Assembly (NCBI GenBank): GCA_025351325.1
Contig: JANXWE010000188.1
Location: 1-42,062 of the forward strand
Reading direction: 5' to 3'
Origin: Fimbriiglobus sp.
GTDB taxonomy: Bacteria; Planctomycetota; Planctomycetia; Gemmatales; Gemmataceae
Length of the DNA: 42,062 nt
Below, in pieces: positions 1-42,062 of the stretch. The notes under the pieces are model-generated. The model made no database searches. It was not told the DNA's origin and saw nothing but the letters and a program-made list of their open reading frames with translations. How positions within the stretch are numbered: position 1 is the first letter of the stretch; each line of letters begins with the position of its first letter. Made by a program: the position numbers and the translations under genes.

Positions 1-21
1 CGACCAGTTTTTAACTGGTCG
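1..21. repeat. Perfect 9-bp inverted repeat at window edge
   Basis: Bases 1-9 (CGACCAGTT) and 13-21 (AACTGGTCG) are perfect complements around a TTT loop. There is no following T-tract on either strand, so a terminator is possible but not shown. The left context is cut off. Bases 22-200 hold no gene I can support. Confidence 0.5.
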
Positions 22-200
22 CCACGTCTGGATCAAAGAATCCCGTTTGAGAATCATACCGAAGTCCATGAATCGTTGGTGGACCCTGTCGAACCAGCGG
101 CCGAAGGGAATGTTTATTCATCGAGCAAATTCAAGGGTGGGACGTGCTTATCTTGGCGTCTCCATTCAGCACTGACTCCAGCACCTTGTCCGGCGGCGGC

Positions 201-458
201 TCATCCCAGTTGGAAATCACAGAGTTTCAGCTGCCCATACTCCGGACACCCGCTCACTTGGAATCGCACCAAGCCGTCTTTGGTCACGTAACTACATTCC
301 GCGCAGCCGAACTCTTGGAGTGTCTGGTGCATCAAATAGTGCGAACCCGAACGGTATGGTATATAAGAATAGATTCCAGACTCGCGCGGGAATTCGAGCA
401 TCTGGAAGATCCCCACAGGGCCTCCGCGGAAGTAGAATTCGAGCTTTATTTCGGTCAT
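201..458 (-). CDS. Small hypothetical protein (85 aa)
   Basis: I do not recognise a named family. The product is a soluble 85-residue protein rich in Gly, Tyr and Cys, beginning MTEIKLEFYFRGGPVGIF and carrying three cysteines in its C-terminal half (GCAEC, SGCPEYG). There is no signal peptide or membrane segment. The ATG at 458 is preceded by GGTGAG as a possible ribosome site. It lies downstream of, and on the same strand as, the 535-996 gene (76 bp apart) and an SMI1-domain gene. A role as a small immunity-type or stress protein is only a guess from that company. Confidence 0.55.
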   Translation of the reverse strand: MTEIKLEFYFRGGPVGIFQMLEFPRESGIYSYIPYRSGSHYLMHQTLQEFGCAECSYVTKDGLVRFQVSGCPEYGQLKLCDFQLG

Positions 459-534
459 TGCTCACCAGTCAAAAAATCGCCGACCACACTAGCTCAGCCG
501 TAGCTGACTGAGCACTCGTCGACTTCCGCGAAGC

Positions 535-996
535 CTAACTGCCCCCACCGTCAGCATCGTTTGATTGCGCACCATACTCGGACGCGATCGCTACACACCG
601 TTCCTTAAAACTACCATAATTCCAAGTATCCCCTGCGAAGTTTTCCGCAACGAATTCAACGCACCGCGCCAGGAGTGGATAGACAGGTTTGACGCTACCC
701 GGGTCTTGACCGTCCCTTTGCTCGAGTAGGGATAGAAACGCACTCGCCGTGGTGGTATCACCTGCTGCGATAGGCGACAGGACATACATGGCGAACGATT
801 GGACGTAGTACTGAAAGACTGGCCTCGGCGCAAACAGGAGCGCATCCATACGCGAGATCGAACAGCCGTCGCCGAAGTACTCCTGCACTTGCGCGTGCGA
901 CTTGCCGAAGAACCGTTCGTACAGATCCCGAACGTCGAAATCGCTATCGTACCCGGACCAGGCTGACTCATCCGGGATCCGATCAAACAGTTCCAT
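535..996 (-). CDS. Hypothetical protein (153 aa)
   Basis: Unrecognised soluble acidic protein starting MELFDRIPDESAWSGYDSDF, probably helical in the middle (SRMDALLFAPRPVFQYYVQS, then a run of aliphatic residues), with a disordered Asp/Gly/Ser-rich tail. It has no signal peptide and no catalytic motif that I can see. The ATG at 996 has GAGG about 11 bases upstream. Its end is 55 bp after the 1052-2353 gene on the same strand, so co-transcription is possible. Size, acidity and proximity to an SMI1/KNR4-domain protein recall immunity proteins of polymorphic toxin loci, but no toxin gene is visible here. Confidence 0.6.
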   Translation of the reverse strand: MELFDRIPDESAWSGYDSDFDVRDLYERFFGKSHAQVQEYFGDGCSISRMDALLFAPRPVFQYYVQSFAMYVLSPIAAGDTTTASAFLSLLEQRDGQDPGSVKPVYPLLARCVEFVAENFAGDTWNYGSFKERCVAIASEYGAQSNDADGGGS

Positions 997-1051
997 GCTC
1001 TGGATGCCTCGCAGTCCGTGACAAAATATTCATCCGCTGAAGTGCCGTTTA

Positions 1052-2353
1052 CTATTCGTTCTCGGCGGCCGCCTCTTCCAGATGCTCCGCGAACAGTTGC
1101 AAAAATCCCTGGAAGTCGCCGGCGATTTTCGAGCGGGACGCGCCGTCATGACGGTGGAGGATGACCTGACCGGCGGCGCCTCCCTTGGCGGGCGCCAAAT
1201 CGATGCAAAGCGAATCCCCGCCACCGTCGCTGGCGAATGGAAGCCATTTCGGGTTCCACCAATCGGGACGAATCCCTGCGTCCGGCTGGCCCTTTTTCTT
1301 CGTAAACTCACCTGCATCAACTAGTTTCTTCCATATCCGCCATTCCTTGACCACATCCTCTAAGGACAACAGGGAGAACGCCGCATCGAGGTCGGCGAAA
1401 TCATCCGGGAATAAGCTGTCTGCGCCGGCCTTTTGGCCGTTGTGAATCCGAAATGAATCCTGGAGCGCTGGCGGGAACGCGATGCCCAGCGCCTCTTCGC
1501 ACTTGGCGATCTGCGCTGCGGTTGCCGGTTTTTGCAGTGATGGCTTGACGTCACGTTTGGCTTTCAACGCCTTTCCAACTCGCTTCCACAACGTCGGCAC
1601 ATCGTCGGCCAGCTTCACCGGAGCGGCGGTCGGCCGCTTGCCAGCGAGTGCGGCTTCCAGAACGGAAACGACTTTGGACGCTTTCTCTTTCTTCGCGACG
1701 TCCAGAGCGGTTTGGCCCGGATAGTTGCGGTGATCCGCCGGCAGGCGAAGATGCGGATCGGCACCGACTCGCAGCAGGGCTTCGGTCGTGTCAACACGCT
1801 TGCTCTGAGCCGCAAGAATCAACGCCGTTCCCCAGCGGGAGATCTCGTTCACGTCCGCCCCCGACGCTGCCAGCATCTCGATCATCGCGGGCGAACCCGT
1901 TCTGGCAGCCCCGACCAAGGCTTGATCATTCGACTTCGCACCGGCCGCCAAGAGTTCCTTCATCACCGCCTCGTGGCCGGGCTTTTTCTCCCGTGTGGAT
2001 TTACTCAAAGGAGTGACGCCGTCTTTGTCCTTGTAGTTCACATCGGCCCCAGCAGCGAGCAACAGTTTTGCGATGCCGACATCGCCTGCCTGGGCGGCAA
2101 GGCCGAGGGGAGTTTCTTTTTCTTCCCCGTTCTTGACCGCCGGCGCGTTGACATCGGCACCGGCCGCAATCAAGACTTCGACGACGGCAGCGCCGCCGCC
2201 TTCATGGATGGCGTAGTGCGGCGGCGCGAACTCGTTGCTGAAGCCGAGGACATGTTTGTTGATGGGCATCCCGCTAGCAATAGCACGCCGCATAGCGGTT
2301 GCGTTCTTGGTTGCGACGGCGGAGTGAAAGTCGTTTTGCCAAGATCCGGCCAT
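1052..2353 (-). CDS. Ankyrin-repeat protein with C-terminal SMI1/KNR4 domain
   Basis: A 433-aa two-part protein. Residues from about 20 to 235 are ankyrin repeats, seen as repeated AAGADVN, ETPLGLAAQAGD and LLLAAGADVN patterns of about 33 residues. After a charged linker, residues from about 270 to the end form an SMI1/KNR4 (SUKH) domain, seen as EEALGIAFPPALQDSFRIHN, a Trp-rich segment, FASDGGGDSLCIDL and a closing acidic helix. SUKH domains are known as immunity proteins of contact-dependent or polymorphic toxins and as protein-binding modules. The start chosen is ATG 2353 (MAGSWQND), with GAGAG upstream. An in-frame start at 2479 would add a basic, low-complexity 42-residue extension unlike an ankyrin N-terminus. 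No cognate toxin is adjacent. Confidence 0.85.
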   Translation of the reverse strand: MAGSWQNDFHSAVATKNATAMRRAIASGMPINKHVLGFSNEFAPPHYAIHEGGGAAVVEVLIAAGADVNAPAVKNGEEKETPLGLAAQAGDVGIAKLLLAAGADVNYKDKDGVTPLSKSTREKKPGHEAVMKELLAAGAKSNDQALVGAARTGSPAMIEMLAASGADVNEISRWGTALILAAQSKRVDTTEALLRVGADPHLRLPADHRNYPGQTALDVAKKEKASKVVSVLEAALAGKRPTAAPVKLADDVPTLWKRVGKALKAKRDVKPSLQKPATAAQIAKCEEALGIAFPPALQDSFRIHNGQKAGADSLFPDDFADLDAAFSLLSLEDVVKEWRIWKKLVDAGEFTKKKGQPDAGIRPDWWNPKWLPFASDGGGDSLCIDLAPAKGGAAGQVILHRHDGASRSKIAGDFQGFLQLFAEHLEEAAAENE

Positions 2354-2445
2354 GAAGATCTCTCGTGGATTTGCCTGCGAACGACCAAGCTCAGGGGCCG
2401 GCGGGGCTACTGAGCCTTGCACCCGCCGTCGGCTGCGACGTCTGG

Positions 2446-2793
2446 TTAAGCCTGCTTGTCGAGCGTTCGGAGACGCCAACAGTCACGGATGATGGATACG
2501 ACGAACAGGAGACCGAGCGCTGCGTGGAACGAGCCGACGACCGCCGTACCCCAAGGTCGGACAACGACATCGACAAGTAACGCAGCTCCCCAACAGACGA
2601 GCGGAAACATCGGGATGACCGGTAAGAGGCTCACGCCTCCTCGCTGCCCCTCCGAGATGCCGCGGCGGGTAGCCGATGCCGCGTGACCCGCTATTGCCGC
2701 GATGCCCCAGAGCAACCAAACGACAAACACCTCAATCAACAGTCCCCACCAAGGCATCACCATTCCGTTGCGTCCTCCGCCGAAAGAATCCAT
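2446..2793 (-). CDS. Small integral membrane protein (115 aa)
   Basis: Three hydrophobic segments are visible: WWGLLIEVFVVWLLWGIAAI near the N-terminus, then LLPVIPMFPLVCWGAALLVDVVV, then VGSFHAALGLLFVVSIIRD, followed by a short basic tail ending TLDKQA. I know no function. The start is uncertain: ATG 2793 (MDSFGGG) is used, while ATG 2763 or 2757 would begin directly before the first membrane segment. A longer in-frame extension to 2988 overlaps the IS110 remnant on the other strand and looks non-coding. It is 92 bp upstream of the ankyrin gene on the same strand. Confidence 0.5.
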   Translation of the reverse strand: MDSFGGGRNGMVMPWWGLLIEVFVVWLLWGIAAIAGHAASATRRGISEGQRGGVSLLPVIPMFPLVCWGAALLVDVVVRPWGTAVVGSFHAALGLLFVVSIIRDCWRLRTLDKQA

Positions 2794-2850
2794 GCATGCC
2801 GGGTTTCGGGTATCTTCGGAGGTGGCCCGATTCCCACACTGGAGCATGCG

Positions 2851-2967
2851 ATGACGACCACCATTCTGGCCATCGATCGCGGCAAGTTCAACAGTGTTAT
2901 CTGCGCTTTCGACTCGGACATCCGCGAAGCGTCGTTCCGCACGGTGAAGATGACCCGGCCATCCTGA
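2851..2967 (+). pseudogene. IS110-type transposase N-terminal fragment
   Basis: The 38-residue reading frame starts MTTTILAIDRGKFNSVIC and stops after FRTVKMTRPS. The ILAID-GK-NSV pattern matches the start of the RuvC-like DEDD domain of IS110-family transposases, whose first catalytic Asp lies in that strand. Intact IS110 transposases are about 300-400 aa, so about nine tenths of the gene is missing. No terminal repeats are expected for this family. The rest of 2794-3210 holds no other gene I can support. A GGGCCT-TCG-AGGCCC hairpin lies near 3010. Confidence 0.5.
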
Positions 2968-3210
2968 GGGCCGAACTGCTGCGACCACCCGTTGTTAGCA
3001 TCGGGAAGGGCCTTCGAGGCCCGACGTCTGCGTTGACAATTGGGAATGAATCACTGCTTGCAAATTCGAGGACGGCCATCGCAACCGGTGCGCGCCGAAA
3101 TAGATGGAGAGCAGCGGTCAGAGGTGTGGTACTGCTTACCGCATGGGGAAGTTCTTGGGGGGGCGACTGGTGAACCGCGCCGAACTGCCCCTCGCATCTT
3201 CCCCGATGAG

Positions 3211-3576
3211 TCATTCCACGCCGTCGCTGAACCGGAAGACGCAGAGGGTATGGCCGTTGAGGTCTTCGAGCGTGAATTGCCGGTAGCCCCACGGCTTGTC
3301 CTCGGGCTCTTCCAGAATCCGCACCCCTTTGGCCTTTAGGGTTGCGCAGAACTCATCCACCTCGTCCACATACATCATGCAGTTGTTCGCGGGGATCGGC
3401 CCCTTCGTCTTGCGAAAGTAGAAGTTGGCCCCATCGCACAGCGCCGAGCCCGCTGGTCGGCCTCGGCGGCGAAGAAGTCTAAGTTCACCGACCTTGCCAT
3501 CCCATACGCCCTTCCGCCGAACGACTAAGCTCACCGGCCCGGTCGCAATCAGCGGCCTCATCCCATCCAGAACCAA
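3211..3576 (-). CDS. VOC-family (glyoxalase-like) protein, N-terminal half degenerate
   Basis: The C-terminal part (from ANFYFRKTKGPIPANN to VFRFSDGVE) is a clear vicinal-oxygen-chelate beta-alpha-beta-beta-beta module, with the characteristic MYVDEVDEF, GVRILEEPEDKPWGYRQF and LEDLNGHTLCVFRF segments. Members include glyoxalases, dioxygenases and antibiotic-binding proteins. The first about 45 residues do not resemble the matching N-terminal module: the usual FY..LGF segment is missing and the stretch LRLLRRRGRPAGS looks like out-of-frame sequence. In another frame the same DNA reads LDFFAAEADQRARR, which looks more protein-like, so a frameshift or truncation is likely. A functional product is doubtful. 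Confidence 0.5.
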   Translation of the reverse strand: MVLDGMRPLIATGPVSLVVRRKGVWDGKVGELRLLRRRGRPAGSALCDGANFYFRKTKGPIPANNCMMYVDEVDEFCATLKAKGVRILEEPEDKPWGYRQFTLEDLNGHTLCVFRFSDGVE

Positions 3577-3633
3577 TTCCTGCGGCCAGATCCGGTGCGG
3601 CGCCGGGTTCGGCCTGCCTCCGGGAAGTGGAAA

Positions 3634-4161
3634 CTATTTCTTGGGGTCAACCGCAGCGGGTGTTTCAGGCGGTGGGCCAATAAGCACGGCCACGTAGGGT
3701 TGCCCTGGCACCGTCTTACTTTGTTCGTCTGCCGAAATCTCGCGACTACCCGGCTCGTCCGCCAGTGAAACCGTCACCCAGCCACCAGCGGGCCCCATCC
3801 TTGAAGGAGAACCTTGATACGGCCATCCTGACGTTCACCAATTTGCCCGGATACACCACAACCCCCTTCCCAAACTGGCGTGGGATCTTCATGTTTATTC
3901 CCCTTTTCGACAAGAAGTACCCATGCGGTTGCGGCGGTGATTTTGGACTCGCCGCGTTTTTTCGATTTGCTCCGCGATCCAAGATTCGACGACCGGCCGA
4001 TCCTTTTCGAGGGCCACCGAGTCAGTGGGGAAGATGATCTTGACGTACACTCGGTTGGATGTTGGTTGGGCCGCTTTCTTCGGTGTCGGCCCGTCCGCTT
4101 TCACTCCGTAGGGAACCAGAGTCAGCATGCCGACGATCAAAGCCAATAATTGCCGAGGCAC
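3634..4161 (-). pseudogene. Secreted-protein gene split by two compensating frameshifts
   Basis: Three protein-like segments join into one about 175-residue product. Segment 1 (ATG 4161) has a signal peptide (MPRQLLALIVGMLTLVPYG) and runs through RVYVKIIFPTDSVALEKDRP to AEQIEK. It then meets a stop at 3895. Skipping one base at the six-T run 3957-3962 opens a second frame with GESKITAATAWVLLVEKG and DGRIKVLLQGWGP. Adding one base near the four-C run 3793-3796 returns to the first frame as AGGWVTVSLADEPG, ending AAVDPKK at 3634. The outer ends are in the same frame (528 bases). Both sites are homopolymers, so sequencing error is as likely as real decay. I do not recognise the family. Confidence 0.55.
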
Positions 4162-4620
4162 AACGCACCCCCTTGTGTGACGCCTTATGTTGCCGAACTT
4201 GTCATTCGACCCAACTCACTCTGCCGAATTTGACCGTAGAGTTCGACTATCTCAGATTCAACTTGTCGTCAGAGAACCTCACTACTTCCCCGACTTCAAA
4301 TCCTCCCAGCTACGATGCGGCAGTCAACAAAAAATGTCGAACTTTGATCCAAGAATCAGCGGACGTTCTTCAAAACTTCCAGAACTCTATTCATAGTCAC
4401 CATTTAACAATTGTAGTATAATCGTCGTTCTGTCTAGTATTCTTGTTTCCGTAGCTTCCGTTGGTTCCGCAGAGGGGAGGGGGGTACTCTCCGCGGAAAC
4501 AAGAACAGGTAACAGAATATCGGGAGTGGGCCAATTCGGAATCGTTGCGAACCTCATACTTCGGGTTGCACGGGATCGCCAAACTTGCGCCAATAAGGGG
4601 ACAGCCAAGGAGGGCGCAAC
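4162..4620. other. 459-bp gene-free stretch, probable leader of the 4621 gene
   Basis: I see no convincing coding region. The stretch is less GC-rich than its neighbours. It contains a TATAAT hexamer at 4417-4422 without a good -35 partner at 17 bp, three 9-base tandem imperfect copies of the form gNTTCCGyN at 4445-4471, and the inverted repeat listed separately. A good ribosome site (AAGGAGGG) just before 4621 belongs to the next gene. Confidence 0.4.
4440..4505. promoter_or_regulatory. Perfect 12-bp inverted repeat with an alternative stem
   Basis: TTCTTGTTTCCG (4440-4451) is the exact reverse complement of CGGAAACAAGAA (4494-4505), with 42 bases between. Inside, GTTCCGCAGAG (4464-4474) can pair, with bulges, to the CTCTCCGCGG segment (4487-4496) that overlaps the right arm, so the two stems exclude each other. 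There is no T-tract. It could be an attenuator-like leader, an operator, or chance. Confidence 0.35.
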
Positions 4621-5628
4621 ATGTCGATCGAACTATTTCCATCCCGATCCACGCGATTTCGAACCGACGAGACCCCACCGCCGCAATCGCGGCCGGATTT
4701 GGCGTTTCTCGCCCGGCCACTGTTCCTGCGACTGACTGAAGCGCTGCAATTAGTCGCCACGTTGCTCCACGAATGCCGAAAGATGGAGAATCGGGCCACC
4801 CGGCACGAACGGAGCTGGGGCGTGCCCAAGCTCTTCTTCGCGGATCGCACGGCACAGGAAGACTGGCAGGCGAAACAGGTTCCTCAGGCCACATTCCCGG
4901 AACCATTTGTGAGCTTGCTGGGAACGTCGTTTCCCAAGCTGATGGATGCCTGGGATCGCCTGCCCGATCTGCTCGACGATGCCTTATCGCTGCTGGCAGA
5001 ATCGCTGGACGTTCGCCGGATGGCCCGGGCCATCCTAGGTTTCCAAGAAGCGGCTCTGGCCGTGCCCCAAGCGCATGAACTCGCCGGGATCTTGGGGATG
5101 CCCGAAGAAGAAATCTGGCTTGTGATTCATCCGACCGCAAGGGCTGGGTTCCGTGTCGCCCTTGAAGGAGTCGCCGACATCGCCCAGCTTCACGTACTGT
5201 TAGCAGAACAGCTCAGTGGCGACCCCGCACGCGGGTATTTGGCCGGCCGGCGACCCCACTTCGATGTACTTGACGCTTGCCAGTTAAGCATACCGACCGA
5301 AGGTGTCGTTGCGACGAGCCGATTCCAGTTTTACCGACCCGAAGCGCTGCGGCCCGACGGTACTTTGCCGGTAGGATTCGCCGGAACTTCTAACTGGTAC
5401 TGGGGCCATGAGACGCTGAATGTCGTGCCACAGCAACACGGCGAACGGATCCTGCTCATTGGGGAAGCGGTGCTACCAAAGACTTGGGAAGTGAACCGCC
5501 GATACTCGCGGATTGCAGCGGAAGCGAAGGTACTGGATGTCCTGAGATCGGCCGAGGTCGAAAGTTGGTTGCGTACTCGCTGTTCGGAGTACCGCCCACC
5601 CTCTATCCCGATGAAACGGGCCGCGTAG
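4621..5628 (+). CDS. Conserved-looking hypothetical protein (335 aa)
   Basis: I do not recognise this protein. It is cytoplasmic in appearance, with no signal peptide or membrane helix. Its N-terminal third is helical (FLRLTEALQLVATLLHECRK), the middle is rich in Leu/Asp helices and includes LAGILGMPEEEIWLVIHPTA, and the C-terminal part has beta-type segments with many aromatics (SRFQFYRPEAL, GTSNWYWGHETLNVVP). The ATG at 4621 is well supported by AAGGAGGG eight bases upstream. The 42-bp gap to the metallo-hydrolase downstream suggests a shared transcript. It may be under control of the structured leader 4440-4505. Confidence 0.8.
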   Translation: MSIELFPSRSTRFRTDETPPPQSRPDLAFLARPLFLRLTEALQLVATLLHECRKMENRATRHERSWGVPKLFFADRTAQEDWQAKQVPQATFPEPFVSLLGTSFPKLMDAWDRLPDLLDDALSLLAESLDVRRMARAILGFQEAALAVPQAHELAGILGMPEEEIWLVIHPTARAGFRVALEGVADIAQLHVLLAEQLSGDPARGYLAGRRPHFDVLDACQLSIPTEGVVATSRFQFYRPEALRPDGTLPVGFAGTSNWYWGHETLNVVPQQHGERILLIGEAVLPKTWEVNRRYSRIAAEAKVLDVLRSAEVESWLRTRCSEYRPPSIPMKRAA

Positions 5629-5670
5629 TCGGATACAACAGTCTAATTGCATCAACAGAGTTACTTCGGC

Positions 5671-6543
5671 ATGACAGCACGGGTCGCGGTTTTGGGCAGT
5701 GGGAGTTCCGGGAACGCGACGCTGTTGCAAGTGGCCGGGCGGGGGCTACTCATCGACTGCGGATTCAGCCCGCGCGATCTGCTCATCCGGTTTCAATCCA
5801 TCGGCCTGAGTTGGTCGAACGTCAACGCGGTGCTGCTCACGCACACCCATGGCGACCACTGGAATCGCTTCGTGTTGGAGCAGATCCGCCGGCTGAAGAT
5901 TCCGCTGATCGCCCACTCCAAGCACCATACGGCTCTGAGTGATTGCGACGAATACGCTCAGCTGAAGAAAGCCGGATTGGTTCACAACTACACGTCGGCC
6001 TCATTCACGCTCGGTGGTATTCTTCGTGTGCAACCGATTGAAGTGCCCCACGACTCCGAGCCGACGTTCGCGTTCCGCATCGGTCAGACGTTACCCGATG
6101 GCCAGACATGGAGTTACGGCCACGCCTCCGATCTGGGTTGCGTGTCGGACACACTCCGGAGTGCGTTCCAGGGGGTGGATGTTTTGGCACTCGAATTTAA
6201 CCACGATGTCCAATTGGAACGGGCCAGCAAAAGACCGCGCCACTTGGTGCAACGGGTACTTTCGGATTACGGACATCTGTCGAACGACCAAGCATCGGAC
6301 GCAGTGAAGGAGTGGGTCGAAGCTGGGGAACCGGGTGAGTTGCAGGCTGTGATTGCACTCCACCTCAGCCGGGATTGCAACCGCCCGGAATTGGCGATTC
6401 CTGCGGCAACGGCAGCGGCACCGCAGTCGAAAATCTACGTCGCGACCCAAACCCAAGCGACCCCGATGATCGCGATCATTCCGCACCAACCTCGCACGGA
6501 AACCCATCGACTACCAGTCACGCATCTGGATCAAATTGGGTAG
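5671..6543 (+). CDS. YycJ/WalJ-type metallo-beta-lactamase-fold hydrolase
   Basis: A 290-aa MBL-fold enzyme. The N-terminus reads RVAVLGSGSSGNATLLQ, the hallmark of the YycJ (WalJ) branch, followed by IDCGFSPRDLL and the metal-binding HTHGDH motif (HxHxDH). Further ligands are probably in VPHDSEP, the Asp/His pair in HASDLGC and the H in YGHLSNDQA. YycJ-like proteins are presumed single-domain hydrolases or nucleases; the substrate here is unknown. The start taken is ATG 5671. A TTG at 5647 would add eight residues without a better ribosome site. It probably shares a transcript with the gene upstream. Confidence 0.85.
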   Translation: MTARVAVLGSGSSGNATLLQVAGRGLLIDCGFSPRDLLIRFQSIGLSWSNVNAVLLTHTHGDHWNRFVLEQIRRLKIPLIAHSKHHTALSDCDEYAQLKKAGLVHNYTSASFTLGGILRVQPIEVPHDSEPTFAFRIGQTLPDGQTWSYGHASDLGCVSDTLRSAFQGVDVLALEFNHDVQLERASKRPRHLVQRVLSDYGHLSNDQASDAVKEWVEAGEPGELQAVIALHLSRDCNRPELAIPAATAAAPQSKIYVATQTQATPMIAIIPHQPRTETHRLPVTHLDQIG

Positions 6544-6677
6544 TCTGGTGGGTTTCTGCCGATTAATTGGCTGAACTGTGCTGGTAACATTCGCAGTTTG
6601 ACAACTCTGCGGCGTTGGCAACGATACCAACGCCGATACCGGTGATGCTGGTTCGATGGCTCACACGGAGTTGCCCG

Positions 6678-7472
6678 ATGAAACCGTTTCTACTGTTGAT
6701 TGTTGCGTGGATTGGTGCCGCAATCGCCCAAGGGCAGGATTTATCCCGGCCGCTGCCGAGCGTGATTCATTCGGCGTTGCCCGCGGCACCGGCCCCGACC
6801 ATGGTGTCGCAGCCGACCAGCTACAGCGGCGGCTGCATCATCCCGCTCTCGACGAGTTCGTGTCAGGCACCGCAAGCCCTCTGCCCGGCGAGTGCGTCCG
6901 GGTGTTGGGCGACGCGGGGCACGGCTTGCGAGCGGCTCCGCAATTGGTTGACATTCCGAGTGTGCGAACCCAACCATGCGGCACTGGTGCCGTACCCCTA
7001 CCACGCCCCATTGCGGGCCTACTTCCCGGTCACGCCCGCCCCGATCGGGGCCAACGGCCCACGCGATTGCGATGCGACACGACCGAGGATCTGGCGTTGG
7101 GAACCGAAGAGTTGCGGGACGACCTGCAATGCACCGAATTCCAGCTGCGTCACGACCCGCCCGGCGACGCAATACGTGTATGCTCCGCCGCCGTCGCGGG
7201 CCTCGGATTTGCCCTGTGCCAGCGTGGAACGGAAGCATTTCTTCCGGCGGTTGATGTCGTTCTTCACCCCAGAAGGATTCGGATTCCACCGCTGTGGAAC
7301 TGCTCGCACCCCAATGGCGTGCCAGGATCATTCGATGTGTAATATGGGCGGAACGTGTGCCGCACCTGGGGGATTCAACTACCACTACGCTGGGAATCCA
7401 GCACCGGCGATGATGTATCCGGGAGTTCCCGCGGTACCAATTTCCGCGACACGACCATTTACCAATCCTTGA
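6678..7472 (+). CDS. Cys-rich secreted protein, unknown
   Basis: This 264-aa protein has a clear signal peptide (MKPFLLLIVAWIGAAIAQGQ), followed by a Pro/Ala/Cys-rich chain with about 15 cysteines scattered through the mature part and little regular secondary structure. Aromatic and Pro patches include YPYHAPLRAYFPV and YAPPPS, and the tail is GNPAPAMMYPGVP. Such disulfide-rich exported proteins are typical of planctomycete envelopes, but I cannot name a family. ATG 6678 is used because the signal peptide starts there; earlier in-frame starts place a charged stretch before it. It ends seven bases from the convergent lipoprotein gene. Confidence 0.75.
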   Translation: MKPFLLLIVAWIGAAIAQGQDLSRPLPSVIHSALPAAPAPTMVSQPTSYSGGCIIPLSTSSCQAPQALCPASASGCWATRGTACERLRNWLTFRVCEPNHAALVPYPYHAPLRAYFPVTPAPIGANGPRDCDATRPRIWRWEPKSCGTTCNAPNSSCVTTRPATQYVYAPPPSRASDLPCASVERKHFFRRLMSFFTPEGFGFHRCGTARTPMACQDHSMCNMGGTCAAPGGFNYHYAGNPAPAMMYPGVPAVPISATRPFTNP

Positions 7473-7479
7473 GCATGGC

Positions 7480-7923
7480 TTATTTCCGCAAGTCGCCGGT
7501 CATCATGCCACCCATCTTAGGTTGCAGTTTCGATTCGATCGGCCGGATGGGGGCGAAAGGCACCCCGGGACTTGGAATCGTATTGCCCGGTTGGGGCAGT
7601 TCGTCCATCCGGGGGTTGCCCGACGGATAAGGTTGCCCTGTCGGGTAACTCGGGCCGGAGTAAATCATGCCGCCGGTGCCCGGGTAACTCAGCGTTTCGC
7701 CGCCGAAACTAGCCCCGTTTCTCGATACGGCGGTTCCTTCTAGGCAGCATTCTTTGCCGACACCATTCCGCCGGGTATCCCGATCCTTCGTGCCATCCGG
7801 GCCATCATCCCGGCTCAAACGGTCGTGCAGGCACGGGAACAGGTGGCGCCGTTCGCCGCACTGGTTGCAGCCGACTGCTGTGAAAACAAATAGCAAGAAA
7901 AGGAACCGCAACGAGCGTGACAT
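7480..7923 (-). CDS. Small Pro/Gly-rich lipoprotein
   Basis: This 147-aa product has a lipoprotein signal (MSRSLRFLFLLFVFTAVGCN) with a VGC lipobox, so Cys-19 would be lipidated. The mature chain is charged at first, then Gly/Pro/Tyr-rich (TLSYPGTGGMIYSGPSYP) and probably disordered; more cysteines occur in NQCGERRHLFPC and KECCLE. No known domain is seen. The start MSRS (7923) is preferred over an upstream frame start at 7947. It is transcribed towards the Cys-rich secreted gene and may be functionally linked to it, which is inference from position only. Confidence 0.7.
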   Translation of the reverse strand: MSRSLRFLFLLFVFTAVGCNQCGERRHLFPCLHDRLSRDDGPDGTKDRDTRRNGVGKECCLEGTAVSRNGASFGGETLSYPGTGGMIYSGPSYPTGQPYPSGNPRMDELPQPGNTIPSPGVPFAPIRPIESKLQPKMGGMMTGDLRK

Positions 7924-8242
7924 GGTGGAATCTCCGCAGGTATTCAACTGTCGAATGAGTCTCGAGTCTCGGACTTAATCGAATTGTGCAATTTACAAAG
8001 CGGATAATGAAGCGGAACGCCGAAAGAAATGAATAAGTCTCCCGGTCGATGGGTGCCTTCACCCGAGTAACCAATTGAGTTTACCCAAGCCGGATCATCG
8101 TTACAAGAATTGCAGTTTCCCAATATGCCGTGGCGACCAGTTGAAACTCGCTTCGTCACCCAAAATCAGTTTTTGCGCAATCTTTGGGCTGCGATTTCGA
8201 TTACTCTGTAGGCGATGGTGTGCGGTTACTCGGAGTTTCACC
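7924..8242. other. 319-bp divergent intergenic region
   Basis: This region separates the minus-strand lipoprotein gene from the plus-strand secreted-protein gene and should hold promoters for both. I see no clear -35/-10 pair. A small hairpin GGGTG-CCTT-CACCC lies at 8051-8064, and GGAG just before 8243 is the ribosome site of the next gene. No coding region is supported. Confidence 0.4.
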
Positions 8243-9034
8243 ATGTTGGGTCGAACGATTCTGATACTCGCTGGCTGTTGGTACTGCGGAACACTGACGG
8301 CTGCGCCGCTGTCTGCTCACGACACGAACGAGCTAGCCAGCACCTTGCGGAAACTGATGTTGGCGAATTTGCCCGATACGCTCGTGGAAGCGGATATGGG
8401 TTGGAATACGCAGCGCGAAGTGGCCATTGGCATGAAATGGGAAAAAGTCGGTCGGGTTCGTTTGAAGCCGGTCGTGATGCGCGATGTGAAAAACGACGGT
8501 CACTGGCAGAAAGTCCACATCCACGCGACGGAACCGGAAAAGTCGTTGACTTTGACCGTGACCAACGTGCGCAGCCCCGAAGTTGGCAAGACGCTCTTCG
8601 ACGCCCAGATCGGCCTCGATTCCAAAATTATCTACGAGCAGCAAATGTGGCTCGGTGGCAAGCGGCTGTATGCGGGAGAATCGCAAGCGCGGTGTCGGGC
8701 CGAATTGAACTGTGTCGTCGAATTGACAGACAAAGTCGAGTTCAAGCCGGGATCACTGTTGCCCGCCATCAGTTTCCGTGTCCGGGTGGTCGATGCCCAA
8801 TTGAGCTACAAAAATTTGGTCTGCGAACAGACACTGGGCTTGAGCGGGGAGGCGGCGAAACTCGTCGGCAAAACCCTTTTGGAAGTTTTGAAGAAGGTTC
8901 AACCTCACACCGAAAAGGATCTGCTCGCCAAAGCCAATATCGCCATTGTGAAGGCGGCTGACACGAAGGAAGTCCGGATCGAATTCGACAGGTTATTGCA
9001 GGGGAAACCGCCCATCAGCATGTTTCCGCAGTAG
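8243..9034 (+). CDS. Secreted hypothetical protein (263 aa)
   Basis: ATG 8243 follows GGAG at a good distance and opens a signal peptide (MLGRTILILAGCWYCGTLTA, probable cleavage near SAHD). The mature protein starts with a helical LRKLMLANLPDTLVEADMGW segment, then shows long beta-type segments (KVHIHATEPEKSLTLTVTNV, GSLLPAISFRVRVVDAQLSY) and a C-terminal amphipathic helix with many lysines. I know no named family; it looks like an exported all-beta binding protein. An in-frame extension upstream to 8075 has no coding character. Confidence 0.7.
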   Translation: MLGRTILILAGCWYCGTLTAAPLSAHDTNELASTLRKLMLANLPDTLVEADMGWNTQREVAIGMKWEKVGRVRLKPVVMRDVKNDGHWQKVHIHATEPEKSLTLTVTNVRSPEVGKTLFDAQIGLDSKIIYEQQMWLGGKRLYAGESQARCRAELNCVVELTDKVEFKPGSLLPAISFRVRVVDAQLSYKNLVCEQTLGLSGEAAKLVGKTLLEVLKKVQPHTEKDLLAKANIAIVKAADTKEVRIEFDRLLQGKPPISMFPQ

Positions 9035-9122
9035 CTCATTCCTACCGGTGCGACACTGCCTACAATTGCCTGAGACGATAATCTGTGATTCCACATTCTC
9101 CCAGGCCGTTTAGGAGTCCGCT

Positions 9123-9881
9123 GTGATCAAAAATTGGTCTTCAACATTGGCCGTGTCATCGTTGCTGCTCGGAGTGGTCGTCTTATTGGTCGTTCCCACG
9201 GCGAATGCGAAAGATGAGCCTGCCGTTTCCACGACCGCGGTGACGGAATCGGATATTGCCTTTTTGAAAAAAGGACTGTCCAAGAAGCCGAAGGACAGCG
9301 AACTGAACACGCTCAAAGCCACCGCGATGATGCTGGCTCTTTATTCCCAAAATTCGATAACAGGCCCGGATGGTGCGACAGCCGCCGGTCAGCGCGACCA
9401 GGCGCTGCTCATCGCAGCGGCGCTGAAGAAGAAAGACTTCCCGGCTGCGAAGGCCGCGTTGGAAGGCCTTCCCACGGCAAAAGAGGGCGATTCGAAGGCC
9501 ATTTTGAAATTAGAAGAACAGCACGGGTTCGATCTCAACGAGTTGATGTCGCAATTCGCATTGGGTCGCAGCGGTGGCCGGCACATTGAAGCCGATTTGA
9601 AAGCCCAGGCTACGAAAGTGACCGATTTGAAACTCGCCGCCGATTTGGCGGCCCGCGTGGTGACCATCGGCCAATACACTGCGGTGATGCTTCCCGCCGA
9701 CGCCGTGGGAGCGAAAAAGAAAACGTGGGACGACTTGAGCGTCGAAATGATCCAACTCGGCACCGAGGCCGCGGGGGAAGTGGCGAAGGGAGCCACGACC
9801 GACAAAGCGGTACTGGCTAAGAAACTGGGGGCGATCAATTTGAATTGCAAGAGCTGCCACGATGTGTTTCGGAACAACTGA
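9123..9881 (+). CDS. Cytochrome c'-like exported protein with one heme site
   Basis: The gene starts at GTG 9123 with AGGAG nine bases upstream. The 252-aa product has a signal peptide (ending near TANAKDE) and two helical halves. The C-terminal half ends with CKSCHDVFR, the heme-binding CxxCH placed at the very end as in cytochrome c' (a four-helix bundle whose heme site is in the last helix). The N-terminal half (KATAMMLALYSQNSI) resembles another such bundle but has no CxxCH. The likely role is periplasmic electron transfer or binding of small gases. The partner is unknown; complex III-type genes lie 30 kb away. Confidence 0.75.
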   Translation: MIKNWSSTLAVSSLLLGVVVLLVVPTANAKDEPAVSTTAVTESDIAFLKKGLSKKPKDSELNTLKATAMMLALYSQNSITGPDGATAAGQRDQALLIAAALKKKDFPAAKAALEGLPTAKEGDSKAILKLEEQHGFDLNELMSQFALGRSGGRHIEADLKAQATKVTDLKLAADLAARVVTIGQYTAVMLPADAVGAKKKTWDDLSVEMIQLGTEAAGEVAKGATTDKAVLAKKLGAINLNCKSCHDVFRNN

Positions 9882-9921
9882 CGTTTGAGGGGATGGGGGG
9901 ATTTGGCTAAGAGATTCGTTT

Positions 9922-9947
9922 CGGAGATCGGTTCAATCCGATTTCCG
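9922..9947 (+). terminator. Stem-loop after the cytochrome gene
   Basis: CGGAGATCGG (9922-9931) pairs with CCGATTTCCG (9938-9947), nine Watson-Crick pairs plus one G-U, around a 6-base loop. No T-tract follows, so it may be an RNA-stability hairpin rather than an intrinsic terminator. Confidence 0.35.
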
Positions 9948-10030
9948 ACTGTTCCGGCAAGACGGCGACTATACCGAACTCGAACTGCGCTCTATACTTC
10001 ACAACATTCATCTATTCAGGGGCGAGTGGC

Positions 10031-10777
10031 GTGAAGGCGATCATCAGCGACATCCACAGCAACTTGGAAGCCCTGCAGGCCGTGCTGGCGGACATCAAAT
10101 CCCAAGGGATCTCCGAGATTTACTGTCTCGGAGATGTGGTGGGGTACGGCCCCAATCCGCGCGAGTGCGTCGATTTGATCATGGATGCCAAGCTCGTTCT
10201 GATGGGCAATCACGATCAAGGGGCCATGTTCGACCCAGATGGCTTCAACGCCTCGGCCGAGCGGGCCATCTTTTGGACGCGCCAGCAGTTGGAGTCGGGT
10301 ACCGAAGCCCGAGCACTCCGCGAAAAACGTTGGGATTTTCTGGCGGAGCGACCGCGGTCGCACAAAGAAGATGGCTACTTGTTCGTCCACGGTTCCGCCC
10401 GCAATCCGCTCAACGAATACGTCTTCCCGGAAGATATTTACAACCAACGCAAGATGGAACGGATCTTCACGCTTGTGGAGCGGTATTGCTTTCAAGGGCA
10501 CACGCATGTTCCCGGAATTTTCACCGAGACCCTCCAGTTTCTCAGCCCCGAAGATGTGCAGTTCGCCCACAAACTCGACGGCAAAAAGACCCTATGCAAT
10601 GTCGGCTCCGTCGGTCAACCACGCGACGGCAACTGGCGCGCTTGCTACGTGGTGCTGAACGACGACACGATCCACTTCAAGCGGGTCGAGTACGACGTGG
10701 AAAAGACCATCAAAAAGATATACGAGATCACCGATCTCGAAAACTTTCTCGGCGACCGCCTCCGCGAAGGACGATAG
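10031..10777 (+). CDS. Calcineurin-like metallophosphoesterase (YfcE-like)
   Basis: This 248-aa enzyme has the full metallophosphoesterase signature: DIHSN at residues 7-11, [14 protein letters not shown], a later VHGSARNP and the GHTHVPG box, supplying the Asp/His/Asn ligands for two metal ions. Members hydrolyse phosphodiesters or phosphomonoesters. Planctomycete copies of this size are annotated as YfcE/YodB-like, and the true substrate is unknown. The GTG at 10031 is the start that puts the first metal motif at the usual distance. A hairpin terminator follows, so it is probably transcribed alone. Confidence 0.85.
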
Positions 10778-10800
10778 GCCGGGATCGTTCAGGCTTCGAC

Positions 10801-10829
10801 CAGCCCCGGAACGACTGTTCACGGGGCTG
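10801..10829 (+). terminator. Probable terminator hairpin before yidC
   Basis: CAGCCCC (10801-10807) pairs perfectly with GGGGCTG (10823-10829), with an inner GAAC/GTTC extension. Only a short TTGCATT follows, so termination efficiency is uncertain. Confidence 0.5.
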
Positions 10830-10901
10830 TTGCATTGACAGAGACTTCGATAACTTATTCATACCAGCGCCGCGACCGCGTCGCGGTGGAGACTCGCCCC
10901 G

Positions 10902-13286
10902 ATGAATCGCAGTTTGTTGTTACGAATCGCCACGTTTGTGATCATGGCCGGCACCTTGGGAGCCGGCTGGTGGTACATCGAAAAGACCTACTTCCCCAAA
11001 GCGGAAGTTCCAGCGGCACCGGAAAAACTCCAGCCGGAGAGCGTCCAAGCCCTCACGGGGATCGCCGCGACGGTTCGTGCGCCGGCCATCGTGATTCCCC
11101 CGGTGGAAGCCCCGAAGCCCGTGGCGCCGGCTGTCGCGGTTCCACCAGTTGGTAAAATGAGCGACCCGACGTTCCTAGTCGCTTTGGGGAATTCCGATTG
11201 CTACCAACAGTTTTTGCTCACGAGCAAGGGCGCTGCCGTCCAGCAGGCGATCTTGCCGAAGTTCGACGAATCGACCCGCGGTGGCCGCGACGCCAAAGAT
11301 GGTACAGGAAATATTCGCCGGTTGCATTTGATCCCGGGTACCCCGGCGATCACAACGGCGGATGGAAAACGGTCATCGATTTTCGACGAAACCAATTATC
11401 CGGATTTGAAGGCCGGTGAACTCAAACCGGGTTTGGCACCGCTTGCCGAAGCTTCCTACACCCTGTTGCATTACCCGAGTGTCGGTGACCCCCTCCGCAA
11501 AGGCGAAGAGTCGGATACTTACCCATCGACCGAGTTGGCCGACCGTCTCTGGACTATTGTCGAACAGATCCCGACCGTTGAGGGTTCCGAAGCCAAGGTG
11601 GTCTTCGAGACCTCACTCGCGGCCCCCTACTTCATCAAGATTCGCAAGACGTTCACGCTCAACCCGAAAGATTATCACATCGGAATGAAGCTCGATTTCG
11701 AAGCACTGCCAGGTCGGCCAACGGATAAAGAACGCGTCCGCTTAAGGTACCAGATCTGCGGGGCACGTGGACTACCGGTCGAGGGGGAATGGTACACCTC
11801 CACCTACCGCAACGCCTTGATCGGCTGGGTCACTCCGGCGAGCGTTGCGAAGCGCGATATTCAAGATTCGGCCAGTGTGACCACGAGCCACGGCGGCAGC
11901 AAAATTGAGCCGCAAGGGAACACGTTCACCTACGCCGGGGTCGGGACCCAGTACTTCGCCAGCGTGTTGACCATCGACGATGCGATGTCGGACGATGCGC
12001 GGAAGAACCTTTGGAACTTCGTGCGGCCGAGCCGGGAACCGTTGGAATCCGACATCGCCGACAAGCCGGCACTCGGCGACCTCACCGTGCGCGTCGTGGC
12101 CAATCCGATCGATCCGCAGGTCGGCAAACCGATCACCCACAGCTACCTGATTTACAACGGCCCGATGAAAGTCCGCTTGCTGAATCAGCTCAGCGGAGAT
12201 CGTGCCGTCGATGCCGCTCTGGTGGATCGTTACCTCGACAAACTCACACTGAAGACGCTGGCGGATTACCACTCCCCGAACTTCTTCGGGCGCGTCGCCA
12301 ACTCGGTGTATTGGTCGGACATCGTCATCTGGATGACGAACCGCATGCACGGCATCCTCGGCTTTCTGCACGGTATTGTGCCGATCTGGGGCGTCGATAT
12401 TTTGCTGCTGACGGTGATGGTGCGGATGCTGCTGTTCATCCCGAGTCGCAAGCAACAGCAGGTGATGGCCAAGACGCAAGAGAAGATGGCGGCCCTCAAA
12501 CCGGAGATCGCCAAACTCGAAGAGAAGTACAAAGGCGAGTACCAAAAGTTCAACCAAGAACGCACCAAGTTGATGGTGCAAAACGGGGTGAGTCCGCTCT
12601 CGAGCATGAGCGGCTGCGTGCTGATGTTCGCGCAGTTGCCCGTCTTCATGGGCCTCTATTTCTGCCTGCAAGAGTCGATCTTCTTCCGGCTCGAATCGTT
12701 CCTCTGGATGCCGAACCTCGCCGCGCCTGACATGCTCGCAAAGTTCGGCGAGGGGGTGCCTTGGATCAGCGAGTTCACCGCCATCGGTGGCAGCGTCTAC
12801 CTCGGGCCGTACTTGAACATTCTGCCGTTGATCGCGGTCACGCTCATGTTCATCCATCAAAAGATGACCATGCCGCCGCCGACCGATGAGCAGCAGGAAA
12901 TGCAGCAGCGTATGATGAAGATCATGATGCTGGTGATGGCGGTCTTCTTCTACAAAATGGCGGCGGGGATGTGCTTGTATTTCATCGCCAGCACCGCGTG
13001 GGGCCTGACGGAACGCAAGCTCATCAAGCGGAAGAGTGCAGCCGGTGGCAGTCCATTGGTGCTCACACCGACTACCCCGAACGGGCCGACCACTTCGGGT
13101 GCGAAAGTCGTCACGCCGCCGGCGCCCGTGGCAGGTGGATTTTTGGCGCGGATGAAAGCCAAGGTCGAGGAGATCCAGCAGCAATCCGAATCCCAACGGC
13201 AGATCCGCAACGATCCGAAGCTGCCACCGACCGACAACTTCGGCGGTACCAAACCGAACGGCAAGACGAAGAAAAAGAAGAAGTAA
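10902..13286 (+). CDS. yidC: Membrane protein insertase YidC
   Basis: This 794-aa inner-membrane protein inserts and folds other membrane proteins, alone or with SecYEG. It has the Gram-negative layout: an N-terminal membrane segment (LRIATFVIMAGTLGAGWWYI), a Pro/Ala-rich linker, a large periplasmic beta domain to about residue 460, and then the conserved Oxa1 core with WGVDILLLTVMVRMLLFIP, a charged coiled hairpin (KPEIAKLEEKYKGEYQ), SGCVLMFAQLPVFMGLYF, two more membrane segments and a Lys-rich C-terminal tail (KTKKKKK) suited to ribosome contact. The core arginine that forms the hydrophilic groove is probably the R in VMVRML. It is longer than the E. coli protein (548 aa), mainly through linker and tail. 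Confidence 0.95.
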   Translation: MNRSLLLRIATFVIMAGTLGAGWWYIEKTYFPKAEVPAAPEKLQPESVQALTGIAATVRAPAIVIPPVEAPKPVAPAVAVPPVGKMSDPTFLVALGNSDCYQQFLLTSKGAAVQQAILPKFDESTRGGRDAKDGTGNIRRLHLIPGTPAITTADGKRSSIFDETNYPDLKAGELKPGLAPLAEASYTLLHYPSVGDPLRKGEESDTYPSTELADRLWTIVEQIPTVEGSEAKVVFETSLAAPYFIKIRKTFTLNPKDYHIGMKLDFEALPGRPTDKERVRLRYQICGARGLPVEGEWYTSTYRNALIGWVTPASVAKRDIQDSASVTTSHGGSKIEPQGNTFTYAGVGTQYFASVLTIDDAMSDDARKNLWNFVRPSREPLESDIADKPALGDLTVRVVANPIDPQVGKPITHSYLIYNGPMKVRLLNQLSGDRAVDAALVDRYLDKLTLKTLADYHSPNFFGRVANSVYWSDIVIWMTNRMHGILGFLHGIVPIWGVDILLLTVMVRMLLFIPSRKQQQVMAKTQEKMAALKPEIAKLEEKYKGEYQKFNQERTKLMVQNGVSPLSSMSGCVLMFAQLPVFMGLYFCLQESIFFRLESFLWMPNLAAPDMLAKFGEGVPWISEFTAIGGSVYLGPYLNILPLIAVTLMFIHQKMTMPPPTDEQQEMQQRMMKIMMLVMAVFFYKMAAGMCLYFIASTAWGLTERKLIKRKSAAGGSPLVLTPTTPNGPTTSGAKVVTPPAPVAGGFLARMKAKVEEIQQQSESQRQIRNDPKLPPTDNFGGTKPNGKTKKKKK

Positions 13287-13726
13287 GGTACCCCGATGGC
13301 TGCGTGGTCGATCCGGATGATCGGTGACTTCACCGAAGAGTCCGAGACGATGGCGCCGTTCCAAGTGACGAAAGGGCAACTTCGTCACAGCTCCCGCTTG
13401 GCCAGCCCCACCCGCATTGGCCGAGTAAATTTTTGACGTTGTTGAATACCCAAATCACTTTGTAAAGTCTCTTAAGAATCACTCGCTTTCAAAAATCTGA
13501 TTCTTCGGCACGACAATAGCTTTCACACTTCCGAATCGAACCGTCCGTGTCCGGTAGCCCAAGTGGACTTGGGAAGTTGAACCGCTTTTTACAGCTGAGA
13601 ATGGCTGTAAAAAACAGGGGAACGGACGGCGTACAAGTTTTTGTTGCAAACATTCGCCTATAGTTGGGTACTTCCGTTAGAGAAGTTCGGCTTGTTGTCA
13701 AGCCGAGTACGAAAGGAGAATCTCCC
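13287..13726. other. 440-bp region between yidC and the DksA-type gene
   Basis: Apart from the short frame at 13296-13436, no gene is supported. TTTTTACAGC (13586-13595) and GCTGTAAAAA (13604-13613) form a perfect 10-bp hairpin, but on either strand the A-run, not a T-run, is at its 3' side. A TATAGT hexamer at 13659-13664 could be the -10 element of the following gene; no -35 at proper spacing is convincing. AAAGGAGA before 13727 is the ribosome site. Confidence 0.4.
13296..13436 (+). CDS. Possible small ORF (46 aa) directly after yidC
   Basis: An ATG nine bases after the yidC stop opens a 46-codon frame (MAAWSIRMIGDFTEESETMA to RIGRVNF). Its third positions are mostly G or C, like the genes around it, and TAAGG precedes it weakly. 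No family is recognised. It may be a remnant, a small translated peptide or chance. Confidence 0.25.
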   Translation: MAAWSIRMIGDFTEESETMAPFQVTKGQLRHSSRLASPTRIGRVNF

Positions 13727-14185
13727 ATGGCTCGCACAGATGCTCTGCTGAAGATCAGCAAAGTTTTAATACAGCGCCGCAACGAACTCCGCAGACGCCT
13801 CAGCCGCGACCTGCAGGATCTCGGGCATTCGATGAATCACCCCACCGGGGACGTCGCCGATGCCGCGTTCGGTAACACCGGCGACGAAATGACGTCGCAA
13901 CTGGCCCAATTTGAATCACGGGAAGTCGCTCAGATCGAACTGGCTCTGCAACGCATCAAGCAAGACCGCTACGGCATCTGCGACATGTGTTCGAAAAAGA
14001 TCCCGCTCGCTCGGTTGAACGCTTTGCCGTACTGCGTGATGTGCGTGACTTGCCAAGCGGAAGTGGAGAAGGATTCGTCGTGGATGGATGTCCACGCCGA
14101 CATGGCTTGGGGAGAGTTGCGCGACAGCAATTACGATGACTCCGAACGAGACTACGCCGCCGTTCAGGCGGAACTCGGGAAATAG
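13727..14185 (+). CDS. DksA/TraR-family zinc-finger regulator
   Basis: This 152-aa protein has an N-terminal helical coiled coil (QRRNELRRRLSRDLQDL), a DVADAA segment at the expected coiled-coil tip, and the C4 zinc finger CDMC-x17-CVTC characteristic of DksA/TraR. Such proteins bind the RNA polymerase secondary channel and, often with ppGpp, change promoter choice in starvation. ATG 13727 has AAAGGAGA at ideal spacing, so the earlier in-frame start at 13664 is rejected. A strong terminator follows, so the gene is probably monocistronic. Which of the DksA paralogues it matches cannot be told from sequence alone. Confidence 0.9.
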   Translation: MARTDALLKISKVLIQRRNELRRRLSRDLQDLGHSMNHPTGDVADAAFGNTGDEMTSQLAQFESREVAQIELALQRIKQDRYGICDMCSKKIPLARLNALPYCVMCVTCQAEVEKDSSWMDVHADMAWGELRDSNYDDSERDYAAVQAELGK

Positions 14186-14211
14186 TCCTGCCAAAATTGA
14201 CTGCTATTCCG

Positions 14212-14244
14212 TGCCCGCCGGTCGCAAGACTTGCGGGCATTTTT
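14212..14244 (+). terminator. Rho-independent terminator of the DksA-type gene
   Basis: TGCCCGC (14212-14218) pairs perfectly with GCGGGCA (14233-14239) and is followed by TTTTT (14240-14244). It lies 26 bases after the stop codon. Confidence 0.85.
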
Positions 14245-14374
14245 CGTTTGGTAGTGGTTCCAAATTGCCCATTTCACCCCGGTTGGGGGTCGGTCTTGTC
14301 GCTCGTTTGACGAGCGCGGTAAATTGAATGTTCCGGAAGTGTCCCCATTCCATTCGTTCGATCCGGGTGAAATC

Positions 14375-15502
14375 ATGCGTTTCCAATCGACGCTGTTGGT
14401 GATCGCCCTGCTGATGACGGCCTTTGCAGGGGGTTGGATCGGAGAGTCCCTGTCCTCGCCAAAGGTCGCGATCGCGGCACCACCGGGTGATCTCCCGGAC
14501 AAACCCCCATCGGCAATTGAAGACACCCCGAAAACGATGCCTGCGGGCCGTTTTGAAACTCTCGTGCAAAAAATCATGCCGACGGTGGTTTCGGTGGATG
14601 CCATCAAACCGGCGTTGCCCGGTGCGGCGAAGAACAAGCCGACCGAAGAATCCGGATCGGGGGTTCTCGTGCAGCTCGCCGGTTACAAAGGGACATTCGT
14701 CATCACGAACAACCACGTCGTCTCTGGATCCAAGGTCCAAGATATCACCGTGACACTCAACGACGGCCGGATTCTGTTACCCGATTTGGTGCGTACCGAT
14801 CCCGAATCCGACATTGCGTTACTACGAGTCACGGGAGAAAATTTACCGACAGCCGAATTGGGCGACAGCGACTCGGCGAAATCGGGCCAGTGGGTACTGG
14901 CGTTCGGTAGCCCGTTCGGTTTCAGCCAAACCGTCACCCACGGAATTATTTCGGCGCGGGATCGCGGTCAGATCAGTTTGGGGAACACCATCCGCATCAA
15001 AGAATTTTTGCAAACCGACGCGGCGATCAACCCCGGTAACAGCGGTGGGCCGCTGGTCGACATCTCCGGTTTGGTGATCGGAATCAACACCGCCAATGCT
15101 TCCACGAACGGCTATAGCAGCGGGGTCGCGTTCAGTATCCCGATCAATTTGGTGAAGCGGATCGGCAAGCAACTGCTCGATCAAGGAGCGGTGTCGCGCG
15201 GGTACATTGGAATGCAAATGTCTTCGGCGCTCGATCCGCACACGGCACTGAAACTCGGCTTGACCCGTTTACGGGGTGCGCTAATTGAATCGGTTCACAC
15301 CAATGGCCCGGCGGCCAAGGCGGGTCTGCAGAGTGGCGATGTGATCCAAAAGCTCGACGGCTTGGAAATCCGAGATGAAAACCACGTGATCAACTTGGTG
15401 GGCATGCTCCCGCCGAATCAAAAAGTGAAACTGACGATTTGGCGAAACAAGCAAGCGTCGGCCGTGGATCTGACCGTCGGGGAGTGGCCGAGGACGAAAT
15501 GA
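14375..15502 (+). CDS. HtrA/DegP-type S1C serine protease with one PDZ domain
   Basis: This 375-aa exported protease has an N-terminal signal or anchor (STLLVIALLMTAFAGGWIGE). The trypsin-like domain carries the triad His-114 (TNNHVV), Asp-146 (ESDIALL) and Ser-223 (GNSGGPLVD). One PDZ domain follows, with GYIGMQM and AAKAGLQSGDVIQKLDG, which in the family senses misfolded envelope proteins. A single PDZ domain makes it DegS-like in layout, but the soluble or anchored state is open. ATG 14375 is chosen because the signal begins there; the longer frame from 14324 adds 17 residues without a ribosome site. Confidence 0.92.
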   Translation: MRFQSTLLVIALLMTAFAGGWIGESLSSPKVAIAAPPGDLPDKPPSAIEDTPKTMPAGRFETLVQKIMPTVVSVDAIKPALPGAAKNKPTEESGSGVLVQLAGYKGTFVITNNHVVSGSKVQDITVTLNDGRILLPDLVRTDPESDIALLRVTGENLPTAELGDSDSAKSGQWVLAFGSPFGFSQTVTHGIISARDRGQISLGNTIRIKEFLQTDAAINPGNSGGPLVDISGLVIGINTANASTNGYSSGVAFSIPINLVKRIGKQLLDQGAVSRGYIGMQMSSALDPHTALKLGLTRLRGALIESVHTNGPAAKAGLQSGDVIQKLDGLEIRDENHVINLVGMLPPNQKVKLTIWRNKQASAVDLTVGEWPRTK

Positions 15503-15541
15503 AAACGCCCCGGTGAAGTCGGTGGGACTACCGGAGCGTTT
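15503..15541. terminator. Hairpin terminator between convergent genes
   Basis: AAACGCCCCGGT (15503-15514) pairs with ACCGGAGCGTTT (15530-15541) with one mismatch, directly after the protease stop codon and before the end of the minus-strand small gene. A-rich on one side and T-rich on the other, it could serve both strands. Confidence 0.7.
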
Positions 15542-15556
15542 GAGTCCGGACACGAA

Positions 15557-15688
15557 TCAATCGTCTTCGGGCTTTTTCATCATACGCATCACGACGAACG
15601 CGACGATTAGCAGTACCGCGACGCCGACCAGAGGCCAGAAAATGTAGTCCTGGGACATGGTATCGATGATTCCGCCGAAGAGAGTCAT
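15557..15688 (-). CDS. 43-aa single-pass membrane protein
   Basis: This short frame begins MTLFGGIIDTMSQDYIFWPL, continues into an uninterrupted hydrophobic helix (VGVAVLLIVAFVVMRMM) and ends with the charged tail KKPEDD. AAGGAACG lies at a proper distance before the ATG at 15688. Size, single helix and charged cytoplasmic tail make it a plausible small membrane protein. I know no family. It is convergent with the protease gene and divergent from gltB, and has its own space, so it was probably overlooked only for length. Confidence 0.6.
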   Translation of the reverse strand: MTLFGGIIDTMSQDYIFWPLVGVAVLLIVAFVVMRMMKKPEDD

Positions 15689-15824
15689 GAGTGCGTTCCT
15701 TTTGGAAAGGGGTAAAGAAAACAAGACCTAGTACGCCCGAGTGTCGGATCGTAACCGAGTTCGAATTCTGCTTCGTTTTACTTCAATGACGCGCTGCGTG
15801 CAAGTGTCCATCGCAAAAAAAATT

Positions 15825-15838
15825 GAGTTTCTAAACTC
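15825..15838. promoter_or_regulatory. 14-base palindrome upstream of gltB
   Basis: GAGTTT-CT-AAACTC is a perfect inverted repeat in the intergenic region, 72 bases before the -35 element of the gltB promoter. Its symmetry and position fit a dimeric regulator site, but no known motif is recognised. The remainder of 15689-15988 shows no gene. Confidence 0.3.
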
Positions 15839-15909
15839 CGCCCTGTTCAGTCGTGGTAGGAATCGACCGGAGTCGGCGCGAACTCGAGTGTCGAATCGTG
15901 CGCATCCCG

Positions 15910-15939
15910 TTGCCGATCTTTGCGCCGCGCCGTTATAAT
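15910..15939 (+). promoter_or_regulatory. Sigma-70-type promoter of gltB
   Basis: TTGCCG (15910-15915) and a consensus TATAAT (15934-15939) are 18 bases apart. Transcription would start near 15946, giving a leader of about 43 bases ahead of ATG 15989. It is the best promoter match in the window. Confidence 0.6.
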
Positions 15940-15988
15940 ACTAGGTTTGCTACTGCAAATGGCGGTCGCACGGGAGGCGGAGACTTCA

Positions 15989-18900
15989 ATGATCGATGGC
16001 AGAGTGTTAACGGACTCGGGTGCCCTACTTTTCACGGACAGCGTCGGGAAGGACGCTTGCGGAATCGGTGGTATCGCATCGAAAGACGGTGCGGCCTCTG
16101 CGGAAGTTCTCCAGAGGGCACTGCTGGCACTCACGTCACTCGAACACCGCGGTGGCGTCTGTGGCAATTCCGGCGACGGTGCCGGTCTGACGTGTCAGAT
16201 CCCGCAATTGTTCCTGCGCGAAGAAGCCAAGCGGTTCGGTCTCCCCGGTGCCAAGGATCTCAAAGCGACGACGCCGTTGGGCGTCGGCTCCATCTTCTTC
16301 TTCGACACCGACCCTGCCAAGCTCGATTCTGCCCGCAAGCTGATCGTCCGGTTGCTCACCGGCGGGCCGCTGCAATTGCTCGGCTTCCGCCCGGTTCCGA
16401 CGCGAGTGGATTGTCTGCCCCCCACGGCGAAGAATTCCCGCCCGCAAGCGATTGAACAACTCCTGTTCCGGTTCACCGGCGAAAGTGCCGCCGTCGAAAA
16501 GTGGCTGTTCCGCCAGCGGTTGATGATTCAGCACGAACTTCGCACGGCCGGGCTTGATGCCTACGTTTCGTCGCTGTCCGTGCGCTTGCTCAGCTACAAA
16601 GGGTTGCTGACCAGTCCGCAGTTCGTCGACTTCTTCCCCGACCTCAGCCACCCGGAATTTCACACCGGAATCGCCACGTTCCACCGTCGCTACAGTACCA
16701 ACACCTTCCCGAACTGGAAGCTCGCGCAACCGTTTCGGTTCACGTGTCACAACGGTGAAATCAACACCATCCGCACGAACCGCAACGCCGTGTCGGCGTT
16801 CAGTCGTGGCCTGACGCCACCCCTACCCGGACGGGAATTGCTCACCTCGAAGATGAGTGACAGTGCCAGCCTCGACGAGTGGTTGGAGTACCTGACGCTC
16901 GCCCAAGATTGGAGCATGCTCCGGGCCTTGCGATTGTCGATCCCACCTGTTTGGGACACCGAAGAAGCGATTTGGGGTGCTGAAGCGTTCCAACTCTTCA
17001 CCTACTGCCGACGCACCTACGGCAGCCTGTGCGCGTGGGACGGCCCCGCGGGCATCATCGGCACCGATGGCACGACTATGGTCGGGCTCGTGGATCGCAT
17101 GGGTCTTCGCCCCGTCCGCTGGTGTTCCGACAAACGCGGCTGGCTCTACATCGGTTCCGAGTCGGGTGTTTTCGGCCTCGACAACACGAACATCGTGGCC
17201 AGCGGGCAACTCCAACCGGGGCAGATGATCGCGCTCGATACGTCGAGCGGGCAGCGGCTCGACAGCCACCAGATCATGGCGCGAGTGGTGTCCGAGAGCG
17301 CCGCCGAGTTCGGGGACTTCCACGAATTGAACAAACGCCAAGCGATCATCACCGAAGGCTTCAACCTCACGTCGCAAGTCGAAGACGTGGTCGGGGCACA
17401 GTTGGCCGAACGGAGTTGGTCGCTGGAACAATTGCTCCAAGCGGCCGGATGGGATTTCGAGCGGGCCGTGTTTGTGAAAGACATGGGCAAACTGAAAAAA
17501 GAACCGTTGTCCAGCATGGGCTACGACCGGGTGCTCACGATCTTCAGCCAGTTCCACCCGACGTTGTTCAAGTATTGTCAGCAGACGTTCGCCGAGGTGA
17601 CGAATCCGCCGATCGACCCGTACCGCGAAGGGGGTGCGATGTCGCTGGTCACGTATTTGGGCCGCTCGCCGCTCACGGCGTCCAACCCACTACCGGCGAC
17701 GGGTGACGATAATCTTCCCGTGCGTCAGATGGAACTGCCTTCGCCGGTCGTCAACGACACGATGATCGACGACTTGCAGCGGAATGAACTGTTCGCATTC
17801 ATGACCCTCGACGCAACGTTCCCGCTTTCCGGTGGTGCCGATTCTCTGCGGGCCGCACTCGAGAAGCTCAAGAGCGATGCGGAAAAGGCCGTGCACAACG
17901 GGCACCACGTGCTGTGCATTTCGGACCGGGAAGCCTGCAAGCGCGGCATTGATCCGCTGCCATCGCTGCTGGCGCTCGGGGCCGTGCACACCTACCTGTG
18001 CAAGCAAGGGTTGCGGGATCGCTGCTCGTTGATCGTCCAAGCCGGGGACATTCAAGAAGGGCACGACATCGCCGTGCTGGTGGCGTTCGGTGCCGACGCG
18101 GTGCATCCGTACTTGATGCTCCGGTTGGTGAGGGACGGCATCACCTGGAAGCACCCGGAAACGAAGCAAGACATCGTCTTGCCGCCGCGCGAGGCATTGG
18201 AAAACCTGTTCGAAGCGCTTGAAGATTCGCTGAAGAAGATCATCTCGAAGATGGGGATCACGACCATCGAAGGGTACCGCGGGGCGATGCTCTTCGAGGC
18301 GGTCGGTTTCGGCCCGGAGTTGATGGAGTACCTCGGCGACTTCCCGAGCCGCGTCGGGGGTTTGCAGCTCCAAGACCTCGTCGACGATGCAAAATGGCGT
18401 GTCGAACTCGCCGAGAAGATGAACGTGCTCGGCCGCAACCGCGACTACATGGCCTTCAACGCCAAGGTGCGGATGGCGCTGCGCGACGCCGTGAAAGAGG
18501 CCCACCCCGAGACTGACGCCAGTGGTTCCACCGGCGGTGGCGAAATGGCGTACAGCACGCCCCCGGAAGTACACGACCCGAATGCCCTGATCCGCGTCGG
18601 GGTCAAATTCAACAAATTCAGCGACATGGTGAAGACCCGGCCACCGACGGTGCTACGGGATCTGTTCGTCATCCGCAAACCGACGGCGCCGGGGATCTCG
18701 AAGGACGAAGTGCAAGAAGCGGACGCCATGGTGCGCGAGCTGTTCCGCGGTGCCGCCATGAGCCACGGTGCCCTCACCGGGGCCAGCCACATGACCATCG
18801 CTGCGGCGATGAACGAACTCGACGGTCTGAGCAACAGCGGGGAAGGGGGGGAGTTCCGCTGGCGGAACGACCTACCGGTACGCCCGCACGGCAAGTTCTG

Positions 18901-20728
18901 GGAAGAAGTCATTGCCAAGCGAACCTACGCCCCGTCGATCTACTGCTTGAACGGCGACCTCCGGAAGAGCCGCTTCCGGAGCCGGATCCGCCAAGTGGCG
19001 TCCGGGCGCTTTGGCGTCGATGCCGAGTACTTGATCAACGCCGATGAAATCCAGATCAAAATGGCACAGGGGGCGAAGCCGGGCGAGGGCGGCCAGCTCA
19101 TGGGCAAGAAGGTGACCAAGGAGATTGCGGACATTCGATTTGCGAAGCCGGGAACCGACTTGATTTCGCCACCGCCGCACCACGACATCTATTCCATCGA
19201 AGATCTGTCGCAGCTCATCCACGACCTCAAGGCCGTGAAGCCCGGCGTGCAGGTGTCTGTGAAGCTCGTTTCAGTGGAGAACATCGGGACGATCGCGGTC
19301 GGCGTGGCCAAAGCCGGGGCCGACGTGATTGAGATCGACGGCATCGACGGTGGCACTGGGGCCGCGATGGTCAGCAGCAAAGAGCACGCGGGTCTGCCGA
19401 GCGAGATGGGGCTGGCGGAAGCACACCAAGCGCTCGTGGTCAACGGCATCCGGTCGTCGGTGGTGTTACGCGTCGGTGGTGGAATCAAGAACGGCCACGA
19501 CGTGGTGAAGTACGCCCTGTTCGGCGCCGATCAATTCAGCTTCGGCCAGGGGCTGATGGTCTCGGTCGGGTGCATCGTTTGCAAGAGCTGCCACATCCCG
19601 AATTGCCCCACGGGGATCACCGGCTCGCCGGAGATTTTCAAAGGGCACCCGGAACACACCAAGGCCTACCTGCGGGCCGTGGCGGAGGAAGTGCGGGTCA
19701 TCATCGCCGAACTCGGCGTCCGGCATTTGTCGGAACTCACCGGCCGGAGTGACCTGCTCGAGAAGCGAACCGATGCGGCCATCAGCGGTCGGATCGCCCG
19801 TGTCGACGTGTCGAAATTCATCCGGCCCGACATGGCCTTGGTCGGGTTGAACCAGCGTTTCGAACAAGTTCATCTGGACAACGCCGGAGTCTGCGGCGTC
19901 GGCGACCGTGCCGGGTTGAATTTGCGGTTCATCGAAGCCGCCCGTGATGCCATCGACGCGGCTGCGGACAGCAGCTTGGTGTTCAAAATCAAGAACAGCG
20001 ACCGTTCCGTCGGGGCCACCGTGGCGGGGATGATTGCCACGCTGTACGGACGCGAAGGGGTACCCGGTGGCAAGAAAATCCGTGCCCGGTTCGATGGCGA
20101 AGCGGGCCAGAGTTTCGGGGCTTGGTGCATCGCCGGCCTCGATCTCGAACTCCGTGGCTTCGCTCAAGATGGCGTCGCCAAGGGGATCTCGGGCGGAACG
20201 ATCGTGGTGACTCTCGACTACACAACATCGGACTACGGCGGGGAAATTCAGAGCCTCGCCGGGAACAACATGGCCTACGGCGCCACCGGTGGCTTCGTGT
20301 TTCTCGGTGGTCGGGCCGGGCACCGCTTGGGCATTCGTAACTCCGGGGCGACTATCGTGGCGGAAGCGGCCGGGAAGTACGCCTGCGAGTACATGACCCG
20401 CGGTCGGGTGCTGATCCTCGGGCCAATCGAAAATGAAATCGGCTCCGGGATGACCGGTGGCGAACTGTTCATCTACGACCCGAAAGGCGAAGTACCGGCC
20501 AAATTGCACACCACCAGCGTCGCGGTGGTCGACACGCAGCACGTCGATTACGAGTGGATTCATCCGCTCATCATCGAGTATCACCGCCGCACGGGCAGCC
20601 GGCAGGCCGAGCTGATTTTGCGAAACTGGCCCGACATTCGCCGCGGTCGACGACTCCGGAAAGTGTTGCCGCTCGCCGTGGCCCGTGCTATGGAAGACTT
20701 CAAGACGGTCGGCACGAACGCGGGCTGA
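15989..20728 (+). CDS. gltB: Glutamate synthase large (alpha) subunit
   Basis: This 1579-aa enzyme makes glutamate from 2-oxoglutarate and the amide of glutamine. Layout: a 23-residue propeptide, then Cys-24 (DACGIGG), the nucleophile of the class-II glutamine amidotransferase domain, with EHRGG and GDGAGL; a central domain; an FMN-binding synthase barrel with EIDGIDGGTGAA and the 3Fe-4S cysteines around residues 1193-1205 (CIVCKSCHIPNC); and a C-terminal GXGXG beta-helix (GGEIQSLAGNNMAYGATGG). ATG 15989 follows GGAGG and gives the normal propeptide length. The beta subunit gene gltD is not next to it, so electrons must come from a GltD encoded elsewhere or from ferredoxin. Confidence 0.97.
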   Translation: MIDGRVLTDSGALLFTDSVGKDACGIGGIASKDGAASAEVLQRALLALTSLEHRGGVCGNSGDGAGLTCQIPQLFLREEAKRFGLPGAKDLKATTPLGVGSIFFFDTDPAKLDSARKLIVRLLTGGPLQLLGFRPVPTRVDCLPPTAKNSRPQAIEQLLFRFTGESAAVEKWLFRQRLMIQHELRTAGLDAYVSSLSVRLLSYKGLLTSPQFVDFFPDLSHPEFHTGIATFHRRYSTNTFPNWKLAQPFRFTCHNGEINTIRTNRNAVSAFSRGLTPPLPGRELLTSKMSDSASLDEWLEYLTLAQDWSMLRALRLSIPPVWDTEEAIWGAEAFQLFTYCRRTYGSLCAWDGPAGIIGTDGTTMVGLVDRMGLRPVRWCSDKRGWLYIGSESGVFGLDNTNIVASGQLQPGQMIALDTSSGQRLDSHQIMARVVSESAAEFGDFHELNKRQAIITEGFNLTSQVEDVVGAQLAERSWSLEQLLQAAGWDFERAVFVKDMGKLKKEPLSSMGYDRVLTIFSQFHPTLFKYCQQTFAEVTNPPIDPYREGGAMSLVTYLGRSPLTASNPLPATGDDNLPVRQMELPSPVVNDTMIDDLQRNELFAFMTLDATFPLSGGADSLRAALEKLKSDAEKAVHNGHHVLCISDREACKRGIDPLPSLLALGAVHTYLCKQGLRDRCSLIVQAGDIQEGHDIAVLVAFGADAVHPYLMLRLVRDGITWKHPETKQDIVLPPREALENLFEALEDSLKKIISKMGITTIEGYRGAMLFEAVGFGPELMEYLGDFPSRVGGLQLQDLVDDAKWRVELAEKMNVLGRNRDYMAFNAKVRMALRDAVKEAHPETDASGSTGGGEMAYSTPPEVHDPNALIRVGVKFNKFSDMVKTRPPTVLRDLFVIRKPTAPGISKDEVQEADAMVRELFRGAAMSHGALTGASHMTIAAAMNELDGLSNSGEGGEFRWRNDLPVRPHGKFWEEVIAKRTYAPSIYCLNGDLRKSRFRSRIRQVASGRFGVDAEYLINADEIQIKMAQGAKPGEGGQLMGKKVTKEIADIRFAKPGTDLISPPPHHDIYSIEDLSQLIHDLKAVKPGVQVSVKLVSVENIGTIAVGVAKAGADVIEIDGIDGGTGAAMVSSKEHAGLPSEMGLAEAHQALVVNGIRSSVVLRVGGGIKNGHDVVKYALFGADQFSFGQGLMVSVGCIVCKSCHIPNCPTGITGSPEIFKGHPEHTKAYLRAVAEEVRVIIAELGVRHLSELTGRSDLLEKRTDAAISGRIARVDVSKFIRPDMALVGLNQRFEQVHLDNAGVCGVGDRAGLNLRFIEAARDAIDAAADSSLVFKIKNSDRSVGATVAGMIATLYGREGVPGGKKIRARFDGEAGQSFGAWCIAGLDLELRGFAQDGVAKGISGGTIVVTLDYTTSDYGGEIQSLAGNNMAYGATGGFVFLGGRAGHRLGIRNSGATIVAEAAGKYACEYMTRGRVLILGPIENEIGSGMTGGELFIYDPKGEVPAKLHTTSVAVVDTQHVDYEWIHPLIIEYHRRTGSRQAELILRNWPDIRRGRRLRKVLPLAVARAMEDFKTVGTNAG

Positions 20729-20751
20729 TGATTCAGGCTGGAGGCCCGGCG

Positions 20752-21201
20752 ATGATCATTTTCGGTTGGCGTCACCTGAAATCGACACGTGACACCGGGC
20801 GGTTCTACTGCCCGCATTGTGTGAAGTTGGACGTGGCGTACCATCACATGTCGGCCCGCCAATGGTTCACGCTGTACTTCATTCCGGTCTTCCCCATCGG
20901 GCGCCACGAGGAGTATATCGAGTGCCTGAAGTGCAAGAGCACTTACACCGTCGCGGTTCTTGATCTTGACCCGCCGAGTGAGGACGACCTTTTTGTACGC
21001 GAGTGTTACGACCGATTGCAGCAAGGTGATAGCTTGGAAGACGTCGAAGCGGCACTGGTGCAAAATGGTCGCAACAGTGGGCAAGCGGTGGAACTCGTCG
21101 ATGAATTGACGCGCGGAAAAGTCCGGCAGTGTGACCGCTGTGAAGTTCACTATTTGAAGTCCGTGAAGAGATGCCGTGCGTGTGAAGGACGGCGACTCTG
21201 A
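20752..21201 (+). CDS. Double zinc-ribbon protein
   Basis: This 149-aa protein has two Cys4 sites. The N-terminal zinc ribbon uses CPHC (residues 21-24) and CLKC after a Trp/Phe-rich insert (RQWFTLYFIPVFPIG), as in zinc-ribbon domains found in many planctomycetes. A helical middle (EDDLFVRECYDRLQQGD) leads to a C-terminal CDRC...CRAC ribbon. The role is unknown, possibly nucleic-acid or protein binding. ATG 20752 follows GGAGG. An ATG at 20728 overlapping the gltB stop would add eight residues. It is only 23 bp from gltB and so likely co-transcribed. Confidence 0.7.
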   Translation: MIIFGWRHLKSTRDTGRFYCPHCVKLDVAYHHMSARQWFTLYFIPVFPIGRHEEYIECLKCKSTYTVAVLDLDPPSEDDLFVRECYDRLQQGDSLEDVEAALVQNGRNSGQAVELVDELTRGKVRQCDRCEVHYLKSVKRCRACEGRRL

Positions 21202-21219
21202 ACCATATGAGCAAGCATC

Positions 21220-22704
21220 ATGGCCGTTGAACATCGCCCCGTGGATCGCCGGAAGTTTTTCCAAGCCACCGCGGGTGCGGCAGCGACTCTCGCCGCGAGT
21301 AGCTACGCCAACGTTGTCGGTAGCAATGCCCGAGTGCAGATCGGTTTCCTCGGCTGTGGCGGCCGTGCCCAAGCGCACATCAATCTACTCGTGAAACTGG
21401 CCCTCGATAATCGCGGAGTTGCCCCGGTCGCCGTCTGCGATGTCTGGGATGGTCTCGAAGAAGAGTACGAGCATACCTTCGGCGGAACTTCGACCCGCCG
21501 GCAATTTTCGCAGGGTTTGTACCCGTCGGCAAAGAAGTGCGGACTGAACCCGGCGGATCGCAACCGCGTGGTCAAAGATTACCGAAAACTGCTCGACCTC
21601 AAAGATGTGGATGCCGTCTGCATCACGACGCCGGATCACTGGCACGCCCGGATGACACTCGATGCCTTCGCGGCTGGCAAAGATGTCTACGTCGAAAAAC
21701 CGATGACGCGGACGCCGGGCGAAGCGCTGGCGGTGAGCGACGCAGCGAAGAAGCACAACCGCGTGTTGACCGTCGGCATGCAAACGCTGGCCGACCCGGT
21801 TTGGAATGTGGCCCACGAGCGGATTCGAGCGGGCCGCATCGGGCACGTGTCGCACTTGCAAGCCGGCGTTTTCCGCAACGACATTCGCGGCCAATGGCGC
21901 TATTACCGCTTGGCGTCGCAGATGACGCCGAAGACCATCGACTGGGATTTGTTCCTCGGCCACCGCTTCGAAGTGAACGGCGAAAAGCTTGGCCCGACAC
22001 CCCTGGAACAGCCTTTCGACCGTGCGACGTTCGCTCAGTGGCGCTGCTACCAACCGTTCAGCGGTGGGCCAACCACCGACATGCTTTCGCATCCGCTGGC
22101 TCGGATGCTCGTCGCCAGTGGACTGCGGTATCCAACTCGGGTGACCGCCGGTGGTGGTTTATTCCTCGAACAGGACGGCCGCACGGTACCCGACTTGACC
22201 ACGTTGATTGCCGACTTCGATGAGGGGACACAACTGGTGCTAACTGCCGCAACGACCTCGGCGTACCCGCAAGAGGATGTCATTCGCGGCCGGCACGGGG
22301 CGATCAAATTCCTCAAGGGTGGCTTCCAGATTCTACACGACGATCCGCGTGGTGGTGCTGGTCTCCCGGCTCGCATTGAAACGACGATTCGGCCGACCGA
22401 GTTTGTGCCGGTGAATTCGCCGAAGAATGACACCGAAGCGCTGTGGGAAAACTTTCTCGATTGTGTCCACCGGCGCGACGCGAACACGATGGCACCACCC
22501 GAACTCGGCACGGCCACGGTGGCGATCACGAGTATGGCGATGCGGAGCTTGAATGAAGGCCGCGCGTTTGGCTGGGACACGGCACGCCGCGAGATGGTGC
22601 CCGCCGATGTCGCGTGGTTGACCCGCCACGCGGCTCGAGCGCGGCCGGGCCAGACGGAACCGCCGGACTACATGAAACTGGCCGGCCCGCGCACCGATGG
22701 TTGA
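21220..22704 (+). CDS. Tat-exported Gfo/Idh/MocA oxidoreductase
   Basis: This 494-aa member of the Gfo/Idh/MocA dehydrogenase family, with a twin-arginine signal (DRRKFFQATAGAAATLAAS), is a form expanded in planctomycetes. The NAD(P)-binding Rossmann fold shows IGFLGCGGRAQAHI, and the catalytic-loop motif EKPMTR lies around residue 161. The C-terminal alpha/beta domain carries the family's substrate-binding residues. The substrate is probably a sugar or inositol derivative, unknown here. The ATG at 21220 lies 18 bp after the zinc-ribbon gene. Its stop overlaps the next gene by 8 bp, indicating translational coupling. Confidence 0.88.
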   Translation: MAVEHRPVDRRKFFQATAGAAATLAASSYANVVGSNARVQIGFLGCGGRAQAHINLLVKLALDNRGVAPVAVCDVWDGLEEEYEHTFGGTSTRRQFSQGLYPSAKKCGLNPADRNRVVKDYRKLLDLKDVDAVCITTPDHWHARMTLDAFAAGKDVYVEKPMTRTPGEALAVSDAAKKHNRVLTVGMQTLADPVWNVAHERIRAGRIGHVSHLQAGVFRNDIRGQWRYYRLASQMTPKTIDWDLFLGHRFEVNGEKLGPTPLEQPFDRATFAQWRCYQPFSGGPTTDMLSHPLARMLVASGLRYPTRVTAGGGLFLEQDGRTVPDLTTLIADFDEGTQLVLTAATTSAYPQEDVIRGRHGAIKFLKGGFQILHDDPRGGAGLPARIETTIRPTEFVPVNSPKNDTEALWENFLDCVHRRDANTMAPPELGTATVAITSMAMRSLNEGRAFGWDTARREMVPADVAWLTRHAARARPGQTEPPDYMKLAGPRTDG

Positions 22705-23569
22705 GTCCTTGACGCTGCCGCAATGGCGGGCCGCGAAGCAGCGGCACGAAGAGCGGGTCGGGCCGTTCGCCCACGAACGCTTGGCTCGCACAGGTCGCAA
22801 ACATCCTGTTTACGATTTTCTCTTCGAATATTATTCGTACCGTGCCGGCCACTTGCTGCGCTGGTCGCCGGGGATCGACGTCCACCTCGAAGGGGCCACC
22901 TCCGACGACAATCCGTGGCCGCAGTTGTTCGCGTTCGATGAACGCGGGGCGATTCTCGCCGGCCGCACGTTTCCACCTCACCGCCGAGAACAACTCGAGT
23001 GGGCCGTGGCGTACCACACGGCAATCCGCGACCGCGAGCCGCAATTCAACTGCTTCGGCTTACATGAGTGGGCGATGGTGTACCAAACTACCGACGTCCG
23101 GCATTCGCGGGTGCCGCTGCGGTTGAGTTCGGAGCAGACGGACAACCAGGTGTCGGCAGCCGGGGTTCGTTGCACACACTTCGACGCTCAACGGTTCTTC
23201 ACAGCGTCGGCGTTGCCGTTGAACAAATGGGAATTGACGCGCTCGAATAGTCCGGAACACGACCAACCCGGCTGCGTCCACGTGAACATGGATCTGTACA
23301 AGTTCGCCTTCAAGTTCGCGCCGTTCACCTCGTCGGAGCTACTCGCGGATGCGTTCGAGTTGGCCGTGGCCGCCCGGGAACTGGACATGCGGGCCAGCCC
23401 CTATGATTTGACCGAGTTCGGATTCAACCCGATCCGGGTCGAAACGCGCGCGGGCCGGGAAGAGTACGTCGACGGTCAACGGGAGATCCACCGGCGGGGA
23501 CGGCCGGTGCGGGAGAAACTGTTGGGCGAGTTGCAGCGAATTCAGTCGACATCGACCATGCAAATCTGA
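22697..23569 (+). CDS. Conserved protein of a family often labelled 3-methyladenine glycosylase
   Basis: This 290-aa protein resembles, from memory, an actinobacterial and planctomycete family carried in databases under the name 3-methyladenine DNA glycosylase without good support: HERLARTGRKHPVYDFLFEYYSYR, LLRWSPG and NCFGLHEWAMVYQ are its characteristic segments. I see no glycosylase helix-hairpin-helix motif, so the name should not be trusted. Many His, Trp and Asp residues could bind metal or cofactor. There is no signal peptide. The ATG overlaps the oxidoreductase by 8 bp, so the two are coupled. The last 28 bases overlap the convergent DUF3748 gene. Confidence 0.75.
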   Translation: MVESLTLPQWRAAKQRHEERVGPFAHERLARTGRKHPVYDFLFEYYSYRAGHLLRWSPGIDVHLEGATSDDNPWPQLFAFDERGAILAGRTFPPHRREQLEWAVAYHTAIRDREPQFNCFGLHEWAMVYQTTDVRHSRVPLRLSSEQTDNQVSAAGVRCTHFDAQRFFTASALPLNKWELTRSNSPEHDQPGCVHVNMDLYKFAFKFAPFTSSELLADAFELAVAARELDMRASPYDLTEFGFNPIRVETRAGREEYVDGQREIHRRGRPVREKLLGELQRIQSTSTMQI

Positions 23570-24891
23570 TTGCTCCCCTCCATCGTGCGGACGAATGCGA
23601 TCTTACTTCCGTCCGGGCTGAACACGCACGCTTCGGGGCGTGGCACTGCGGATTCGTCGCCCTTGGCTGTCAGCCGCTGGACAGTGCCGGTGACCGTGTC
23701 GATCAGGCAGACCGAGCCATCGACGACGCAAGCAACCCGCCGGCCATCGGGGTGCCAAGTGAACGCGGACGCCATGGAAGACGGGCTGTCGGTGACTTGT
23801 TGAGGATCGCCACCGGACGGAGGTACGATCCAAAACTGCACCACGCCGAGCGGATTCTTTTTGAAGAAGCCAATTTTGGAACCGTCTGGCGAACACCGCA
23901 GCCAATGGCGTGGCCCTTGAATCCCAGGGTGTTTATGGTGTGTCGTGGTCGTGATGCGGCGCTGAACGACACCGCGAGGTGGTGCCGGGCGGCGGAGTTC
24001 GGTGCCAGCGAGTGGCCCGGTTCCGGGGTGGTGCAACTCGTCCGGCAGATCGGCCACGAAGACTTCGGCGACGGGGCCGGCCGGCGTTTGAACCAACCCT
24101 TGGAAGGCGATGGCTCGCGTCGTGCCGATCCACGCCTCTTCGAAAGCTTTCGAGATGTCGTCCGAGTCGATTCGTGGCTTCGAAGTGGTGCGGGTGACCA
24201 ACACACTGAAGTAGTCTCCATCGTGGTTTCGTGGGTGCGACTTCGGCACCCGGACGGGCTTGTTCGGAACGCACACACCGATGTTTCGCTGATTCGTGTC
24301 GCGGAAATCGCGTGGCTCGGCGAAGCGGTTCAACAGTTCGTCTTCATAAGTGAATGCAACCCAGTCACCCTGTGGATGCCAAGTGTGGACGTGCGAACCA
24401 CCGCGCAAGGCACCCGGTGTGAAAGGTGGCACCAGATCGCGAGCGTCGAGGTTCCGCATGCCACCGGCGAGGTCGATGACGATGCCTTGTCGGTGCGTCG
24501 GCCCATAGCTCCACTCAGCAGTGGGGTGCTCGGGGCCGAGGATGCAGACGGCTTTCATTTGCGTGGGATGGCAGGTGACCACGCCGCATCTCGCCCCGTT
24601 GCGGCTCTCGTAGAGCGTGCGGACTTCCTTGGTTTCGACGTGCACGGTTTGGATCTTGGTGCCATCGAACGTGGTCCCCGCTGGGTCGGAGCGAGTGTCG
24701 AAAAGGACCCATTGACCGTCGGCACTCCAGACATTTGCGTTCGTCAAAACGTGACCACCGAGGCCAGTGGTCAAGATTGTCTCACGTGGCATAGTTTTCT
24801 TCGGCGGGGATTTTCGGGCGCACTGGATAGCGACGGCGCCCCCGAGGACGAGCGCGGCACCGGCACTGGCGATCGACTGGCGGCGGTTCAC
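23542..24891 (-). CDS. DUF3748 (YidR-like) exported propeller protein
   Basis: This 449-aa protein shows the DUF3748/YidR pattern: NVWSADGQWVLFDTRSD, GVVTCHPTQMKAVCILGPEH, LRGGSHVHTWHPQGDWVAFTY, RNIGVCVP and EEAWIG, then TolB-like blade motifs (CSPDGSKIGFF, WHPDGRRVACV, FSPDGSKIAFVR). That implies a beta-propeller similar to oligogalacturonate-lyase-type and TolB-type proteins. The N-terminus (MNRRQSIASAGAALVLGGAV) looks like a twin-arginine-style export signal ending in a possible lipidated Cys. The start is GTG 24891, with no clear ribosome site. Function is unknown. Its 3' end overlaps the neighbouring plus-strand gene. Confidence 0.8.
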   Translation of the reverse strand: MNRRQSIASAGAALVLGGAVAIQCARKSPPKKTMPRETILTTGLGGHVLTNANVWSADGQWVLFDTRSDPAGTTFDGTKIQTVHVETKEVRTLYESRNGARCGVVTCHPTQMKAVCILGPEHPTAEWSYGPTHRQGIVIDLAGGMRNLDARDLVPPFTPGALRGGSHVHTWHPQGDWVAFTYEDELLNRFAEPRDFRDTNQRNIGVCVPNKPVRVPKSHPRNHDGDYFSVLVTRTTSKPRIDSDDISKAFEEAWIGTTRAIAFQGLVQTPAGPVAEVFVADLPDELHHPGTGPLAGTELRRPAPPRGVVQRRITTTTHHKHPGIQGPRHWLRCSPDGSKIGFFKKNPLGVVQFWIVPPSGGDPQQVTDSPSSMASAFTWHPDGRRVACVVDGSVCLIDTVTGTVQRLTAKGDESAVPRPEACVFSPDGSKIAFVRTMEGSNQICMVDVD

Positions 24892-25014
24892 GGGTTCGTC
24901 GGTCGGGGATTGGTGGAGTCAGTGTATACGGTCATGAATCACCGACCGCGTGGCGTTTCACCCGTACAATACCCCATTCGAAAATGTTTCTCCTCGACAT
25001 CGGGCTTGGCGGTT

Positions 25015-25632
25015 ATGGAAAAGACGGAATTGCGAATTGTGTCTGGTAGTCTGCGCGGTCGGAAGATCACCGTGTTTGTCCACGAAGAGATGCGGCCCAC
25101 GCCGCAGATGGTGCGCGAAGCTCTGTTCAGCATTCTGGGCAACGCCGTGCCGGGCCGAATCTTTTACGACATTTTCGCGGGCACGGGCATTGTTGGTATT
25201 GAAGCGGTAAGTCGCGGGGCGTCGTCGGCTCGATTGGTCGAGCGCGATTCCAAACAGGCGTCGGAAATTCAGAAGCAGATCGTCCGCTTTGAAATTGAGG
25301 ACAAGGCCCAAGTGCTCCGCGCCGACGCGTACCGCTGGGCCGAGCGCTGGATTCCCACGGCGAACGTGCCGGTGAACATCTTTCTCAGCCCACCGTTTCC
25401 CGATCTCGACGCGGCCAAGGCGAAGGAATTCCTCGATTTCACGATGACGCTGTTCGCCAAAGCCCCTGAAGAAAGTGTCTTGATCCTTCAAGCCGAGGAT
25501 GGCTTTCCACTGGACGATTTGCCAGAACCGCATCTTTGGGATACCCGCAAATACGGCCGCAATTTGCTGCTGTTCCGCGTCAAGGGTGATGGTGCCGAAA
25601 CGGTTTTGCCGGATACGGAAGCGGCGGATTGA
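25015..25632 (+). CDS. rsmD: 16S rRNA (guanine-966 N2)-methyltransferase RsmD
   Basis: This 205-aa SAM-dependent enzyme modifies G966 of 16S rRNA in the 30S subunit. Visible family marks are LRIVSGSLRGRKI, the basic RPTPQMVREALFSIL segment, motif I (YDIFAGTGIVGIEAVSRGA) with acidic VERD next, and a C-terminal region ending YGRNLLLFRV. The catalytic (D/N)PPF motif reads SPPF near residue 124. ATG 25015 gives the usual N-terminus; the open frame upstream is the antisense of the DUF3748 gene. It is followed 69 bp later by an AAA ATPase. Confidence 0.88.
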   Translation: MEKTELRIVSGSLRGRKITVFVHEEMRPTPQMVREALFSILGNAVPGRIFYDIFAGTGIVGIEAVSRGASSARLVERDSKQASEIQKQIVRFEIEDKAQVLRADAYRWAERWIPTANVPVNIFLSPPFPDLDAAKAKEFLDFTMTLFAKAPEESVLILQAEDGFPLDDLPEPHLWDTRKYGRNLLLFRVKGDGAETVLPDTEAAD

Positions 25633-25701
25633 AGCCGAAACGATCAAACCGTGTTCTATGCTCTTGGCTAAGGGCTGGGATCTTGGTCGAGGGTTCGTTT
25701 C

Positions 25702-27360
25702 ATGCGGGTCATCATCGCGCCCGAGTTTTACCAGCAGATGCTGCAAACTCCGTCACATTCGGAAGACTGCTATGTGCGGCCGGGCGAATATTTGCACCAC
25801 ATGTACATTGACGGGGTGAAGTACATCATCGCGCCGGCGGTGGTCGACGGCTTGGCCAAGGCCGAAGAGCGCGGCGACAAAGAAGCCATCAAGCACCTCC
25901 GGTTGCACAAGCTCCATTACGATAGTTTGCTGGCCGATGCCGCCCGCTACGGCAGCTTGGATGGCGTGACGCTGCTGGGTGATCCGCCCCCGAGCGACGA
26001 GGACGGCGTCCCCGGTTCGGGCAACCCATTTCTACCGCGCAATCCGACGACCTGGGAAGATTTGGGGATCGAAAGCTCGTTCCTGTTCGACAGCGTCTTG
26101 AGGATGCTGTTCACGCGCGGGCAGCTCACGGGCGGTGACTTGTCGACCGAGTTGGCCGTGCCATTCACGGTGCTCAACCCGGTACTTCAGCAAATGCGCA
26201 AGCAGATGCTCATCGACATCATCGCCCAGCGTGGCGCGAGTGGCGACGCCAGTTTCGTCTACGAAATCAAGCCACCCAAAGGGACGGCGGCTCTCCAAGA
26301 AGCGACCGACAAAACGAACTATTCCGGGCCGATGCCCGTGCCGTTTGCGGATTACGTCGAATCGGTTATGGCCCAGACGATTAAAAACTTGGTGGTGACA
26401 CGGCGGAGCATTCGCAAAGCATTTGAAGATTTGGTGATTTCCGAATCGGCATTCAACGAGATCGGCCCGGCGATCAACTCGGCGTCGTCGATTTTCTTCT
26501 TCGGTTTTCCAGGCAATGGAAAGACGAGCGTCGCGGAGCGGATCACGCGGTTGATGGGCGACTCGATCTATATCCCTTACGCCATCATCGCCAACGGCCA
26601 GATCATCAAGGTCTTCGACCCGATCATCCACATCCCCGTGAAAGAAGATGAATCGCTGCTTCTCGGCGACGCCAACGGCATGGACACACTGCTGAAAAAG
26701 GGAATCAACTTCGACAAACGCTACATCCGCATTCGCCGGCCGACGATCGTCGTGGGTGGGGAGCTCACGCTGCCGATGCTCGATTTGAAGTTCAACTCCG
26801 TCGGGAAATTTTACGAAGCGCCCCTGCAAATGAAGGCCAACGGTGGCATTTTCATGATCGACGACTTCGGTCGGCAGCAAGTGCGTGCCATGGACTTGTT
26901 GAACCGTTGGATCGTCCCGCTCGAAAAGAAATACGACTACCTTTCGACCACGACCGGCACGAAAATGGAAGTGCCGTTCGACCAGATTCTGATCTTCAGT
27001 ACGAACCTCGATCCGACCCAACTGGCCGACGAAGCGTTCTTGCGGCGGATCAAATTCAAGATCGAAATCCGCGACCCGACCGAAGAGCAGTATCGGCTGA
27101 TTTGGGAACTGGTTTGCAAGGGCCGCCGGGTGGAATATGACCCGAGCGGCATCGATTACTTGCTCGAAAAATGGTACCGTCCCGAGTCGCGGCCATTTCG
27201 AATGTGCCAGCCACGCGACATTTTGGATCAGATGCAGGCCATCGCCAAATACAACATGGAGCGCGTCAACTTCAGCCCGGACTTGATCGACGCGGCCTGC
27301 GCCACGTACTTCATCAGCAAGCAGGAGCGGAACTTCGGGGCGAAAGTGCGGCTCGATTGA
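25702..27360 (+). CDS. AAA-type ATPase of unknown function
   Basis: This 552-aa protein has a C-terminal AAA ATPase core: Walker A GFPGNGKTS near residue 270, Walker B GGIFMIDDFGRQ near 385, a polar sensor-type Asn in FSTNLDP and an arginine pair in FLRRIKFKIEI. The N-terminal 230 residues form a separate region with winged-helix-like character (FTVLNPVLQQMRKQMLIDII). Related ATPases occur in planctomycetes and myxobacteria. I cannot assign a partner; a chaperone or secretion-linked role is possible. ATG 25702 follows a weak site. The last 47 bases overlap the convergent PEP-CTERM gene. Confidence 0.8.
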   Translation: MRVIIAPEFYQQMLQTPSHSEDCYVRPGEYLHHMYIDGVKYIIAPAVVDGLAKAEERGDKEAIKHLRLHKLHYDSLLADAARYGSLDGVTLLGDPPPSDEDGVPGSGNPFLPRNPTTWEDLGIESSFLFDSVLRMLFTRGQLTGGDLSTELAVPFTVLNPVLQQMRKQMLIDIIAQRGASGDASFVYEIKPPKGTAALQEATDKTNYSGPMPVPFADYVESVMAQTIKNLVVTRRSIRKAFEDLVISESAFNEIGPAINSASSIFFFGFPGNGKTSVAERITRLMGDSIYIPYAIIANGQIIKVFDPIIHIPVKEDESLLLGDANGMDTLLKKGINFDKRYIRIRRPTIVVGGELTLPMLDLKFNSVGKFYEAPLQMKANGGIFMIDDFGRQQVRAMDLLNRWIVPLEKKYDYLSTTTGTKMEVPFDQILIFSTNLDPTQLADEAFLRRIKFKIEIRDPTEEQYRLIWELVCKGRRVEYDPSGIDYLLEKWYRPESRPFRMCQPRDILDQMQAIAKYNMERVNFSPDLIDAACATYFISKQERNFGAKVRLD

Positions 27361-27982
27361 GCCGCACGCGGCTTGCAAACGCCACGATTGGTAACCCGAG
27401 CAGTGCCAGTGCCAACGTCGTCGGTTCCGGCGTCGGCACCGCAGAAACGACCAAGCGGCTCTGCCTGGCACTGGCTTGCTGAACGCCCAATTGGTAGGTC
27501 GTGTTACCCAGGGTTTGTTCTCGAAATCCGCTTCCCGAAAGCACGGCGTAGTCTTCAGTCAAACCCCACGGGGCCGTCTTGGCTACCCGGTACCAATTCA
27601 CACCAGCAACGCCTTGGAAGGTGATCATGGCCGACTGGCCGGACTCGAGATCGGTCAGTCGAAATGCTGTGGCAAACGACATTGTATCAATGACCGATTG
27701 CGAGCCATCGACGTTTCTTGTACGTGCGATGCCTGCTGGCGGGGTTGAACGAGCTTCGCTGAGATTCCAGAGTACTCCCACTGAAACGCGGTCGTTCCGA
27801 TCGGCCAAACTCAGGGTTTGAAGAGTGGGGAATGGGAACGTCAATCGGCCCGCGAAATTGGGATTCCCAGCGACCGAAGTGGACGAGAATTCCGAAATCT
27901 GAAAGCGAATCGGCTCGGCATTCGCCACCGAGCACAAAAAAAATATTGCGGCTACTGTGAGGCATCCATTCCAGCGACTCAT
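27314..27982 (-). CDS. PEP-CTERM sorting-signal protein
   Basis: This 222-aa exported protein has a signal peptide (NGCLTVAAIFFLCSVANAEP) and a mainly beta mature part. Near the C-terminus is a PEP-CTERM tripartite signal: PTPEPTT, a hydrophobic helix (LALALLGLPIVAFA) and arginines (SRVRLNR). In this system an exosortase removes the tail and the protein goes to the envelope or matrix. The tail is followed by 12 more residues encoded in the overlap with the ATPase gene, which is unusual since the signal normally ends close to the basic cluster. No exosortase is in the window. Confidence 0.8.
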   Translation of the reverse strand: MSRWNGCLTVAAIFFLCSVANAEPIRFQISEFSSTSVAGNPNFAGRLTFPFPTLQTLSLADRNDRVSVGVLWNLSEARSTPPAGIARTRNVDGSQSVIDTMSFATAFRLTDLESGQSAMITFQGVAGVNWYRVAKTAPWGLTEDYAVLSGSGFREQTLGNTTYQLGVQQASARQSRLVVSAVPTPEPTTLALALLGLPIVAFASRVRLNRAALSPRSSAPAC

Positions 27983-28342
27983 AACCGTTGATCCCCTTAA
28001 AACTCAGTGTTGGAAGGAGATCGTCGCGGTTGTTGAAAAAAGAAACAAGCCCAACGGAAAACGCGGGCGGGGCAACCGGTTCTCGGAGTCTTGATCGGCG
28101 TCTTTTGGTCCCAACGGGACGACCGATGGTAGCCAGGGGTGGAGCGGAGCGGAACCCCTGGTCGGTGAGAGAGGAACTGTCTTCGGCCCCGTTCCGTTGG
28201 AACCGCAAGGACTCCGGAGTCAACGTGCCCGACTTTCCGATACCTGAAGATTTTGGAAACAAGCCATTTCGCTTCCCACAAACATTTTAATTTGACAGCT
28301 CCCGGATTGGAGCTTATCTACTGGGTGTACGAAAGTATTCAC
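27983..28342. other. 360-bp gene-free region with palindromic element
   Basis: No gene is supported. It contains the large palindrome 28085-28215 and a second small hairpin, AGCTCC-CGGATT-GGAGCT (28297-28314), just past the nuoM stop, which could terminate the nuo transcript although no T-tract follows. Promoter elements for the PEP-CTERM gene must lie near 28000 but are not clear. Confidence 0.4.
28085..28215. repeat. Long nested imperfect palindrome, REP-like element
   Basis: Four nested pairings share one axis. GGAGTC (28085-28090) pairs with GACTCC (28210-28215). GGTCCCAACGGGAC (28107-28120) pairs at 12 of 14 positions with 28191-28204. ACCGA (28122-28126) pairs with TCGGT (28162-28166). 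CCAGGGGT (28133-28140) pairs with ACCCCTGG (28154-28161). The core GATGGTAGCCAGGGGT resembles, from memory, an interspersed palindrome frequent between planctomycete genes. Only one copy is in this window, so repetition cannot be shown here. Confidence 0.6.
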
Positions 28343-30223
28343 TCACGGTTTCAGCTTCGACAAATTCTCGATCCACCCCGTCACGGAGGGTTCCGTCCAT
28401 TGAAACACTGCCAAGCCGGGGATGACTCCGAGAATCACGGTTAGGATCGCCAGCGGAATCAGCACGGTGGCTTCGCGGGCACTGACGTCGGGGTACTTCG
28501 CAGTCAACGGGTTGACACCGAGAAACACCCGTTGCCAGGCCCAAAGCAAATAACCTGCTGTGAGGATCGTGGCTAGCATCGACAGCGTGCCGAGGAACCA
28601 ACAGTAATTCCACGCGGCGAGCATCACTTGGAACTCGCCGACGAAGCCGCAAAGCCCGGGTAATCCCATTGAGGCGAAGAACAAGATCGCACTCAGCCCG
28701 GAGTAAACGGGCATCGGTTCTTTCAAGCCGCCGAAACGGTCGAGGTCGCGGTGATGAGCCCGGTCGTAGATCACCCCGACGACGAAAAAGAGGCCGGCAG
28801 AAGTAATGCCGTGCGACAGCATTTGGAACAGCGCCCCGTTGACACCCCACTGCCAATACTCGCTTTTCGTACCGGAACTCCAGCAGGCCAAACCGAGTAC
28901 GACGTAGCCCATGTGCGACACGGATGAATAGGCCAGCAGCCGCTTGAAGTCGGTCTGGCCCATGGCCACGAGGGCACCATAGACGATGCCGATGACGCCG
29001 ATGAGGCCAACGTACCACGACAGTTGATCGGCCGCCCACGGGCAAATTGGGAAGGCGAAGCGGAGTAAGCCGTAGCCACCGAGTTTGAGGAGCACGCCGG
29101 CGAGGATCATCGAAATCGGCGTCGGCGCTTCGACGTGAGCATCGGGCAGCCAACTGTGCAACGGCACGATCGGCACCTTCACCGCGAAGCCGAGGATAAG
29201 CAGGGCGAAGAGGATGTACTGGTGGGTCGGCGTGCAAATCGACTGCGATTTGAGGTGAGCAATGGCCGCCTCACGGTTCACGCCGGGGGCGAACAGCGGT
29301 ACGGAATTCGGGGTGTTCGCCTTCGAGTCCCGCGTCGTCAAACGGTCTTCTTGGCCACTGAGCACGAGCATCACGGCCTGCCCGACTTTCGATAATGTCT
29401 GGGCATCGAAGGTGTGAACCTCCGCTTGGGCGTTCACCTGTTCGGTATTCCAATCCTGGTGGGCTCGTTGCACTTGCCGGACTTTCGCACGTGCCGTTTC
29501 TTGGGGGACGAAGTCGCGGACGTCGACCGTGTAGAGCGAGATGATCGCGGCGAGTAAGCCGACGCTGCCGACCAAGGTGTAGATGACGAACTTGATGGCG
29601 GCGTACTTGCGACGCTGGCCGCCCCAGAGACCGATGAGGAAAAACATCGGCATCAACATGACTTCGTAGAAGACGTAAAACAGGAAGAGATCGAGGGAGA
29701 GGAAGGCTCCGAGGACGCCACTCTCCAGGATGAGAATCAGGATCAAGTAGCCACGGAGGTTGGTTTCGATCTTCCAACTGGCGATGAGTGCAAAGAACGT
29801 AACTAGTGCCGTGAGCAACACGAGGGCGAGGCTGATGCCATCGACGCCGAGGGCGTAATCGACGTCGAACTTCGACACCCAAGGCCGGCGGACAATGAGG
29901 TCGTCGCTGAGGAAAGATCGGTTGGTCGCGGTGCGCTCCAGCGCTTCATCGGCCCGGTGATCGAGCCGGGTATCGGGGTGGTACAGGCTACGGGTGTCCC
30001 GGTCGGATTGGGAATCGAGCAGGCGGTGGTAATCGACGAGCGTGCAGAGTGCGACGGCCAGAGTCCCGGCGGCTCCGAACAAGGCGAGCCAGCGCATCCC
30101 TTCGCGGAATCGGCTCGGCCAGACGAGCAGGATCAGTGCGAAAATTGCCGGAAGGAAGACGAGCAGCGTGAGCTGGAGCATGTCCAGTTCGCGTTCGGCC
30201 GGGGGGAAAAACGGTGCGAGCAT
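28343..30223 (-). CDS. nuoM: NADH-quinone oxidoreductase subunit M, with long inserts
   Basis: This antiporter-like membrane subunit of complex I is 626 aa, against about 510 usually. Conserved marks are LGVDGISLALVLL, the key Glu-187 in FYEVMLMPMFF, Lys-349 in FAVKVPIVPLHSWLPDAHVEAPTPIS, and later AYSSVSHMGYV. Two hydrophilic inserts explain the length: about residues 66-116 before the LGVDGIS strand, and about 238-333 between membrane helices 6 and 7, where E. coli has roughly 25 residues. The ATG at 30223 follows GGAAGG; an inner ATG at 30181 is possible. It is last in the nuoJKLM run, and no nuoN follows. Confidence 0.93.
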   Translation of the reverse strand: MLAPFFPPAERELDMLQLTLLVFLPAIFALILLVWPSRFREGMRWLALFGAAGTLAVALCTLVDYHRLLDSQSDRDTRSLYHPDTRLDHRADEALERTATNRSFLSDDLIVRRPWVSKFDVDYALGVDGISLALVLLTALVTFFALIASWKIETNLRGYLILILILESGVLGAFLSLDLFLFYVFYEVMLMPMFFLIGLWGGQRRKYAAIKFVIYTLVGSVGLLAAIISLYTVDVRDFVPQETARAKVRQVQRAHQDWNTEQVNAQAEVHTFDAQTLSKVGQAVMLVLSGQEDRLTTRDSKANTPNSVPLFAPGVNREAAIAHLKSQSICTPTHQYILFALLILGFAVKVPIVPLHSWLPDAHVEAPTPISMILAGVLLKLGGYGLLRFAFPICPWAADQLSWYVGLIGVIGIVYGALVAMGQTDFKRLLAYSSVSHMGYVVLGLACWSSGTKSEYWQWGVNGALFQMLSHGITSAGLFFVVGVIYDRAHHRDLDRFGGLKEPMPVYSGLSAILFFASMGLPGLCGFVGEFQVMLAAWNYCWFLGTLSMLATILTAGYLLWAWQRVFLGVNPLTAKYPDVSAREATVLIPLAILTVILGVIPGLAVFQWTEPSVTGWIENLSKLKP

Positions 30224-30241
30224 TCCGGGGACATCCTTCCA

Positions 30242-32377
30242 TCAACGGGCGAGAACGCTCAGCATCCCGAGCAAACCGATCAGGGTCAACACCAATACCA
30301 ACACGTACTGCCGCACTTGCCCCGTTTGGGTTCGTCGCAAAGCGTGGCCACCGCGTTGAACCAACGACGCCAAGCCACTCATGGCCCCATCGAGTGTGAA
30401 CCGACGGGGCCGCTCTGGGGAACTCCGATCCGCACTCGCGGCTTGTTCGGCCAGCTTTTGCGTCCCGCGTAAGAAGACGAAATCGTAAACGTCGTCGAAG
30501 TACCATCGTTTCGCCAACAGTCCGCGTGGTTCTTGCAATTGTGCGGCAGTCGGGGCGTGTCGTCCGTAGCGGCTCCAAGCGTATCCGGCACCGAGTACGC
30601 CGGCGAGCAGTGCCAACCCCCCCGCCACGACGTGGTATTCTTCTGCCAGAATGTGGGCATGCGAGAATGCAGGATGGTTGAGGATCGGTTCCGCTTCGTG
30701 GAGATGATGCCCGAGGTAACTCGCTTCCGCGTCCCAGAGGGGCCAGCCCCACGCCACACCGATGCTGCCCAGCGCGAGGATGATCAGAGGCCACTTCATC
30801 GACCAGGGTGACTCGCGGGCATGGTTGTAGACCGTGCGATTTCGCGGCTCACCGGCAAAGGCGAGGAACCAGAGTCGGAACATGTAGAAAGCCGTTAGCC
30901 CAGCCGTGAGCAGTGGCCCAAGGAAGAGCAGTGCGTGCAAATGGTTCGACAAACTGGCGCCCATGGCCGCTGACAGAATTTGATCCTTGGAGTACCAACC
31001 GCTGAAGAAAGGCATTCCCGAAATGGCCAGTACTCCGATGAGCATCGTGTACGCGGTGACCGGCATTTTGCGGCGCAGGCCACCCATTTGGCGGAGGTCT
31101 TGCTCCTCATGGCAACCGTGGATCACACTCCCGGCACCCAAGAATAGTAAGGCTTTGAAGAAAGCGTGGGTGAGTAGATGCAGTAGTCCTGCTGTCCAAG
31201 CACCGATGCCGAGGGCGAGCATCATCATGCCGAGTTGGCTGCAAGTGCTGAAGGCGAGGACACGTTTGATGTCGGTCATCACGAGTGCGATACTCGCTGA
31301 GACCAGCATGGTGATGAGGCCGCAGTAGGCGATGGTCAGGAAGACTTCCGGGGCGAAGAGGGGATAGCACCTTCCGGCGAGATAGACGCCGGCGGCCACC
31401 ATGGTCGCCGCGTGGATGAGTGCCGATACCGGCGTCGGCCCTTCCATGGCATCGGGGAGCCAAGTTTGGAGCGGGATCTGGGCCGACTTCCCAACGCAGC
31501 CGAGGAATAACCCCAACCCCATGAGAATCCAGAGTCCATGGGATAACTCAACTGGTTGCGAACCGCCGATTCGCCCTCCCAGCTCTTGGATATTCAATGT
31601 GCCAAACGAGGCGAAGGCGATGGCCATGGCGATGAGCAGACCGGCGTCGCCGACGCGGTTGACGAGGAACGCTTTGTTCGCCGCGGAACTGGCGCTCTTG
31701 CGTTCGTAGTAAAAGCCGATGAGGAAGAACGAGCAGACGCCGACCAGTTCCCAACCGACGAAGATTTGGAACAAGTTGTCGGCGATCAGCAAGTTCAACA
31801 TGCTGAACGCGAACAGCGACAAGTACAAGTAGAATCGGCCGAAGCGACCGCGCCGGGTGGTGTGAGCGACGTGATCGTCGACGGTGTCCTCCGTTTCCCG
31901 TTTCATGTAGCCGAGCGAGTAAATGAAAATCAGGGAGCCGATGCCGGTGACCATGGTGAACATCAACGCCGTCAGTTGGTCGATGTGGTACCCAATCTCC
32001 AAAGCGGTGGCAGGGCGGATCGTTTTGGAAGTGCCGATGCGGAGCCAATCGCCGCGTTCGCTCCATCGCGTGGCGAATTCCTGAGGAAAGTCGTGGTAGG
32101 TGTGAGCCTCTTCGTGGAATTGGAGCAGCCCCCATACGGACAATCCAAACGAACCGAGCAAAAAGAGGATGCTGAGGGTACCACCGGTCTTGAGCGGTTG
32201 ATCGCCACCGAAGAGCCAGTAAATCCGCGATGCGAAACTATCGGTGCCACTGCGGGATCGGGCCATGTTTCGAATGGTGGCCGCGAACAGCAGTAACAGC
32301 ACCGGGATGAGCGGTAGTAGAGTCGCCACGAGGTAAGCGCGGCCGGGGTGTTCGGCGAAGTCGAAAGGGTTGAACAC
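30242..32377 (-). CDS. nuoL: NADH-quinone oxidoreductase subunit L
   Basis: This 711-aa distal antiporter-like subunit of complex I has many membrane helices and a long C-terminal part. Conserved features include FVGWELVGVCSFFLIGFYYER with the functional Glu, the WLPDAMEGPTPVSALIHAATMVAAG segment with its surrounding charged residues, and FSTCSQLGMMMLALG. The GTG at 32377 lies two bases after the nuoK stop, the typical coupled arrangement; the frame continues upstream only as antisense-like low-complexity sequence. E. coli NuoL is 613 aa; the extra length is in the loop after helix 1 (AHTYHDFPQEFATRWSERGD) and near the C-terminus. Confidence 0.95.
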   Translation of the reverse strand: MFNPFDFAEHPGRAYLVATLLPLIPVLLLLFAATIRNMARSRSGTDSFASRIYWLFGGDQPLKTGGTLSILFLLGSFGLSVWGLLQFHEEAHTYHDFPQEFATRWSERGDWLRIGTSKTIRPATALEIGYHIDQLTALMFTMVTGIGSLIFIYSLGYMKRETEDTVDDHVAHTTRRGRFGRFYLYLSLFAFSMLNLLIADNLFQIFVGWELVGVCSFFLIGFYYERKSASSAANKAFLVNRVGDAGLLIAMAIAFASFGTLNIQELGGRIGGSQPVELSHGLWILMGLGLFLGCVGKSAQIPLQTWLPDAMEGPTPVSALIHAATMVAAGVYLAGRCYPLFAPEVFLTIAYCGLITMLVSASIALVMTDIKRVLAFSTCSQLGMMMLALGIGAWTAGLLHLLTHAFFKALLFLGAGSVIHGCHEEQDLRQMGGLRRKMPVTAYTMLIGVLAISGMPFFSGWYSKDQILSAAMGASLSNHLHALLFLGPLLTAGLTAFYMFRLWFLAFAGEPRNRTVYNHARESPWSMKWPLIILALGSIGVAWGWPLWDAEASYLGHHLHEAEPILNHPAFSHAHILAEEYHVVAGGLALLAGVLGAGYAWSRYGRHAPTAAQLQEPRGLLAKRWYFDDVYDFVFLRGTQKLAEQAASADRSSPERPRRFTLDGAMSGLASLVQRGGHALRRTQTGQVRQYVLVLVLTLIGLLGMLSVLAR

Positions 32378-32379
32378 GG

Positions 32380-32694
32380 TTACCCTTTCAAGTCGTTGGC
32401 GGCGTCCACGTCCACGGTGGCGTGATTGTTGTAGAAGTTCAAGAAGATCGCGAGTGCCACCGCCGCTTCCGCCGCTGCTAAAACGATGACGATGATGGCG
32501 AAGACTTGGCCTTCGATCCGTAAGCCGGGAACAAAGCGGGCAGCGGCCACGAGGTTCAAATTTGCGGCGTTGAGAACGAGTTCGACGCCCATGAGCAGAC
32601 CGATGGCGTTCCGCTTGGTGATGAAGCACGCCACGCCGCAGGCGAAGAGAAACGCCGCGAGGATCTGGAACGGCGCGAGTCCGACGTCAGCCAT
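32380..32694 (-). CDS. nuoK: NADH-quinone oxidoreductase subunit K
   Basis: This 104-aa three-helix subunit of the complex I membrane arm has the conserved GLLMGVELVLNAANLNLVAA segment, whose Glu is in the proton path, and VIVLAAAEAAVALAIFL with the second Glu. The ATG at 32694 gives standard length and overlaps nuoJ by 8 bp. The longer upstream frame is the shadow of nuoJ. Confidence 0.95.
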   Translation of the reverse strand: MADVGLAPFQILAAFLFACGVACFITKRNAIGLLMGVELVLNAANLNLVAAARFVPGLRIEGQVFAIIVIVLAAAEAAVALAIFLNFYNNHATVDVDAANDLKG

Positions 32695-33241
32695 GCGATT
32701 CCACCTTGGCGGCTGGCCGCCGTTTGGCCCGGGCCAAATAGGCCGCCGCGACGAGGACGACGAGCAAGTGAATCGACACGATCTCGAACGGCAACAGAAA
32801 CGCTGTTCCACGTTCGTCGGGAACACCCAGGAACGCTGCCCCGATTGGCCCGGCACTTGGGAGTGTGTCCACGTTCGATACTGGACTTGGTTGGGCCGCC
32901 CGCAACGAGAAGGTGACCAAAAATGCGAACAGCAAGCTGGCCACGCTTCCGCCGAGTATCCATTCGACGGGCTTGGTATGAATCCCCGCGAATGGGCCTT
33001 GGTTGGTAATCATGACGCCGAAGACCATGAGAACGAGGGTACCGCCGACATACACAATGAGCTGGGCCGCCCCGAGGAACTCCGCCCCGAGGAGAAAATA
33101 GCAGACCGCAATCCCGATGAGGGCACCGAGTAACCAGACCGCCGAACGGACGACACTGCGTGACAACACGACGCCAAGGGCGCTGAACGTCGTCGTCGCG
33201 GCGACGATGAGGAATAAAATGACCGGAAAAGACATCGCCAT
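32687..33241 (-). CDS. nuoJ: NADH-quinone oxidoreductase subunit J
   Basis: This 184-aa membrane subunit of complex I has five membrane helices and the recognisable NuoJ segment GAEFLGAAQLIVYVGGTLVLMVFGVMI, containing the flexible helix 3 with its pi-bulge. A periplasmic or cytoplasmic loop of about 35 residues (NVDTLPSAGPIGAAFLG) precedes the last helix. The ATG is 33241, or 33235 two codons later. The upstream neighbour is the divergently oriented TIGR02996 gene, so a promoter for the nuoJKLM unit should lie between 33242 and 33361; I see no clear one. Confidence 0.93.
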   Translation of the reverse strand: MAMSFPVILFLIVAATTTFSALGVVLSRSVVRSAVWLLGALIGIAVCYFLLGAEFLGAAQLIVYVGGTLVLMVFGVMITNQGPFAGIHTKPVEWILGGSVASLLFAFLVTFSLRAAQPSPVSNVDTLPSAGPIGAAFLGVPDERGTAFLLPFEIVSIHLLVVLVAAAYLARAKRRPAAKVESHG

Positions 33242-33361
33242 CCGGATGGTGAACAGTGGAAACGCCGAGACACAGTTGGCAGAACAGCAACGTCTTGGTA
33301 AGGGATAATCGGTATGGGATCGGTTTGCAAGTGACCGACTCTCGGTTGCCGAAAATTAGAC

Positions 33362-34732
33362 TTGCAGTTGGAAACCGTCGTGAACCGCGCTTCGCCCGAA
33401 TTGAAAGCCTTGTTGCAGCGTTGCCGGGAAGCCCCGGCCGACGACATGCCACGGCTCGTCTTGGCCGATTGGCTCGACGAGAACGGGGAATCGGATCGGG
33501 CGACGTTCGTCCGGGTGCAAATCGCCTTGAGCCATCCGACGGCCGACGCGGTGCAACAGCAGGAATGGAAAAGCTTGGAACAAAGCTTGTTGCGGGCGCA
33601 CGCGGACGAGTGGTTCGGCGATCTGCAATCGATCCTGAGCAGATTGCGGTACAGCAACGAATCGACCGGAGGCCTAAATCCGTTCGCCTGGGATGGGAGC
33701 AAAACGTTTCTCCGGGGGTTCATTCACTTCCAAATGTTCTCACAAAGTTGGCTGCTCGATCCCGATTTGCGAAACTGGTTGCGATCACCCGCCGGGGATT
33801 GGCTGGAGCAGGTCAACCTGAGCCGGTTGACTCCCGAAGCATTCGAGCAGTGCACGATTCCACCGGAGTATTCTGGCAAGATCAAGTTGAACCTCTCGGG
33901 CCAACCCGGAACGTATTGTGATCTGCAAACGTCGGCGCGGTTGAGTTCCCCCGTCGAATTTTCCGTGCAAGATTGGCAGCGATTCTTCCGATCCTCGAAT
34001 TTTCTCTCCGTCCGCTCACTCACCACGGACGGTGGACTAACGTTCCTCAATCAACTAGGTCAGGCCGATGTCCGCCGACTGGTGTCGCTCAAAATTCGGA
34101 ATTCGGAGTCGAGTGAAGCCGCGGCACGAATCCTAACGACGATCCCGTTCGAGTCGCTGTCGTCACTCGACTTCGGACCGGTCAGTGAGACCGCGTTGCG
34201 TGCCGTGGTGGCCTGCCCGTATTTGCGGAACCTCACGGAATGGAATTTGACCGGCAGCCCGATCGGCGACGCGGGCATGGTCGCCCTCTGTGAATCGTCC
34301 TTGGCCGAGTCGCTGAGCGAAGTGAGCTTTCAGAACACTGCCATTGGGGACGTGGGCATCCAAGCTCTCGTGCGGTCGCCGCTGTTTGCCAAGATGAACT
34401 CGGCCAGATTGAATTTGATGATGAACCGGATCGGCGACATAGGCGTTCAAGCACTGGCCGAAAGTGAGCAATTGTTACGTTACCGCGAGTTGGTGCTACG
34501 CGAGAACCGCTGTGGCGACGTTGGAGTTGCGGCCCTGGCCGACAGCGAGTTCGGGGCGAACCTGACGTACATCGACTTCTGGCGGAATCGCATCGCCGAC
34601 GCCGGCGCCGTGGCACTCGCCGGCGGGGAACAGTTGGGGAAGGTCGCCGACTTGTGCGTGAAAGAAAACGCGATTGGCCCCGACGGTGCCGCGGCCCTGT
34701 TCGAGCGATTCGGCGAGCGGGCCAAGGTCTGA
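33362..34732 (+). CDS. TIGR02996-domain protein with leucine-rich-type repeats
   Basis: This 456-aa protein starts with the planctomycete TIGR02996 domain (ELKALLQRCREAPADDMPRL, then VLADWLDENGESDRATFVRVQ), known mostly from large Gemmata paralogue families. The rest contains leucine-rich-type repeats of about 28 residues (GDAGMVALCESSLAES, GDVGIQALVRSPL, GDIGVQALAESEQLL, GDVGVAALADSEFG, ADAGAVALAGGEQLG), probably a solenoid for protein binding. The start taken is TTG 33362; TTG 33368 or GTG 33380 are alternatives. There is no signal peptide. It sits between the two halves of the complex I genes, on the opposite strand, and ends 9 bp from the next gene tail to tail. Confidence 0.88.
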   Translation: MQLETVVNRASPELKALLQRCREAPADDMPRLVLADWLDENGESDRATFVRVQIALSHPTADAVQQQEWKSLEQSLLRAHADEWFGDLQSILSRLRYSNESTGGLNPFAWDGSKTFLRGFIHFQMFSQSWLLDPDLRNWLRSPAGDWLEQVNLSRLTPEAFEQCTIPPEYSGKIKLNLSGQPGTYCDLQTSARLSSPVEFSVQDWQRFFRSSNFLSVRSLTTDGGLTFLNQLGQADVRRLVSLKIRNSESSEAAARILTTIPFESLSSLDFGPVSETALRAVVACPYLRNLTEWNLTGSPIGDAGMVALCESSLAESLSEVSFQNTAIGDVGIQALVRSPLFAKMNSARLNLMMNRIGDIGVQALAESEQLLRYRELVLRENRCGDVGVAALADSEFGANLTYIDFWRNRIADAGAVALAGGEQLGKVADLCVKENAIGPDGAAALFERFGERAKV

Positions 34733-34741
34733 TGGGCCGAT

Positions 34742-35356
34742 TCACAAGGCAGGAATTTGGCCCAGAACCATGGCGTTGAGGATGCTGAAGATCGGAACGG
34801 GAGTTCGAATGAAATATTCTGTGTTATCGACTGTGGCTTTGGCTCCATCGAGTCGCAAAAATCGCCAGAGAATCCCGGTGGTGACGACGCCATAAATTGG
34901 CCATTCGGGTATTCCCTCGGCGCGGTTGAACCGCTGTGCGGCTACCATTTCCGCCAAGCACTGCGGAATGCCGGCCAAAATGTCTTCCTTTTTGGCTTCC
35001 ATCAACATGCAGACCGGCGCTGTTAGTGCTAACTGCAGGGGATTGCGAGATAAAATGAAATCGCATCGACCGTTCAGCCCGACGGAAGGATCGACTGAAA
35101 ATTCGATCCCCGAGAAGAGGCTGATTGTATCGGGATGGCGTAGTTTCATCTCGATGAGCACCGGGGCGATCAGAAGCTCGGAACGACCTTTCTCGGTGTT
35201 CATGTTCTGTGAGAGTGGCAAGTACCGAATGAGTGTGGAAGCCAGATGCTCAGGCAACTCGATCTCTTCAACTCCCGAGAACAGATTCTCCCGTTCGATG
35301 ATCGTCAGGCCGATGTCGTGCTGGAGTTTCGAGATTGTGAAATCGCTGTAGGCCAT
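34742..35356 (-). CDS. PD-(D/E)XK-nuclease-like protein downstream of nuoH
   Basis: This 204-aa soluble protein has GRCDFILSRNP followed about 14 residues later by LMEAKKED, fitting the D-xn-E-x-K core of PD-(D/E)XK nuclease-like folds, with an acidic residue upstream (FSGIEFSVDP) as a possible third ligand. Similar proteins of this size occur in cyanobacteria and planctomycetes and are annotated as hypothetical. Nuclease activity is not shown and some members are inactive. GGAG precedes ATG 35356 well. It starts 29 bp after nuoH on the same strand, hence probably in the same transcript, at the place nuoI usually occupies. Confidence 0.65.
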   Translation of the reverse strand: MAYSDFTISKLQHDIGLTIIERENLFSGVEEIELPEHLASTLIRYLPLSQNMNTEKGRSELLIAPVLIEMKLRHPDTISLFSGIEFSVDPSVGLNGRCDFILSRNPLQLALTAPVCMLMEAKKEDILAGIPQCLAEMVAAQRFNRAEGIPEWPIYGVVTTGILWRFLRLDGAKATVDNTEYFIRTPVPIFSILNAMVLGQIPAL

Positions 35357-35385
35357 TGGTCTCTCCGTGTGAGGTCAAAATTATT

Positions 35386-36549
35386 CTATGCCCGCTTCCA
35401 CTCGCCTGGCACAGGCCGGAACAAACTCAGCCCCACGCCCAGCGCGAAGAGCACCGAGGCGCCCGCCAGTACGTAGCGGGTCTCTTCGCCGATGGCCGAA
35501 GCCAAGTAGAGTTGCCAGAGTCCGACCCCGATCACCAGGGCACAACCGATCGGCAGGAAGTATTTCAGGCAGGTCATCATGACCTGGTCGATGCGCAAGC
35601 GTGGCAGGCTCCAGCGCAGCCACATCATCACCAAGATCAGCAGGGTGCTCTTGCCGATGATGACGCCCGAATTCAGCAAGTTCCCCCACCAGTAGCCCAA
35701 GCGTTCGGTCGGTTCGAAGGGGAGAAATCCCGTGTGCCAGCCGCCGAGGAAGAGCAGCACGGCCAAGCTGCTGACGGCGAACATGCTGCCGTATTCGGCG
35801 AGGAAGAAGAAGCTCCACCGCAGTCCGCTGTACTCGGTGTGGAACCCGGCCACGAGTTCGCTCTCGGCCTCGGCGAGGTCGAAGGGTGCCCGCTTGCAAC
35901 TGGCCGTGGCGGTGATGAAGAACAGGAAGAACGCGACGAAACTGAACGGGTCGTGAAAGACCGCCCAGTTCCAGAACCAGCCGGTCTGCTGTTGACCCAT
36001 GAGCGTCAAACTCAGCGTGCCCGAGACACAAATCGGCACGACGACACTGAGCGAGCGTGGCACTTCATAACTGACAACTTGCGCCGCTTCGCGGATGCCA
36101 CCGAAGAGCGACCATTTGCTACCCGATGCGTACCCCGCGAGCATGACGCCGAACACTTCGCTCGAAAGTACGGCCAAAACGAAGAAGACGGCGATCGACA
36201 AATCTTGTGAGACTAATCCGTTGCCGAACGGGAGAGCGAGAAAACCGCAGAACGCGGCGCAAAATGCCAGATAGGGTGCGATTCTGAACAGGAACGAATC
36301 GGCCACGGCGGGTGTGGTGTCTTCTTTGGTGAGGAGTTTAATCCCGTCAGCAAGGGACTGCAACAATCCAAACGGGCCGGTGCGGGTTGGCCCGAGGCGG
36401 TCTTGCATCCGGGCCGAGACTTTCCGTTCGGCCCAAATGTAAAGCAGTGCCGAGGCACCCATGAAGCTGATGACCAGCGCGGCTGCCAGGAGTGCCAACA
36501 CAATGACCACTAACCAACTGGGCAGGTATTCCGATAGAAGTTCAGTCAT
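35386..36549 (-). CDS. nuoH: NADH-quinone oxidoreductase subunit H
   Basis: This 387-aa membrane subunit of complex I lies next to the quinone chamber. Signatures are AERKVSARMQDRLGPTRTGP with the quinone-side loop, LLQSLADGIKLLTKEDTTP, ASGSKWSLFGGIREAAQVVSYEVP and RAPFDLAEAESELVAGFHTEYS, which carries the coupling Glu and Asp residues. It is longer than E. coli NuoH (325 aa) by insertions around TLMGQQQTGWFWNWAVFHD and the C-terminus. The start is ATG 36549. The 90 bp divergent gap to the 36640 gene must hold its promoter. No nuoI follows, which normally accompanies nuoH. Confidence 0.95.
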   Translation of the reverse strand: MTELLSEYLPSWLVVIVLALLAAALVISFMGASALLYIWAERKVSARMQDRLGPTRTGPFGLLQSLADGIKLLTKEDTTPAVADSFLFRIAPYLAFCAAFCGFLALPFGNGLVSQDLSIAVFFVLAVLSSEVFGVMLAGYASGSKWSLFGGIREAAQVVSYEVPRSLSVVVPICVSGTLSLTLMGQQQTGWFWNWAVFHDPFSFVAFFLFFITATASCKRAPFDLAEAESELVAGFHTEYSGLRWSFFFLAEYGSMFAVSSLAVLLFLGGWHTGFLPFEPTERLGYWWGNLLNSGVIIGKSTLLILVMMWLRWSLPRLRIDQVMMTCLKYFLPIGCALVIGVGLWQLYLASAIGEETRYVLAGASVLFALGVGLSLFRPVPGEWKRA

Positions 36550-36639
36550 GAGAATAATCCGGCCCGAAAGAAGTATCGATTCTCGGCTTTCGATTCAGCC
36601 GAATTCGCTATAGTTCGTAGGTCGTAACTATCACACGCA

Positions 36640-37389
36640 ATGAATGCGCCCATCATGTCGTTGCCGGCACTGACCGAACAAGACTGGTTCCGCTCGGCGG
36701 ATCCAATTGTTCTTCTCGATCATTTGTTCCCGATGCACGGGTTCCACAGCACGCCCGAACAGCCCCGCAAGTTGCGGCTGTATTACGCGGCCTGCGCCCG
36801 CCGGGCGTATCGCCGGCTCAATACCATCCAGAGGGGATTGCTCGAAGCCGCTGAACTTCTAGCGGATGGATTGCTTCCGGAGGGCAGCCTGCCAGACATC
36901 TTAGAAATGTGCGAAGACACGGCGAATGGGAACATGCTTCAAGCTCAGGAACTCCGCAAACTCGGTGAGCTTTTGGGGTGCGATCCCACGGCATGGGAAA
37001 ACAAAAACCCGGCCACAGACTCGAACGAGATTCAAGAGCTTGGACGCTTGGTCTTTCAGCCGTTCCACGACATTATTCCCGCAACTCTGCGGGTGTCGCG
37101 TCCTCTGCACTCCGCAGATATTGTCCGCGAAGTCTTTGCGAACTCATTCCGAACACCGTGGTGGCAGAACGAATGGCGTACAGCGAACACCTTGGGAATC
37201 GCCCAAAAGATGTACGAATCGCGTCAGTTTCAGGCGATGGGCGAATTGGCCGACGCACTCGAGGAATCGGGCTGCCAAGATCGTGAGATTTTACTCCATT
37301 GCCGCGAACAGAACGAGCAACACTACCGCGGCTGCTGGGTGGTCGATTGGATCCTCGACACCAAGAACCACTATTTGGGTTTGCAGTAA
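36640..37389 (+). CDS. Gemmata-type paralogue family protein (GCWVVD)
   Basis: This 249-aa protein belongs to a paralogue family I recognise from Gemmata-like genomes: LTEQDWFRSADPIVLLDHL at the start, LRLYYAACARRAYRRL, a helical middle, and the C-terminal signature AIAQKMYESR-type helix (here IAQKMYESRQFQAMGELADA), ALEESGCQDREILLHCRE and GCWVVDWIL. Members are usually annotated as hypothetical; the function is unknown. There is no signal peptide. The ATG at 36640 is used. An inner ATG at 36655 would cut five residues. It is divergent from nuoH, and its last 19 bases overlap the convergent prenyltransferase-like gene. Confidence 0.75.
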   Translation: MNAPIMSLPALTEQDWFRSADPIVLLDHLFPMHGFHSTPEQPRKLRLYYAACARRAYRRLNTIQRGLLEAAELLADGLLPEGSLPDILEMCEDTANGNMLQAQELRKLGELLGCDPTAWENKNPATDSNEIQELGRLVFQPFHDIIPATLRVSRPLHSADIVREVFANSFRTPWWQNEWRTANTLGIAQKMYESRQFQAMGELADALEESGCQDREILLHCREQNEQHYRGCWVVDWILDTKNHYLGLQ

Positions 37390-38501
37390 CTCAAAGCCAT
37401 GAGGGCGTAGCCGGAAACGAGGTTCGGGTCGCCTTCCATCCAACGATCCGTGGGGTTGGTCCAAGTGCCGTCTTTGGTCTGCTTCTTTTCAATGGCCCGG
37501 AACAAGTCGGTTCGCCAGTCGTGCTTGGCACCTTTATCGTCGATGAACTCATCTTCGCCTAGCAAATCGAGCGTCTTGGCCATGGTGTGGTAGTAGTAGA
37601 ATAATCCCCGTGCTGCGAGTTGCGGCGGCATCCCCGGATTCGCTTCCACCGAGTAATTTTTCCGGAGCCAGGCCAGTGCCCCCTTCACCCGTGGATCATC
37701 CTTGGCCACCCCTGCGTAAATCATGCTCTTGACCCCGGCGTAGGTCATGCTGCCATAACCCGTGAGCGGGGCGTTCGCTTCGTCGCTGGTTTTGGTCGAG
37801 CCACCCCCGGCGGCACTGTAAATGAATCTGCCATCGTTGATCTTCCCGGCCCACGGCATGGTGTTGAATTCGCTTTTCAAATTCTGGCACCGGCTCACGA
37901 ATACCACCACTTTTTTGAACGCGTCGTCGTCCTTGGCGATCCCGGCATCGCGGAGGGCATCGATGAAAAACTGGGTATTGCTGAGGTCGGGTCGCGATTT
38001 GCTGTCGTACCCCGCGCCGCCGTAAAACTCGTCTTCGGGCTTTTTGCCTTCGCCGTCGTCCCACTGGAGTTTTTTGAGGTACCCGGCAGCGTTCCCAATC
38101 ACTTTCTTGTATTTCTCCTCTTTTTTGGCGGCGGCCAACGCCATCACATTCACGCTCGTCACATAGTTTTTCAAGCCGTCTTTTGGGTTGTCCCCGGCGA
38201 TATGGCCTTCTTTTTCGTTGATGAGACTCTCGATGTATTTCAGCCCTTTGGCCGTCGGTTCGATCTCCGGGCCGACGCCGCAATCGATGAGTGCTTTCAC
38301 GACGATTCCGCTCACGCCAATGCTCTTGGCTGTGCTCCAACCTCCGTCGTCGTCCTGGCTCTTCTTGAGGGCCGCCACGGCTTGATCGACGACAGCTTGC
38401 CACTCAACCTTGGTCGGCTTGCGAGCCTCAGGTTGAGCCTGCACAGACGAAACCAGAAAGGTGAACAAAGCAACAAGTGGGAATCGGATTTTTTTGAACA
38501 C
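37371..38501 (-). CDS. Exported squalene-cyclase/prenyltransferase-repeat protein
   Basis: This 376-aa exported protein has a signal peptide (FPLVALFTFLVSSVQAQ). The mature part shows repeats of the squalene-hopene cyclase/prenyltransferase alpha-alpha barrel with QW-like motifs: ALKKSQDDDGGWS, LKKLQWDDGEG, LAWLRKNYSVEANPG, and KKQTKDGTWTNPTDRW with VSGYALMAL at the end. The catalytic DxDD box of true cyclases is not apparent (a DDDGG occurs in the first QW motif), so a binding or terpenoid-unrelated role is likely. Planctomycete genomes carry many such secreted forms. GTG 38501 follows GGAGA; the frame to 38561 has no ribosome site. Confidence 0.8.
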   Translation of the reverse strand: MFKKIRFPLVALFTFLVSSVQAQPEARKPTKVEWQAVVDQAVAALKKSQDDDGGWSTAKSIGVSGIVVKALIDCGVGPEIEPTAKGLKYIESLINEKEGHIAGDNPKDGLKNYVTSVNVMALAAAKKEEKYKKVIGNAAGYLKKLQWDDGEGKKPEDEFYGGAGYDSKSRPDLSNTQFFIDALRDAGIAKDDDAFKKVVVFVSRCQNLKSEFNTMPWAGKINDGRFIYSAAGGGSTKTSDEANAPLTGYGSMTYAGVKSMIYAGVAKDDPRVKGALAWLRKNYSVEANPGMPPQLAARGLFYYYHTMAKTLDLLGEDEFIDDKGAKHDWRTDLFRAIEKKQTKDGTWTNPTDRWMEGDPNLVSGYALMALSYCKPK

Positions 38502-38798
38502 GAAATTCTCCAAGAAGGTGGCGAAATGACTTTTCGGGCAACTGCAATGCCAATTGTGCATGATGAACGAACAAGTTTCCAGCTTTTGGGAATCAACCTG
38601 AGTCGCATTCTCAGAAACGAGAATGTTTCGACCGCGAGAAGCCGTTATTTCTCATCATCTGCTTGCGGTTCACTATTCATGGCGATGACGCTAGTTCGGT
38701 ACTCTTTTTGCATCGTCAGCGGTGTCCACTTGAGGTTCAGCTGCTAAAACGCACTACCACAAGCAACGGAATATCATCGTCCGACGGCGAAAGCGATT

Positions 38799-39134
38799 AT
38801 GGACAACACTCCCGCAACGGCTCCGGCAATTCAGAAAACCACACCGATTACTCATACGACTCGCCGCGCGATTGCGACGTCGTCGATGACGCTGGGTGTC
38901 TGGTCTTGCTTGGTGTTTTGGTGGTATCCGTTCGGCATGATGGTCGGCCTCGCCGCGAGCGCGATGGCGATGACGTCGATCATGCTCGGGTGGCGTGCCG
39001 GCAAAGAAGGGCAGCACCTGGCTTGGTTCGGGCTGTTCTTCGGCGGTTCGGGCGTCGGATTGGCCATCGCGTCTTACCGGTTCATGCAACTGGTGTTCGA
39101 AGACTCACTCCCACAATTGCCGCTACCGATTTGA
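38799..39134 (+). CDS. Small membrane protein upstream of alternative complex III
   Basis: This 111-aa protein has a polar Thr/Pro-rich N-terminus (residues 1-27), a membrane segment (SSMTLGVWSCLVFWWYPFGM) that runs into a second one (MVGLAASAMAMTSIMLGW), and a further one (HLAWFGLFFGGSGVGLAIAS), with a short acidic tail. It resembles DUF4190-like small membrane proteins. It lies 55 bp before actA in the same direction and could be an accessory of the complex, which is inferred from position only. Confidence 0.7.
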   Translation: MDNTPATAPAIQKTTPITHTTRRAIATSSMTLGVWSCLVFWWYPFGMMVGLAASAMAMTSIMLGWRAGKEGQHLAWFGLFFGGSGVGLAIASYRFMQLVFEDSLPQLPLPI

Positions 39135-39189
39135 TCGTCGATCTCGGTGGCATTTTGATATTTGCGACATACGAATCGAGGAGGCAGAC

Positions 39190-39879
39190 ATGCCCCAAGT
39201 TTTTCCTAAAGGGTTGAACATCATCGTCCGGGTGACGTTGCTCGGTCTTCCGCTCCTGCTCTCAGGTGGCGGGATTGCCGGGGCCGCGTTTTACCGTAGC
39301 GATTACACGACCGGAACGCGTGAAGTGGTCGAACAGCCGGTGCCGTTCAGCCATAAACACCACGTTTCGCAGCTCGGCATTGATTGCCGGTATTGCCATA
39401 CATCGTTTGAGAAATCGGCCTCGTCTGGCTTCCCGCCGACGAAAACGTGCATGAATTGCCACCAGCAAATGTGGACATCGGCGAATTTGCTCGAGCCGGT
39501 GCGCGAAAGCTACGCCAAGGGAAAGCCGATCTCTTGGACGAAGATTCACAACGTCCCGCACTACACCTATTTCAACCACAGCATCCACGTGGCCAAGGGC
39601 GTCGGTTGCGTGTCGTGCCACGGCCAAATCGACCAGATGAACTTGGTGTTCCAGTCGAAAACGCTGCTGATGGAGTGGTGCCTCGATTGCCACCGGAACC
39701 CGGAGAAGAATCTTCGGCCAACGGACGAGATCACCAACATGCTTTTCAAGGCGTCGATGGTCGAGAACAAGAAGACCGGCGAGCCGCACACGCAGGCGAG
39801 TCTCGGTGCCGAACTCAAAGACAAGCACATGATCCGCGAAGCGAGCGTGCTGACGAACTGTTCCATCTGTCACCGGTAA
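39190..39879 (+). CDS. actA: Alternative complex III subunit A, pentaheme cytochrome c
   Basis: This 229-aa protein has one N-terminal membrane anchor (VRVTLLGLPLLLSGGGIAGAA, residues 14-34) and five CxxCH heme sites: Cys-66 to His-70, 87-91, 140-144, 164-168 and 224-228. Extra His residues (SHKHHVS, HIN/HYT) are probable distal ligands. ActA of alternative complex III carries electrons from quinol oxidation to periplasmic acceptors; quinol:acceptor oxidoreductases of this kind replace bc1 in many bacteria. The start ATG 39190 follows GAGGCAG at 5 bases. The gene leads the operon with actB 57 bp later. Confidence 0.9.
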   Translation: MPQVFPKGLNIIVRVTLLGLPLLLSGGGIAGAAFYRSDYTTGTREVVEQPVPFSHKHHVSQLGIDCRYCHTSFEKSASSGFPPTKTCMNCHQQMWTSANLLEPVRESYAKGKPISWTKIHNVPHYTYFNHSIHVAKGVGCVSCHGQIDQMNLVFQSKTLLMEWCLDCHRNPEKNLRPTDEITNMLFKASMVENKKTGEPHTQASLGAELKDKHMIREASVLTNCSICHR

Positions 39880-39936
39880 TCAGTCGGATCACCCGAAGAC
39901 ACCCCCGGACCATTCACGGGATTTGAGGATATGCAA

Positions 39937-42062
39937 ATGCCCCCCGAACACGCCAGCCAGACTGCGACGGCCGAACCCGAGTTCTGGCAATCCGTCGACC
40001 AATGGATGGACACGCCCCAGTTCCGTGAGATGCTCCAGAATGAGTTTCCGGAAGACGCTGCCGAATGGGTCGATCCCGTCAGTCGCCGCAAGTTCCTCAG
40101 CCTGATGGGCGCCTCCGTCGCGCTTGCGGGAGCGGTCGGCTGCAATCCGTCGATCCGGCCCGCGTCGCGTCGGCAAGTGGTTCCGTACGTGAATCAGCCC
40201 GATCAAATGTTGCCGGGCGTGCCCCTCTTTTTCGCCACAGCGATGGCTCAGGCCAACGGTGTGGGTCTCGGCTTGATCGTCAAGAGTGTCGAAGGTCGGC
40301 CGATCAAGTGCGAAGGCAACCCGAACCACCCGAGCAGCTTGGGGTCGATCGATCTGCAAGCACTCGCCGCCCCGTTGAGCTTTTACGACCCAGATCGTTC
40401 GCAAGCGGCCCGGATGGGTGAAACGGCCACGACCACCGACAAAGCGATTGCCGCTTTCAAAGAAATTCTGAATCGGCAGTCCGAGAAGCCGCTCGATCAG
40501 CGTGGTGAAGGCGTTCGTCTCTTGACGGAACCGACGACCTCGCCGACGTTGATCCGTTTGATGGAAGAGTTGCTCAAACGCTTCCCCGCCGCCAAGTGGG
40601 TACAGTACGAAGCCGTGGGGAACTCGAACTCGCGGAAGGGTTTGCTGGCGGCGTTCGGCAAACACCTCACGCCGGTCTACAACTTCGCCGCTGCGGACGT
40701 GGTGCTGTCGCTCGACGCCGATTTACTCAGTGGCCCTGGCAGCGTGCGTTATGCCCGTGATTTCGGTAGCCGGCGGAAGATCAGCACGGTCGATGCGGCT
40801 CACGAACTCGAAGAAAAGAACCATAAGGCCCACCCGAATGCCGTGGGTCACTTCCACCCGCCGTGGGAGGACATTCTCGCCGAGGCGACCGAGGGCTTGA
40901 ATCGCCTTTACGTCGTCGAAGGTGGCCTCACGAGCACCGGCGCCATTGCCGATCACCGCTTGCCGCTCAAACCGAGCCAAGTGGAACTCTTCGCCCGTGC
41001 CTTGGCCGTGGAACTGAAGGTCGACGGGGTGCCGGTCGGTGCCGGTCTGCCGGAATTCGCACTCGCTTGGATCAAGCCACTCGCCGCAGACTTGCTGGCC
41101 CATAAGAGCCATGCGGTTGTGATCGCGGGGGAACACCAATCGCCGGCGGTTCACATTCTCGCCGCCGCGATCAATGCGAAGCTCGACGCGGATCACGCGC
41201 CGCTCAAGTACACCAAGCCACTCGACGCCCTCGAAGTCGTCCAGCGGTTGCTCGACGCCAATAAAGGTACCGATGTGGCGAAAGGTTGGCCGACGGCCGA
41301 CGCGGCGGACGACTTCAAGAAGCTCGTCGCCGAGATGAAAGATGGCAAAATTCACACGTTGGTGATGTCCGGTGTGAACCCGGTGTTCGATGCTCCCGCC
41401 GACCTTGATTTCCCCGCCGCATTGAACGTCGTCAAAGCCAAGAAAGGTGGTGGCGTATTCCACCACGGTTTGTACGTCGACGAATCGGCCGTGCCGTACG
41501 CCACGTGGCACATCAACGGTACGCACTTCCTTGAAGCCTGGGGCGATGTCCGTGGCCACGACGGTACTGCGGCATTGCAGCAGCCGCTGATCGCCCCGTT
41601 GTACCGTGGCAAAAGTTTGCTCGAAATCGTTGCGGCGGCCCTCGAATATCCGATCACGGATGGGCAAGCTCTCGTGAAAGATACGTGGGAGAAGTTCCAC
41701 ACCGACAAGAAGATTTCCGGCGAGACGCCGACCTTCGCCCAGTACTGGGAACGCACCGTCCGCGACGGCGTGCTCGCCCAATCGAAGAGCGACTTTCCGA
41801 ACTATCCGGCCGCGGCACTCGGTGCTGTGAAACTCGACAAACTCGCGGCGCCGGGCTTCACCCAACCGGCCATCGAGAAACTGGAGATCCAGTTCCGCCC
41901 CGATCCGTCGCTGTTCGATGGCAAACAGGCCAACAACGGTTGGCTCCAAGAATTGCCGAAGCCGGTGACGAACTTGACGTGGGACAACGCGGCGATGATT
42001 TCGCCCCGCACCGCCGACGAGTTGAAGTTCACACAGAATTTCTCGTGGACCGGTGGCGAACG
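39937..42062 (+). CDS. actB: Alternative complex III subunit B, molybdopterin-type iron-sulfur subunit (partial)
   Basis: The reading frame stays open to the window end, giving at least 708 residues. The N-terminus has an about 45-residue extension before an internal twin-arginine signal (SRRKFLSLMGASVALAG, residues 50-66) with a Cys at 69, a layout described for ActB-like MoCo/4Fe-4S proteins (TIGR04519). The visible part is the molybdopterin oxidoreductase-like domain, e.g. GVGLGLIVKSVEGRPIKCEG and NPNHP; the ferredoxin part with Fe-S cysteines is expected beyond the edge. ATG 39937 is preferred over 39931 because GAGG then lies eight bases upstream. ActB links electron flow within alternative complex III. 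Confidence 0.9.
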   Translation, partial: MPPEHASQTATAEPEFWQSVDQWMDTPQFREMLQNEFPEDAAEWVDPVSRRKFLSLMGASVALAGAVGCNPSIRPASRRQVVPYVNQPDQMLPGVPLFFATAMAQANGVGLGLIVKSVEGRPIKCEGNPNHPSSLGSIDLQALAAPLSFYDPDRSQAARMGETATTTDKAIAAFKEILNRQSEKPLDQRGEGVRLLTEPTTSPTLIRLMEELLKRFPAAKWVQYEAVGNSNSRKGLLAAFGKHLTPVYNFAAADVVLSLDADLLSGPGSVRYARDFGSRRKISTVDAAHELEEKNHKAHPNAVGHFHPPWEDILAEATEGLNRLYVVEGGLTSTGAIADHRLPLKPSQVELFARALAVELKVDGVPVGAGLPEFALAWIKPLAADLLAHKSHAVVIAGEHQSPAVHILAAAINAKLDADHAPLKYTKPLDALEVVQRLLDANKGTDVAKGWPTADAADDFKKLVAEMKDGKIHTLVMSGVNPVFDAPADLDFPAALNVVKAKKGGGVFHHGLYVDESAVPYATWHINGTHFLEAWGDVRGHDGTAALQQPLIAPLYRGKSLLEIVAAALEYPITDGQALVKDTWEKFHTDKKISGETPTFAQYWERTVRDGVLAQSKSDFPNYPAAALGAVKLDKLAAPGFTQPAIEKLEIQFRPDPSLFDGKQANNGWLQELPKPVTNLTWDNAAMISPRTADELKFTQNFSWTGGE

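Follow-up and report, generated by a model that had tools for sequence, protein, structure and literature searches.

A small gene that can be read as one protein only by changing frame twice, in opposite directions, raises the question of whether it is decoded in an unusual way, has recently been inactivated, or has been broken by errors in the assembled sequence. Such a gene lies on the minus strand at positions 3634..4161 of the window, by which we mean the whole 42,062-nucleotide stretch of Fimbriiglobus sp. DNA analysed here (contig JANXWE010000188.1). It starts with a GTG at 4161, stops at 3634 and is divided into three segments across two frames: an N-terminal segment in the starting frame (3964..4161), with a beginning that resembles a signal peptide by eye (VPRQLLALIVGMLTLVPYGVKA) and the first conserved block; a middle segment in the shifted frame (3795..3959), reading KRGESKITAATAWV...GRIKVLLQGW; and a C-terminal segment, again in the starting frame, that carries the stop codon (3634..3792). 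The frame changes at GAAAAAA (site 1, 3957..3963) and at GGGGCCC (site 2, 3790..3796), both written on the minus strand; the two indels are about 165 bases apart, the first +1 and the second -1, and the net frame is restored. The original prediction had placed the gene on this strand and at these coordinates, with shifts at a run of six T (3957-3962) and a run of four C (3793-3796, inside GGGCCCC at 3790-3796) that cancel each other, and all of this was borne out, the end frame being the same as the start frame. Ordinary translation in the starting frame from the GTG at 4161 yields 88 amino acids and ends at 3895.

The proposal that the three segments form one product was confirmed by intact relatives. 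A profile built from these matched the window three times and in order (3949-4146, 3789-3965 and 3652-3795), on the proposed frames and far above chance, with the N-terminal segment covering profile positions 5-72 (E 3.9e-20), the middle segment 67-129 (E 5.8e-14) and the C-terminal segment 128-175 (E 1.1e-13), and a larger profile recovered the same three pieces. The third frame is likewise open in the middle region (78 amino acids, 3746-3982); a product joining the N-terminal segment to it (KNAASPK...) was ruled out, as the relatives match the frame beginning KRGESKITAATAWV.

A search for the joined protein in related Gemmataceae, which had been suggested as a check, returned intact single-frame relatives: four of 95 genomes of the family were positive, namely G029, G064, G067 and the window's own genome. 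Within the order, the relatives profile was positive in 4 of 102 genomes, the window's own counted, a scan of genome contigs gave five loci among 24 candidate stretches (L017 and L018 being new), and a search of the phylum found the gene in 5 of 392 genomes, again counting our own, the others being G328, G367, G384 and G392, the last with two copies. With the G328 copy taken as the same as L017 from its contig position, the intact set comprises 11 copies from eight other genomes (two in G029, two in G064 that are fused in one ORF, G067, G328/L017, L018, two in G392, G367 and G384); G384 and G392 are single-contig genomes. The segments of the window are 57-77% identical to six tested copies other than that of G067, and 38-51% identical to the latter. 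These members (L003/L015, L012/L016, L017, L018, L005/L019, L099-L101 and L103) define a planctomycete family of small proteins with a signal-peptide-like start and the shared pattern YVKII...VESW...GRIKVLL.GW...DEPGSR...PYVAVLIGPPPE, and, unlike the window copy, each relative is one open frame. In G029 the intact family occurs as a tandem pair (L003 786-2016, minus), and in G064 the two copies are fused in-frame into one 375-aa ORF (L012 520-1647, plus). Distribution of the family in planctomycetes is patchy, and neither joined-protein nor profile searches found the gene in the three congeners examined. Furthermore, none of seven members searched against Pfam scored at or near the cut-off (best E 0.076), two members searched against NCBIfam matched no family, and PDB sequences gave no match at E up to 1. 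Our work thus reveals a planctomycete protein family without a match in Pfam, NCBIfam and PDB sequence searches. An AlphaFold model from seven sequences was poor (mean pLDDT 60, pTM 0.56) and its best PDB fold match was weak (E 0.03, TM 0.21), and we therefore claim no function for the family.

Alignment of the window with the 11 copies located the damage directly. Only two places had pairwise gaps that were not multiples of three: the window copy carries an additional base at GAAAAAA and lacks one at GGGGCCC, the exact base within each run being impossible to assign; the first five copies aligned alone gave the same two non-triplet gaps. Every intact copy keeps a single frame through both sites, and internal stops were found in none of the 11. 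Only the window copy has the A6 run of site 1, where the relatives mostly have codons of the CTC AAG AAG type. The frame breaks are therefore specific to this genome copy, rather than a conserved decoding feature. The segments themselves still resemble coding sequence. Compared in their own frames with seven copies, they gave dN/dS values of 0.13 to 0.58 (one undefined), with differences mostly at third codon positions, which is much the same range as, and not above, that of the intact copies among themselves (0.18 to 1.0 in 21 pairs). Moreover, no stop codon occurs in the 519 nt of the three segments examined; in a neutral simulation the first stop appeared after a median of 19 substitutions, with the 95% point at 80. 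This coding-type substitution and the lack of stops in the segments indicate that the break is either young or absent from the organism.

To place the two indels in context, frame breaks were counted with a codon-usage model in 37 stretches of the same genome, a draft of 382 contigs, amounting to 463 kb including the window. In a spiking test the scan detected 99 of 100 indels placed singly and, for pairs 170 nt apart, 77 of 100. A filter requiring that no start codon lie near the upstream stop flagged 8 of 108 junctions and proved weak, passing only 93 of 570 spiked indels, and the distance from junction to stop was used in its place. Among the 108 same-strand frame junctions the upstream stop lay within 12 nt in 76, at 13-30 nt in 21 and beyond 30 nt in 11, and the corresponding numbers for 99 detected spiked indels were 7, 17 and 75. 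From these figures we infer that real frame breaks account for about 15 junctions at most (11 divided by 75/99) in roughly 391 kb of predicted coding sequence, or around one per 26 kb, some of which would be overlapping genes. In addition, 12 of the 22 homopolymers of six or more bases in the window lie inside open ORFs, and those ORFs are unbroken. A raised rate of frame or homopolymer breaks in the assembly was looked for and not found, which speaks against a general indel problem, though this stretch may be a locally poor one.

The surroundings of the gene are different. Native-type coding is absent from the scan at 2276-3213 and 3446-4662, and within 1.4 kb of the broken gene, on its lower-coordinate side, lie two incomplete neighbours. 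One is the remnant of an IS110-type transposase (2770..2999, plus), which has 77% DNA identity to the start of a copy that this genome carries on contig C193; a single-base gap near 2955 in the gapped alignment breaks its frame, and similarity stops at 2999. The C193 copy (L097) matches PF01548 and seems, by eye, to be frame-broken itself. The other neighbour is a glyoxalase-like (VOC) gene (3211..3576, minus) that retains only the end of the domain, covering positions 77-120 of 121 in PF00903 (E 1.7e-7), whereas an intact relative in a different genome is matched over 6-120. By eye, the N-terminal part of this gene may also have a frame break, and an upstream frame may carry some of what is missing. 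Two breaks in a span of about 170 nt, next to two incomplete neighbours, constitute a local cluster.

Several explanations have to be weighed against these data. It is next to impossible that each segment is a small gene in its own right or that its frame is open by chance: the segments are short, lie in two frames and score near zero for native codon usage, the gene having an atypical usage that is invisible to the scan, but they tile one family profile in order and without gaps, and they are fused in a single frame in every relative found (11 copies). Homologues with each segment as an intact gene of its own, which would have contradicted the original prediction, thus did not appear. Programmed shifting had been among the options raised: ribosomal frameshifting or slippage of transcription at the two sites would then yield a full-length protein from broken DNA, and the gene does resemble such systems in that its shifts fall at short runs. 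A -1 slippery heptamer has the form X XXY YYZ, and site 2 fits it when the middle frame is read as G GGC CCG. Site 1 is followed by a fold that slightly outperforms shuffled sequences (z -1.71, 13 of 200 shuffles as good), and the segments look selected. However, the fold at site 2 gave z -0.63, neither downstream fold clearly surpassed its shuffles, and no clear stimulator was seen in them; with opposite shifts at two places in so small a gene, one inefficiency would moreover be multiplied by another. Shift and direction were conserved in none of the 11 copies, from eight genomes, and none of them has the A6 run, which makes programmed frameshifting very unlikely and leaves that option without support. 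Furthermore, the runs are only six A and four G/three C, compared with the nine A or T at which slippage in bacterial transcription is described in a review (PMC5009743). Antonov et al. (2013, PMC3711429) take a motif and a direction conserved among orthologues as the sign of recoding, and they regard singletons, unless these are orphan genes, as probable products of indel mutation or sequencing error. The window gene is like the singleton frame-transition genes of that study, with intact homologues, no shared shift motif and a single shifted member. A variant in which the gene carries two opposite indels and still yields the complete protein through a low level of slippage at each run is left standing by the selected appearance of the segments; we regard it as extremely improbable, and if true it would represent a natural two-site indel tolerance in a planctomycete.

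The main rival to a pseudogene is a gene that is intact in the organism, with both indels as local sequencing or assembly errors of the draft, paired sequencing errors having been another of the options first raised. This is a possible explanation, though on balance an unlikely one, and it draws on the mutual cancellation of two shifts at short runs, on the selected look of all three segments and on the draft state of the assembly, with its 382 contigs. Against it stand the rarity of breaks elsewhere, with 11 of 108 junctions in 463 kb resembling spiked frameshifts, the 12 long homopolymers within ORFs that remained open, and the state of the neighbours, in which truncations accompany the shifts, since base-level errors do not truncate.

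We therefore consider that the locus probably holds a gene inactivated not long ago and lying in a decaying patch. A decaying gene was one of the options originally offered and is now favoured, given that broken neighbours cluster beside it and that breaks are scarce elsewhere. The two lone non-triplet gaps against 11 copies, together with the profile tiling, support a pseudogene, as do the nearby IS110 remnant and end-only VOC domain in a genome where breaks are otherwise rare, and the 12 of 22 long homopolymers lying harmlessly in open ORFs. The gene also looks dispensable because it had no match in the three congeners examined. A once-intact gene for a small, predicted exported protein of a patchy planctomycete family would have been inactivated recently by a pair of real single-base indels in short runs of one base, presumably through slippage during replication once selection had relaxed. 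Translation from the GTG at 4161 would now depart from the native sequence past site 1 and end at the stop at 3895, and the resulting 88-residue product would have only its first 66-68 residues native. The presence of the indels in the organism, as distinct from the assembled sequence in which they are directly seen, their origin by slippage and the uselessness of the truncated product are parts of this account that we infer. Two points count against a pseudogene: relaxed selection has left no trace in either dN/dS or stops, and two cancelling indels also resemble a local error. If the gene is a pseudogene, the break must be young because that trace is absent and no stop has appeared. The window gene differs from a frameshifted pseudogene in having two cancelling indels instead of one and segments that are not yet degraded. 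The cause is an ordinary one and not a new decoding trick, and automatic annotation would probably report one or two truncated hypothetical proteins at the locus.

On the higher-coordinate side of the broken gene, a gene of 335 aa (4621-5628) and most of the remaining 42 kb are, by contrast, long open frames. The 335-aa protein, which had no match in Pfam or NCBIfam, is the sole neighbour for which all three congeners examined gave a convincing relative. Other tblastx matches between the window and congener stretches were short scattered pieces, and a comparison of occupied and empty sites was therefore impossible. Further along, at 28343-36549 on the minus strand, lie genes that by eye resemble NADH dehydrogenase subunits; these flank two other ORFs, at 33362-34732 (plus) and 34742-35356 (minus).
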